From Fibrobacter sp. (GTDB taxonomy: Bacteria; Fibrobacterota; Fibrobacteria; Fibrobacterales; Fibrobacteraceae): a stretch of 46,776 bases of DNA. Both the position numbers and the translations under genes were made by a program. The stretch's first letter is position 1; each line of letters starts with the position of its first letter. The notes below the pieces were generated by a model. The model had not been told where the DNA came from. It saw only the letters and a list, made by a program, of their open reading frames with translations, and searched no databases. The stretch is from contig NZ_JAFZKX010000028.1 in assembly GCF_017551775.1 (NCBI RefSeq), forward strand, positions 1 to 46,776, written 5' to 3'. Shown piece after piece: positions 1-46,776 of the stretch.

Positions 1-11
1 CGCCTCAAGAT

Positions 12-207
12 TAGTCGTGGGACTCGCCTCCTAGTTGTGGGACTCGCTTCGCGAGTCCACAACTCGTCGCCTCGGTCATGGAAAAATGCAAGCATTTTTC
101 CGCGACACTCGGCTCCTAGGGGACTGCTTCGCAGTCCCTCATCTATCGGCTCGCCTATACAAAAGCACTAGTGCTTTTGTGCAGGTCTCGCCTCATTATT
201 AGTCGTT
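12..207. repeat. Mosaic of short palindromes
   Basis: The spacer left of the aldolase gene is built from four near-perfect hairpins. One is 33-64 (GACTCGC, loop TTC, GCGAGTC, extended by AGTTGTG/CACAACT). The others are 80-101 (GGAAAAATGC/GCATTTTTCC), 120-138 (GGGACTGC/GCAGTCCC) and 159-180 (a perfect 22-bp palindrome around CACTAGTG). They are separated by variants of CTCGCCTC. The 16-base word TAGTYGTGGGACTCGC is repeated at 12-27 and 32-47. A CGCCTCAnnATTAGTCGT word occurs at 1-18 and again at about 188-205, where it runs into the aldolase stop codon. It resembles an intergenic palindrome family. It may include the aldolase terminator, but no clear T-run follows. Confidence 0.75.
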
Positions 208-1140
208 CATCATATGATTATAGAACTTGCGGTAGTTGTCCTTGTCTTCGGTCTTGCGGACGGCGATGGCATCCTGCGGGTGGCGGTTGAGCATACCCGT
301 GATCATCTGCGGGATGATGTAGCCCCACTCGTACTTGCTCTGCAGCGGGAGGAAGAGTTCCTGGATGGCGTCGAGCACCGGACGCAGGTCGTACTTCGGG
401 TTCTTGAGGAAGCTGAGCAAGAGTTCGGTGGTGCAGTTGCCTGCGCCGCGGCCCATGCCGGACACCGAGCCGTCGAGGTAGTCGACGTGGTTGATGATGG
501 CCTGGATGGTGTTGCTGAAGGCGAGCTGCTGGTTGTTGTGACCGTGGAAGCCGAACTTCTTGTTCTTCACGATGCTCTTGTAGCGGGCGAGTTCCTTGTC
601 GATGTCTTCCTGGTAGAAGGCGCCGAAGCTGTCGACGAGGTAGAGCACGTCGGCCTTGCATTCTTCGTTCACCTGGTGGAGCGCTTCGTCGAGTTCCGGA
701 CCGCGGTCACGGCTCACGGCCATGATGTTGAGGGTGGTCTCGTAGCCCATGTCGTGGAAGGCGTTCACCATGCTGATGCCCTTGTCGATGTTCTTGACGT
801 AGCTGGCCACGCGGAACATCTGGTACGGGCTTTCGGCGGCGGGCTTCACGGCGTCCATGTTCACGCGGCCCACGTCGGCCATCACGGCCATCTTCATGTT
901 CGATTCGATGCCGTCCTTCACTTTCCACAGAAGGTCGTCGTCGCAGAACTTCCACGGGCCGTATTCCTTCGGGTCGAAAAGTTCGGGGGAGTTCTTGTAA
1001 CCCATTTCCATGTAGTCGATGCCGGCTGCGGTGAGGAGTGTATAGAGTCGACGGACGAATTCCAGGGAGAAGTCGTGCTTGTTGACGAGGCCGCCGTCGC
1101 GGATGGTGCAGTCGAGGACTTTGATTGTTTCGTAGTACAT
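199..1140 (-). CDS. DRE-TIM aldolase (HMGL-like / 4-hydroxy-2-oxovalerate aldolase-like)
   Basis: This 313-residue protein is a TIM-barrel metal-dependent aldolase or acyl-transferase of the HMGL-like family (HMG-CoA lyase, isopropylmalate synthase, hydroxy-oxovalerate aldolase). The family signature LDCTIRDGG is at residues 9-17. It supplies the metal-binding Asp10 and the catalytic Arg14. The second metal motif is FHGHNN, with His199 and His201. The length matches single-domain aldolases and lacks the LeuA regulatory domain. Similar proteins are usually annotated 'aldolase catalytic domain-containing protein', and the true substrate is unknown. The gene stands alone, facing away from the M6 protease, with a strong promoter about 36 nt upstream of the ATG. 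The AAGAAAAG run before the ATG is at best a weak ribosome site. Confidence 0.85.
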   Translation of the reverse strand: MYYETIKVLDCTIRDGGLVNKHDFSLEFVRRLYTLLTAAGIDYMEMGYKNSPELFDPKEYGPWKFCDDDLLWKVKDGIESNMKMAVMADVGRVNMDAVKPAAESPYQMFRVASYVKNIDKGISMVNAFHDMGYETTLNIMAVSRDRGPELDEALHQVNEECKADVLYLVDSFGAFYQEDIDKELARYKSIVKNKKFGFHGHNNQQLAFSNTIQAIINHVDYLDGSVSGMGRGAGNCTTELLLSFLKNPKYDLRPVLDAIQELFLPLQSKYEWGYIIPQMITGMLNRHPQDAIAVRKTEDKDNYRKFYNHMMND

Positions 1141-1175
1141 GGTCTTTTCTTTGGTTGATTGTTAATTGCTCCGCA

Positions 1176-1204
1176 AACATAGGTTTTAGGATGCGCATGG
1201 TCAA
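1176..1204 (-). promoter_or_regulatory. Promoter of the aldolase gene
   Basis: On the minus strand TTGACC (1199-1204) is followed after exactly 17 nt by TATGTT (1176-1181), which extends to TATGTTTG. This is a near-consensus housekeeping promoter, and its -10 also fits the TAnnTTTG pattern known from Bacteroidota. The predicted start leaves a leader of about 29 nt. Confidence 0.7.
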
Positions 1205-1240
1205 GTAGATGAATATACGGAAATTGAAAAAGTTGTGTAA

Positions 1241-1261
1241 TCTACGCAAAATGAGCGTAGA
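1241..1261. promoter_or_regulatory. Operator-like inverted repeat, copy 1
   Basis: TCTACGC, 7 nt, GCGTAGA is a perfect 7-bp inverted repeat in the divergent region. It lies about 37 bp upstream of the aldolase -35 box. A related copy with the same left half and the same spacing lies at 1390. Confidence 0.5.
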
Positions 1262-1389
1262 AATGGGCGAAAATACTGAAAATGGCGAGAATTTTGTGGC
1301 CGATTGCGTCGTTTTGAGGTGCTGGCGGATGCGCCCCTCGAGCGCCCTTTAGGCCTCTTACCTTGCTCTAACCAAGTGCGATTTTATAT

Positions 1390-1410
1390 TCTACGCTTAA
1401 AATGCGTTAA
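1390..1410. promoter_or_regulatory. Operator-like inverted repeat, copy 2
   Basis: TCTACGC, 7 nt, GCGTTAA has the same left half-site and 7-nt spacer as the site at 1241. The right half keeps only GCGT. It lies 169 bp upstream of the M6 protease start. Confidence 0.4.
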
Positions 1411-1578
1411 ATATGAACGTGCGACTATGTACGACGCTGTTCTGCCCCGTTTTTTTTCGTGGTGGATGTTCCCGATTCGGGTGATGTTGGTCTGTTTGGA
1501 AACTAAAGTTTTCCTGACGTGCAAAAAAATTAGAACGCTGTCGTGCCTTTTAGCTTATTTTATGATAGAGGTGTGCGA

Positions 1579-3666
1579 ATGTGGTTTTACAAGTTTTGTC
1601 CTCTGATTGCGATTGCCGTCGCTTCGCTTTTTGGGGTGAGTTTTGCCGGCCCGGCGAGTCCGTTCCCGATGATGGTGAAAAACCCGGACGGCTCGGTCGT
1701 GGTGATTCGCAATGTCGGTAACGAGAAACTCCATTATACGGTAACGGAAGACAACGAGCTCGTCGTGCGCGACAGTCTCGGTTTTTGGAACTATGCGGAT
1801 ACGGCGGGCAAGCCTACCGGGATGCGCGTCCACAGGCGCGGTGAACGCGAAAAGGGCGAAAATGAATTTCTGAAAAAGCACAATTCCAAGGAAATCATCG
1901 ACAGGTTCCTGAAATCCCGCAAACTGCAGCTGCAAAAGAGGGATTCCGTTTCGGTGATGCCGCTGCGCAAGGCGGCTCCGCTTCGTGCCAGGGCCAACAC
2001 GCTGGAAGAAGTCCTTTCGCGTGCGACCCGTCCGCAATTTGACGAGAGCATAACGATGGGTGAATCCAACGTGCTGGTGATTCTCGTGGAGTTTAGCGAT
2101 ATCAAGTTTCTGTCGTCGACTCCGCAGCAGGATTTTTTGCGCTACATGAACGAGGACGGCTATTCCGAAAACGGGATGCGCTGGAGCGTGCGCGAATATT
2201 TTGTCAAGAATTCCATGGGCGTGTTCAAGCCGACGATTGACGTGGCTGCGCCCGTGACGCTTTCTAAAACGCGCTCGTATTACGGTACGCAAGAGACTCC
2301 CGACGCGGCCTTCACCGAGGCCATCAACTTGATCAAGCAGCGGGGCGATATCGACTTCAGCAAGTACGACAACGACCACGACAAGACCGTGGATTACGTG
2401 TACATGATTTATGCGGGCGTGGGCTCCGCGGATTCGGACGTGCAGGATGCCATATGGCCGCAGGCGGGCGACGTTTGGCCAACGATAAATCTGGGCAGCA
2501 GGTCGAATCCGCTGTATATTTCGTCGTATGCGTGTTCCGGCGAGCTTAACGGCATGATGTACACGTACGGCCAGATTTACCATCCCAGGACTCCTTCGCG
2601 CACCCTGGCGGGAATCGGCGTGCTTGTTCATGAATACAGCCACGTGCTCGGCCTGCCGGATTTTTACGATATCACGGACGCGCAGAATTATTCAACGCCC
2701 GTAGTCTGGAGCCTGATGGACCTGGGTGAATACAATACTTATCCCAGTTCGTCGGGCGGTTCGTACAACCCGTTCAACCCGTTCGCTACGGTTGACACGG
2801 TGCAGTATATGTGCGGGAGCGCGCCTCCGCGCCTGAACGGGTTCGAGAGGTTTTCGCTGGGGTGGCTGACCCCGCGGATTCTCCCGAAGGTGAATGGCGA
2901 GGTGACTCTGCGTGGAATTGACCAGAACGATGCGATTCTGATTCCGTCGACGAACAAGAAGGATTACTTTATACTCGACTACCGCGCAAAATACGATTCA
3001 ATTGCGCCCATGCCGAGCAGCGGGCTTTTGATTTGGCGCATCAACTACAGCAGGACGGCGTGGGGCGGAAACGAGGTCAATATCGGCAAGAATCTTCACA
3101 TGTACCTCTACCGCGCGGATAACGACTTTACGATGGATAACCAGCGGTACGCCGCGCAGGACGACCCGAACTTGAAAGGGGACCCGTTCCCGGGCCGCAA
3201 GGGCGTCACGGAGTTCGACGGATTCGTCACCTATCAGGGAGAGGATCTCGGATTGCGCATTTACGATATTGTCGAGGGGGATTCCTCGGTGACGTTCAAG
3301 GTGGAATGGGACAATCCCGATCCGGTCTCGAGTTCGTCGGAAGTGGCGAGCAGCAGTTCTGAGATGTCGTCGAGCAGCGTCGTCATGGCGGGAAACTCCA
3401 GTTCGGAGGGTCCGGTGGCCTTGCAGGGCATGCCTGTGCCGGCGGGCGCGTTGCGCGTGGAGGCCGGCGTTGTCCATGCGGAAGTTCCGGCTGCGGGCCT
3501 GAAGGTGTTGCGCGTGTTCGACGTGCAGGGGCACCTGAAGCGCAGCGAGTTCTTTGCCGGCAACGCGGTGGCGGTGAACCTGAATTCGCTGCCGCCCGGA
3601 AGGTACGTTGTGCGGCTCGATGTGGACGGGGTCTTCCTGAAAAAGGGCCTGGTCGAATTGAAATAG
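1579..3666 (+). CDS. Secreted M6-family metalloprotease with sorting-type C-terminus
   Basis: This is a 695-residue exported zinc protease. The start is set at the ATG preceded by AGAGGTG. It gives a signal peptide with hydrophobic core LIAIAVASLFGVSFA, probably cleaved after SFA. The zinc motif HEYSHVLGLPDFYD (residues 351-364) matches the extended HExxHxxGxxD of M6 (immune inhibitor A-like) peptidases. A serine-rich linker at about 584-615 leads to a C-terminal beta domain (about 620-695) ending in a GRYVVRLDVDG-like motif. That domain resembles the C-terminal module of the GH26, GH5 and terminal GH5 proteins here and type A sorting domains of type IX secretion. Its likely role is extracellular or cell-surface proteolysis. 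Confidence 0.9.
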   Translation: MWFYKFCPLIAIAVASLFGVSFAGPASPFPMMVKNPDGSVVVIRNVGNEKLHYTVTEDNELVVRDSLGFWNYADTAGKPTGMRVHRRGEREKGENEFLKKHNSKEIIDRFLKSRKLQLQKRDSVSVMPLRKAAPLRARANTLEEVLSRATRPQFDESITMGESNVLVILVEFSDIKFLSSTPQQDFLRYMNEDGYSENGMRWSVREYFVKNSMGVFKPTIDVAAPVTLSKTRSYYGTQETPDAAFTEAINLIKQRGDIDFSKYDNDHDKTVDYVYMIYAGVGSADSDVQDAIWPQAGDVWPTINLGSRSNPLYISSYACSGELNGMMYTYGQIYHPRTPSRTLAGIGVLVHEYSHVLGLPDFYDITDAQNYSTPVVWSLMDLGEYNTYPSSSGGSYNPFNPFATVDTVQYMCGSAPPRLNGFERFSLGWLTPRILPKVNGEVTLRGIDQNDAILIPSTNKKDYFILDYRAKYDSIAPMPSSGLLIWRINYSRTAWGGNEVNIGKNLHMYLYRADNDFTMDNQRYAAQDDPNLKGDPFPGRKGVTEFDGFVTYQGEDLGLRIYDIVEGDSSVTFKVEWDNPDPVSSSSEVASSSSEMSSSSVVMAGNSSSEGPVALQGMPVPAGALRVEAGVVHAEVPAAGLKVLRVFDVQGHLKRSEFFAGNAVAVNLNSLPPGRYVVRLDVDGVFLKKGLVELK

Positions 3667-3687
3667 GAAAATTCGCGAAAAAAACGG

Positions 3688-3720
3688 AAAATCCATGTAA
3701 ATTTTTTTACATGGATTTTT
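3688..3720 (+). terminator. Rho-independent terminator of the M6 protease gene
   Basis: AATCCATGTAAA pairs with TTTACATGGATT around a short T loop, and a T-run follows. It lies 22 nt after the stop codon. Confidence 0.85.
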
Positions 3721-3802
3721 TGTCAATGTTACTTTGGGTGTAGCGATGGATATCCTCCTTGCAGGAATATAGATTCAACGTACACACCAAGGTAGGTATG
3801 GT

Positions 3803-5260
3803 ATGAGGATGTTTTCTATCGCGAGTGTGTCGCTGGGACTCTTGTTGTCTACGGCGGCATATGCTTTTACTGTCTCCGGAACGGTCAAGGACGAAACCGG
3901 CAAGCCTGTCGAAAAGGCTGCCGTTTCGCTCATTGCCAAGGGGCTGCGTACGCAGACCGATGCTTCCGGCGCATTCACCATCCATCAGGATGAATCTGGT
4001 CCGTATGCCCTGCAGCAGCGCGCAGCTTCGGTGGGCTTTCTCTCCGTGAACGGCGGGGTGCTCTCGTTCTCGCAGGGTTCGGGCTCTCCAGTCCATGTGC
4101 AGATTTTCGACATGGTCGGCAACCGCTTGCTCGACGAGACCCTCTACGGTTCGGGAACAATCGACATGAAGGCTTCCGTGAAGGCTCGCGGTGTCTACAT
4201 GGCGCATGTCCGTGTCGGTTCCGCGTACCAGAGCTTCCGTTTCACGGCCGACGGCAGTTTCAATGCGGCTTTCGGCGGCAAGACGTCTGCGAAGGCGCTC
4301 CTCAAGGTGGGCGATTCCGATGACCTGCGCGTCGTCGCCGACGGCTTCGATACGCTCAACGTGAAGCTCAACAATCTCGATACGACTCTCGCGCTCACGC
4401 TCAAGAAGACCGCTCCGCCGCAGCCGCAGTACGCCTACGGTTGGGGCCTCAAGAACGATCCGGTTCCTTCGAGCGGTTGCGGCAAGGATGCCCCCAATCT
4501 CAACTACCAGTACCGCGGCGACAAGCCCCATTTCGAATTCAAGTGGAGCAAGGGTACGCGCACCGTGCGCATCGACGTTCCCAAGAGCTACGACAAGAAC
4601 AAACCTTACAAGCTCATCTTTGGCATGCAGTGCATGGGCGGCTGGGCCGGCGGCGTGCAGGACGAAGGCTACTATGGCCTGAAGCCGCTCGACAAGAACG
4701 AGACCGCCATCTTCGTGGCGCCCGAAGGCAACGGAAACCAGGCCCCGTGGGCTCAGGATGACTACCAGTTGTTCGACGAGCTTCTCGCAATGCTCGAAAG
4801 CAGCTTCTGTATCGATTCCAGCCGCGTGTTCTCTACGGGCTTCAGCTACGGCTCCATGTTCAGCAACGGACTTTCGTGGAACCACCAGGAAGTGCTCCGC
4901 GCCGTGGCCGTGTACGAGACTGCCGAACGCAACATCTGGTTGCCGAAGCGAGAGGACAAGGGCATCGGCTGGATGGGCGTGCTCGGGCTCGATGACGGTC
5001 TTTGCACTCCCGAGATGGGACGCGCCGCACGCGATATCATCTTGACGCTCAATTCCGAAGGCGGCAAGGCGAAGAACGAAAGGGCCGAAGAGGCCCAGCG
5101 CAATGCGGCCCACAAGTGCTATGACTATACGACCGTTGAGGAACGCTTCCCCGTCCGCTGGTGCACGCAGAGCGGTGGCCACATCTGGGACCACAAGGAT
5201 CCGGGCCAGAACAAGTCCTGGGTACCCGAGACCACGTGGGATTTCTTCAGCAAGTTCTAG
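3803..5260 (+). CDS. Secreted CE1-type esterase (feruloyl/acetylxylan esterase or PHB depolymerase family)
   Basis: This 485-residue protein has a signal peptide (1-21, cut near AYA-FTV). A carboxypeptidase-regulatory-like beta domain starts at 22. A sorting-domain-like stretch follows at about 79-148 (FDMVGNRLL... RGVYMAHVRVG), then a linker. The alpha/beta-hydrolase domain runs from about 226 to the end. The nucleophile is Ser348 in GFSYGS. The probable acid is Asp397 or Asp398 in LGLDDG, and the His is His460 in SGGHIWDH. The fold and spacing match family CE1-type esterases that remove feruloyl or acetyl groups from xylan. The exact ester is not predictable. AAGGTAGG precedes the ATG, and a terminator follows. 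Unusually, the sorting-like module is internal. Confidence 0.85.
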   Translation: MRMFSIASVSLGLLLSTAAYAFTVSGTVKDETGKPVEKAAVSLIAKGLRTQTDASGAFTIHQDESGPYALQQRAASVGFLSVNGGVLSFSQGSGSPVHVQIFDMVGNRLLDETLYGSGTIDMKASVKARGVYMAHVRVGSAYQSFRFTADGSFNAAFGGKTSAKALLKVGDSDDLRVVADGFDTLNVKLNNLDTTLALTLKKTAPPQPQYAYGWGLKNDPVPSSGCGKDAPNLNYQYRGDKPHFEFKWSKGTRTVRIDVPKSYDKNKPYKLIFGMQCMGGWAGGVQDEGYYGLKPLDKNETAIFVAPEGNGNQAPWAQDDYQLFDELLAMLESSFCIDSSRVFSTGFSYGSMFSNGLSWNHQEVLRAVAVYETAERNIWLPKREDKGIGWMGVLGLDDGLCTPEMGRAARDIILTLNSEGGKAKNERAEEAQRNAAHKCYDYTTVEERFPVRWCTQSGGHIWDHKDPGQNKSWVPETTWDFFSKF

Positions 5261-5281
5261 CAGGAATTCATCCACACTCCA

Positions 5282-5313
5282 AAAACTCCCCGGATTGCTC
5301 CGGGGAGTTTTAT
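5282..5313 (+). terminator. Rho-independent terminator of the esterase gene
   Basis: AAAACTCCCCGG and CCGGGGAGTTTT form a perfect 12-bp stem around a 6-nt loop. It also lies just beyond the 3' end of the convergent gene ending at 5339, so it may work in both directions. Confidence 0.9.
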
Positions 5314-5338
5314 GTTTGGCTACTGTTTTTTTGAACTA

Positions 5339-8300
5339 TTATAACCGAATGAGAGGCTTGACTACGCTCGTCATATTGAACACGATGTTGCCTTTGCTGT
5401 CCTTGATGATGATGTCGATGCTCTTGATACCCTTATTCTTTAGCTGCAGAGGGAAAACCTCGTAGCCTTGGCTGTTGGGGCCTACCTTGAGTGTGGCTAG
5501 CTTCGATTCCGACCCAAAGTTTCCGATCATATTCTTTATGCTTTTGACCCACACGGTATAGGTTTCGGTGGAATTTTCTGCATTCAACCAGGAAACCTTC
5601 ACTTCAAGGGGATCGGTACAGCGGGCATTGGTCAAGTTGTAGTCCTTGAATTCGCTAATGCTTCTATTCACCCTGGTTATATTCACGCCATCGCTTACGC
5701 GGAAGATGTCGGCGCGGATATTCATCCCGGCAATATTGATTTTGAAGTATTCGCACTCGACATTTCCGGAGGTATTGGTGGCAAGTTCGATATCGGTTAT
5801 GGGCGCGTATTTGTTGTCGGTCGAAAGGCTGTAATTGAATGTATTGGTTACCCCGTTGCCCGTGTAAGTGAGCGTTATTTCGGTGCGCTTGTCGCTTCGA
5901 TTTACCAGGTTCCCGTAGATGCTGGCGGGTTTGGGCATGCTGACGTTGGCCGTGAAGGTGTACCAAACGCCCGCCTTGATTCCGGTCAGCTTTGACAGGG
6001 GTATCTTGAATATCGTACCGTCTTTCGGATCTTTTTCGAACTTGATTTTTGCTTCCCATATTTGGTCGGGAGCGTTTTCTCCGAAGACCGTGACTCCTTG
6101 GGCGTGTTTGAAAGTACGGCCCGAGAAGAGTTTGGGTTCGCTATCGAATGGCTTTTCCGTGTAATACGAGGGGAGCAGTTCTAGTGACTTTATGACCGGC
6201 ATTTGGTTCTTGGCTGTGATAATCCAGTAACCATTTTTGTCTTTTATACACAACTTGGGGTTGGTGAACGAAATGACCTTGTTCCCGATGGTAAGACGCA
6301 GCTCTAGTTTTGATTTGGGGAGAGTCTGCTTCTTTGTGGAATCGAGGGTCAATCGCCATATCCTTTCCTTTGTCGTTTCGATTCCGGTCAGTACGTACGG
6401 GGCGTTCTCGTTGACGATGGGTGTCGGTAACGTCTTGACAATGGGATTCTTGACGATGGCGTTGAGCTCGTCAAGGATTGCCTGGGTGTCCTCGTAGCAT
6501 TTTGTGAAGTAATCCTTTTTGGTCAGATTCTGCTTTTGGAACCCTGCCGCGACGGTATCGTCAAAATGGAAATAGGCGATCATCTTGTCCGGCTGGCAAA
6601 GCCAGGTATGGAAAAGGATGTCTTTGTAGTAGGTGCTCTGATCGTAGTTGTTTTTGGCGCCGTGATAATCCCGATAGTATTTGCACGAGTAGAAGGGCAT
6701 GAATCCGTTCTGGGCGTCGTTCTTGACGGCACGCATGTGGTTTATTTCGTATCTGAAAAGCGCAAACGCGGAATAGTCATTGACGTAACAACGGTAATCG
6801 TCAAGATTGAATTTGCAGTGGCCTTCGCTTGGATACCCACCGTATATGGAAGTGTTGGAGCTCATCTTCTGGGGGAGGGTGATGCTTCCGCCTAGGCAGG
6901 GTTCGTAGAACAAGCCGTACATTCCATAATGGGAATATCCCTTTGTCGTGTAATGGGCGTACGTGCTGTACTTCGCGTTCGGGAAAAGCTTGCATAAGTC
7001 GTTCATGATGTACTTTTGCTGCAGGTTCGCAGTGAATTCCATCATGACGCAATCCCAGATATTGATTTCGCGGCGTGTTGCGAAATCCTTGAAATTCCAG
7101 TATCCGAAACTTGGCTTTTGGGACGGAGTCTTATCCCACTTGGCCTTGTTGACCTCAGAAAGGAAGATTTCACCGGAGGCTTGGTAGGAGCGATAGGAAT
7201 GGAACCCTCTGGATTCCAGCTTGGGTAGGATTTCCTTTTGGAAGCGTTCGGTATCGCTGATGGCGTTCCACATTTTTGTGAAATCGAGTTTGCCGTTAGT
7301 CTGGTACAGGCTTATGTTGAAACAATCCGAATCGTCGGTCTTGCCGCTATAGCAGTGTTCGATGCGACCATGCGTTTTTGTGAACCATGCGGTGTTGTAT
7401 ATTCTTTCCAGGTCGGAGTAGGCGTAGTCGATGTCGATGCCGAAGCTATGGATTTTCTTGAATATGTCGTGCAGCACATCTTGCGCGGCGTGGCATCCGG
7501 AAGAGGGACGCAGGTCGGTGGGGTCGTCGGGGTCGCCGATGTTCAGCCATTCCGAGAAGTATTTTTTTGCGCGCTTGACGCGCTCCCTGCAGGTGATAAG
7601 GTATTCGGCAAGGTCATTCCCGTTTTTCTTCAGTGCTTCGAGGAATTCGGGGTCGATTTCTCGTCCGGGTATCACCTTGGGGTGATTGTAATGGATGGGA
7701 GAATCGAAGAAGAGGTAGCCTTCGCCGCTGAATGTATCTTGTGCGGTATCTTGCGCGTGTCCGGAATAGACCATGGAGAAGATGTAGTCGCGTGTTAACC
7801 GCAGGTCTCTTTTGCTAAGAAGCTCTTTCTGGTCGCCATAGACGGTACGATCTTCGTTAAAGTTGTCGATGGTCTTGTGGATGAAGGTGCCTTCCTGCGC
7901 ATCCAAGATGGCTCCGCCCATGAGCTGCCACAGGAATCCGTCAATGGATATGCTCCTTTTGCCCTTGGGTTGGGCGAGGAGTCGCCTTGCAAATTGTTTT
8001 GCTGCGTAGGTGGCTGTGGTTGTGGAAAATGCTGCTGGACTGTTGTAGGCTTCTTCGAAACTACAGTTGTCGAAAAGGCTGCGGTAATTGTTGTGCTTTT
8101 TGGGGTGCGAGGTGTCTTTTTCGATGAGCTCGTCTGTGACAAGTACGTTCGATTTCCAGACAAAGGAATTGAATTGGTTGGTATCCTTGGGGTAAACCGG
8201 AACCTTGATGTCGCAGGTGAATAGTGTAATCTTGTATTTCTTCAGCAGTTTCTGGAAAACGGCGTGAATCACTGTATTGGATATGGTCTTCTTTGGCGCT

Positions 8301-9250
8301 TTTTTTAATAAATCATTATCGACAATTTTAAATACTGGCGACAAATCCTTTTTCTTTGTTAGGCCTATGAAAAAGGCTGGGTGGTTCTGAATATCTTCGT
8401 TGTTGTATTTTACCTTCGTGCAGATTTTTTGCCAAACGTAGATTCCAGGTAAGGCTTTCCCCTTGTGACGGACTTCGCCGAAGTGTATCGTAGATTTGAG
8501 AAGCCTATCGCCTTCGGTAAGGGCTTCTGCCGCAGGCTCTTCGTAGAAGAAGGGAATGTCTTTGGGGTAGGTGAAGGGGACGACTTTGGGCGTACTATTG
8601 CAGAAAACGAAAAGGTAGGCTTCTTTTCTCCCGTCGAAAATTGCAGGCGGGATCTTGAATTCGTAGGTTTTGTCTTCTGCGTATTCCTTGATGCGAATTA
8701 CGGATTGCAAAAAGATGGTGTTCGAACCAATGAACGGGTCGGCGCAATCCTTGATTCTTTTGCTTATTTTCGTGTCTGCAAGTTGGTTGTCGGCGTCCCC
8801 TTCGGTGATGCCATTTTCCATCAGTTGCTTTTTGATGGATTCCCTGAGGTTGGAGGAATCGACTTCTGGCGTGATATCTTTTGTGGAAAGCCCGATGAGG
8901 ACGCTTTCCGAGAATTTTGAATCTGCTGCAATACTGCTTTTTAAGCCGGAGACGACAACCTTGTGGATGTCCGGTGTTATTTTATAGGAAAAGATGGCGT
9001 AGGCCTTTATTTCTGAGGGCTCGATAATCCCGATGCTCGACATTTTAACGAAGCTCCTGAAGGTCGAGTACTTGAGAGGTTCTCCCTGTACAGACGGAAT
9101 ATCGTCGAAATGGACAATCTTCGGGACCTTTTTGGTCAAGCTGGTGATGGTTTCTTCTTTGACCTTTTTGGTGTCTTTTTTAGCTATTATTTTTGCTTTC
9201 TTGGCGGCTATCTTCTTGATTGTTTTTGCTGATATTTTTTTGGAACTCAT
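5339..9250 (-). CDS. Giant orphan protein, 1303 residues, Lys-rich N-terminus
   Basis: I cannot assign a family. The start is preceded by AAAGGA at good spacing. The first 41 residues carry 15 lysines in an Ala/Lys/Ile pattern with no signal peptide or membrane segment. Residues about 420-960 are rich in aromatics and Cys, with predicted alternating helix and strand (IDIDYAYSDLE, NIWDCVMMEF, KMIAYFHFDD). This would suit a glycosidase-like barrel but is not proof of one. Residues about 990-1303 look like repeated beta-sandwich domains. Codon use and base composition are more A/T-rich than the flanking genes, and the upstream DNA is very A/T-rich, consistent with acquired DNA. The gene stands alone on its strand between convergent and divergent neighbours. 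Confidence 0.8.
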   Translation of the reverse strand: MSSKKISAKTIKKIAAKKAKIIAKKDTKKVKEETITSLTKKVPKIVHFDDIPSVQGEPLKYSTFRSFVKMSSIGIIEPSEIKAYAIFSYKITPDIHKVVVSGLKSSIAADSKFSESVLIGLSTKDITPEVDSSNLRESIKKQLMENGITEGDADNQLADTKISKRIKDCADPFIGSNTIFLQSVIRIKEYAEDKTYEFKIPPAIFDGRKEAYLFVFCNSTPKVVPFTYPKDIPFFYEEPAAEALTEGDRLLKSTIHFGEVRHKGKALPGIYVWQKICTKVKYNNEDIQNHPAFFIGLTKKKDLSPVFKIVDNDLLKKAPKKTISNTVIHAVFQKLLKKYKITLFTCDIKVPVYPKDTNQFNSFVWKSNVLVTDELIEKDTSHPKKHNNYRSLFDNCSFEEAYNSPAAFSTTTATYAAKQFARRLLAQPKGKRSISIDGFLWQLMGGAILDAQEGTFIHKTIDNFNEDRTVYGDQKELLSKRDLRLTRDYIFSMVYSGHAQDTAQDTFSGEGYLFFDSPIHYNHPKVIPGREIDPEFLEALKKNGNDLAEYLITCRERVKRAKKYFSEWLNIGDPDDPTDLRPSSGCHAAQDVLHDIFKKIHSFGIDIDYAYSDLERIYNTAWFTKTHGRIEHCYSGKTDDSDCFNISLYQTNGKLDFTKMWNAISDTERFQKEILPKLESRGFHSYRSYQASGEIFLSEVNKAKWDKTPSQKPSFGYWNFKDFATRREINIWDCVMMEFTANLQQKYIMNDLCKLFPNAKYSTYAHYTTKGYSHYGMYGLFYEPCLGGSITLPQKMSSNTSIYGGYPSEGHCKFNLDDYRCYVNDYSAFALFRYEINHMRAVKNDAQNGFMPFYSCKYYRDYHGAKNNYDQSTYYKDILFHTWLCQPDKMIAYFHFDDTVAAGFQKQNLTKKDYFTKCYEDTQAILDELNAIVKNPIVKTLPTPIVNENAPYVLTGIETTKERIWRLTLDSTKKQTLPKSKLELRLTIGNKVISFTNPKLCIKDKNGYWIITAKNQMPVIKSLELLPSYYTEKPFDSEPKLFSGRTFKHAQGVTVFGENAPDQIWEAKIKFEKDPKDGTIFKIPLSKLTGIKAGVWYTFTANVSMPKPASIYGNLVNRSDKRTEITLTYTGNGVTNTFNYSLSTDNKYAPITDIELATNTSGNVECEYFKINIAGMNIRADIFRVSDGVNITRVNRSISEFKDYNLTNARCTDPLEVKVSWLNAENSTETYTVWVKSIKNMIGNFGSESKLATLKVGPNSQGYEVFPLQLKNKGIKSIDIIIKDSKGNIVFNMTSVVKPLIRL

Positions 9251-9467
9251 GATTTTTCCTTTGTTTTAAGAATACTTTGTTTAATATATAGCATTGAAAT
9301 AACAAAAATTTATCTTGTGTGCATAATTTTATTTACATTCTGTAATACAAACAAAATACTTTGTATTTTATTGGGTAAAATCAATAACCTCTCTGGCCTC
9401 ACGGCCGGGGTATTTTTTTGATGCAAAAAAAGGTATTTTAGGGAAAATCCCGTTTGGATGAGCCAAG
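9251..9467. other. A/T-rich divergent intergenic region
   Basis: This holds the promoters of the orphan gene (TATATT at about 9280 on the minus strand) and of the downstream plus-strand gene. A small GGCC-tcac-GGCC hairpin followed by a T-run (about 9396-9419, plus orientation) looks like a terminator or leader hairpin. No plus-strand gene upstream would need it, so its role is unclear. Confidence 0.4.
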
Positions 9468-10898
9468 ATGAAAAAAATCTTTAAAATTCTGCTGATTGTA
9501 TCTGCTCCTCTTCTGCTTGTTGCTGCGTTTTGCGGCTATCATATTTATCGTGCGCTATCCTTGGACCCGGGCTTTTTCTTGTCGGGTGATGGATCCGGTG
9601 GCCCGGAGAGTGCGCTGAATATGTTGCAATTTTCGAAGACCTTGCCGAAGGGGATTGTTTGCGGAGAATTGCCGGATCAGTTGAAGGAGGATAATCTCGA
9701 CCCGAAAGAGTTTATGGAAATTGGCTCTGCGGTTGATTTCTTGTTCAGAATGCACGGTAAATCCGGAAAAATTACGGGGTATAGGTTTACGCAACGGTAC
9801 GAAAAGGATTCTCTGGAGGGGGAACTCCGTTCAAAGTGGGGCGAGGGAACTGTAATTACCCGGTATTCAAAACGGTATTTAAAAGATGATAGTTGCTTTC
9901 GGGTTTCAAAAACGATTAAGGCAGAATCTGCGGATTCTGTTGTTGTGTTGGAAACTAGCTTTTCCGGTGATTCTAGTTTGTATGTGGGACGGCACAAGAA
10001 TGGAATTTTGACGGAATGTGTTGCTTGCGAGTGGCGTGACGGACGCTGCAACAAGGTGATTAGCGAAAATAGAATGGAACTAGATTCGGTTTCAGGAAAA
10101 CTGCTCGGTTATACTTCTAGAACGCGAGAAACTTATGTTGAGGGCTCCCTGTATGTGGGCAACGAATTCCATGCGGATAAAATGATGTTTGACAGTTTGC
10201 AGCGCGTAGTCCAGTATGAATTTAATGGTCAAGTCTTTCGCTATGAATATTCCTCGGACGATACGGCGAACTACAATGTGAACATATTTAGTGAATCGGG
10301 ACGGAAGGTCGGCTTTTACAAGAGAAAGTTTAAACAAGATCGTGAAATACTCAATTACGGGACCGATCGTTATGAAAGGGAAATAACCCGTTATTATGAG
10401 AATGGGAAATTGATTAAGGAGACTTCGGAAAGGATCGATTTTTATGAGTCTGTGACTTTCCAGGCGAAGCTTTTTGATTTAGCTGGCAACGTGGTGCTGG
10501 ATTCTTTATTCTATGAAGAAACCTTTTTCCCTGGAATGCGTTTTTCCCCCAATTCATTTATCATAAGGCATAATTATGATGAAAACGGAAAACTCAAATC
10601 TTATGAACAATTCCAGGAGTCTTATAGGAGAACGTTCCCGTTCTTTTTTGTTCCTGTCAATTTGGAATCAAGAGTTGAAGTCGGAAAACTCAAATTTGAT
10701 TACGATGATACAGGACGTTTAAAAACGATAACGGATGAAAGCGAAGATGAAAATCGGGCGTTGCGGTATTACTTCCCGTTTGCTATGCACCGAATTGTCT
10801 ATTCGAATGAGAAACTTGAAAATTTTCAAAAATGCATGGAACCATATAATCCTTATAAGCATTTGAAACCGAAACGGAGTACTCCGAAGCAAGAGTGA
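9468..10898 (+). CDS. Membrane-anchored hypothetical protein
   Basis: This 476-residue protein begins with a basic stretch and one hydrophobic segment (about residues 5-27, ILLIVSAPLLLVAAFCGYHIY). This is probably an N-terminal anchor with the rest in the periplasm. No lipobox is convincing. The remainder is Tyr-, Glu- and Lys-rich with repeated strand-turn units of the kind xYENGKLxxE and DDTGRLKxI. These recall MORN/YwqK or YD-type beta repeats, without clear family membership. Base composition is A/T-rich like the neighbouring orphan gene, so the two may belong to one acquired segment. No Shine-Dalgarno sequence is obvious. TATTTT about 30 nt upstream may be the -10. Confidence 0.75.
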   Translation: MKKIFKILLIVSAPLLLVAAFCGYHIYRALSLDPGFFLSGDGSGGPESALNMLQFSKTLPKGIVCGELPDQLKEDNLDPKEFMEIGSAVDFLFRMHGKSGKITGYRFTQRYEKDSLEGELRSKWGEGTVITRYSKRYLKDDSCFRVSKTIKAESADSVVVLETSFSGDSSLYVGRHKNGILTECVACEWRDGRCNKVISENRMELDSVSGKLLGYTSRTRETYVEGSLYVGNEFHADKMMFDSLQRVVQYEFNGQVFRYEYSSDDTANYNVNIFSESGRKVGFYKRKFKQDREILNYGTDRYEREITRYYENGKLIKETSERIDFYESVTFQAKLFDLAGNVVLDSLFYEETFFPGMRFSPNSFIIRHNYDENGKLKSYEQFQESYRRTFPFFFVPVNLESRVEVGKLKFDYDDTGRLKTITDESEDENRALRYYFPFAMHRIVYSNEKLENFQKCMEPYNPYKHLKPKRSTPKQE

Positions 10899-10916
10899 TA
10901 TTGCTCGCTTTTTTTC

Positions 10917-10922
10917 TAAATT
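10917..10922 (+). promoter_or_regulatory. -10-like box 7 nt before the ABC ATPase start
   Basis: TAAATTTG begins at 10917, and 7 nt separate the hexamer from the ATG. There is no Shine-Dalgarno sequence. It is part of the leaderless-promoter pattern seen across this window. No good -35 is visible. Confidence 0.45.
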
Positions 10923-10929
10923 TGGGCGC

Positions 10930-12351
10930 ATGGAATTCAAACGTTTTGAGGCCCTTATAGAGATGTTCCCGCAGGTGCAGATTTTTAGCACCGAGGGCGA
11001 GGACTTGGACCGGGTCATTACTCACTTTTTGAACCAGCGGAAGAATGTCTCCACCATGTCGGAGGCGATGCAGCGGAAGATCCAGCATGCGCTGGCTCCG
11101 TTCTTCCAGCAGCGCTTTATCAGCCTGCACGACGAGGAGGCGCCGCTGGTGCGTCACCTGCTTTCGAAAAAGAAGTTCTTCTTGCAGACGGACCGCTATA
11201 TCGACGACATGGCCTGGCCCGAAATCGACCCCGAGAAGTTGGGCGATGCGCTGAAGATTGCTGACCTTTCGGAAGAGATTCTGGACCGCAAACTTCTGAG
11301 CCTCTCGAACGGTGAACTGCGGCGCGTGCTCTTGGCCCGCATGTGGATGGAAAATCCTGAATGGGTCTATTTCAACGATTTGTTCGGAGGGCTCGATCCG
11401 GAGTACCGCCGGCACCTGGCCGCAAGCGTCGTGGAACTTTGCAAGCGCCCGGGCCTGAATGTGGCGGTGCGCCTTGCCCGCGAAGATGAACTGCTGCCCG
11501 AGATTCCTGCGTTCGTGTATGCGAACAAGACCTTCACGCAGTATGAAGGTTCGTTGCCGAACGAAGTCGCGAAACCGAAGTACACGAAGAAGGAACTGAA
11601 GGACTACGAAATCGTGGAACTTAAGGCGGTGAAAAGCGATGCCGCTGGCAAGGTTGCTGAGCCTGCCGAAACGAACGGCGCGGATTCCGAAATCCTTTTC
11701 GACCTGAAGAACGTGAACGTGCAGTTCGGCGATACGACCGTGCTCAAGAACCTGAACTGGACTGTGCGCAAAGGCGAACATTGGGCGGTGATGGGCGAGA
11801 ACGGAGCCGGCAAGAGTACGCTCCTCGGGATGCTCACCGCGGACCACCCGCAAATCTACAAGAACGATATTACTTTGTTAGGGATGCGCCCGGGCTGTGG
11901 CCTGAACATCTGGGAACACAAGGCGAAACTCGGATTCTTCTCGCCGGAGCTGGCGCTCCAGTACCGCGAAGACCTTAGTCTGCAGGAGGTCTTGTGCACG
12001 GGCTTTACCGCGAACCTCTGCAAGGCGGAGAATACCACCTGGGAAGAACGCGCGAAGGCGAAGGAATGGCTCGAATACCTTGGCTTTGAAGATGTGAATG
12101 CGCGCTTCCGCAATCTTTCACCCATCGACAAGCGCGTGGTGCTCATGGCGCGTGCCGCAATCCGGCCGCCCGAGGTGCTTTTGCTTGACGAACCCACGCA
12201 GGGGCTCAAGGGCGAATACCGCAAGAAGATTTTCGATTTGTTGCAGCTCCTGTCGAAGGAGACGACTATCATCTTGGTGAGCCATTACGAAGAGGAATGG
12301 CCGCCCTGCATGACGCACCTGTTGCGGATGCCCAAGTTCTCCGGAACTTAG
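10930..12351 (+). CDS. Tandem ABC ATPase, ModF/PhrA-like, with complementary degenerate halves
   Basis: This 473-residue soluble protein has two ABC halves and no membrane segment, like ModF-type (photorepair protein PhrA) ATPases. The N-half keeps an ABC signature (LSNGE, 125-129) and a Walker B-like segment but has no Walker A. No in-frame upstream start could restore one. The C-half has Walker A GENGAGKST (289-297), Walker B VLLLDE (416-421) and the H-loop VSHYEEEWP typical of ModF, but its signature is degraded to LSPID. The intact pieces of the two halves would build one composite ATP site. ModF homologues are thought to act in the cytosol. Their substrate is unsettled. Confidence 0.85.
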   Translation: MEFKRFEALIEMFPQVQIFSTEGEDLDRVITHFLNQRKNVSTMSEAMQRKIQHALAPFFQQRFISLHDEEAPLVRHLLSKKKFFLQTDRYIDDMAWPEIDPEKLGDALKIADLSEEILDRKLLSLSNGELRRVLLARMWMENPEWVYFNDLFGGLDPEYRRHLAASVVELCKRPGLNVAVRLAREDELLPEIPAFVYANKTFTQYEGSLPNEVAKPKYTKKELKDYEIVELKAVKSDAAGKVAEPAETNGADSEILFDLKNVNVQFGDTTVLKNLNWTVRKGEHWAVMGENGAGKSTLLGMLTADHPQIYKNDITLLGMRPGCGLNIWEHKAKLGFFSPELALQYREDLSLQEVLCTGFTANLCKAENTTWEERAKAKEWLEYLGFEDVNARFRNLSPIDKRVVLMARAAIRPPEVLLLDEPTQGLKGEYRKKIFDLLQLLSKETTIILVSHYEEEWPPCMTHLLRMPKFSGT

Positions 12352-12471
12352 TGCAAACGGTGGTTTGTTAAAAATTATATACGTACATTCCTGTAACGTT
12401 TGATGTATTTTTTATAACTCAACTTATGTTGGTTGTAAAAAAGAAAACAAACTATTTATCAGGAGTACGTA

Positions 12472-13050
12472 ATGACAAAGAAGGTTCTGCTTCTCTGTGG
12501 CGATTTTACCGAAGACTATGAGACCATGGTCCCATTCCAGTCCATGTCCATGCTGGGCTATCAGGTGGATGCGGTTTGCCCTGACAAGAAGGCTGGCGAA
12601 ACGGTAGCTACTGCAATTCACGATTTTTTGGGCGAACAGACTTACGCCGAATCCCGCGGGCACAACTTCGCGCTCACGGCTGATTTCGACGCGGTGAAGG
12701 TGAAGGATTACGAAGGCCTGTTCATTACCGGTGGTCGCGCTCCGGAATACATTCGCCTTAACGAACGCGTGCTCAAGATTGTGAAGGAATTCTTCAAGGC
12801 CAAGAAGCCCGTGGCCGCGATTTGCCATGGCCCGCAGGTGCTCGCCGCTGCTGGCGTGCTGAAGGGTTACAAGGCTACCGCTTACCCCGCCGTGGGTCCG
12901 GACATCACTCTTGCCGGTGGCAAGTACGTGGCCGTGAACGTGGACGAAGCTGTGGTGGACCGCAACCTGGTTACCGCTCCGGCATGGCCTGGCGATACGG
13001 CGATTGTCCGTGAATTCGTGAAGCTCATGGGTGCCAAGATCAAGATTTGA
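12472..13050 (+). CDS. DJ-1/PfpI family protein
   Basis: This 192-residue protein has the class I glutamine amidotransferase-like fold of the DJ-1/PfpI/YhbO family. The nucleophile elbow is AICHG, with Cys118, and the early acidic motif GDFTEDYE carries the partner Glu. Known members are reported as chaperones, deglycases or peptidases, so the exact reaction is uncertain. The start is fixed by AGGAG eight nt upstream of the ATG. The gene is monocistronic, followed by a terminator at 13099. Confidence 0.9.
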
Positions 13051-13098
13051 TTTTTGCGCTCTGCTGAGAATTGTTTTTTCAAAAAATTCTCTTTCTAT

Positions 13099-13131
13099 AA
13101 AAGACATGTACTGTCGGTATGTGTCTTTTTT
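13099..13131 (+). terminator. Rho-independent terminator of the DJ-1 family gene
   Basis: AAAAGACA pairs with TGTCTTTT (13122-13129). The stem extends inward with wobble pairs, and a T-run follows. Confidence 0.75.
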
Positions 13132-13181
13132 TGTTTTGTGAAAAAGTCTAAATTTCGTTTGAAAAAAAGATTGGGTCCAAG

Positions 13182-13216
13182 CGACCAGTAACCATCGACC
13201 AGCAACCAGCGACCAT
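13182..13216 (+). repeat. Heptanucleotide repeat array upstream of mrp
   Basis: Five consecutive 7-base units (CGACCAG, TAACCAT, CGACCAG, CAACCAG, CGACCAT) end one base before the mrp start codon. The consensus CRACCAG is related to the AACTAGT-type units at 17284-17445 and 36157-36256. Confidence 0.75.
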
Positions 13217-13217
13217 T

Positions 13218-14342
13218 ATGCAACTGACTGAACAGAACATTTTGAGTGTCTTGCGTGCGGTGCAGGATCCGGACCTGCACAAGAACATCGTGGAACTGAA
13301 CTTTGTCCAGAACTTGAAGATTGACGGAGACAAGGTGAGTTTCGACTTGCGCCTTACGACGCCCGCGTGTCCCATCCGCGACAGGTTCAAGGACCAGTGC
13401 ATCGCCATCGTCAAGAGTCTCGGCGCGAGCGAAGTGGAGGTGACTTTTACTGCGCAGGGTCGCGTAGAAGGCTCCAATACGGCGGCGCAGGCTCCGAAAG
13501 TTTCGTACATAAACGAGGTCTCGCATGTGGTGGCCGTTGCCAGTGGCAAGGGCGGCGTGGGCAAGTCTACGGTGACGGCGAACCTCGCCATGGCGCTCAG
13601 CCTCTCGGGTGCCCGCGTCGGCATTCTCGACGCCGACATCTACGGCCCGAGCATGGGGCTCATGTTCGGTATCGACAAGGCGCCGGAAGTTTTTGACGAC
13701 AATACGATTGCGCCTGTCGAGGCGAAGGGCGGCATCAGCATCGTGAGCATGTGCATGTTCGCCGCCTCCGACAAGGCGACCATCTGGCGTGGCCCGATGG
13801 TTTCGCAGATGATTCAGCACTTCATCCATCATGTGCGGTGGGGCAAGCTCGACTACCTGTTGGTGGACTTCCCTCCGGGAACGGGCGACATCCAGCTTAC
13901 GCTCACGCAGAACTGCCCGATGGCCGGAGCCGTCGTGGTGACGACCCCGCAGGAAGTGGCTCTCGCCGACTGCCGCAAGGGGCTTGCCATGTTCGATTCC
14001 GTGGGAGTACCTGTGGTGGGCGTCGTCGAGAACATGAGCTACTTCATTTGCGACGAGTGCGGCAAGCACCACAACATATTCCGCGAAGGCGGCGGCGAGC
14101 GCATCGCGAAGAGCTGGGGCGTGCCGCTTATCGCGAAGGTGCCGCTTGAACCCGCGGTGGCGGGCTGCGGTGACGAAGGTACGCCTGCGGTGTTACGTTA
14201 CCCGAACTCCGAGTCGGCGAAGGCCTTTATGCAGGCCGCCGATGCAACGGTCCGCACGCTCTCGATGTTTGCGTCTGAGGCCGATGGCGTGCTCAAGAAT
14301 TTCAACTTCGAGTTCGAACAACTTCCGGTGGAGGACGCATGA
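13218..14342 (+). CDS. apbC: Mrp/NBP35-type Fe-S cluster carrier ATPase
   Basis: This 374-residue protein has an N-terminal MIP18 (DUF59) domain (about 1-90) and a deviant P-loop ATPase domain with GKGGVGKST at 110-118. The CDEC motif (278-281) matches the conserved CxxC that bridges a Fe-S cluster in the Mrp dimer. Family members load Fe-S clusters onto apoproteins in the cytosol. The gene overlaps the DUF971 gene by 4 bp (ATGA), showing translational coupling. The heptad repeat array ends directly before the ATG, and no Shine-Dalgarno sequence is visible. Confidence 0.92.
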   Translation: MQLTEQNILSVLRAVQDPDLHKNIVELNFVQNLKIDGDKVSFDLRLTTPACPIRDRFKDQCIAIVKSLGASEVEVTFTAQGRVEGSNTAAQAPKVSYINEVSHVVAVASGKGGVGKSTVTANLAMALSLSGARVGILDADIYGPSMGLMFGIDKAPEVFDDNTIAPVEAKGGISIVSMCMFAASDKATIWRGPMVSQMIQHFIHHVRWGKLDYLLVDFPPGTGDIQLTLTQNCPMAGAVVVTTPQEVALADCRKGLAMFDSVGVPVVGVVENMSYFICDECGKHHNIFREGGGERIAKSWGVPLIAKVPLEPAVAGCGDEGTPAVLRYPNSESAKAFMQAADATVRTLSMFASEADGVLKNFNFEFEQLPVEDA

Positions 14343-14635
14343 TTCAGCCGAAGAAAATATTTAGGACAAAGGACGGGCGCCTCGGGTTCGAGTGGAACGA
14401 CGGCACTCGCGGTGCATGCGCCATACGCGAACTGCGTCTCGCTTGCCCTTGCGCTTTGTGCGTTGATGAACATACGGGCGAGAAATTGTTGGACGAATCT
14501 ACCGTCGCAACTGACATAAAACTTACAAGAATACAATCCGTCGGTCGGTATGCCGCAGGGCTTACCTTCAGTGATGGTCACAACTCGGGAATTTACCCTT
14601 ACGACAAATTGAGAGAATTGACGGGAAAGGCGTAA
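14339..14635 (+). CDS. DUF971 domain protein
   Basis: This 98-residue protein consists of a DUF971 (GBBH-like N-terminal) domain, with FEWNDG, an Arg/Cys cluster (LACPCALC) and the closing SDGHNSGIYPYDKLREL typical of the family. DUF971 proteins often neighbour or are fused to Mrp-type ATPases, as here, which suggests a role in Fe-S cluster handling. That link rests on family context, not on a catalytic motif. Translation is coupled to mrp by the ATGA overlap. Confidence 0.9.
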   Translation: MIQPKKIFRTKDGRLGFEWNDGTRGACAIRELRLACPCALCVDEHTGEKLLDESTVATDIKLTRIQSVGRYAAGLTFSDGHNSGIYPYDKLRELTGKA

Positions 14636-14693
14636 AAAGCCATATTTGATTGACCGAAGTTTTTTACTAGGTGGATTGATAGGTGTAAAGGTT

Positions 14694-15542
14694 ATGAGTG
14701 ATTTTAACGAAGCGCTTTATTTTCGCGACCTGAATCGCTACCCGACGCTCTCCCCGCAAGAGGAGATGGCGCTCTTGACGATTATCCGGTCCGACGAGAG
14801 CGAAGAGATTCGCAAGTCAGCCCTCCAACGGCTCATTCGCGGCAACCTTCGCTTTGTCGTCAGCGTTGCTCGTAAGTACCAGGGGAGAGGGCTTGCGCTT
14901 CTTGACCTTATCAACGAGGGGAACCTGGGTCTTTTCAAGGCGGCCAAGCGCTTCGATATGGAAAAGGACGTCAAGTTCATCAGCTATGCCGTGTGGTGGA
15001 TTCGCCAGTCTATCCAGAAGGCGCTGTTTGAACAGGTTGGCGCGGTCCGCATTCCGCCTAACAAGCTTGCACTGGTGAACCGCTTCAAGCGGGCCCTGAT
15101 GCTCAACAACGGCGATTACGACAAGACCATCTCCATGGAAGAGTTCGCTCCGTTCGAACGCGACATCGTGGAAGTCATGGAAAAGATTGTCGATATTTCG
15201 CTCGATGCGCCTATCGGCGACGACGTCGGCAGTAGCGGTTCGGATTCCGTGAGCACCCTCATGGACGTACTCGGGTCCGACGGCAACCAGGACGACGATA
15301 TGGAGAAGGACGAACGCAAGAAGCTCATCCAGGAGACTCTTGCCTCGCTGCCTCGCCGCGAAGAAGAAATCCTCCGCATGTTCTACGGTCTCGATACCGT
15401 GGAAGATACGACGCTCAAGGACATCGGCGAAGACTTGCGCCTTTCCCGTGAACGCGTCCGCCAGATTAAGAACAAGACCTTGCGCCGTTTGCAGAAGAGC
15501 AAGGAACATAAAGAAAAACTCGCGGACTTCCTGGAGCTTTAA
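14694..15542 (+). CDS. rpoD: RNA polymerase sigma-70 factor, short RpoD/SigA type
   Basis: This 282-residue sigma factor has regions 1.2, 2, 3 and 4 but lacks the acidic region 1.1. Region 2 contains LRFVVSVARKYQGRGL, LIDLINEGNLGL-like and FISYAVWWIRQSIQKAL. Region 4 contains LPRREEEILRMFYGLD and LRLSRERVRQIKNKTLRRL. This size and sequence resemble primary sigma factors of Bacteroidota (about 290 residues) more than proteobacterial RpoD. The ATG at 14694 follows AAAGG, and an upstream in-frame TTG at 14646 is less likely. The stop overlaps the next start by one base. Whether it is the sole primary sigma or a paralogue cannot be settled here. Confidence 0.88.
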   Translation: MSDFNEALYFRDLNRYPTLSPQEEMALLTIIRSDESEEIRKSALQRLIRGNLRFVVSVARKYQGRGLALLDLINEGNLGLFKAAKRFDMEKDVKFISYAVWWIRQSIQKALFEQVGAVRIPPNKLALVNRFKRALMLNNGDYDKTISMEEFAPFERDIVEVMEKIVDISLDAPIGDDVGSSGSDSVSTLMDVLGSDGNQDDDMEKDERKKLIQETLASLPRREEEILRMFYGLDTVEDTTLKDIGEDLRLSRERVRQIKNKTLRRLQKSKEHKEKLADFLEL

Positions 15543-17254
15543 TGTCTCAGTCATCGGCTACAGCCCGTAAGGCAGCTTATTGGTTCTTGGCCGTTTGCTG
15601 TGGAGCCCTCCTTGCCATGGGCGGTTTCAAGGCGTACGAGGAATTCGGCCCGTCTAAGGTCTCGATCGAGGCGGTCCCGTTCGGGCTGTCTTCTGCGGGC
15701 TCCGTGGCACGTGGCGATTCGCCCGACCTGAATGCCGGGGTTTCGGGACTTCCGGTGCAGACTCAGGCTGAACTGCGCCGTGCGGTAGAACTTTCTCACG
15801 GCGGCAATTACCAGGCCGCGATCGAAATTTTCGAAGCCATCGTGATGATATACCCGGACGTCCTCAAAGTCCAGTGGGAAGAACTTAATACTTTGTTTGA
15901 AAAGAACGCCCTTTCGGAACGCGAAGAATATCGCCTGAAGCAGTTCGTGGAATTGCTCAAGGCCCGCTATCCGGGTGGCGTCGCCATGTATATAGAAAGC
16001 CGCCAGGCTGCTCGCGCTTCGGACTTGTCGCTCGCGTTGCAGTTTGCGCAGGTCGCCGCCGAGAAGGCTCCCGCACTCTACGATGCCCGCCTTTGGTTTG
16101 CAAAGCTTTTGCTCAAGGAAGGAAGGCTTGCGCAGGCCGCCGCAGAATGCCATGTGGCGATAAGCCTTTCGGCGGGTGCGGACCCGCGCGCCTACGAAAT
16201 CATGGCGAAGCTTTATCACGACCAGGGGCTCCTGGACAGCAGCTCCGCGGTGGTGGAGTATGCGCTCACTCAGTTCCCGGTGAATATGGAACTGCGGCTG
16301 CTGCAGGGTTACCTTGCCGAATACCGCGGGCATTTTGACGCGGCGGACAAGATATACCAGAGGATTCTCGCGCTCGACCCGAGCTTCACGAAGGCTTCGG
16401 AGGCGGCGGCGACTCTCGGTGAGAAGTCTCCTCCGGGAACGGGGGCGGCGGTCAGCCTCACTCCGCGTGACCGCGCGCAGATGGCGGTGGACATCCTCTC
16501 CCCGCTCGTGGAACGCTATCCCGAAAACCTGCCGCTTCGCGAGGCGCTCGGGCTTTCGTACCTCAAGGGGCGCGAGTTCGACCGTGCCCGCATCCAGTTC
16601 CAGGAAATTTTGAACCGCGACCCGGAATATCCGGATATCCGCCAGCGCTTGCAAGAATCCAACGTCACTAAGCCCGCTCCGGTATCGGCGGCAGACGGGC
16701 TTGCGGCGAACCTGAACCGCGCGCTCGACAGCATCAAGGGAACGAACGCCCCTTCGAAGGAACATGACTTCACGACGATGCTCGGACATTACCTTGTTCG
16801 TTACGGTGCCACTCCGGGTGAATTTTTCAAGAAGTATGCCATCGGAAACTTCAGGCCTATCCGCGCGAACGTGTGGCAGGAAACATTCTTCGACGGTTCG
16901 TACAAGCATACCTACACGGTGGTGTTCGATTCGCTCAACCATTTCCGCGAAGTGCACGTGGTGGTTTCGGATTCCTCGGTGAGGGCGAACCACATGGGCA
17001 TGGCGCCCGAAATCTACACGCGCCTCTTGAAGCAGAACTCCCGCATTTCGGGCATCGGCAGCAGTACCGGCGAGACGGACTGCGGCGACAGCGTCGTGCT
17101 CGACGCCTCGGTATGGGAGACTCAGGACAACTTCGAAATCCTCGCGCGCGTTGTCGGCAAGCCTTCGGAAGTACGCATGGTGCGCTTCGACAAGACGGCG
17201 CTCCCGCCCGGCCTCAAGCTCTGCGACTACATTCCGTACTTGAAAGAATTCTAG
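15542..17254 (+). CDS. Membrane-anchored TPR protein
   Basis: This 570-residue protein starts in the TAATG overlap with the sigma-factor stop, so translation is coupled. Residues about 12-30 (AYWFLAVCCGALLAMGGF) form a single membrane anchor. At least seven TPR-like helical repeats span about 75-380, with typical DARLWFAKLLLKEGRLAQA and LREALGLSYLKGREFDRA units. The C-terminal 160 residues are a separate, unassigned, mostly beta domain. The repeats should face the periplasm if the N-terminus is cytosolic. The function is unknown. TPR arrays act as protein-binding scaffolds. Confidence 0.85.
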   Translation: MSQSSATARKAAYWFLAVCCGALLAMGGFKAYEEFGPSKVSIEAVPFGLSSAGSVARGDSPDLNAGVSGLPVQTQAELRRAVELSHGGNYQAAIEIFEAIVMIYPDVLKVQWEELNTLFEKNALSEREEYRLKQFVELLKARYPGGVAMYIESRQAARASDLSLALQFAQVAAEKAPALYDARLWFAKLLLKEGRLAQAAAECHVAISLSAGADPRAYEIMAKLYHDQGLLDSSSAVVEYALTQFPVNMELRLLQGYLAEYRGHFDAADKIYQRILALDPSFTKASEAAATLGEKSPPGTGAAVSLTPRDRAQMAVDILSPLVERYPENLPLREALGLSYLKGREFDRARIQFQEILNRDPEYPDIRQRLQESNVTKPAPVSAADGLAANLNRALDSIKGTNAPSKEHDFTTMLGHYLVRYGATPGEFFKKYAIGNFRPIRANVWQETFFDGSYKHTYTVVFDSLNHFREVHVVVSDSSVRANHMGMAPEIYTRLLKQNSRISGIGSSTGETDCGDSVVLDASVWETQDNFEILARVVGKPSEVRMVRFDKTALPPGLKLCDYIPYLKEF

Positions 17255-17283
17255 TGCCGCTGCGTGGCAGTTCGTTGTTCTAA

Positions 17284-17325
17284 CTTAGTTGCTATTTGCT
17301 AGTCTCTGAACGCTAGTTTATAGTT
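17284..17325 (-). repeat. Heptad repeat array, reverse orientation
   Basis: Six uninterrupted 7-base units (CTTAGTT, GCTATTT, GCTAGTC, TCTGAAC, GCTAGTT, TATAGTT) run in the orientation opposite to the arrays at 17350 and 17400. The reverse complement of the consensus GCTAGTT is AACTAGC. Confidence 0.65.
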
Positions 17326-17349
17326 TGGCGGCGTATCCGCGATTATTTT

Positions 17350-17445
17350 AACTAGTAACTATCAATTAGTAACTGCACCGCAGGTGCCCAGTAAATATTG
17401 ACTGATAACTAGCCCGTAAGGCGTAACTAATAACTGGTTTCTAGT
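17350..17445 (+). repeat. Heptad repeat arrays, forward orientation
   Basis: Units AACTAGT, AACTATC, AATTAGT, AACTG.. fill 17350-17375. Units GACTGAT, AACTAGC, then AACTAAT, AACTGGT, TTCTAGT fill 17400-17445. Two small hairpins interrupt them: GCACC-gca-GGTGC (about 17375-17387) and GCC-cgtaa-GGC (about 17412-17422). The array ends 25 bp before the TPR lipoprotein start and overlaps where its -35 region would be. Confidence 0.7.
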
Positions 17446-17470
17446 AATTTTTTTTTGTATCTTTACTCCC

Positions 17471-19393
17471 ATGTTCCGTATGCGTTACATGGCATATGTC
17501 TTGATTATTTTTGCTGCTTTCGTTCTCGATGGCTGCACTTGTTGCGCATACTTGAACCACATGTTCAATGCGGAACGCATTTACGACGAGGCGACCGAGA
17601 TGCGAACCGCCCGTCTCGACAGTGTTTCCGATCCCGAATCTTCGATGCCCTCTTCCGAAGAGAGCATGAAGTACGACAAGGTCATCGAGAAGGGTTCCCG
17701 CGTGCTGGAACGCTTCCCCAAGAACAAGAAGCGTACTGCCGAAGCCGTGTTCCTCATCGGCGAATCTTTCCGTCACAAGGGCGAGTGGGGCAAGGCCATT
17801 ATCAAGTACGACGAGTTCGAACGCTACTTCGCCGACCACGATTCCATGCGTACGGTGGAATACCAGCGCGCCTACTGCCTTTACAAGAACCTCGAGTACA
17901 ATATCAGCCGATTCGCTCTCGAACCGGTCGTAGCCGACAAGAAGCATCCGTACTATTTCCAGGGATTGAACCTGCTTTCGCTTTTGGATGAACGTTCCGA
18001 ACATCCGGACCAGGCTATTGAGGCTCTGGAGGCAGTACTTGCCGATACCGCGGGCACGCCGTTCATGAAGGGCAAGGCGCATTTCCGCCTGGCCGGCCTG
18101 TACTTCAAGAAAGAAAACTGGGACAAGGCGCGTGAGCACTATACCGCGAAAGAGATTGAGTTGCTGAATACGCGCGAACGCCAGACTTCTGGTGAACAGG
18201 CCGCGGAATGCCTCATCAACAAGAAGGAATACCTGAAGGGTGCCGACGAGTACAAGGCGCTCTACAAGAATCCCGAATACGAGTCTAAGCAGGCGGAATA
18301 CCTGGTGCGCATTGGCGAGGCCACGCTGCTGGGCGGCCGCTATCCGGATGCCTTCGTCATTTTCCAGAAGGTGAATACCGAGCATCCCAAGTCGCAGTTC
18401 GCTTCGCGCAGTTACTTCAACCTTGGCGATTACGAGCAGAACAAGACGCTCGACTACGAGAAGGCGATTGTCTATTACGACAGCAGCTTTATTTCGCGTA
18501 CCATATGCGAATGGGCGCAGAAGAGCCGCGAACGCAGGGATGCGCTCCGCAGGCTGCTCTCGATGCGCAAGCAGAACGATAACGTGAAGAAGGACTCCAT
18601 CCCGAACATGGGCCGCTTCTTCGGGACTGAATTCCAGATTGCCGAACTCTTCTTGTTCAAGCTTTCGGAAGTGGACAGCGCTCTTGCGCGCCTCACCGGC
18701 ATTATCGAGAATGCGGACGATTCCGTGAAGGTGTTGCGGGCATCGTATGCGCGTGCTTTCATTTACGACGAGTTCAAGGGCGATCCCGATACGGCGGAAG
18801 AGCTTTACAAGGAAATCATCGAGAAGTACCCGAATACCGAATATGCAAAACAGGCGCAGGCGAACCTGGGCATGAAGGTGACGATGAAGACCCAGGACGA
18901 CCAGGCGCGTGACATGTACATGCGCGCCGAGAGCCTGTGGACCGTTGCTTCGGAAATGCCGCTCGACCAGATGGACCTCGTGGATTCCGCATATGCGAAT
19001 GCTTTCTACGTGTTCGACAGCTTGTACCAGCAGTATCCCGGAACGGACGCGGGCGTGCAGGCGCTCTACATGAAGGCCGTTTACTACCAGATGAACCCTG
19101 AACTGAGGCTCGACAGCGCTACCGCTATTTACAGGACGCTTCGCGACAAGTACGGCAGGACTCCGTGGGGGCAGTATGCCGCCAAGGTGCTGAACAACCG
19201 CAGGACCAATACGGACGATAATCTCGAACGCCTGCGCAAGCGCGTGAAGCAGAGCCTGGAGCACATCGACAAGCTTTCGGAACAGTATTACGAGACCTTG
19301 AGCAAGAAGCCCGAAGAGAAGCAGGCTGAAGTCAAGAGCAAGGAAGACGAAATTCTCGAGAACACGTACAACAGCATGTACGATTTTGAATAG
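17471..19393 (+). CDS. TPR-repeat lipoprotein
   Basis: This 640-residue protein begins with a signal peptide ending in a lipobox-like VLDGC (Cys22, Asp at the position before Gly is atypical). It is probably a lipoprotein. From about residue 65 it is a long series of TPR/Sel1-like helical pairs (for example YDKVIEKGSRVLERFPKNKKRTAEAVFLIG and PDTAEELYKEIIEKYPNTEYAKQA), as in YfgC/BamD-type scaffolds, ending in a Lys/Glu-rich tail. TATCTTTA sits 7 nt before the ATG without a Shine-Dalgarno sequence. The rlpA-like gene follows after 9 bp, so a joint role in envelope or septal processes is plausible but unproven. Confidence 0.85.
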   Translation: MFRMRYMAYVLIIFAAFVLDGCTCCAYLNHMFNAERIYDEATEMRTARLDSVSDPESSMPSSEESMKYDKVIEKGSRVLERFPKNKKRTAEAVFLIGESFRHKGEWGKAIIKYDEFERYFADHDSMRTVEYQRAYCLYKNLEYNISRFALEPVVADKKHPYYFQGLNLLSLLDERSEHPDQAIEALEAVLADTAGTPFMKGKAHFRLAGLYFKKENWDKAREHYTAKEIELLNTRERQTSGEQAAECLINKKEYLKGADEYKALYKNPEYESKQAEYLVRIGEATLLGGRYPDAFVIFQKVNTEHPKSQFASRSYFNLGDYEQNKTLDYEKAIVYYDSSFISRTICEWAQKSRERRDALRRLLSMRKQNDNVKKDSIPNMGRFFGTEFQIAELFLFKLSEVDSALARLTGIIENADDSVKVLRASYARAFIYDEFKGDPDTAEELYKEIIEKYPNTEYAKQAQANLGMKVTMKTQDDQARDMYMRAESLWTVASEMPLDQMDLVDSAYANAFYVFDSLYQQYPGTDAGVQALYMKAVYYQMNPELRLDSATAIYRTLRDKYGRTPWGQYAAKVLNNRRTNTDDNLERLRKRVKQSLEHIDKLSEQYYETLSKKPEEKQAEVKSKEDEILENTYNSMYDFE

Positions 19394-19402
19394 GGTGGGC
19401 CT

Positions 19403-19834
19403 ATGCGCGTAGCCCTGATTGTCTCTTTTTGCATCGCGGTCGTCCTGTGCGGTTGCGCCGAGAAGGAAAGCATTTCGGCCCGCAAGGGTTTTGTGCGTTT
19501 TCCCGAAAAGCAGTATGCGTCAAAGGAGAAGGCGAAAATCGGGCTTGAGATCAAGGGCCAGGCGAGCTATTATGGCCCCGGATTCGACGGGAAGAAGACG
19601 GCGAGCGGGGAAATATTTAACCAGAACGACTACACCTGCGCGCACAAGAATCTGCCGTTCGGCACGAAACTCAAGGTGGTGCGCAAGGATAACGGCAAGA
19701 GCGTCGTTGTGCGCGTGAACGACCGCGGGCCCTACGCCAAGGGCCGTATTTTGGACCTGAGCGTCGCTGCGGCGAAGCAAATCGGGCTCGACAAGGCTGG
19801 TCACGCCGAGGTGGTCGCGACCGTCATTGAATAG
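19403..19834 (+). CDS. rlpA: RlpA-like double-psi beta-barrel lipoprotein
   Basis: This 143-residue protein has a lipoprotein signal peptide (VLCGC, Cys18) and an RlpA domain with the hallmark blocks ASYYGPGFDGKKTASGE, AHKNLPFGTKLKV, VVRVNDRGPYAKGRILDLS and a closing KAGHAEVVATVIE. RlpA proteins of this type are septal-ring lytic transglycosylases, or enzyme-like glycan binders, in the periplasm. There is no SPOR domain, so septal targeting by denuded glycans is not predicted from this chain. It is co-transcribed with the upstream TPR lipoprotein. Confidence 0.9.
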   Translation: MRVALIVSFCIAVVLCGCAEKESISARKGFVRFPEKQYASKEKAKIGLEIKGQASYYGPGFDGKKTASGEIFNQNDYTCAHKNLPFGTKLKVVRKDNGKSVVVRVNDRGPYAKGRILDLSVAAAKQIGLDKAGHAEVVATVIE

Positions 19835-19862
19835 GCGGATTTTTTTTTTGGAAAAATGCCGA

Positions 19863-19896
19863 AATGTCATAATATGACATTCGGTGAATCTATATT
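19863..19896 (+). promoter_or_regulatory. Operator-like palindrome and -10 upstream of the 75-residue gene
   Basis: AATGTCAT-aat-ATGACATT (19863-19881) is a perfect 8-bp inverted repeat. It ends 9 bp before a TATATT -10 box (19891-19896), so a bound dimer would cover the -35 region. Confidence 0.55.
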
Positions 19897-19902
19897 TTAC
19901 TG

Positions 19903-19936
19903 CACAGAGAAGCACTTAAACGTCTGTGTGCTTTTC
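19903..19936 (+). promoter_or_regulatory. 5' leader with two overlapping hairpins
   Basis: CACAGA (19903-19908) can pair with TCTGTG (19923-19928). AAGCAC (19910-19915) can pair with GTGCTT (19928-19933), which is followed by TTCTTT. The stems interleave and share base 19928, so they cannot both form fully. Attenuation is possible. A simple weak terminator for rlpA is the alternative. Confidence 0.35.
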
Positions 19937-19955
19937 TTTGAAAAAGAGGTAAAAT

Positions 19956-20183
19956 ATGGCTAAGAAAACCAAGTCCGATGTTGCGTCCCGCGTGTATGAA
20001 GTGCCCGAAAGCGTCCCCTGGGATTCGGGATTTTCCCTGTTCAAGCGCCGCATAGGTGAACAGCTCCAACTGAACGGCTTTTCGGACGGGATTGTCGACG
20101 ACAGCGACTTGCTCCCGTTCTACCGCATGGGCGAAAGCGAGACATATGTGCTCAGCGCTCTCGGTTGCGCTGTCTGCGAATGA
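19956..20183 (+). CDS. Small hypothetical protein, 75 residues
   Basis: The ATG follows AGAGGT at good spacing, so this is probably translated. The protein is soluble and acidic-to-neutral, with a Lys-rich start and an ending of ALGCAVCE (CxxC at the C-terminus). I recognise no family. It has its own promoter with a palindromic operator and a structured leader, which suggests specific regulation. The gene converges on the outer-membrane protein gene ending at 20207. Confidence 0.7.
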   Translation: MAKKTKSDVASRVYEVPESVPWDSGFSLFKRRIGEQLQLNGFSDGIVDDSDLLPFYRMGESETYVLSALGCAVCE

Positions 20184-20206
20184 TTAGGACGCCCGCAAAA
20201 CAGTTC

Positions 20207-20863
20207 TTATTTGCGGTTGATGCGGAACAGCACCTGCAGGGAATTTATGTGATTGCCGTTGCTGTCGTAATCCTCATGGTAGTTCTCGCCATCGCTATCG
20301 ACGATACCGAGATAGCGCCATCTTATGCCGATACCCATGTAGAACCTTTCGGAAATTTCCCAATCTTTGCCGAGTTCCAAGTCGATGCCCATGACCAGAT
20401 CGTCAGAGCGGTGATTGCCTAATATGACAATAGTGGGATCACTTATGAAGGATAGACCCATCAAGGCCTTTGCACCGAAGAATGTCCCGTGCAGGAATGG
20501 GTTCTGGCTGCGGGAGAAGGGAAAGACCGTGGTTCCGAAGCCGCCGACTACGACAAGAGCGTTTATTTCCCTGACTTTTTTGCCGTATTTATCGTACTGT
20601 TTGGGCAGGTCGTAATCTCCGTCGATGGTGTAGAATCCGAAAGATCCCTGCAGGGTTGCTGCTTCCTTGATGAGCATGCCTAGCGAAACTTCTCCCACGA
20701 AGCCGAAACCAGTTCCGTCATAACTATTTCTGTTGAGACTGGTTAAATTGGCTCCCAAATCGGCGTTGACGTAGAAACTGCTTCTTTTGGGTGCGGAATT
20801 GTCCTGGGCGAATGCAGCTTCGCAAAAAAGAGCAACGAACAAGACGAGAATAATTCGCTTCAT
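20207..20863 (-). CDS. Outer-membrane beta-barrel-like protein
   Basis: This 218-residue protein starts after AAGGAG and has a clear signal peptide (MKRIILVLFVALFCEAAFA, cut before QDN). The mature part alternates Gly- and aromatic-rich strands (FYVNADLGANLTSLNR, GFGFVGEVSLGMLI, FYMGIGIRWRYLGI) and ends in a strand LQVLFRINRK, like small OmpA/opacity-type barrels. The final residue is not aromatic, which is atypical for Bam substrates. The function is unknown. Confidence 0.75.
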   Translation of the reverse strand: MKRIILVLFVALFCEAAFAQDNSAPKRSSFYVNADLGANLTSLNRNSYDGTGFGFVGEVSLGMLIKEAATLQGSFGFYTIDGDYDLPKQYDKYGKKVREINALVVVGGFGTTVFPFSRSQNPFLHGTFFGAKALMGLSFISDPTIVILGNHRSDDLVMGIDLELGKDWEISERFYMGIGIRWRYLGIVDSDGENYHEDYDSNGNHINSLQVLFRINRK

Positions 20864-20906
20864 ATTTTTCTCCTTTTGATCCCCTTTAGAATTAATTTAG
20901 CAAAAA

Positions 20907-21794
20907 TTATTTCGCTTTGTAGCTTACGAAGCGGATGTTGCCGCAGAAGTCCTTGTGGATTCCCGTGAATTCCAGCCACGGGTAGCTTGCGGCTTCTGAT
21001 TCGAGGACGCTTGCCTGCTCCGACCCGATTTCGAGGAGGATGGATGCGCCCGCGGAGAGCCTGCCTTCGGTCTGCTTGAGCATCTTGCGGACAAGCGAAA
21101 GGCCGTCGGGTCCGCCGTACAGGGCGAGCTCCGGGTCGAACTTGTCAACTTCCGGCTGGAGTTTTCCTTTTTCCCCGTCGGGAATGTAGGGGAGGTTCGC
21201 GATAAGGCTGTCGATTTTCGCGGAAGCGTCGCCCGCGGCCTTTGCCATGGCTTCACCGCTCACTGCATCGAGCAGGTCGCCTTGTGCAAATTCGATGGGG
21301 GTTTCGTTCGCGTCCGCGTTTTCCTTCGCAAGCGCGAGCGCTTCTGCGGAGACGTCTGTCGCGAGAACCTTGGCGCCCGGGATTTCCTTGGCGCAGGCGA
21401 TTGCGATTGCGCCCGTGCCCGTGCCGATTTCGACGATGAAGGGGGTGGCGACGCTTGCGAGGCGTTCCTTCGCCATGTCGACGAGTTCCTCGGTTTCGGG
21501 GCGCGGAACCAGCGCACGCGTGTCACACTTGATGGTGTGCCCGCGGAAGCTCGTGTCGCCCACGATATGCTGCAGCGGCTCGCGGTTCGCACGGCGCGCT
21601 ACCAGCGGGCGGAGCTTGTCGAGTTCCGCGGCCGAGAGCGGCTTGTCGAAATTCAGGTAGAGGTCCATGCGCTTCTTGATGCCGAGCCCGAAACAGATGA
21701 TGTATTCCGCATCGAGGCGCGCGTCGGGCACGCCCTTCTTCTCGAAGAAGACTTTGGTGCGGTTCAAAATTTCAAGAACGGTCATCTGCGGCAT
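20907..21794 (-). CDS. prmC: Release factor glutamine methyltransferase PrmC
   Basis: This 295-residue protein has the N-terminal helical domain and a Rossmann methyltransferase domain with SAM motif VEIGTGTGAIAIA. The active-site motif is NLPYIP, where most PrmC have NPPY. It N5-methylates the Gln of the GGQ loop in release factors. It lies 12 bp after prfA on the same strand, the classic pairing of RF1 with its modifying enzyme. The start at 21794 is preferred, and Met4 is an alternative. Confidence 0.92.
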   Translation of the reverse strand: MPQMTVLEILNRTKVFFEKKGVPDARLDAEYIICFGLGIKKRMDLYLNFDKPLSAAELDKLRPLVARRANREPLQHIVGDTSFRGHTIKCDTRALVPRPETEELVDMAKERLASVATPFIVEIGTGTGAIAIACAKEIPGAKVLATDVSAEALALAKENADANETPIEFAQGDLLDAVSGEAMAKAAGDASAKIDSLIANLPYIPDGEKGKLQPEVDKFDPELALYGGPDGLSLVRKMLKQTEGRLSAGASILLEIGSEQASVLESEAASYPWLEFTGIHKDFCGNIRFVSYKAK

Positions 21795-21806
21795 AGACTA
21801 AAAACC

Positions 21807-22874
<1,068 letters not shown>

Positions 22875-22882
22875 CGGATGCA

Positions 22883-22911
22883 AATTTAGTAAAAGGTGAG
22901 TGCTGCGACAA
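22883..22911 (-). promoter_or_regulatory. prfA promoter, near-leaderless
   Basis: On the minus strand TTGTCG (22906-22911), 17 nt, TAAATT (22883-22888, continuing TG). The hexamer ends 8 nt before the prfA ATG, so transcription should start at or within about 2 nt of the start codon. Confidence 0.6.
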
Positions 22912-22971
22912 AGCAAACTATTGCTTTGGCATTGCCGAACCGTACTAAATGCGCCTCAAAGAAGCGCCAAT

Positions 22972-23352
22972 TTAGAGCCCGTCTAAAAATCCGCCAATTA
23001 TGCCTCCTGCTACTTCTCCAGCGGCGTCAATAGCTTGGTCTATTACAGGACCGGCAGCGTCAATAGCCTTTTCTGCGACAGATCCTGCTACATCGATTGC
23101 TGTATTTGCGGCGGCCCCTGCGGTGTCAATAGCGGTGCTTGCTGCTGATCCTGCTACATCAATCGCTGTGTTTGCGACAGACCCAGCTGCATCAATTGCT
23201 GGTTTGGCGATACTTGATATTTTGTCGACTACGGTATCGAAGGCCGCGTCGATAGCATGGTCGCCAATAGAGCTTAGAACCTGTTCCACGAAGGAAGGCT
23301 CATTTGTGGCGCTTTGTGTTTGGTTTAGATTTTCAATCGGTTCGTTATTCAT
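22972..23352 (-). CDS. Eleven-residue-repeat (hendecad) protein, 126 residues
   Basis: The start is the ATG at 23352, with TAATTT 7 nt upstream and no Shine-Dalgarno sequence. Residues 1-50 are polar with an amphipathic helix. Residues 52-117 are six exact 11-residue repeats of consensus AIDxAGxxAxT, followed by a Gly-rich hydrophobic tail (GGIIGGFLDGL). The 11-residue period is that of right-handed hendecad helices seen in LEA, apolipoprotein-like, synuclein-like and phasin-like proteins, which bind membranes or assemble as coils. There is no signal peptide. The function is unknown. It is divergent from trmO with 55 bp between starts. Confidence 0.75.
   Translation of the reverse strand: MNNEPIENLNQTQSATNEPSFVEQVLSSIGDHAIDAAFDTVVDKISSIAKPAIDAAGSVANTAIDVAGSAASTAIDTAGAAANTAIDVAGSVAEKAIDAAGPVIDQAIDAAGEVAGGIIGGFLDGL
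23002..23199 (-). repeat. Six 33-bp coding repeats
   Basis: The hendecad region is encoded by six tandem 33-bp units whose DNA is similar but not identical (GCxATxGAx at each unit start). It may expand or contract by slippage. Confidence 0.75.
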
Positions 23353-23372
23353 ATTTGATAAATTATTAAATT

Positions 23373-23401
23373 TTGCGTGATAAATTGTTGCTTTGTACAA
23401 T
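23373..23401 (+). promoter_or_regulatory. trmO promoter, leaderless
   Basis: TTGCGT (23373-23378), 17 nt, TACAAT (23396-23401). The ATG at 23408 begins 6 nt after the -10 box, at the expected transcription start. Confidence 0.55.
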
Positions 23402-23407
23402 GATTTT

Positions 23408-24217
23408 ATGCAAATCACTCCGATAGGTACATTTTTCGGCGATGCCGTCTACAAGTACGAGGCTCCCCGTCAGGGGAGGCTTTTTGCTGGGCATCCTGGC
23501 CGTATCGTGTTGAACGAGGGACAGAATTTCGAGATGGCGCTCCGCGACCTGGACGGATTCGAACGCATCTGGGTGATTTTCCAGTTCCACGAAAATGAGG
23601 GGTGGCGCCCGACGACGCGTCCGCCCGTTCCGCCCAAGGGCAAAGACCGCGTGGGCACTTTCGCGAGCCGCAGTCCCTACCGCCCGAATCCAATCGGGCT
23701 TAGCTGCGTGCGCCTGCTGAAAATTGATGGCCTTACTTTGTATGTAGACGAAGCGGACTTGCTGAACGGTACTCCGGTACTTGACATCAAGCCGTATATC
23801 CCGATGGCGGATGCCTTCCCGGATGCGAAGGCGGGATGGGTCGAGGAACAGGTGGGAGACTTGTGGACCGTCGATACGACCGAGGAATTTGCCGCGCAGA
23901 ACCGATGGATTGCGGAACATAGCGAATTCGACCTGGACAGTTTTGCCAGGGTGCAACTTTCCCGCGGGAACTTTTCGAAGGACCTGTTTGACAGTTCGCG
24001 CCGCCGCTTGACAATCGATGAAGTCGCCTGTACGGGAGTGCTCGCCTACCGCACTTTCCGCATCCATTTTACCTACGATGAATCGAATCGCTTGGTTTGC
24101 CTGCAGCGCATATTGAGCGGTTATGCCGCCGAAGAACTGCAGGAAGGCGCCGAAGACAAGTACGGCGACAAGCAGTTGCACCGCGATTTCTTGAAATCAT
24201 TTGGCATCGCGCCATAG
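23408..24217 (+). CDS. trmO: TrmO (TsaA/YaeB) tRNA methyltransferase
   Basis: This 269-residue protein matches TrmO, which N6-methylates t6A37 in threonine tRNA using SAM. Family blocks present are IGTFFGDAVYKYEAPRQG, FERIWVIFQFHEN, TFASRSPYRPNPIGLSCVRL and DLLNGTPVLDIKPYIP. The C-terminal part (from about 160) is longer than the minimal TsaA core, as in E. coli-type TrmO. The start is set at 23408 rather than the ATG at 23393, because the fold begins there and a -10 box sits 6 nt before it. Confidence 0.92.
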   Translation: MQITPIGTFFGDAVYKYEAPRQGRLFAGHPGRIVLNEGQNFEMALRDLDGFERIWVIFQFHENEGWRPTTRPPVPPKGKDRVGTFASRSPYRPNPIGLSCVRLLKIDGLTLYVDEADLLNGTPVLDIKPYIPMADAFPDAKAGWVEEQVGDLWTVDTTEEFAAQNRWIAEHSEFDLDSFARVQLSRGNFSKDLFDSSRRRLTIDEVACTGVLAYRTFRIHFTYDESNRLVCLQRILSGYAAEELQEGAEDKYGDKQLHRDFLKSFGIAP

Positions 24218-24278
24218 CGCAAGGCGGTGTCGGTTTCCCGATGCGTGCGCAAGCGTTTGCGGCGATTTAAAGCTGTGT

Positions 24279-26057
24279 TTATACTTCGTGGCTGCCGTCG
24301 ATGATCCACCTGCAGAGTTCGACGATTCCGTCGTAGTCGGGCAGGTTGCGGATGAAGTTCTGCGACTTGCAGCGTTCGATAAAGTTGCTCCAGGCGCTTT
24401 CGTTTTTCGCCTCGAGACCGAGGTGTTCTTCGATGGCGCCCTTGGTCCACACCCATATTCCCTGCTGGCGCAGTTTCATGTGTATGTTCCTGATGGGGCG
24501 TTCCGCTTCGGGCATGGCGGCCATCATGGCGTAAGCCTTCGCCGCGGAAATGTTGCTGTGCTTGTTCACGGGGCGCCCGTTCACGAGTCGCATGTGGTTG
24601 CGGAACGCGAGTTCACGGAACAGGTTGGTGCAGAACTTGATGTCGGGATCATTCGCCTCGAGGAATCCGTCGCGGGTGGCGGTGGTGAAGGCGTAGTCCA
24701 GGTCGACGATGGAGCGTACGGGCATGTCCATCGCCGATAGCACCTGCATGCTCTTGCGGGTGTTGCTCACGCCTCCCTGGCGCACGAGCGCACACTTGAT
24801 GAGGGCGAAACTCTGTCCGGTCAGTCGTTCGAAGAGGGCCGGCAATACACGCCATTCCGTCTTGCCTTCGGTCAGAAGCACGTAGTCGGCGAAAAGCAGT
24901 TCGTTGCTGTTCGACAGGCTGAAGAGCATCTGCAGCTGGCTGGGCGCATCCTGAATCACCTGGTGCACGGCATCTTCCATTCGCTTGCGCATGTAGGTGC
25001 CGCGTTCCTTGTTCTTGCGGATCAGGAGCGATGTACTCACGTCTTCGCTCGTGACCATCTGTGCGGAATGCGTCGCGAAAATCACCTGGTAGCCCTCGTT
25101 CGAGAGGTTCTTGAGGGCGACGCGCACGAGTTCCACGGCCTGCGGGTGCAGGAACAGTTCCGGAGAATCGATGAGCAGCATGGTGCGGCTCAGGTAATGG
25201 TTGTTGTGGTGCTTCTTGACTTCGGAGAGGTAGCGGACGAGCGCCATCTGGATGGCGCGCTGGCTTCCTGCGCCCATGCGGTCGATATCGCGTTCGAAAC
25301 CGTCGTCTTCGTCAATCACCTTGAGGGTCGCCTTCTTCAGGAAGGTTTCCAGCGTCGGGATGGGAATGTTCAGCTCGACTCGCACGCTCGGGAACAGAGG
25401 CTTGAGCTTTTCGTTCACGTCGTGGTCGAAACTCTGGATTTCGGCGGCCTGGTTTTCGCTGCCGGGGCTGAGCATGTCGCTGAACTTGCTCAGGATGTCG
25501 CAGAATTCATTGCCGAAGCGCCTTTCGAGCGGCTTGAAAATTTCGTGCAGGAGTTTGGTGAGCGATTCGTTGCCTTCGAAGTCCCAGATGGCGATAGGGG
25601 CGGGGAACATGCGGCTGAATGCGCAACGGAACACGTCGTCGGTCCGGATCCATTCCTTGCGCTTGTCCGTCCGGCGGTTTGGCGGGACGAACGCCCAGAT
25701 TTCCACATTCTCGGGAATTTCGCCGGGGACGCGCTGGATTTTCTTGATGCGTATCATGTCGCCGTTCAGGAAAGGCCTGATGGCGGTCGCCTTCTCTTCG
25801 CCCAGTCGGTTCAGTACGTTCTCGGTAATGCCCTCGAAAATGCCTTCGACTTCGACGGGGTTGTTCGGGTCGTCAAAAAAGGAAATGTCCAGCGAAAAAC
25901 GCGAAAGGAGCCACCGTATGCCCATCAGGATGTTCGTCTTTCCCGCATTGTTGTAGCCGATGAGCGCAGTGAAACCGCTCAGCGGGAAAGTTTGTCGCTG
26001 AATGGAACGGAGGTTAGAAATCGTAATTTCTGAAAGTCTGAGTGCTTGGGGCTGCAT
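24279..26057 (-). CDS. OLD-family ATPase/endonuclease
   Basis: This 592-residue protein has an ABC-type ATPase N-half with Walker A GYNNAGKT (34-41), signature-like MGAGSQRAIQ, Walker B LLIDSPE (Ser-Pro in place of Glu-Pro as in many OLD proteins) and the FATHS H-loop. The C-half is TOPRIM-like, with LLTEGKTEWRVLPAL and the acidic pair IVDLDYAF. This is the OLD (overcoming lysogenization defect) nuclease architecture. Some OLD proteins act in phage defence (for example GajA of Gabija) or repair. No UvrD-like partner is adjacent, so it is the stand-alone type. TATATT lies 6 nt before the ATG without a Shine-Dalgarno sequence. Confidence 0.88.
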   Translation of the reverse strand: MQPQALRLSEITISNLRSIQRQTFPLSGFTALIGYNNAGKTNILMGIRWLLSRFSLDISFFDDPNNPVEVEGIFEGITENVLNRLGEEKATAIRPFLNGDMIRIKKIQRVPGEIPENVEIWAFVPPNRRTDKRKEWIRTDDVFRCAFSRMFPAPIAIWDFEGNESLTKLLHEIFKPLERRFGNEFCDILSKFSDMLSPGSENQAAEIQSFDHDVNEKLKPLFPSVRVELNIPIPTLETFLKKATLKVIDEDDGFERDIDRMGAGSQRAIQMALVRYLSEVKKHHNNHYLSRTMLLIDSPELFLHPQAVELVRVALKNLSNEGYQVIFATHSAQMVTSEDVSTSLLIRKNKERGTYMRKRMEDAVHQVIQDAPSQLQMLFSLSNSNELLFADYVLLTEGKTEWRVLPALFERLTGQSFALIKCALVRQGGVSNTRKSMQVLSAMDMPVRSIVDLDYAFTTATRDGFLEANDPDIKFCTNLFRELAFRNHMRLVNGRPVNKHSNISAAKAYAMMAAMPEAERPIRNIHMKLRQQGIWVWTKGAIEEHLGLEAKNESAWSNFIERCKSQNFIRNLPDYDGIVELCRWIIDGSHEV

Positions 26058-26063
26058 GACTTC

Positions 26064-26069
26064 AATATA
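26064..26069 (-). promoter_or_regulatory. -10-like box 6 nt before the OLD gene
   Basis: TATATT on the minus strand, 6 nt from the ATG at 26057. It is part of the leaderless pattern. The -35 is weak. Confidence 0.45.
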
Positions 26070-26136
26070 TATCTTGATTTTGCGGAAAGTTGCGATTTTT
26101 TTTATGAAAATCGGCTTTTTTTTGCTTGTCAAGCGC

Positions 26137-27171
26137 CTAGTCGAAGTTCAGGCTGCGCCTGTAGGGAACGAAGCCCGCGTCGCGGATGAACTTTTCGGCT
26201 TCTTCGATGGAGGTGAGCCCCTGACTCTGCAGCACGTTCTCCTCGATGACGATGCTGTTGATGTCGTCGGCGCCGCAATGCAGCCCGAGTTCCCCGAGGG
26301 ATTTGCCCATGCCGAGGAGCGAAACTTCGATGTGCGGGATGTTGTCGAGGAATATGCGGCTAAGGGCGAGGAGTTTGAGGTATTCGTCCCCGCGCACGTG
26401 CCGGATGGGGAACTTGTCGGTCTGCGGCTGGAAGGTCCATACCACGAAACTCTTGAAGCCCTGCGCTATATCCTGCGTTTCGCGCACGTAGTTCAGGTGT
26501 TCTACTATTTCTTCGGGCGTCTCGACGCTGCCGAACACGATGTTCGCGCTACCCGGAAGGCCCTTCTTGTGGCAGGCGGCGAGCGTGTCGCACCACTGCC
26601 TTGCGGAAAGTTTTTTGGGGCTGAGTATCTGGCGCATGCGGTCGCTGAGAATTTCGGCTCCCGCGCCCGGGACGGAAGAGAGCCCGGCGTCTTTCAGGAT
26701 GTCCAGCAGTTCGTCGAGGCCGATGCGGTTGGTTTCCGCGATGCGCACGAGTTCTACCGGCGAAAAACCGCGTACCTTCATGCCGAGCTCGCGGGTGAGC
26801 ATCTTGAGCACGTCGGTGTAGTAGCTAAGCGGGATGTCCCTGTTCACGCCGCCCTGCAAAAAGATGTGATCTGCGCCCTTCTCCTTAGCCTCGAGGGTCT
26901 TTTGCCTGATTTCGTCGAGGGAGAGCACGAAGGCCTCGGGGCTGCGCGCGGGCCTGCAGAAACTGCAGAAACTGCACGTGACTTCGCAGACGTTCGTGTA
27001 GTTCACGATGCGGAATGCCGTGTAGCCTACCTTGTTTTCGGGATGCATGCGCCTGCGTATAGCATCTCCCGCTTCCACCACGTCAGTCCACGGGGCGTTT
27101 TTCAATATGTCGAGCGCTTCCGCCGGGGAAAGGCGGGTGCCGTCAATCGCTTTTTTTAGCAGCAGGTCCAT
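26137..27171 (-). CDS. mqnC: Radical SAM MqnC-like protein (futalosine menaquinone pathway)
   Basis: This 344-residue protein has the radical SAM cluster motif CEVTCSFC (Cys62, 66, 69) and belongs to the CofH/MqnC/MqnE group. The C-terminal segment GADDINSIVIEENV...IRDAGFVPYRR fits MqnC (cyclic dehypoxanthinyl futalosine synthase) better than MqnE. MqnE or another CofH-like enzyme is the alternative. The reaction converts dehypoxanthine futalosine to its cyclic form in menaquinone synthesis. It follows the small membrane-protein gene by 25 bp in the GH57-hpt cluster. Confidence 0.82.
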   Translation of the reverse strand: MDLLLKKAIDGTRLSPAEALDILKNAPWTDVVEAGDAIRRRMHPENKVGYTAFRIVNYTNVCEVTCSFCSFCRPARSPEAFVLSLDEIRQKTLEAKEKGADHIFLQGGVNRDIPLSYYTDVLKMLTRELGMKVRGFSPVELVRIAETNRIGLDELLDILKDAGLSSVPGAGAEILSDRMRQILSPKKLSARQWCDTLAACHKKGLPGSANIVFGSVETPEEIVEHLNYVRETQDIAQGFKSFVVWTFQPQTDKFPIRHVRGDEYLKLLALSRIFLDNIPHIEVSLLGMGKSLGELGLHCGADDINSIVIEENVLQSQGLTSIEEAEKFIRDAGFVPYRRSLNFD

Positions 27172-27196
27172 CGCTCGGAGGTTCAAATCCTATATG

Positions 27197-27685
27197 CTAT
27201 TTTTCCACGTCGCTGGTGTCGAGGACCGGAATGTTCTTGTCTTCTTGGCAGAGATTCTCTTCGCGGATCTTGAAGGTGAAGTCGACCAGGTTGTTCTCGA
27301 ACATCTTCTGGTAGGGCTTCTTGGCCTGTACGCTCTGGAGGGCGCAGGTGCAGTAGTTGATGCGCTGTATGAGCCTCGTGTCGTCGGAGGGGATTCCCTT
27401 CGCGAAGACGCATTCGTGCATGATGGCGTATTCCATCGGGCGGTCGTAGCGGCCCTTGCATTTGTTCTTGAGGTCGGGCTGCGCGGCCACCTTCTCGATG
27501 ATTCCCTGAGAGGGAACGTCGTTTATGACCTTGCAGGTGATGAACCCGCAAATGAAGAACAGGAGGCATACGGCGGCGTTGATAAGGAAGCGCTTGCCGC
27601 GGCTTATCTTGTTGTAGCTGCGTTCGACTGCTTCGAACGCTTGGGTGGCATGTAGCCGGACGTCATCAAAATCGTTTTTAGCCAT
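27197..27685 (-). CDS. Single-pass membrane protein, unknown
   Basis: This 162-residue protein overlaps the hpt stop by 8 bp (ATGGCTAA). Residues 1-32 are polar and probably cytosolic. One membrane helix spans about 33-52 (FLINAAVCLLFFICGFITC). The outer part carries several cysteines (C-x-G-R near 80, HEC, CTC) that could form disulfides. No family is recognised. The overlap indicates co-transcription with hpt. Confidence 0.75.
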   Translation of the reverse strand: MAKNDFDDVRLHATQAFEAVERSYNKISRGKRFLINAAVCLLFFICGFITCKVINDVPSQGIIEKVAAQPDLKNKCKGRYDRPMEYAIMHECVFAKGIPSDDTRLIQRINYCTCALQSVQAKKPYQKMFENNLVDFTFKIREENLCQEDKNIPVLDTSDVEK

Positions 27686-28205
27686 AGTCTTCTTCCAGTG
27701 TCCAGATTTCGGGGTATGTACGGTAGTTTTCGGCGTAGTCGAGCCCGTAGCCAACTACAAACTTGTTTTCGATGCTGAACCCGACAAAGTCGGCGTTGAA
27801 TTCGACGGTGCGGCGCGCGCTCTTGTCGAGGAGCACGCAGGTCCGGATTTCGGAGGGCCCGCACGCCTTGAGCGTCTCGCGGACCTTCGAAAGCGTGATG
27901 CCCGTGTCGAGGATGTCGTCGACGAGCAGGATCTTTTTGCCCTTGATGTCGAGCTTTTCGAGGCCGGATATCTGCAGCTGCCCGCTGGACTGCGTCGAGT
28001 TCCCGTAACTGGAGGCGCGTATGAAGCTCACCTGCAGTTCTGGGGAGGCGATACGGCGACACAGGTCGGCTGCGAATATGAAACTGCCCGAAAGCAGAGG
28101 GACGACGACGTCGAAACCGCAGGGCTTGATTTCTGCGGCGAGGGAGTCCAGGCGCTCTTCGATCTCCTTCGCGGAGATGAGCGGTTTGCTGGACATCTTA
28201 TACAT
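27678..28205 (-). CDS. hpt: Hypoxanthine phosphoribosyltransferase
   Basis: This 175-residue type I phosphoribosyltransferase has PRPP-binding motif ILLVDDILDTGITLS and the loop FIRASSYGNST. It converts hypoxanthine or guanine plus PRPP to IMP or GMP in purine salvage. The start at 28205 is preferred because GAGGTGG lies just before it inside the end of the GH57 gene, giving an 8-bp overlap. An internal ATG at 28196 is possible. The neighbouring MqnC belongs to a pathway whose earlier step releases hypoxanthine, so salvage here is metabolically sensible, though this is inference. Confidence 0.9.
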   Translation of the reverse strand: MYKMSSKPLISAKEIEERLDSLAAEIKPCGFDVVVPLLSGSFIFAADLCRRIASPELQVSFIRASSYGNSTQSSGQLQISGLEKLDIKGKKILLVDDILDTGITLSKVRETLKACGPSEIRTCVLLDKSARRTVEFNADFVGFSIENKFVVGYGLDYAENYRTYPEIWTLEEDYG

Positions 28206-30621
28206 TGTCCACCTCGAAGTTGAGCCAGCCGAGCATGGGCTTGAGCGCCGCAAGCTTGCCGTTCGGGTCTTCCTTGAACTGCGTGTAGATGCGGAACACC
28301 TTGTTCTCGAGACTCGTCTTGTCGATACCCAGGTGGAGCCAGTCGGCCACCGTGATGAGGTCGGTGATGTACTTGACGGTCGATTCGTCGATCTTTGCGT
28401 ACACGTCGTCGATGAGCTTGCTCAGCTTGGCGTGGAACATGCGTCCCGTGCCTCCGAAACTCGGGTTTGTGTCGAGCGCGTTCGCCTCGTCCATCAGGTC
28501 CTTGATTTCATCCACGAGCTTTGAATCGGGGCCTTCGAGCAGCTTGAGCGCTTTGTTGTGGATGCGCGCATTGAGCTCGAGCGAGAGGATCTTTCTCATG
28601 GTGTCGGGCAGCGTATGGTCGGGGTCGGCGAGGCTGTCGATGGAAATGCCGTGGTTCAGTGCGAAGTGCGAGTACGATTCCGTGAGCTTCGTGAGGTGCT
28701 TCTGCGTGCAGAGCTTGTTGATGCACTGCAGGGAATCGCTCATGAGGTCGCGCATGCGCACCACGTAGGCGGTGGGGAACAGGCGGCGCAGTTCCTGCGT
28801 ACTCATGTTCGGGTTTTCGACGAACTTGAGGCCGTTCTGTTCGACGGATCCCATGGCGACCACGATGTTCACGCGGCCGAGCGGGTCGGTGATGACCAGG
28901 TTCGTCGTTTCGCGGGATTCCGCGATGAGCTTGTCTTCGTACGTGACGCGCACGAGGGTCTGGCGACGACGGCTCGAAATCTTTTCCGCCTTCATGCGGG
29001 AATCCTTGTCGTCGTAGTTCTCTTCGAGCTCCAGGTGGAAAATCGCGGCGCGTTCTGCCATTTCCTTGAGGATCACGGGAACGTCGTCTTCGGCATAGCG
29101 GGTGAAGACTTCGGCTCCGTTCCATTTGTGCTCGTTGCTTGTGGCGCGGGCGAGGATGCTCAGCATTTCGCTCTTGATGTTGTGCCCGAAGGGGAGGAAA
29201 GGCTCCATGAGTTCGATGGCGCGCAGCGCGTAGCGCATGTTCTGCACGGGCTCGAGGCCTTCGATGTCGTTGAAGAACCAGCCGCAGCTCGTGTAGCTGA
29301 ACAGGCAGAACTTCTGGATTTCGAGGAGGCGGAGGGCCTTGGCGCGTTCCTTGGCGTCGTCGGGGTGCAACAGCACCATCTGCAAAAAGTGGTCGGTGCG
29401 GGCTTGCTGTTCGGGGGCAACGAGCGTCTCGACATATGCGTCACGCACGTCCCACGGGTCCATGGTCGTAAGCCTTTCGATTTCGCGGGCGTAAACATCG
29501 TCGGCGAGGGCCTTGAGGTGGTCGAATGCCTCGCGCAGGGGGCCGCGCCATTTCTGGTTCCAGTCGGGCCCGCCGCCGGTGGAGCATCCGCAGTCGCGGT
29601 ACCAGCGGCCCACTCCGTGGGCGCAGCTCCAGGCGCAACCTTCGCCGTGGAAGTTCTTGAGCATCACTTCGTGCTCGGGCGGGAACTTTTCGAGGAACCA
29701 GCCGTAGTTGACCGGAACCATGTTGTGTTCGGGAGCGTAGCGGTTGTAGAGCCAGGCGGCGCACATGTCGCCGAAGGGTTCGTGGTGGCCGTAGCTTTCA
29801 CCGTCGGTGCCGATGCTTACCAGCTGGGGTTCCTTGCGGTTTGCGTCCCAGGCGTCGGCGATGCGTCGGCCGAACGTTCCCGCGTCGCGCAGGAGGTGCT
29901 CGAAGCCTACGGCCGAAGAGAGCCACGGGTTGTAGAAGAATACGTCGAGGTAGCCGTCACAGACGAGCTTGCCGTCCTTGTCGCGCGGGTAAACGCGGTA
30001 GGGGCGCGTCGTGTCGATGTCGGTGTTGGAACACCCGGTCCATTCCTCGGTTCCGAACTTGCGGAAACTGTCGGCCTGCGTGGGCGAGAGGATGGTGTAC
30101 TTGATTCCCGCCTTGATGAGTTCCACGACGGTCTCGAGGTTGATTGCCGTTTCGGCAAGCCACATCGCCTCGGGCATGCGTCCAAAGTGGAATTTGAAGT
30201 CTTCGATGCCCCAGCGGATTTGCGTGCGCTTGTCGCGTTTGCTCGCGAGCGGCATGATGATGTGGTTGTAGACCTGCGCAATCGCGTTGCCGTGCCCGAG
30301 CCTCTCGATGCTCTTCTTGTCGGCTTCCTGGATGCGCCTGTACGTATCGGGCGTGTTCGTGCGGATCCAACCCATGAGCGTGGGGCCCATGTTGAAACTC
30401 ATGTATTCGTAGTTGTTAACGATATCTACGATGTGTCCATGCGGACTCAGGATGCGGCTTGCGGAATTGGGACTATAGCACTGGCTGGCGATTCGGTCGT
30501 TCCAGTCGTGGTTGGGGCGTGCGCTGGGCTGGTTCTCGATGACGCCAGTCCAGGGATTTTCGCGTGGCGGCTGGTAAAAATGGCCGTGGATGGTAAAATA
30601 GAGGGGGTGCTTTTCGCTCAT
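28198..30621 (-). CDS. GH57 family alpha-glucanase-like protein (DUF3536 type)
   Basis: This 807-residue cytosolic protein has the GH57 opening HGHFYQPPRENPW and the segment RMPEAMWLAETAI, followed by a long C-terminal region of the DUF3536 type. GH57 enzymes act on alpha-glucans (amylase, 4-alpha-glucanotransferase, branching). No signal peptide is present, so intracellular glycogen handling is likely. The start at 30621 is chosen because family homology starts at once and TATATT lies 7 nt upstream. It heads a tight cluster with hpt, a membrane protein and mqnC. Confidence 0.88.
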   Translation of the reverse strand: MSEKHPLYFTIHGHFYQPPRENPWTGVIENQPSARPNHDWNDRIASQCYSPNSASRILSPHGHIVDIVNNYEYMSFNMGPTLMGWIRTNTPDTYRRIQEADKKSIERLGHGNAIAQVYNHIIMPLASKRDKRTQIRWGIEDFKFHFGRMPEAMWLAETAINLETVVELIKAGIKYTILSPTQADSFRKFGTEEWTGCSNTDIDTTRPYRVYPRDKDGKLVCDGYLDVFFYNPWLSSAVGFEHLLRDAGTFGRRIADAWDANRKEPQLVSIGTDGESYGHHEPFGDMCAAWLYNRYAPEHNMVPVNYGWFLEKFPPEHEVMLKNFHGEGCAWSCAHGVGRWYRDCGCSTGGGPDWNQKWRGPLREAFDHLKALADDVYAREIERLTTMDPWDVRDAYVETLVAPEQQARTDHFLQMVLLHPDDAKERAKALRLLEIQKFCLFSYTSCGWFFNDIEGLEPVQNMRYALRAIELMEPFLPFGHNIKSEMLSILARATSNEHKWNGAEVFTRYAEDDVPVILKEMAERAAIFHLELEENYDDKDSRMKAEKISSRRRQTLVRVTYEDKLIAESRETTNLVITDPLGRVNIVVAMGSVEQNGLKFVENPNMSTQELRRLFPTAYVVRMRDLMSDSLQCINKLCTQKHLTKLTESYSHFALNHGISIDSLADPDHTLPDTMRKILSLELNARIHNKALKLLEGPDSKLVDEIKDLMDEANALDTNPSFGGTGRMFHAKLSKLIDDVYAKIDESTVKYITDLITVADWLHLGIDKTSLENKVFRIYTQFKEDPNGKLAALKPMLGWLNFEVDNV

Positions 30622-30628
30622 GTTTGAC

Positions 30629-30634
30629 AATATA
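30629..30634 (-). promoter_or_regulatory. -10-like box 7 nt before the GH57 gene
   Basis: TATATT on the minus strand with 7 nt to the ATG at 30621 and no Shine-Dalgarno sequence. Confidence 0.45.
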
Positions 30635-30663
30635 GAAAATGACGTAGAAAATGCATGGAAAAG

Positions 30664-30689
30664 TAAAACGCCCGTGCGTGAACGGGCGT
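30664..30689 (-). terminator. Terminator of the GH5 mannanase-like gene
   Basis: ACGCCCGT/ACGGGCGT (30668-30675 and 30682-30689) forms an 8-bp stem. On the minus strand TTTTACTTTT follows. Confidence 0.8.
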
Positions 30690-30723
30690 CAGTTGAATAA
30701 AGCTGCAATTTTTCGCAAAAAAG

Positions 30724-32598
30724 CTACTTGAGCATGACTGGCCTTGTGACCGTCGTTCCTGCGTATTTTGCGCAGACGATGTACTTGCCGGCCGGAATCT
30801 GCGCGAGGCTGAAGGCGTAGCTGCCCGGAGCGAGCGTGCCGCGGAAGAGTGTCGCGATGCGCTTGCCGTTCATGCCGAATACGTCGACCGATACGTCGCC
30901 CGCCTTGGCCGTAGTGAGCGAGACCGAGCTGCCGGTGACTTTGAACGAGTGGCTGGCCTTGATGCTTGCGGCTCCGTTCCCGATTTTGTGCGAATTCCCG
31001 TCGAACACGATCTTGATTTCGGGAATCATCTCTTCGGTGTTTTCGAACCCGCGGCTGAACGCGTCGTACTTGTCGCTGTTGAAGTCCCAAAGGACCTGGT
31101 CGCCTGCCTTGATGTTGTCGTAAAGGATGGTGCCGGTGTAGCCCGCGGTGTAGTTCGCGATGACCACGCTCAAGGTCTTGTTGCGGTCGGCATGGCTAGA
31201 AATGTCGAACGAGCAGGTTTCCGTCTTGCCTGCAGGCACGGTGCATTTCCCGTCGACTTCGGTCCAGGTCCACGCATCGGTCAATTTGAAGATTAAGTAC
31301 AAATTAGCAGCGTCTGTCCCGTTGTTCGTCGCTTCGAACGTGAACGTACTGGCCTTGCTCAGGTCCCATGTCTTCTGGTATTCGATTTGCGCGTTGTCGC
31401 CGCCGTAGGTCACCGACATCTTGCCGTCGCCGCCTTCCTGGCTAATCGTGACGTCCTTGATCTTGATGCTCGCTTCTTCTGTTGCGGCGAGCGCCTTCAT
31501 GGCGTCGAGCGCGGGGTCGATGGTGTAGGTGTAACCGCCGAACTGCGATTCGGTCTTGTCGCCGATATACTGCCAGGCGAGAGCGCCCGCATAGCCGCCG
31601 TCAAATGCCTTGCGGTAACATTCCTCGGTCGAAATCTGGGTCTTCGCCGCCATGCTTGTCACGTAGGTTTCGCCCTTCCAGCCGCTGGCCGGGAATTCAC
31701 CGATAATCATCGGCTTGGAATCGTAGCCGTAGGTGGTCGCCATCTGGGCCGCGGTATTTACGAACGGAGAAACGGCGTCATTCTGGTAGTAGGGATAATA
31801 GTGCGTCTGGAAAAAGTCGAGCGTGCCCTTCGCTTCGCCGCCGGCTTGGACGAGCGCCGCGTCGTTCCAGTACTTTTGATACTGGATGTTCACGCTGCCG
31901 GTAGAAACGAGAAGTTCCGGGTTTGTCGCGTGGATGGCTGCTGCCACCTTGTTGGTGAACTTCTGGATTTTCGCAAGCGCCATCTTCTTGGTGGTCCAGC
32001 CGCTGCATTCGCTCGTCATGCCTTCGGGTTCATTGAAAACTTCCCAGCTCATGAGCGCCTTGTGGTTGCCGATTGCCTTCACGACGGGATTCAGCACGTT
32101 GTCGATGAACGCCTTGGTGCCCTCGTCTTCGAAGAGCAATTCGTTCGCGGTGATGTCGAGCTTTTCGCTGTAAAGTCCCCACTGGTTCGGTTCCATCAGG
32201 TTGTGGCTGAAAAGGCACATCGAGACCATCACGCCGTATTCCTCGGCGATGTCCAGGGCCTTCTTCATGTTGGCGACGGTATTGGCCTTGGGGCCGGTCA
32301 CCAGGTGCGTCGTCTGGTCGATAGTCGGGCTCTGGCTCATGTTGTTGAAGAGCCACCAGCGGATAGCGTTGCCACCCGCGGCGCGCGTGCCTTCCACGGC
32401 CTTGCGCCAGGCGTTTTCGTTCAGCGGGGAATCGCCCACGTCGGAGTTGTAGTCGCTCCATGCGAGGTTCGTGCCCGAGAAGAAAATCTTCTTGCCGTTA
32501 TAGAGCAAATCGGTTCCGCTCACGGTGAGTCCCGGGGCGGCGAAAGCGCTTCCGCCGAGCAGTGCGGCGGCAAGCAGGGTCTTGAAACTATTTTTCAT
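30724..32598 (-). CDS. Secreted GH5 glycoside hydrolase, probable beta-mannanase
   Basis: This 624-residue protein has a signal peptide (1-20, AFA-APG), a GH5 catalytic domain (about 25-370) and a beta-sandwich module (about 380-520, with DAWTWTEVDGKC and SFDIS). A C-terminal sorting-type domain (about 550-624) ends GKYIVCAKYAG. The acid/base is Glu190 in WEVFNEPEG, and the nucleophile is Glu301 in MIIGEFPA. The catalytic sequence style and the adjacent GH26 gene suggest mannan or glucomannan hydrolysis. Endoglucanase activity is the alternative. GAGGATG gives a ribosome site. Two hairpins lie between it and the GH26 gene. Confidence 0.87.
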   Translation of the reverse strand: MKNSFKTLLAAALLGGSAFAAPGLTVSGTDLLYNGKKIFFSGTNLAWSDYNSDVGDSPLNENAWRKAVEGTRAAGGNAIRWWLFNNMSQSPTIDQTTHLVTGPKANTVANMKKALDIAEEYGVMVSMCLFSHNLMEPNQWGLYSEKLDITANELLFEDEGTKAFIDNVLNPVVKAIGNHKALMSWEVFNEPEGMTSECSGWTTKKMALAKIQKFTNKVAAAIHATNPELLVSTGSVNIQYQKYWNDAALVQAGGEAKGTLDFFQTHYYPYYQNDAVSPFVNTAAQMATTYGYDSKPMIIGEFPASGWKGETYVTSMAAKTQISTEECYRKAFDGGYAGALAWQYIGDKTESQFGGYTYTIDPALDAMKALAATEEASIKIKDVTISQEGGDGKMSVTYGGDNAQIEYQKTWDLSKASTFTFEATNNGTDAANLYLIFKLTDAWTWTEVDGKCTVPAGKTETCSFDISSHADRNKTLSVVIANYTAGYTGTILYDNIKAGDQVLWDFNSDKYDAFSRGFENTEEMIPEIKIVFDGNSHKIGNGAASIKASHSFKVTGSSVSLTTAKAGDVSVDVFGMNGKRIATLFRGTLAPGSYAFSLAQIPAGKYIVCAKYAGTTVTRPVMLK

Positions 32599-32636
32599 GA
32601 AACATCCTCATTCAGTTTCCATGAAAAATAAATAAA

Positions 32637-32665
32637 AAGGGCGAAAATAGGAGATTTTCGCCCTT
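32637..32665 (-). terminator. Terminator-like hairpin between GH26 and GH5 genes
   Basis: AAGGGCGAAAA/TTTTCGCCCTT is a perfect 11-bp stem with 7-nt loop, followed on the minus strand by a TTTTTATTTATTTTT-type tract. Confidence 0.85.
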
Positions 32666-32667
32666 CT

Positions 32668-32702
32668 GGTGTTGACACAAATCACGAGATTTGTCCACAC
32701 CC
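32668..32702 (-). other. Second hairpin after the GH26 stop
   Basis: GGTGT...GACA..AAATC pairs with GATTTGTC.ACACC with one bulge and one mismatch. It lies 16 nt beyond the GH26 stop. It has no T-run, so it may stabilise the 3' end rather than terminate. Confidence 0.5.
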
Positions 32703-32717
32703 TTTGGAGGAGTTGTT

Positions 32718-35015
32718 TTAGCGCACGAGAACGGGTCTTGTCGCCGTAAATCCGGCAGTTTTCACGCGTACGATATAGCGGCCCTGCGGCATGTTTTCGA
32801 GGCTGAACGAGTTGCTGCCGGCCATGATTGTGCCGTTGTAGAGCGTGGCGATTCGCTTGCCGTTCATGCCGAATACGTCGACCGATACGTTGCCGGATTT
32901 TGCCGTCGTGAACGAGACGACGTTGCCGGAGACGCTGATCTTGCCGGAAGTGGCGACGGGCATGCGCTTGATGGCGGCGGGGGCGCCCGTTTCGTCGACG
33001 AGTTCAATCTTGCTCACGTGACCCTTGCTCTGGTTTGCAACCTTGAAGAGTTCCGTCTTCTTGTCGAATGCGGAAATCACCTTGCCGTTGTCCGCTACGA
33101 GGTCGTCAAAGATGACCGTCCCTTCGAAGCCCTCGGCGGCGACCATCAACGTTACGGAGAAGAGGTTGCCGAGGTCCATCGCGTGCTTTTCGCCGGCTTT
33201 GTCCTCGTATTCGGTGATGTCGAATTCGCAAGTCGAAGTCGCGCCGTCGTTGATCCAGCAGCCGGTGGAGGGGGACATTTCCCAGGTCCAGGCGTCATCT
33301 TCCATGCCGTTGCGCACGAAGGCGAGACCAACCCAGATGCCATTGTCTTTACCGCCCGAGCCATTGTTCGTAATCGTCAGCGAGACGCTTGTTGCACCGG
33401 TGAGGTTCGGCACCTTCTGGAGTTCGATGTTTGCGCCGCTGTCGTTCAGCGCCGTATAGGTCACGGCCATCATCAGGTTCTTGTAGTCTTCTTTGTTGGT
33501 CGTGTCTGCGCCGAACTTGGCGTTGGCGGTAGAAGTCGGGCAAACCTTCGTTGCGGCGGCAGCTTCGTTGTAGTTATCCCAGCCGGGCATTTCGTCGAGA
33601 GTGATGATGCGTTCGTCGGCGAGGTTCTTAAGCCATATCTCTTCGGAAGTCTGGCTGATGAAGCCTGAAGACCAGGAATCGTACCACGGCATCCACCAGC
33701 TCCAAGTGGCACCGTCTTCGTACATGTTGTCCACATCGGGAATCGGGCCGTTTTCGCTGAGGGAAATAAGCTTGTTGGTGCTGGCCTTGTTGGTAAGGTC
33801 GATAAAGGCCGCGCTGTTGCTCTGGTGATCGTTCGGATCGTTGTAGATGTCGACGCTCAACACGTCATAGTAGGTTTCGCCCGGAGTCCAGGACATCATG
33901 GAGGCGTCCTTCGGGTTGAAATCCCAAATGAGGTTGTTGACGCCGTTCTTGAACACCATGCGTTCGTAGAGCAACTGGTAGAGGGCCGCAAACTGCTTGC
34001 CGGTATGCGTGCTCCACCAGAACCAGCTACCACCGGATTCATGCAACGGGCGGAAGATGGCGGCGATGCCTTCTTTCTGGAGGCCGATGAAAATCTTGGA
34101 GACGGTGTCGATGTCGGCGACGAGAGCCTTGTAGGCGGTCGAAACGGTATCCCAGTTGGTCGTGCCGGTCATAAACGCTTCGGTGAAGTCAAATTCCGTG
34201 TAGGTCTCGTGTGCGCCTTTCACGTAGAATTCCACTTCGTCACCCGGACGCCAGTGCCACGTGAATGCCGGAATGCCGCCTTTTTTCCAGGTGGTCTTGG
34301 CGATATCGATGGCCTTTTCGGTGTACTGCTGGAACCAGGAATCGTCCTTGTTGGCACCGGTAGCGTTCATCAGGTCCACTCCGACGAGCGCCGGGTACTT
34401 GCCGGATTTCTGGTATACGACCTGAACGTCTTCGTGCTTGGTGAAGTCGCCCTTGGTGTAGGCGTCCATGTTGCCGGTCATCACGCCGGAAATGGTCTTC
34501 TTGCCAAAGTTGTTGACCAAGAAATTGTAAAGCTTGATTGCGGACGGGGTGGCGGTCTTTGTTACCGGGGCGTTGCAGATGTCGAACGCCTTCGCTTTGT
34601 AAGGCTTGACATCGATGTAGTCCACGTCGATCCAGCCCCAACTCTTGGTGATGCTGATGGTGTTCTTGCCTGCGGCGAGGCTCAGAACCGTTTCCACGTC
34701 GACGAACGTGTTCTTTTCTGTGACTTCGAAAGTAACCGCAGAGGAGGCGCTTCCGACAACGACGTTATTGATCTTGGATCCGCCATAGTTGTTCATGTAA
34801 TGAATGACGATGGTGTACTGGCCGGCTTTGTCGACGGAGACATCGGAGAACGTGATTTCCCCGCTGTTCATCTTGACATATTTTCCGCCGGAGGCGGCGG
34901 CACTCGTGCCGAGAGAGGCTTCATCCGTGAAGGTGGCGTCTTCGGCTTCGTACTGCGCGGCGAAAGAGGTTGCCGCGACAAGTCCAAACATCATTGCGAA
35001 TTTTGTGAATCTCAT
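32718..35015 (-). CDS. Secreted CBM35-GH26 beta-mannanase
   Basis: This 765-residue protein has a signal peptide (1-20), a CBM35-type module (about 21-138, beginning YEAEDATF) and a GH26 domain (about 150-480). The acid/base is Glu326 in FRPLHESGGSWFWW, and the nucleophile is Glu421 in ISLSENGP. A beta module (about 510-670, DAWTWEMSPSTGCW) follows, and then the C-terminal sorting-type domain ending RYIVRVKTAG. GH26 enzymes of this kind cleave beta-1,4-mannan. AGGAG precedes the ATG. The last two domains are paralogous to those of the GH5 protein downstream. Confidence 0.9.
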   Translation of the reverse strand: MRFTKFAMMFGLVAATSFAAQYEAEDATFTDEASLGTSAAASGGKYVKMNSGEITFSDVSVDKAGQYTIVIHYMNNYGGSKINNVVVGSASSAVTFEVTEKNTFVDVETVLSLAAGKNTISITKSWGWIDVDYIDVKPYKAKAFDICNAPVTKTATPSAIKLYNFLVNNFGKKTISGVMTGNMDAYTKGDFTKHEDVQVVYQKSGKYPALVGVDLMNATGANKDDSWFQQYTEKAIDIAKTTWKKGGIPAFTWHWRPGDEVEFYVKGAHETYTEFDFTEAFMTGTTNWDTVSTAYKALVADIDTVSKIFIGLQKEGIAAIFRPLHESGGSWFWWSTHTGKQFAALYQLLYERMVFKNGVNNLIWDFNPKDASMMSWTPGETYYDVLSVDIYNDPNDHQSNSAAFIDLTNKASTNKLISLSENGPIPDVDNMYEDGATWSWWMPWYDSWSSGFISQTSEEIWLKNLADERIITLDEMPGWDNYNEAAAATKVCPTSTANAKFGADTTNKEDYKNLMMAVTYTALNDSGANIELQKVPNLTGATSVSLTITNNGSGGKDNGIWVGLAFVRNGMEDDAWTWEMSPSTGCWINDGATSTCEFDITEYEDKAGEKHAMDLGNLFSVTLMVAAEGFEGTVIFDDLVADNGKVISAFDKKTELFKVANQSKGHVSKIELVDETGAPAAIKRMPVATSGKISVSGNVVSFTTAKSGNVSVDVFGMNGKRIATLYNGTIMAGSNSFSLENMPQGRYIVRVKTAGFTATRPVLVR

Positions 35016-35114
35016 ACACTCTCCTGTATTTTCTCAGAAAATAGGTTATATAATGGCGAATTCAAAGAAAAAAACGGCTGGCGCCGAACAAAACGTTGGG
35101 TGCTTCGCAACAAG

Positions 35115-35149
35115 AAAAATGCCGTTTTTAACGTGAAAACGGCGTTTTT
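35115..35149 (-). terminator. Terminator of the epimerase gene
   Basis: AAAAATGCCGTTTT pairs with AAAACGGCGTTTTT around a 7-nt loop, with T-tracts on both sides. It lies after the aldose epimerase stop, upstream of GH26. Confidence 0.8.
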
Positions 35150-35177
35150 GATAGAAAAAACTGAAAATTTGCAGTTG

Positions 35178-36134
35178 TTACTTCACTCGGAACTTGAATC
35201 CGAAAGTGAACGTTTTTTCTTCGCTAGGAGGGATGACGATGAGGCCGCGGTGATGGTTCAGCGCGTCGGGCTCGGATGTCATGGGCTCGATGGCGATGCT
35301 CATGCGGTCGGGCGGGGTGTACATTTGGATGGCGTTGTACTGCTCGTTACCGGCCTTTTGCCAGATGTCGAGGGCGAAGTGGTCGCTTTCGAGCTGTACG
35401 TGCGCTTCTCCGCTCTGGTCGGCGAGGCAGAAACAGTCGTTGATGAACTCGTCACCGATTTTGCGGCCGCCCACGAAGCGCGTGTCTTCCTTGAAGTTGC
35501 CGGTGGGGAGGTCGGCGCTGTCCAAGAGCGCGAGGTTCGTCTTGGGGAGCGTGAGGGTGAGCCCGTCGATTTTTTCGCCGAGCATAAAATACGGGTGCCA
35601 ACCTTCGGAATACGGCATGTCTTTTTTGCCGGTGTTCTTGACGCTGGAGGTCATGGTGACGGTTTCGCCGGTAAAGACGATGGTGTTGGTTGCGCGGAAG
35701 GGGAACGGGAAACCCGCGAAGGCGCCGGGCCAGTCGCAGGTGAAAACTGCGGTGCAGCTTTCGCTATCGCTTTCGAAACTTTCGAATTTCCATTCCTGGT
35801 TCTGCAGGAATCCGTGCAGGGCGTGCGGGGCCCAGCTTACGTTATTGATTAGTTTGTATGTGCTGCCGTTCCAGGTGAATTGCGCATAGGCGGTGCGGCC
35901 GGGATACGGTGTGAGTCGGCAACCGGCATTCGTGTCGGGGCCCATCTTGAAAATGTCGTCGCCTTCGCGGTAGCCGAAGAGGAGGTCGAGGGGTTTGCTG
36001 CTCACGGGGACGCGCCAGGCGTTGAGGCCGCCACCGTAGCCCGAAAGGATTTCGAATTCGGCGCCGTCGTTGCGTCGGAGGACAAAGTTCTGAACCGTGC
36101 CGATAGGGCGGGAAATAATCGAGAAGTTGCTCAT
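35178..36134 (-). CDS. Aldose 1-epimerase family protein
   Basis: This 318-residue protein has the galactose mutarotase-like fold. Key blocks are APHALHGFLQNQEW (His), YSEGWHPYFMLG (His) and AIEPMTSEPDALNHHRGLIVIPP, with the catalytic Glu region and the closing strand. It interconverts alpha and beta anomers of a hexose in the cytosol. Its place upstream of two mannan-active hydrolases suggests it handles hexoses released from plant polysaccharide. TATCTT lies 7 nt before the ATG without a Shine-Dalgarno sequence. Confidence 0.85.
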   Translation of the reverse strand: MSNFSIISRPIGTVQNFVLRRNDGAEFEILSGYGGGLNAWRVPVSSKPLDLLFGYREGDDIFKMGPDTNAGCRLTPYPGRTAYAQFTWNGSTYKLINNVSWAPHALHGFLQNQEWKFESFESDSESCTAVFTCDWPGAFAGFPFPFRATNTIVFTGETVTMTSSVKNTGKKDMPYSEGWHPYFMLGEKIDGLTLTLPKTNLALLDSADLPTGNFKEDTRFVGGRKIGDEFINDCFCLADQSGEAHVQLESDHFALDIWQKAGNEQYNAIQMYTPPDRMSIAIEPMTSEPDALNHHRGLIVIPPSEEKTFTFGFKFRVK

Positions 36135-36156
36135 GCTAGGTAAGATAGAAAAAGGA

Positions 36157-36184
36157 GTTACTAATCAATAGTTACTAGTTGCTA
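36157..36184 (-). repeat. Heptad repeat array, reverse orientation
   Basis: Four 7-base units GTTACTA, ATCAATA, GTTACTA, GTTGCTA run head-to-tail. The reverse complement is a rotation of AACTAGT. It faces the forward array at 36222. Confidence 0.7.
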
Positions 36185-36221
36185 GAATTCCAAATATCAA
36201 GAAGCGTCTTGTAATTGGATG

Positions 36222-36256
36222 TGCTAGTAACTAGGAAGTCAGAACTAGGAACTACT
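36222..36256 (+). repeat. Heptad repeat array, forward orientation
   Basis: Five units TGCTAGT, AACTAGG, AAGTCAG, AACTAGG, AACTACT in perfect register. They end 22 bp before the mnmE -10 box. Confidence 0.75.
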
Positions 36257-36278
36257 GCGGAAACGGTTCCATAATTAC

Positions 36279-36284
36279 TATATT
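36279..36284 (+). promoter_or_regulatory. -10-like box 7 nt before mnmE
   Basis: TATATT, then 7 nt, then the ATG at 36292, with no Shine-Dalgarno sequence. The -35 is weak. Confidence 0.45.
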
Positions 36285-36291
36285 CTCGCAC

Positions 36292-37668
36292 ATGGATTCC
36301 CAGACGATTGTTGCGCCGATGACGCCTGCGGGCGTCAGTGCCGTTGCCGCGCTCCGCGTGAGCGGCACCCGCGTCCGTGACGTGGTTCGGCGCCTGTTCG
36401 GCGACAAGCATGCTTCTGCGCTTGAGCCGCGCAAAGCAAGTCTCGGGACTGCGCGCGACCCGCAGACAGGCAAGGTGATCGATAGCCTGCTGTACCTGTT
36501 TTTCGAAGGCCCGAATTCTTACACCGGCGAAGACGTGCTGGAACTGTACCCGCACGGGAACCCGCTTATCGTGCGCGACCTGCTGCAGGCCATCCGCGGT
36601 ATCGAGGGTGTGCGCCTTGCGGAACCGGGCGAGTTTACGCGCCGCGCCTTCCTAAACGGCAAGATGGACTTGACTCAGGCGGAATCCGTGGCCGACGTGA
36701 TCCACAGTGCGAACCGTGCGGAACTCGAGAATGCGCATCGCCTGCTTTCGGGCGCACTCTCGAAAAAGATTGCGACGCTCGCCGCGCAGGTGAAGGACAT
36801 CTCCGCGCGCCTCGAACTCGACGTGGACTTTGCCGAAGAAGAGGCCGACCCGGATTTCGCGGGTTGGGAAACGCGATTCGTTTCGGTCCGTGAATCCATC
36901 CAGCAGATTTTGAACAGCTTCCACGGGAAGGCTTCTTTGAGCAGGCTCCCGCTGGCGGTGCTTTACGGTGCGCCCAACGCGGGCAAGTCGAGCCTCGTGA
37001 ACGCCCTCCTGGGCGAAGACCGCGTGCTCGTGAGCAACGTGCCGGGCACGACGCGCGACTTTGTGGAAGTGCGCCTGTTCCTCCCCGGTGGGGAAGTCCG
37101 CCTCGTCGATACGGCGGGTATCGCGGACCGTGCGACCGACGAACTCGATGCGCTCAGCATGAAGAAGAGCAAGGAAATTCTCGAGGAAGCGGATTTGAAG
37201 ATTCTCGTGGTGGACTCACTTGCCCCTGCGGGGCTGCGGAGTGACGAGGGTGACAATGATGCCGACGTCGTCGTTTATTCCAAGAGCGACTTGCGCGACC
37301 CGAATGCCTCGCACATGGACCCTATCGCATCTACGATGCTCCAGGGTGACAGATGTGCGGCCCTCAATATCTCATCAAAGACAGGTGACGGCCTTGCCGC
37401 ACTCAAGGACATCATGAATGCGGCTCTGTTCAAGGAAAACGCGAACGCGGAAGACCTCTGGATTACGAGCGAGCGCGAGAAGGCCTGCCTCGAAGACGCC
37501 CTCGCGGGTGTCGACCGCGTGCTCAATTTGCTCAAGAACAATCCGGCGGTGGAACTGCTCGCCTTCGAAATGCAGCTGGTGCGCCGCGCCCTCCAGAGCA
37601 TAACGGGCGAGATTTCGTCCGAAGACATTTTACAATCTATTTTTGCGGGGTTCTGCATTGGAAAGTAG
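36292..37668 (+). CDS. mnmE: tRNA modification GTPase MnmE
   Basis: This 458-residue protein has the N-terminal tetrahydrofolate-binding domain (IVAPMTPAGVSAVAALRVSG, GPNSYTGEDVLE) and a helical domain. The inserted G domain has G1 GAPNAGKSS (226-234), G2 PGTTRD, G3 DTAG and G4 SKSD in place of NKxD. It ends in the obligatory CIGK. With MnmG it forms the 5-carboxymethylaminomethyl group at U34 of certain tRNAs. The length is standard. mnmG is not in this window. Confidence 0.95.
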   Translation: MDSQTIVAPMTPAGVSAVAALRVSGTRVRDVVRRLFGDKHASALEPRKASLGTARDPQTGKVIDSLLYLFFEGPNSYTGEDVLELYPHGNPLIVRDLLQAIRGIEGVRLAEPGEFTRRAFLNGKMDLTQAESVADVIHSANRAELENAHRLLSGALSKKIATLAAQVKDISARLELDVDFAEEEADPDFAGWETRFVSVRESIQQILNSFHGKASLSRLPLAVLYGAPNAGKSSLVNALLGEDRVLVSNVPGTTRDFVEVRLFLPGGEVRLVDTAGIADRATDELDALSMKKSKEILEEADLKILVVDSLAPAGLRSDEGDNDADVVVYSKSDLRDPNASHMDPIASTMLQGDRCAALNISSKTGDGLAALKDIMNAALFKENANAEDLWITSEREKACLEDALAGVDRVLNLLKNNPAVELLAFEMQLVRRALQSITGEISSEDILQSIFAGFCIGK

Positions 37669-37669
37669 C

Positions 37670-38521
37670 ATGCTCAGCATTATCGGCGTCCTGATGGGCG
37701 TCTTCGCCTTCGGGACATACATGGTCCCGCTCAAAAAGTACCCGAACTATTCTTCGTGGGCGTTCCTCGCGGTAATGTCTGTGGGCGCGATCGTATGCTC
37801 GTCGGTTATCGCCTGCATTACGGGGCAGTTCAACCTGCAGCCCGTAGGTGTCGTTTGCGGGCTCCTCTGGGTTATAGGCGGTGCGCTTTGCTTCTGGGCG
37901 GTGCAGGCTGAGGCCGACCTCGCTGGCACGGGGCTGCGTTCCATGAGCGTGAGCATCCTGCTCTCGTTTATCACGGGAGTCACGCTGTTCGCAGAACATA
38001 CGCTCCTCTATTTCTCGATTCCCGCCATCGCGTGTATGCTCGTGGGTATCTGGATTCCGGCGGGCCGCGTAAAGCACCTCTGGAAAAACTGGCGCTCGCT
38101 CCTTTCGGGCGTGGTATTCGGTTCGTACCTGATTCCGTACAAGCTCAGCAACCTCGGGGATATGGAATTCCTGTTCCCGTTCTCGGTGGGCGTCTGCGTG
38201 GGCAGCGTTGCCCTTTTTGCCGTCCTCACGCTCAAGCGCGGTAAACGCTACGACATGCCGGTTGTCCCGACTTTGTTCTCTTTCGGTGCGGGCGCGCTCT
38301 GGATGCTCGGAACGCTCGCCATCTTCTGGGCCATCGCTGACGACGGCATGTTCGGTTATGCGGTGGGCTATCCGCTCCTGCAGCTCAATCTCGTGGTGAA
38401 CCAGTTGTGGGGCGTGTTCGCCTTCGGGGAATACGCGACGCGCACGGAACGCGTAAAGCTTGCCGTGTCGACTGTCGTAATCCTTTCGGGAGCCGTGCTG
38501 CTTACGCTTTCAAAGATGTAA
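37670..38521 (+). CDS. GRP-type sugar transporter (GlcU/RhaT-like)
   Basis: This 283-residue protein has about ten membrane helices and the drug/metabolite-transporter fold. The opening GVLMGVFAFGTYMVPLKK and the inner repeat FGSYLIPYKL match glucose/ribose porter (GRP) or L-rhamnose transporter families. The substrate is not predictable, and import of a sugar is likely. The ATG starts 2 nt after the mnmE stop, with GGAAAG as ribosome site, so the two are co-transcribed. The 3' end overlaps the convergent gene by 20 bp. Confidence 0.82.
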   Translation: MLSIIGVLMGVFAFGTYMVPLKKYPNYSSWAFLAVMSVGAIVCSSVIACITGQFNLQPVGVVCGLLWVIGGALCFWAVQAEADLAGTGLRSMSVSILLSFITGVTLFAEHTLLYFSIPAIACMLVGIWIPAGRVKHLWKNWRSLLSGVVFGSYLIPYKLSNLGDMEFLFPFSVGVCVGSVALFAVLTLKRGKRYDMPVVPTLFSFGAGALWMLGTLAIFWAIADDGMFGYAVGYPLLQLNLVVNQLWGVFAFGEYATRTERVKLAVSTVVILSGAVLLTLSKM

Positions 38522-39413
38522 TTTCCGTCTCGATTTGCTCGGCGGATTTCGTGTCTTCGTTGTAGATGGCGTTTATCTTTTTGCAGCTGAGTTCGAGCAG
38601 CTTGCGGGCGGGCTCGTTGTTGCTCTGGGCGCGCAAAATCCTCAGGGCGCCGTCGATTCGCTTGACGTCCACCTGCGAGGGGTAGCTCTTCATGAAGTTG
38701 TAGAACAGCTTGACTTGCGCGTCGTATTCGTCGTCGTTTTCGCAGGCGAGCAGGAACGGGATGACCTTCACGTTCAGGAGGTTGCTCAAGTCGCCGACGA
38801 ACGTATTGAGCGATGCGCCTTCGGGGAAGAGTTCCACCGTGTCCTTCATGATGTCTTCGTTGTCGAGGAACTGGCCGTTCTCGAACTGCGAAAGCATCTC
38901 GTTCAAAAGATCCATCTCGAGTTTTTTCGTCTGCTCGCGGTAACGCGCCTGGTAGTAGATGGGGAGCGTCGTGAGGCAGAAGTGGGCCTGGTTCGCGCCG
39001 ATGAATTCACCGATAAAGTAAATGTCGGCGTCTTCTTTTAAGATGTCCTCTTCTTTCGTGAAGTTGCCGATGCGCGCCGGGATGGGAATGACTTCCATGG
39101 AGGAAAGTTCGCGCAGGCGGTCGCGCAGGGTGTCCACGTCGAGATTCTCGGGCATGTCGACGCCGTTCTCTTGCATGGACTCGATAAGGTCGTTGAGCTT
39201 TTCGTCGACGATTTTCTTCTTTTGATTGCGGGACGGGACCGCCGGATTGAACGTGCGGAAATCCCCTTCGAGGACGAGCAGGCCGTTCTTTATCATGTCA
39301 TCGAGCGGAGAACTGTCGTCATCGCTATCGGGAGTAGGCAAAATCTTTGCGTAGGCGATCATCCTGCCGCAAAGTTTTTCGTCGTTTCCTTTTTTCTGTT
39401 CAATACCGAGCAT
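38502..39413 (-). CDS. Hypothetical cytosolic protein, 303 residues
   Basis: No family is recognised. The protein is acidic and mostly helical, with no signal peptide or membrane segment. The centre (FLTKEEDILKEDADIYFIGEF-like, QAHFCLTTLPIYYQARYREQTKK) could be a substrate or nucleic-acid-binding fold, and the C-terminal half resembles a helical repeat. The start codon lies only 18 bp from the divergent acetyltransferase start, and both appear leaderless. Sharing a promoter suggests co-regulation with that gene. Confidence 0.75.
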   Translation of the reverse strand: MLGIEQKKGNDEKLCGRMIAYAKILPTPDSDDDSSPLDDMIKNGLLVLEGDFRTFNPAVPSRNQKKKIVDEKLNDLIESMQENGVDMPENLDVDTLRDRLRELSSMEVIPIPARIGNFTKEEDILKEDADIYFIGEFIGANQAHFCLTTLPIYYQARYREQTKKLEMDLLNEMLSQFENGQFLDNEDIMKDTVELFPEGASLNTFVGDLSNLLNVKVIPFLLACENDDEYDAQVKLFYNFMKSYPSQVDVKRIDGALRILRAQSNNEPARKLLELSCKKINAIYNEDTKSAEQIETEITSLKA

Positions 39414-39418
39414 GACAA

Positions 39419-39425
39419 TAATATA
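39419..39425. promoter_or_regulatory. Overlapping bidirectional -10 elements
   Basis: Read rightward, TAATAT (39419-39424) lies 7 nt before the ATG at 39432. Read leftward, TATATT (39425-39420) lies 6 nt before the ATG at 39413. Any -35 elements must lie inside the opposite coding sequence. Confidence 0.55.
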
Positions 39426-39431
39426 GAAAAT

Positions 39432-40409
39432 ATGCCTGGATCATTCACTTGCCCTATTGTCACTCTGGAGCCGAAGGCGATAGAGTCCAAGGCATGTCTC
39501 CGGGTTCTTGAGGTATTTTCTATTATTGGCGTTATGGAACCGGCAACGTGGCAAAAGATTCTCGACCTGTGCAACAGGCTCTCGAACGTGACGTATGAGA
39601 ACCTCACGAAAATTATACGCCTGGAATCTACCGGCAGTGCGACCGCGGCGCGCAACCTCGACGACAGCGACCAGAACGATATCGATACCTGGATGGGTGG
39701 CGGCACGTGCTTCAGCATGACATGGCACCTGTACCAGAGCCTGCGCGACATGGGGCTTGAACCGCGTCTTGTGATGGGGCACAAGCGCAAGGAGCGGAAC
39801 ATCCACTGCGCGCTCATTTTACCGGACCCGCAATGTCATCCCGGCCCTAGTGCCGGCGGACAGCACTTGGCAACTTGTTGCCTTAGTGCGCATGGTCCCC
39901 GAATGGGGAGGATCACCGTGTCTCAACCAGCAGAGTTCCTCTTCGATCCCGGCTACCTCATCTTCGACCCGCTGCCAATCCCGCTTCCGCAGCCATTCGG
40001 CACCGGCGAATCGCTTTTCCCGCTCGTGCCCAACAGCGTGAGGCTCGTCCGGCCCGACATGGATTCCATGGAACTCTGGACGGGCGGTTCCATCCGTACC
40101 GACGGAAAACTGAACTCTCCCATGAAGTTGCGCTTCGAATACCCGGTCGCGGGCGTGAGTGTTGAAGAATTCAAGCAGCACTGGGCCGAAAGTTTCTACC
40201 GCGAGATGATGACCTACCCGGTGCTGAACCGCCTCGACCGCGAGCGCGGCGTGCAGTATTACTACCAGAAGGGCAATCTCGTGACCCGCGATGCGAACGG
40301 GAGCCGTATGGAACGCCTCGATGAATCCGTCCGGGTAGAAAAATTGAGCGAAATTTTCAAACTTTCGCCCGAACTTGTGTCCAAAGCGCTCGGAATCCTC
40401 TCGAAATAG
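39432..40409 (+). CDS. Arylamine N-acetyltransferase-like protein
   Basis: This 325-residue protein carries the NAT catalytic triad in order. Cys93 is in GGGTCFSM, His125 in NIHCAL, and Asp172 in FDPGYLIFDP. TYENL at about 54 corresponds to the family PYENL. NAT enzymes transfer acetyl or longer acyl groups from CoA to amines. The natural substrate is unclear. Residues about 134-166, between His and Asp, are an unusual Gly/Cys/His-rich insert encoded by a run of small palindromes. It would be an in-frame repeat insertion, and its effect on activity is unknown. Confidence 0.75.
   Translation: MPGSFTCPIVTLEPKAIESKACLRVLEVFSIIGVMEPATWQKILDLCNRLSNVTYENLTKIIRLESTGSATAARNLDDSDQNDIDTWMGGGTCFSMTWHLYQSLRDMGLEPRLVMGHKRKERNIHCALILPDPQCHPGPSAGGQHLATCCLSAHGPRMGRITVSQPAEFLFDPGYLIFDPLPIPLPQPFGTGESLFPLVPNSVRLVRPDMDSMELWTGGSIRTDGKLNSPMKLRFEYPVAGVSVEEFKQHWAESFYREMMTYPVLNRLDRERGVQYYYQKGNLVTRDANGSRMERLDESVRVEKLSEIFKLSPELVSKALGILSK
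39841..39917 (+). repeat. Palindrome mosaic inserted in coding sequence
   Basis: There are three hairpins in a row. CCGGC/GCCGG is at 39841-39856. GCACT-t-GGCAAC-tt-GTTGCC-tt-AGTGC is at 39863-39889. CCCC-gaat-GGGG is at 39897-39908 with partial GGT/ACC flanks. The style matches the mosaic at 1-198. It keeps the reading frame of the acetyltransferase-like gene. Confidence 0.65.
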
Positions 40410-40461
40410 TTTCGCCCGCCCTTTTTTTATATATTAAGCTGTATAACAAAGGAGTATCCTC

Positions 40462-40947
40462 ATGAAAAAGATTCTGGCCGCTTTTGCCATCCTCGTTTCC
40501 GCCGCTCTCGTCGCTTGCGGACCTTCCAAACTTGAAATCCAGGAAATGTCGTCTACGTGCGACGTGTCCGTCGAGGTGGGCAAGGTGCTCAACGATTCTA
40601 TCAGCCTGTATGTGGGCAACATGTTCTTCCTGAACGCGAAGCAGACCGTGAACGAGGAACTCTTCCCGCTTTCGGCCAGCATCCGCGACCCGATGAACAT
40701 CGATGTGCAGGGCCGTACCGACGTGATTGCCTCTGCCGCCGACTTTATCGCCTACCTCCGCCGCACTGTTCCTAATGCGGTGACCTTCGGCATCGTGGTG
40801 AACGAAGCCGCGAAAAACGAAATCGGCTTTGACGAAGCGAAGACCGTCAACCGCCTGCTCGAAGTGTTCAAGAGTCTCGATGGCGGCTCTGTCATCCTGT
40901 TCCACGAGAAGGACGGCCAGCTGACCGACGCGAAGAAACTGTTCTAA
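40462..40947 (+). CDS. Small lipoprotein, unknown
   Basis: This 161-residue protein has a lipoprotein signal (LVAC, Cys19) and AAGGAG at good spacing. The mature part (about 140 residues) alternates strand and helix (NMFFLNAKQTVNEELFPL, TFGIVVNEAAKNEIGFDEA). It has the look of a small periplasmic alpha/beta domain. No family is recognised. The gene is monocistronic, followed by a terminator. Confidence 0.8.
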   Translation: MKKILAAFAILVSAALVACGPSKLEIQEMSSTCDVSVEVGKVLNDSISLYVGNMFFLNAKQTVNEELFPLSASIRDPMNIDVQGRTDVIASAADFIAYLRRTVPNAVTFGIVVNEAAKNEIGFDEAKTVNRLLEVFKSLDGGSVILFHEKDGQLTDAKKLF

Positions 40948-40970
40948 CCGTTTTTGTTGGGTGTATTCGG

Positions 40971-40997
40971 AAAAGGCGACCTTTTGGCCGCCTTTTT
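40971..40997 (+). terminator. Terminator after the small lipoprotein gene
   Basis: AAAAGGCG (40971-40978) pairs with CGCCTTTT (40989-40996) and T-rich sequence follows. It may also serve the convergent MATE gene. Confidence 0.8.
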
Positions 40998-41036
40998 GTG
41001 TTTTATATTAAATTGACGTTGCGAATAAACTGCGTT

Positions 41037-42422
41037 CTATTTCAGTTTCTTCAGTTCATGCCGCAGCATGAGCACACCGATGAGGGCCGCGCCGACATCG
41101 GAAATGGGCTGCGCGAGGAACACTCCCTTCAGTTCGAAGAAGCGCGGCAAAATGAGCAGGAAGGGAATCAGCAAGATGACTTGGCGGCAGGCGTTCAGGA
41201 ACATGGACCTGAGCGCCTTTCCTGTACCCTGGAAGAAACTCCCGGAGACGAGCCCGAGCGGAATCATGAAGAATCCCGCGCCAAAAAGCCTCATGGCCCA
41301 GGCGGCTATTTCCTGCAACTTCAGGTCGTTCGGGGCGAAGGGGGCGACAAAGACTTCCGCCTTCCACATCAGGATGGCCCATGCCACGAGCATCACGCTG
41401 AACGCATAGATGAAGGTGAACTTCAGCGTCTCCTTGACGCGGTTGTTGAGGCGCGCGCCGTAGTTGTACCCGATAATCGGCTGCGTACCGTGGACAAACC
41501 CGAGCAGCGGCAGCAATATGAACGAGGCGATGCTGTTCACGATTCCGAACGCGGAAATCGCCATGTCGCCGCCCGACAGGTGCTCCGTCGCGGCGAGGCT
41601 GATGTTTCCGTAGGTGGTGAGGCTCCAGGCGAGAATCGCGTTCATGAGGCTGTTGCAGACCTGCATGATTGAAGGCGGGATGCCGAGGATGATAATCTTC
41701 CTCACGTAGACAAAGCGCAGCTTCATGTGGCGCCAGCGGATGCGGATGGGCGTATCCTTCTTCACGAAGAACTGCGTGATGAGCGCCGATGATACCAGCT
41801 GCGAACTGATGGTGGCCCAGGCGGCCCCTTCGATGCCCCAGTGGAACTGCCGGATGAACAGCCAGTCGAGGAAAATGTTCGTGACGGCGCCGATGACTTC
41901 GCGGAACATGGCCGTCTTGGGGTGGCCCATGCTGCGGATGAAGTGGTTCATGCCCGGGGCGACCGTCTGGAAGATGGCGCCACAAAGCAAAATGCGCATG
42001 TAGCTCGATGCCACGGGGAGCGTCTGCTCGCTTGCCCCGAAAAGCCGCAGCAGCGGTTCCATGAAAATCTCGCCGAGCGTGAACGTGGTGAGCGCCATCA
42101 GGATGAGCAACGAGAAGGAGTTGTTCAGGATGATGCTTGCCTGGATGTACTTCTTCTGCCCGAGGCGTATGGCGAACAGCGTGTTGCCGCCGACACCCAC
42201 CATCATCGACATCGCCATGATGAACAGCGTGATGGGGAAGCAGAGCGTGATGCCCGCGAGGCCGAGGCTTCCGACGTCCTGGCCCACGAAGAGGCGGTCT
42301 ACGATGTTGTAGAGCGCGTTCACCATCATGCTGATGATGGAGGGGACCGAGAACTGAAGGACCAGTTTCGGGATGCTAGCGGTGCCGAAAGAATTCAGCT
42401 TATTGGAGTAGAATTCACTCAT
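41037..42422 (-). CDS. MATE family efflux transporter
   Basis: This 461-residue protein has about twelve membrane helices and MATE blocks (VLQFSVPSIISMMVNALYNIVDRLFVG, GVGGNTLFAIRLG, LGFVHGTQPIIGYNYGAR). It exports drugs or metabolites in exchange for Na+ or H+. The start is set at 42422, after a TTGGAC-17-TAAATTTG promoter that leaves about 3 nt of leader. An in-frame ATG at 42461 would lie on the -35 box. It is divergent from the TIGR02147 gene with a palindromic operator between. Confidence 0.9.
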   Translation of the reverse strand: MSEFYSNKLNSFGTASIPKLVLQFSVPSIISMMVNALYNIVDRLFVGQDVGSLGLAGITLCFPITLFIMAMSMMVGVGGNTLFAIRLGQKKYIQASIILNNSFSLLILMALTTFTLGEIFMEPLLRLFGASEQTLPVASSYMRILLCGAIFQTVAPGMNHFIRSMGHPKTAMFREVIGAVTNIFLDWLFIRQFHWGIEGAAWATISSQLVSSALITQFFVKKDTPIRIRWRHMKLRFVYVRKIIILGIPPSIMQVCNSLMNAILAWSLTTYGNISLAATEHLSGGDMAISAFGIVNSIASFILLPLLGFVHGTQPIIGYNYGARLNNRVKETLKFTFIYAFSVMLVAWAILMWKAEVFVAPFAPNDLKLQEIAAWAMRLFGAGFFMIPLGLVSGSFFQGTGKALRSMFLNACRQVILLIPFLLILPRFFELKGVFLAQPISDVGAALIGVLMLRHELKKLK

Positions 42423-42432
42423 TTCGGGGCCA

Positions 42433-42461
42433 AATTTAGAAATTATTCGACTCAAGTCCAA
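42433..42461 (-). promoter_or_regulatory. MATE gene promoter
   Basis: On the minus strand TTGGAC (42456-42461), 17 nt, TAAATT (42433-42438, continuing TGG). The hexamer ends 10 nt before the ATG. Confidence 0.6.
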
Positions 42462-42475
42462 TATGCGCAGCTCAC

Positions 42476-42497
42476 ATATGAAACGCTTGTTTCATAT
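42476..42497. promoter_or_regulatory. 22-bp palindromic operator candidate
   Basis: ATATGAAAC-gctt-GTTTCATAT is a perfect 9-bp inverted repeat. A third half-site GTTTCATA lies at 42559-42566, 6 bp upstream of the TIGR02147 -35 box. The palindrome is 14 bp upstream of the MATE -35 box. Confidence 0.6.
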
Positions 42498-42572
42498 ACG
42501 CAAATTTTGTGTATAAAAATCTAGAAATTAGTGATTTTGGTTAAAATTTATTGATTTTGTTTCATAAAACTA

Positions 42573-42601
42573 TTGACTTTCGCAAAAAACGGTTGTATAT
42601 T
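42573..42601 (+). promoter_or_regulatory. TIGR02147 gene promoter, leaderless
   Basis: TTGACT (42573-42578), 17 nt, TATATT (42596-42601, continuing TG). The ATG codons at 42607 and 42610 lie exactly where transcription should start. Confidence 0.7.
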
Positions 42602-42606
42602 TGAAA

Positions 42607-43440
42607 ATGATGAAACCGATAATCGAATACATAGACTTCCGCCAGTACATGCGCGATTTCTACGAGGAACGCAAGCGCCGCTCCGCTTTCACGTGGCGCG
42701 AGTTCTCGAGGATTGCTGGCTTCTCGTCGTCGGCGTACATGAAGGTCGTGTGCGATGGCGCAAGCAAGCTCAGCAAGATTGGCGTGGAACGCGTAGGCGC
42801 GGCGATGGGCCTTACCGGTTTCGAGATGGATTATTTCAGGGCCATGGTCAAGTTCGGCCAGGCCGATTCCGAGGAGAAGAAAAAGGCAGCCTACGGAGAA
42901 ATGCTCGCGGTCGCAAAGCAGTACAAGATCCGCGTGCTTTCGGGTGACCTGTTCGAGTACTACGATTCCTGGCGCAATCCGGTGCTGCGTGAACTCGCAC
43001 CGCTGATGCCCGGTGCCACTCCGGGGGAAATCGCGAAAAAGATTTACGTGGAAACCTCGGCGCAGGAAGTCCGCGAGTCGCTCGATTTCCTTACCAAGAC
43101 GGGCCTTTTGAAGAAGAAGGAAGACGGTACGCTTGTCCAGTCGGAAACTTCCGTGAAGGGCGCGACCGATGCTACGCGCCTTGCCTTGAGGGGCATGCAC
43201 CGCCAGATGTCGGAACTTGCCACGCCCGCGCTCGACCTCCCGAAGGAAGAACGCAATTTTAGCGGCGTTACGATGGGAGTTTCCCGCGAGAGCTACGCGC
43301 GTATCGTGGATGTGCTCAATGAATGCCGCAAGAAGATTGTCGCCATCGCAGGCGAAGAAAGCAATATCGAACAGGTCTATCGAGTCAATTTGCAACTTTT
43401 TCCGCTCACCAGGAACCTCAGGGAGAACGAAAATGCGTAA
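42607..43440 (+). CDS. TIGR02147 family protein, putative regulator
   Basis: This 277-residue protein belongs to the TIGR02147 (DUF4423-containing) family, expanded in Fibrobacter. It opens IIEYIDFRQYMRDFYEERK, then has an HTH-like segment (FTWREFSRIAGFSSSAYMKVVCDG) and a middle wHTH-like part (VRESLDFLTKTGLLKKKEDG). A DNA-binding regulatory role is inferred from these. Its stop overlaps the start of the next lipoprotein gene by 8 bp. With the lipoproteins it forms a three-gene unit. The TATGAAAC half-sites upstream are candidates for its own binding. Confidence 0.85.
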   Translation: MMKPIIEYIDFRQYMRDFYEERKRRSAFTWREFSRIAGFSSSAYMKVVCDGASKLSKIGVERVGAAMGLTGFEMDYFRAMVKFGQADSEEKKKAAYGEMLAVAKQYKIRVLSGDLFEYYDSWRNPVLRELAPLMPGATPGEIAKKIYVETSAQEVRESLDFLTKTGLLKKKEDGTLVQSETSVKGATDATRLALRGMHRQMSELATPALDLPKEERNFSGVTMGVSRESYARIVDVLNECRKKIVAIAGEESNIEQVYRVNLQLFPLTRNLRENENA

Positions 43441-44233
43441 CATCAGGTTGTTTATCATTGCTCTGTTTGGTATCGCGTCCCTGTGGGTGGGCTGTTCTGA
43501 TTCGCAGAAGATTACGGGAACCTCCGAAGAAGAAAACGAGCTCATCGCCCGTCAGAATTCTTCGAGTTCGTTGATGCCCGAATCGATATCCTCCAGTTCT
43601 TCCGAGAAGGTCGAACCGGCATCGAGTTCTGACGATGAATTGCCTCCTTCTATAGATTTTGAAGGCCGCTCGAGCAACAGTACGACGAAATCCGTTGATT
43701 CTTCGAGCAGCAGTGGAAATGGGAATGGCAGTGGCCCGGTGGAAGTTACCGCCAATAATCGGAATACTTTTGGTTACTATATCGAGATGTTCGCTCTTGA
43801 CATTGTGCAGTTCGATAGTACCGTCAAGGCGTCGGCCATTGTCGATATGGAAAAACCCGGATTGTACCGGATTACGAAGGATGAAGTCGACTCCCTGAAA
43901 TTGAATTTCCCGACTGCCGTCAGAAGGTACAGCGATATTATCACTGCCGTCAAGAATGACAGCGCTGAATGCGGCCTATACCTCTACAACGTGCAGGGCG
44001 ATGTGCGTACGGCCGGGCTTATCTTGAACGGCATTACGTCCGATACGGTGGTGGTTCTTGATATCGTATCGGAAAATTGCGAGCCTACGAATGAAAAGAT
44101 GTTCGGCTTCCTCTTCACCTACTGTGGCGAGATGAACAGTGATCCCGAACTTGTGCGGATTACTGTCAACAGCGAAATTCCTGGGAACAAATGCCCTGAC
44201 GGGCGAATCAAAGAATGGATAAAAGAAAATTAA
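43433..44233 (+). CDS. Ser-rich lipoprotein
   Basis: This 266-residue protein begins inside the end of the TIGR02147 gene (ATGCGTAA overlap), with GGGAG as ribosome site. The signal peptide ends LWVGC (Cys21, with an unusual Trp before). Residues about 40-100 are a Ser-rich linker with four poly-Ser clusters. The folded part (about 105-266) has three Cys (CGLYLY, ENCEP, FTYCGE) and a fourth near the end (NKCPD), perhaps two disulfides. No family is recognised. Surface exposure is likely. Confidence 0.82.
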   Translation: MRNIRLFIIALFGIASLWVGCSDSQKITGTSEEENELIARQNSSSSLMPESISSSSSEKVEPASSSDDELPPSIDFEGRSSNSTTKSVDSSSSSGNGNGSGPVEVTANNRNTFGYYIEMFALDIVQFDSTVKASAIVDMEKPGLYRITKDEVDSLKLNFPTAVRRYSDIITAVKNDSAECGLYLYNVQGDVRTAGLILNGITSDTVVVLDIVSENCEPTNEKMFGFLFTYCGEMNSDPELVRITVNSEIPGNKCPDGRIKEWIKEN

Positions 44234-44271
44234 CTGGCGAACGCCAAGAAGATTTTTAAAGGAGAAATATC

Positions 44272-45432
44272 ATGAAACGATTTACCAGTATGGCTTGCGG
44301 AATTGCCGCAGCCTCTATCCTCTCGTGTGCCTTGACGGCATGCGATAACGAAAGCCCGAGTGCCCCGGTCAGTGGCGACGAAAAGTCTTCCGCTGTCGAA
44401 AGTTCCGACGCCGGTGAGGTTTCCAGTTCCAGTTCGGGAGTGGTTGCTAGATGCGATGCGCTCTCGACCGAATGCGGATATTCCGAAGAGGAACTCTGCA
44501 AGATGGGCGTCCCGGGGTACTGCGGCAACGAACTTGTCGAACTCAGTTCCTCTTCCGGAGATGGGCCGACTTCCAGCTCGGGGGCGGTTATCAGATGCGA
44601 TGCTTTCATGCCCGAATGCGGATACAGCGAAGAAGAACTCTGTGGAATGGGCTATTACGAGTACTGCGCTTCCAGCTCCAGTACGTTGGAAACATGCATT
44701 ATCATGGATGAGTTGTGTCCGTCTTGCAACGGTAGTGGTGAAAAGTTGACTTGCCCGGTGACGAACGAACCCTGCAACCGGTGCAGTATGACCGGCGAGC
44801 GCACCAAGGATTGCAAGACCGGAATGGCCTATGTGTGTAAGGATGGAATCTGGAGGAAAGCGCAGGAAGATTCCATTTGCGTGCACATTACCGATGTCGA
44901 TGGGATGACTGCCAACGGGAATTGCAATAGCGATACTGACTTGGAATCGGTTATCGACTGCGCGACCGGCAGGGAATTCAGGTGCATCATGAATTACTGG
45001 ACTGCAATTGACCTCTGCCCGCCGGGCAGCAAATGCAACGAAGGCAATATCGTTGAAGAAGCGACGGACGTGAGCGCGATGAACCGTGGTGGCCCCGCTG
45101 TGGCCCCGAGTGTCGTGAAGGTAAGAAACGCCAACGGAAGCATTACCTTCCGCGACGATGGCATCCTTGTTGACGAACGTTGCACCTTCAATGGCCTGAG
45201 GGCGGAGCTTTCGGGCGACACCCTGCTTGCCACCATCCTGTATCCGGGATGCACGGCGACCGGCGGGTTCATGGGCGTCATCACGTTCACTCTCAGTGAA
45301 GATTTTGTCGGCGTCAAATACATCAAGTACGATGATAAGGAGAACGTCCAAAAAATTCGCGAAGCGGAAGGACTGTTGCCCTGCGGGAACAATGCTTCTT
45401 GCACATCGTGCGGAAAAGGAATGTCCTGCTAA
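44272..45432 (+). CDS. Cys-rich lipoprotein with internal repeats
   Basis: This 386-residue protein has AAAGGAG before the ATG and a lipobox LTAC (Cys24). The mature part has 29 cysteines. Two 25-residue repeats (60-84 and 108-132, RCDA..xECGYSEEELCxMG..xYC) are separated by poly-Ser linkers. A segment with CPSCNGSG (149-156) and CNRCSMTG (168-175) resembles the paired CxxCxGxG motifs of the DnaJ zinc domain. It may bind metal or form disulfides. The tail (370-386) adds four more Cys. It follows the previous lipoprotein by 38 bp. The function is unknown. Confidence 0.82.
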   Translation: MKRFTSMACGIAAASILSCALTACDNESPSAPVSGDEKSSAVESSDAGEVSSSSSGVVARCDALSTECGYSEEELCKMGVPGYCGNELVELSSSSGDGPTSSSGAVIRCDAFMPECGYSEEELCGMGYYEYCASSSSTLETCIIMDELCPSCNGSGEKLTCPVTNEPCNRCSMTGERTKDCKTGMAYVCKDGIWRKAQEDSICVHITDVDGMTANGNCNSDTDLESVIDCATGREFRCIMNYWTAIDLCPPGSKCNEGNIVEEATDVSAMNRGGPAVAPSVVKVRNANGSITFRDDGILVDERCTFNGLRAELSGDTLLATILYPGCTATGGFMGVITFTLSEDFVGVKYIKYDDKENVQKIREAEGLLPCGNNASCTSCGKGMSC

Positions 45433-45448
45433 AATTCACCATTAAAAA

Positions 45449-45474
45449 TCCCGGCGGCAACATGGCCACCGGGA
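45449..45474. terminator. Bidirectional terminator-like hairpin
   Basis: TCCCGG (45449-45454) pairs with CCGGGA (45469-45474), with an inner GGC/GCC pair set. It lies between the convergent Cys-rich lipoprotein and GH5 genes. Confidence 0.65.
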
Positions 45475-45518
45475 CTTCTCTCTCTTTGGTGAAATTTTGC
45501 TAGGCGGAGGGCGGGGCC

Positions 45519-46776
45519 TTATCGGACCTCGAAACGCACCTGGCGGGAATTGACGCCTTGGCGCACCCTGACGAGGTACTTGCCTGCGGAAAGCGAGCTC
45601 ATGTCGATCAGGTGGTTGCCGGAGGAAAGTTGTTCCTCTTTTTTCAGGCGCGTGTTGCCGAGCAGGTCGAAGACTTCGATTTTCGTAACGCCGCTTCCCG
45701 TAGATTCAAGCGCGAGTTTGCCGTTGGCGAAGGAAATGTTGAAATGGTCGTTGGCTTTTTGGAACGGAATGGCGATGACGGAAGAGGAACTTCCGGGACC
45801 CACGTCGTGGCAGGCCTTGTAGGTCGCGGGGTTTGTGGAGAGGTATTCCTTCACCATATTGCCGGAGGTCGTGTACTGGAGGGAGGTCTTGCTGGAACTG
45901 CCCTGGAATGCGGCCGTGCCTTCGCTGATCATGGAAGCCGACCAGTTCGCCCAGGAGAGCTTGTGCTTGTTGATGTATTCCTGCCAGCTTTGGTTGCGGC
46001 CCTGGTCCGGGGTTCCGCCGCCGTCGGCTTTGCCCGTGCCCCATTCGGAGACGAACACGGAGAGGCCCGCGTTCATGGCCTTTTCGCCCTTGGTGCCTTC
46101 GCAGGCGTCGTTGTTGCCGTCGCCCCAGCCGTAAGAACCGCTCCAGCAGTGGCTATTGGCGTAGTAGTGCAGCGTGTAGGCGGTATTTTTCTTGGGGTCG
46201 TTCACTTCGTTGCCGATGGCGTCGGAGGGGTTCTGGTCCCACGAGGGGTTGCCCACGAGCACCAAGTTGTCGGAATACTGGCGGATAACCTCGATGACCT
46301 GGTTCGCGTAGTTCTTTACGTCGCTCCAGGGAATCTGCTGCGGCTCGTTATACACCTCGAAAATCACGTTGTCGTACTGGCCGTAGGCTTCGGCCATTTC
46401 CTTGAAGAAGTTCTTGGCGGCGTCGGTCTGCTTGTGGGCTTCGTGCGAATGCCAGTCGATAATCACGTAGATGTCGTTCTTGATGGCGGCCTCGACGACG
46501 GTCTTCACCAGGTTCTTCTGGGTGTTGGGATCGCTCGCGTAACCCTTATAGCCGCCTTGCCAGTCCTCGTTGCCGGTAGCCATGGCCGCGCGCACAATCT
46601 GGATTTTCATGTCGTTCACCATGGTGGTGATGCCTTCTTCGCTCCAGAACTCGATGGCCTGGGGCATAAGGCTCCAGTAGAGGCTCATGCCACGCACCTG
46701 AACTTCGGCGCCGTCCTTGACGCCTTCGCAGGAACCGTAAATCTGGCCTTTACCCTGCGAGGTCTTGCCGGTCATC
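45519..46776 (-). CDS. Secreted GH5 endoglucanase, N-terminus cut by window end
   Basis: At least 418 residues are present. The gene runs off the right edge, so the signal peptide and true start are missing. The GH5 domain has the motif IYVIIDWHSHEA, acid/base Glu in FEVYNEPQQI (codon 46344-46346) and nucleophile Glu in VFVSEWGTG (codon 46044-46046). This fits subfamily 2-type endo-beta-1,4-glucanases. A short Ser linker precedes a C-terminal sorting-type domain ending GKYLVRVRQGV. It should act outside the cell on cellulose or beta-glucan. Confidence 0.88.
   Translation of the reverse strand, partial: MTGKTSQGKGQIYGSCEGVKDGAEVQVRGMSLYWSLMPQAIEFWSEEGITTMVNDMKIQIVRAAMATGNEDWQGGYKGYASDPNTQKNLVKTVVEAAIKNDIYVIIDWHSHEAHKQTDAAKNFFKEMAEAYGQYDNVIFEVYNEPQQIPWSDVKNYANQVIEVIRQYSDNLVLVGNPSWDQNPSDAIGNEVNDPKKNTAYTLHYYANSHCWSGSYGWGDGNNDACEGTKGEKAMNAGLSVFVSEWGTGKADGGGTPDQGRNQSWQEYINKHKLSWANWSASMISEGTAAFQGSSSKTSLQYTTSGNMVKEYLSTNPATYKACHDVGPGSSSSVIAIPFQKANDHFNISFANGKLALESTGSGVTKIEVFDLLGNTRLKKEEQLSSGNHLIDMSSLSAGKYLVRVRQGVNSRQVRFEVR

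Follow-up and report, generated by a model that had tools for sequence, protein, structure and literature searches.

In the Deinococcus-Thermus lineage, ORFs that lie directly behind a -10 motif and are transcribed without a leader make up about one third of all ORFs, a finding that rests on mutation and transcript data (PMC12340547). TA-led leaderless genes, marked by a TA-rich signal some 10 bp before the start codon, have been surveyed across bacteria; Fibrobacter is not mentioned in the main text of the survey (PMC3160421). Bidirectional promoters with symmetric -10 elements and start sites 18 bp apart are described from enterobacteria (PMC10268837). Our literature search turned up nothing relevant on leaderless transcription or mapped transcription starts in Fibrobacter.

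The locus described here belongs to a divergent gene pair in a window of 46,776 bp from a Fibrobacter genome, the window being the whole stretch of DNA that was analysed. We regard the Deinococcus-Thermus mode as the nearest demonstrated case: a -10-type element stands directly before the start codon, a -35 element is not required, and leaderless mRNA would be expected. Here, unlike there, the reading comes from sequence, the phylum is another one and the element has the form CTATNTT (PMC12340547). The distance of the signal from the start codon also matches that of the TA-led genes (PMC3160421). As in the enterobacterial promoters, the left gene's element has an AATAT core with -7T/-11A reciprocity; the pair differs from them in having separate conserved elements, which predict start sites at a distance of 121 bp (PMC10268837).

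The start codons of the pair

The preliminary description of this DNA proposed that two divergent genes are served by one bidirectional promoter of 18 bp. Read directly, positions 39411-39434 are CAT GACAATAATATAGAAAAT ATG, so the 18 bp with an ATG on each side are present, as are the two hexamers on which the proposal was built: TAATAT, read to the right, at 7 nt from ATG 39432, and TATATT, read to the left, at 6 nt from the ATG of the left gene. When the 18 bases are shuffled, 7.8% of the resulting sequences have TANNNT 5-8 nt ahead of each ATG; the resemblance in both directions is therefore not significant by itself and is weak evidence. Features of the locus are collected in Table 1.

Table 1. 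Features of the divergent pair, in window coordinates
Feature	Position	Strand	Remarks
Left gene	38502..39413	minus	303 aa; start ATG at 39413 conserved
Right gene	39534..40409	plus	291 aa; predicted NAT fold; conserved start ATG 39534 (MEPATWQKIL...)
Left-gene -10-like element CTATATT	39420..39426	minus	-13 to -7 from left ATG
Right-gene -10-like element CTATTATT	39520..39527	plus	-14 to -7 from ATG 39534
18 bp GACAATAATATAGAAAAT	39414..39431		predicted promoter of left gene only, part of intergenic region
Non-conserved stretch, 34 open codons	39432..39533	plus	most likely untranslated spacer
Dispersed repeat inside 34-codon stretch	about 39458-39493		partial copies elsewhere in own genome
Hypervariable in-frame insert of right gene	39825..39938	plus	protein residues about 98-135

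Homologs of the left protein occur in 110 of the 111 family genomes, and nearly all of them match from residue 1. For the right protein, an open frame runs from ATG 39432 to 40409 and gives 325 aa; its homologs, found in 106 of the 111 genomes, have matches that mostly begin at residues 29-43 of this reading. An alignment of 35 right-protein homologs has an invariant Met at window position 39534. It spans four genera of the family, sister genera with 59-65% identity among them, and all 35 proteins begin at the equivalent of this Met, their starts having been picked near the position expected from tblastn. The register is fixed by the residues that follow: W6 hardly varies, and S17 and T20-L24 vary hardly or not at all. 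With the conserved start at ATG 39534, the true start codons are 120 bp apart in the window genome, not 18. A conserved start downstream of the chosen one, which the preliminary description had named as the observation that would overturn it, is thus what the right gene has.

Outside the window's own genome, the 34 codons between the two candidate ATGs can be aligned only with the nearest sister genome (G081). The remaining relatives carry stops or unrelated repeats in their place, and no relatives of the 34 residues were found at the protein level beyond these two genomes. In both, ATG 39432 is kept and its frame is open as far as 39534. Substitutions between the two amount to 2 synonymous and 3 non-synonymous in the stretch, against 29 and 10 in the core gene; the patterns are indistinguishable (p 0.14), which counts as a point against reading the stretch as spacer. 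The extension was also considered as a real domain and rejected, its relatives ending at the sister genome and the substitution test being uninformative. We consider ATG 39432 very unlikely as a gene start; as part of the reading set out below, it would be a chance ATG in a spacer that is poorly conserved and contains a repeat.

A start-adjacent element for each gene

Of 36 distinct regions upstream of the left gene in Fibrobacter, 27 have CTATATT at exactly -13 to -7 of the ATG, and three more have it shifted by 1 nt. These regions are T-rich at about -17 to -15, and little is conserved beyond about -19. Rightward, the same core reads TAATAT in 13 of the 36, CAATAT in 10 and GAATAT in 5, and a single symmetric -10 element for both genes is not kept in the relatives. 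Judged by conservation, it is the leftward element alone that the 18-bp core appears to preserve. The element is also found where the right gene lies elsewhere (L054). In some relatives with the left gene standing alone, GTTAATT replaces CTATATT, a point against the explanation that we favour.

The right gene has an element of its own. Every one of 30 distinct upstream regions of paired right genes has a TANNNT that starts between -12 and -15 and a T at -7, and little conservation is seen beyond about -19. In relatives the element is mostly CTATCTTT; the window form, CTATTATT, is less common, and this too was counted against the favoured explanation. It is present at two loci (L020, L022) where the left gene does not adjoin and absent from two others (L021, L076) in which the right gene directly follows another gene. 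No -35 element was found for either promoter in relatives of the gene pair.

Between relatives, the distance between the start codons ranges from 33 bp (G080, G020, G027) to 454 bp (G076). Unrelated repeats take up the widened gap, while both elements keep their spacing to the start codon of the gene they belong to. In the three relatives with 33 bp, two facing elements occupy the gap without overlapping. Periodic repeats of 7 bp, such as TAGTGGT/TAGTAAA and CATTAGT/CATTGGT, fill the intergenic region of nine loci (L006, L008, L010, L013, L014, L059, L067-L069), beginning directly behind the left promoter element.

The explanation that best fits these observations, to which we give a probability of roughly 0.8, is that of an old divergent pair in which each gene would have its own start-adjacent core promoter of the -10 type. 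Each transcript would begin at the AUG or within a base or two of it. CTATATT would direct leftward transcription from the A of the left ATG, 39413, and CTATTATT rightward transcription from ATG 39534; these predicted start sites, 121 bp apart, would leave room for two polymerases. In front of both genes, a -10-like hexamer that is conserved in relatives ends 6-8 nt short of the start codon, TATATT at -12 to -7 of the left gene and TATTAT at -13 to -8 of the right. If the A of the left ATG is taken as +1, TATATT falls exactly where a -10 element is expected, and the right element lies 1 base further out. Direct reading of TATTATTGTC-ATG and ATTATTGGCGTT-ATG finds no Shine-Dalgarno sequence before either start. 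We infer from these features that the elements are -10 elements of RNA polymerase. The preliminary description's proposal of leaderless mRNAs gains support by inference for both genes, from the -10-like elements 6-7 nt from the starts, the missing Shine-Dalgarno sequences and the genome-wide enrichment of this layout described below.

A different reading of the elements would place the promoters at a distance, inside the opposite coding sequences, with leaders on both mRNAs and CTATNTT as some other start-proximal signal. The role of the elements is indeed judged from resemblance and spacing. Against distant promoters, there is the scarcity of conserved positions upstream of about -19 and the lack of a Shine-Dalgarno sequence before either start, and the fixed gap of 6-7 nt is what a -10 element starting transcription at the A of ATG requires. 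We hold this reading to be improbable.

A single bidirectional promoter, defined as divergent start sites 7-25 bp apart that share one -10 element, is not supported, in view of the conservation of the starts and the separate element of each gene. The fullest version of it would have a symmetric -10 core in the 18 bp fire both ways, with the right protein beginning at ATG 39432 and carrying 34 extra residues. The -7T/-11A reciprocity fits start sites 18 bp apart, at 39413 on the left and 39431 on the right (PMC10268837), and ATG 39432 with its open frame is shared by the sister genome. The extension is missing from all other relatives, however; Met 39534 is invariant, a separate conserved element precedes the right gene, and the rightward hexamer is unconserved. 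We consider this version very unlikely. One promoter for both genes, as first proposed, is at odds with elements that are conserved separately and come to lie up to about 450 bp apart in relatives, and the comparison speaks strongly against a conserved promoter of that kind. The misassigned start codon is what turned the promoter of one gene into an apparently shared one.

Weak firing in the opposite direction is common for -10 elements. The left promoter might thus fire weakly rightward, adding a minor, longer RNA to the output of the right gene's own leaderless promoter at 39520-39527. The symmetry of the AATAT core makes such firing possible, and divergent start-site pairs 18 bp apart are abundant (PMC10268837). 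The rightward element is unconserved, however, and we think this combination unlikely.

Extreme compactness, with upstream contacts lying inside the opposite gene, had also been claimed. This does hold for the three relatives with 33 bp, in which two polymerases would exclude each other, and for another pair of the window genome (L134; contig C68, 12098 minus and 12134 plus). The latter consists of two ORFs that resemble glycosyltransferases; 35 bp separate their start codons, and the gap has two facing CTATATT elements. Very compact divergent leaderless promoters thus seem to exist in the lineage, but as two promoters. The window includes a second divergent pair, with starts at 36134 (minus) and 36292 (plus), 157 bp apart, whose ORFs resemble aldose epimerase and MnmE; CTATNTT lies 7 nt before both start codons.

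Products of the two genes

Searches of Pfam and NCBIfam with E values up to 0.1 gave no match for the right protein. Its AlphaFold2 model is of good confidence (mean pLDDT 82.4), and the top 36 Foldseek matches are all structures of arylamine N-acetyltransferase (NAT) or geldanamycin amide synthase; the E value is below 0.001 for 35 of the 36, and NAT structures are matched at E 1e-6. Cys59, His91 and Asp138, a candidate Cys-His-Asp triad, are invariant in 35 sequences. On the strength of the model, the right gene is predicted to encode a protein of the arylamine N-acetyltransferase fold. The hypervariable in-frame insert of this gene differs in nearly every Fibrobacter species and is absent in sister genera; residues 102-130 of the protein have pLDDT below 50. 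The insert found in the window includes a dispersed repeat, of which a copy with 84% identity lies on contig C67. The insert at locus L013 (1878-1992) is a tandem array of 7 bp, unit TCTCTCG, present in 16 copies and read in frame, and similar 7-bp arrays occur in the intergenic stretch there.

For the left protein, searches gave no Pfam, NCBIfam, PDB sequence or fold match, and the structure model is weak (pTM 0.42). Its close relatives in a named collection are all from Fibrobacter, many of them from rumen or horse samples. At two loci from another genus of the family (L076, L079), the NAT-like gene directly follows an ORF that ends in CIGK-stop, as MnmE does. CIGK is likewise the end of the mnmE-like gene of the window (36292-37668), and about 1.9 kb separates that gene from the NAT-like one.

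The CTATNTT layout in the genome, the family and the phylum

Counts for whole genomes come from pattern searches and from a 326-kb sample of the window's own genome. CTATNTT followed after 6 or 7 nt by ATG occurs 110 times in this genome against 20 for reversed-pattern controls, a 5.5-fold excess (binomial p 3e-16), and the gap between CTATNTT and ATG peaks at 6-7 nt. ORFs of at least 60 codons were opened by 32 of 36 inspected ATGs behind CTATNTT. No clear -35 element was seen in 32 other examples from this genome, the strongest column of the -35 region reaching 0.28 bits. A Bacteroidetes-type -7 element, TAnnTTTG, was considered since some examples in the genome read TATATTTG, and was rejected as a misfit to the CTATATTAT of the left gene. 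In the 326-kb sample, TANNNT is enriched 12-13 nt before the ATGs of long ORFs, and Shine-Dalgarno-like tetramers are enriched 9-12 nt before them. Because both enrichments are present, the genome seems to use both modes of starting.

The same layout is enriched in all 17 family genomes tested (2310 in total vs 520 reversed), and no enrichment is seen in 21 genomes from eight other families of the phylum (2290 vs 2119 reversed). These counts point to the layout as a property of the Fibrobacteraceae, and perhaps of part of a neighbouring family too. One genome of a family in the same class but outside the Fibrobacteraceae (G123) has 48 occurrences against none of the reversed control; two other genomes of its genus have 12 vs 8 and 17 vs 13.

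The Fibrobacteraceae appear to use the leaderless arrangement for many genes. We lean towards regarding it as a lineage-specific class of leaderless promoter, with a T-rich stretch and then CTATNTT 6-7 nt before the ATG, no -35 element, and about 100 or more genes per genome. Such a class would allow divergent starts 33-35 bp apart, with two non-overlapping core promoters back to back between them.

The pair itself is an ordinary conserved divergent pair. Correcting the start codon removes a false shared promoter of 18 bp together with a false extension of 34 residues, and the start-adjacent element could help start-codon annotation throughout the family. Fibrobacter is an important cellulose degrader of the rumen, and the more interesting result is how prevalent this promoter layout may be across its family.

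Follow-up and report, generated by a model that had tools for sequence, protein, structure and literature searches.

TIGR02147 regulators and their lipoprotein partners in Fibrobacter: a recurrent operon with a putative operator of its own

The locus described here is probably one copy of a multi-copy operon in which a private switch, a regulator binding to its own operator, is combined with surface lipoproteins. Comparison of sequences points to a phylum-wide family of such regulator-lipoprotein operons and, within Fibrobacter, to covariation of regulator and operator. The locus is part of a window of 46,776 nucleotides (the whole stretch of DNA analysed), which represents contig C28 in the 3.2 Mb genome of a fibre-degrading gut Fibrobacter (internal label G000). 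A preliminary description of this DNA had presented the regulator and two lipoprotein genes as a module with its own palindromic operator. A lone-module reading was rejected, as the locus is one of 31 TIGR02147 copies in the genome. The family was found in all 61 genomes of the genus Fibrobacter searched, mostly with more than 10 copies each, and in 156 of 167 Fibrobacterota genomes (38 of 40 genera); no TIGR02147 gene was found in 14 control genomes.

The features of the locus are compiled in Table 1. Each structural detail given in the preliminary description was confirmed. The palindrome and the extra half-site are both present at the place indicated, and the promoters of the regulator (TTGACT-17-TATATT, spacer of 17 bp) and of the divergent MATE gene (TTGGAC-17-TAAATTTG, read by eye and plausible) face away from each other. 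The transcript of the regulator gene is predicted to be leaderless, as proposed, because only a few nucleotides separate the -10 hexamer from an ATG at 42607 or 42610. The start codon of lipoprotein 1 and the TAA stop codon of the regulator (43438-43440) create the reported 8-nt overlap. Lipoprotein 1, described as Ser-rich, has 266 amino acids and 14% Ser; the 29 Cys ascribed to lipoprotein 2 are counted from the lipobox Cys on, the whole ORF containing 31. The complete palindrome ATATGAAAC-GCTT-GTTTCATAT is matched nowhere else in the window, up to three mismatches included, and it was absent from 100 dinucleotide shuffles. Four copies of the proximal 8-mer GTTTCATA are present in the window (0.81 expected), three of them in the intergenic region of the module. 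The GTTTCAT core of the 8-mer and the distal half-site of like orientation, which lies upstream, are 70 bp apart.

Table 1. Positions of genes, promoter elements and putative operator sites of the regulator-lipoprotein locus in the window.
Feature	Position	Strand	Remark
Divergent MATE-family transporter	41037..42422 (from ATG)	-	neighbour, judged to be outside the system
Distal operator palindrome ATATGAAAC-GCTT-GTTTCATAT	42476..42497		arms ATGAAAC/GTTTCAT; kept in orthologues L060 and L061 with changed spacer
Proximal half-site GTTTCATA	42559-42566 (7-mer GTTTCAT 42559..42565)	+	7 bp ahead of the -35 hexamer
-35 hexamer TTGACT	42573..42578	+	in most relatives, TTG follows the half-site at a constant distance
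-10 element TATATTTG, TATATT(TG)	42596..42603 (hexamer 42596-42601)	+	start codon follows within a few nt
TIGR02147/DUF4423 regulator, 276 aa	42610..43440 (alternative in-frame ATG 42607)	+	predicted Xre-like HTH (8-90) and winged helix (108-183)
Ser41 codon	42730..42732	+	covaries with half-site base 3
Val46 codon, predicted recognition helix	42745..42747	+	pairwise correlation with half-site base 4, absent on the tree
Lipoprotein 1	43433..44233	+	signal peptide and lipobox Cys21, followed by motif, Ser-rich linker and C-terminal domain
Motif GTSEEEN of lipoprotein 1, beside the lipid anchor	43517..43537	+	
Lipoprotein 2, Cys-/Ser-rich, hypervariable	44272..45432	+	own Shine-Dalgarno sequence AAGGAG

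The regulator is a full-length TIGR02147 protein, as the preliminary description had assumed (287.8 bits, cut-off 50), and it also exceeds the curated cut-off of Pfam DUF4423 (99.5 bits, cut-off 30). NCBIfam TIGR02147 (Fsuc_second) and DUF4423 are listed as a paralogous family and a domain of unknown function; operator, lipoprotein partner and motif are outside their description in the tools used. In the literature searched, which largely comprised journals without subscription, no paper on this regulator was found, nor any naming TIGR02147, Fsuc_second or FISUMP as such, or treating autoregulation, lipoproteins and transcription factors of Fibrobacter together. DUF4423 appears in a single table line of one article (PMC12546842). 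The predicted structure of the regulator (pLDDT 84.6, pTM 0.66) contains HTH helices at residues 29-35 and 43-48; residue 41 is positioned just ahead of the predicted recognition helix and residue 46 inside it. Residues 8-90 resembled Xre-like proteins (Z up to 8.8) and residues 108-183 winged helices (Z about 7), likenesses that may reflect a common arrangement only. Pfam HTH models gave only weak matches, in a few relatives. A Foldseek search with the regulator model returned nothing under E 0.001, and the matches of its sequence profile to solved structures were non-significant (best E 0.05). With Xre/lambda-repressor-like regulators, such as HigA and DdrO by fold match, the protein would share its predicted N-terminal HTH and its putative palindromic operator 5' of its own gene. 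It differs from them in a winged-helix-like domain and a C-terminal part following the HTH, and in an operator composed of a distal palindrome and one half-site at -50 instead of a site over the promoter.

For comparison of the upstream regions, the 31 loci of the window's genome with their flanks were combined with relatives from named Fibrobacter records and other genomes of the genus. Removal of duplicates identical in protein and upstream region left 187 distinct regulators, among which near-copies may remain from species overlap between the collections. The operator design of the window was recovered in about half of them. It follows a common plan, a palindrome ATnnnAC-N4/5-GTnnnAT near -132 and a half-site at approximately -50, just 5' of the -35 box. 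Palindromes with a score of at least 11 preceded 73 of the 187 regulators compared to a mean of 1.0 in shuffled sequences; at a score of at least 10, the numbers were 105 and 5.8. The remaining 82 regulators lack a palindrome at score 10, and in the window's own genome this threshold was reached at 11 of 31 paralogues. Divergent paralogues may use another operator design. A -10-like hexamer was detected in 156 of the 187 upstream regions, and in 133 of these 156 it ends 6-10 nt before the start codon. Since, in addition, a Shine-Dalgarno-like stretch was found upstream of only 20 of 187 regulators, a leaderless start is predicted to be general among them.

Spacing and 7-mer identity were evaluated over the 82 loci in which both sites could be assigned. 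The like-oriented distal and proximal half-sites are 70-73 bp apart in 76 of them, and the palindrome spacer measures 5 bp in 62 and 4 bp in 18. In 50 loci the proximal 7-mer is identical to one arm of the distal palindrome, compared to 13.3 loci expected by permutation. Reading the upstream regions of the 31 paralogues revealed the same plan with letters differing from locus to locus, i.e. the inner bases of the half-sites vary between paralogues and agree within a locus. In this set, only 5 of 100,000 partner permutations reached the mean self-match of distal and proximal sites, even though many single paralogues, chiefly divergent ones, show no such match. The sites are private only in part. 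A search of the genome for the core ATGAAAC-N4..6-GTTTCAT gave three positions, namely in the window, at a paralogue on contig C39 whose half-site is likewise GTTTCAT, and at position 4775 of contig C60. The latter, considered as a possible target in trans, carries the full core without a TIGR02147 gene, and a proximal half-site was not seen in the flank inspected. Moreover, several paralogues have GTATCAT in common.

The strongest evidence, at the level of sequence, for a regulator binding its own operator comes from residue 41, which changes together with base 3 of the half-site. Half-sites were assigned blind to the protein for 140 of the 187 regulators, of which 106 (pairwise analysis) and 120 (tree) were left after redundancy filters. 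Among the 106 non-redundant pairs, residue 41 ranked first of 251 columns for base 3 with a partial r of 0.69 (next column 0.39), and residue 46 was the top column for base 4 (r 0.64, next 0.32). On a tree with 120 leaves, for which the HTH columns had been left out, a change of residue 41 coincided with one of base 3 on the same branch nine times, compared to 0.87 times expected (p 1.3e-9), the best result of 241 columns. The operator at the promoter of these genes hence covaries with a predicted recognition residue. Residue 46 and base 4 shared only two changes (0.65 expected, p 0.13). As their pairwise signal was lost on the tree, they were rejected as a second proven contact, and solely the pair of residue 41 and base 3 is considered solid. 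In the proximal site, Pro41 is accompanied by A in 73 of 79 cases and Ser41 or Cys41 by T in 37 of 37; in the right arm of the distal palindrome, the corresponding values are 64 of 69 and 30 of 35.

Orthologous loci exist in two other genomes, with regulators 95% and 90% identical to that of the window. A named record (L089) with the identity values of the second orthologue is probably the same genome. In both independent orthologues the arms ATGAAAC/GTTTCAT are exactly retained, the spacer is ATTT instead of GCTT and GTTTCATAAAACTATTGAC is kept. The palindrome is consequently no peculiarity of the window, and the previously proposed autoregulation through it gains support, as far as sequences can tell, from both the identical arms and the residue-base covariation.

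Recurrent lipoprotein neighbours, a second expectation of the preliminary description, were also observed. Using a lipobox pattern and a hydropathy test for lipoprotein calls, we detected a lipoprotein start near the stop codon of 163 of the 187 regulators, and among the remaining 24 several were overlooked by the pattern (e.g. L022 and L021 by eye). These partner genes encode a signal peptide with a lipobox Cys, and in most of them an anchor motif G-T-x-E-E-x-N follows shortly after the lipidated Cys. In its strict form, the motif is contained in the first 31 residues past the Cys of 118 of 163 partners, compared to 205 of 8150 shuffled N-termini. A profile of 19 motif-bearing N-termini matched 20 places in the genome at E < 1e-8, all adjoining TIGR02147 genes; 19 of the 20 are training rows and one is independent. 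Weaker matches that reach the motif comprised five linked to TIGR02147 and two unlinked ones (C18:30718 and C67:16668); at the latter two, neither a neighbouring TIGR02147 gene nor, by eye, an operator was visible. Beyond the genus, eight genomes from other genera and families contributed 30 loci, 17 of them with an automatically detected lipoprotein behind the regulator, and a related form of the motif (GSETTN, GTATDTEN) was recognized by eye in 15 of these 17 partners. Comparison across loci shows the operator architecture, the match within loci, the covariation of residue 41 and base 3, the coupling of the genes and the motif.

Domains in sister operons include FISUMP, carboxypeptidase-regulatory-like, LamG and pectate-lyase-like ones. 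FISUMP lipoproteins (TIGR02145/Fib_succ_major) are encoded behind TIGR02147 regulators in several sister operons, and the domain was present in 5 of 13 distinct partner lipoproteins scanned, lipoprotein 1 of the window being among the 13. In contrast, neither lipoprotein of the window has a Pfam or NCBIfam match over cut-off. Domain 110-266 of lipoprotein 1 is well modelled in the predicted structure, and in an alignment of 23 rows its C180, C216, C231 and C254 are invariant. Foldseek returned nothing under E 0.001 for this protein and VIA-align one match with Z 2.6; a fold-based assignment was dropped for want of a significant match, which in turn is not evidence of a new fold.

Both lipoproteins of the window evolve fast and contain hypervariable stretches. 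Relative to the two orthologues, dN/dS reached 0.40-0.51 in lipoprotein 1 and 0.26-0.40 in lipoprotein 2, compared to 0.09-0.13 in the regulator and 0.08-0.12 in the MATE transporter. In 69 of 93 locus pairs with regulators 80-97.5% identical, pairs that are not independent of each other, the signal peptide was better conserved than the mature remainder. Identity drops sharply past the motif in several pairs, e.g. to about 40% beside a regulator of 97%. In one orthologue pair, identity is 90.6% on the side of the regulator and 99.3% over 740 bp beyond a breakpoint inside lipoprotein 2, which suggests recombination.

We propose that the TIGR02147 protein would act as a cytoplasmic transcription factor contacting DNA by its N-terminal HTH. 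It would occupy the distal palindrome, about 123 bp upstream, together with the single half-site that adjoins the -35 box of its leaderless promoter, and would set the expression of itself and of the lipoproteins translated just behind. As the half-sites of paralogues have drifted, with regulator and operator changing together, most regulators might chiefly control the operon they belong to. The lipoproteins would travel to the envelope, where they are presumably docked or sorted by the anchor-side motif and would face the environment with their variable outer domain. Genuine DNA binding, surface exposure of the lipoproteins and autoregulation are what we infer from these patterns. Promoters under the control of AraC or lambda CI combine a half-site or dimer next to the -35 box with a second site at a fixed helical distance. 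The operator of the window is alike in layout and would be compatible with looping or cooperative contact. As the promoter is near consensus, we lean slightly towards repression as the mode of regulation; activation, as by AraC or lambda CI beside the -35 box, follows close behind.

Other readings of the locus account for part of these data. The palindrome might be the site of another, global regulator of many lipoprotein operons, the TIGR02147 protein being employed otherwise, e.g. in sensing the state of the envelope. Its position in a divergent intergenic region and the additional core copy away from any TIGR02147 gene would fit such a regulator. However, it would have no need for a different site at each paralogue, it leaves the co-change of the site with residue 41 of the adjacent gene unexplained, and the identical design is found at loci without a MATE gene. 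We therefore regard it as improbable. An export-linked system, in which regulator, lipoproteins and divergent MATE transporter act together, had been envisaged in the preliminary description and appears very improbable. In the window and in both orthologous genomes, the transporter gene does lie divergently on the other side of this intergenic region, and its predicted -35 box is by eye about 16 bp from the palindrome. Yet a tblastn search of all other fetched loci (80 requested with flanks of 3.5 kb, most of them complete) revealed no MATE gene, and operator and lipoproteins are present at loci without it. The MATE gene, confined to the window and its two orthologous loci, was rejected as part of the system and is regarded as a syntenic neighbour.

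A closer relationship between the gene products is conceivable as well, i.e. a signalling pair in which the cleaved signal peptide or the anchor-proximal tail of the lipoprotein feeds back on the regulator. PrgX-type receptors respond to pheromone peptides cut from signal sequences of lipoproteins. PrgX is among the weak fold matches of our regulator, which like the PrgX/RRNPP receptors has a (predicted) HTH; in the genome, the anchor motif hardly occurs outside lipoproteins linked to TIGR02147, and the better conservation of signal peptides would fit such feedback. The resemblance to PrgX is non-significant, however (Foldseek E 0.19, TM about 0.2), and the second domain of the regulator is modelled as a winged helix, not as the TPR array that binds peptides in these receptors. 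Furthermore, fast divergence of Ser-rich linkers and surface domains can by itself explain the contrast in conservation. A signalling pair of this kind is rather unlikely in our opinion, and a regulator binding its own operator remains the preferred reading.

If this reading is correct, TIGR02147/DUF4423, a large family without assigned function, gains a testable role as operon-specific transcription factor, and the comparison also assigns it an operator and a recurrent partner and singles out one residue as a candidate for specificity. As each genome supplies dozens of natural pairs of regulator and operator, the family constitutes a data set on the insulation of paralogous regulators, and the pairing, which recurs across the phylum, is a natural experiment on the joint change of a regulator and its DNA site. 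In one report, FISUMP domains are suggested to be cohesin-like parts of cellulose attachment (PMC4704652). As these domains occur in several sister operons, control of adhesion to rumen fibre may run through TIGR02147 switches. More speculatively, and with considerable doubt, each cell of Fibrobacterota might maintain tens of surface lipoproteins that are semi-private and self-switching, in which diverged regulator-operator pairs and a fixed head of regulator, signal peptide and anchor are joined to recombining outer domains. The regulators could then be self-sustaining switches, with individual cells showing different subsets of lipoproteins. Such a repertoire, if true, would serve envelope diversification against phage, protists or competing strains, or provide a toolkit for different plant-wall surfaces.

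Downstream of the lipoprotein operon, the window carries a GH5 cellulase gene fragment whose synteny with the operon is kept in orthologues. Between two such orthologous loci in other genomes (L060 and L061), identity reaches 99.3% across 740 bp, whereas the adjoining DNA is 80-90% identical. This step in identity is probably a recombination breakpoint inside lipoprotein 2, with the high-identity stretch extending into the GH5 gene.

Coordinates of the features discussed (G000, the Fibrobacter genome of the window; C, its contigs; L, fetched loci)
Feature	Position	Remark
GH5 cellulase fragment	window 45519-46775	T9SS-type C-terminal sorting domain; convergent to lipoprotein operon
High-identity stretch	L060:101-840; L061:3078-3816
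Tandem run of five TIGR02147-lipoprotein units	G000:C12:2172-18594 (L043)	~17 kb
Motif lipoprotein	L322:3174-5213 (G000:C18:30718)	two repeated segments, similar to each other
Motif lipoprotein	L323 (C67:16757)
Perfect palindrome ATGAAAC-N5-GTTTCAT	L261:1501-1519 (G000:C60:4775-4793)

Beyond the tandem run, contig C12 bears two additional TIGR02147 genes, and predicted operators of the GGAACAC/GTGTTCT type replace the GTnnnAT form in several of its units. Two lipoproteins with the anchor-proximal motif are encoded without an adjacent regulator. No TIGR02147 gene adjoins the C60 palindrome. On one side of it is a divergent gene whose product may be an outer-membrane protein, on the other a small membrane ORF; the palindrome may represent a trans target or a chance occurrence.

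In the phylum survey, TIGR02147 was not found in any sampled genome of genera g21 and g31 (10 genomes), and its absence from all sampled members points to loss of the whole system in both genera.
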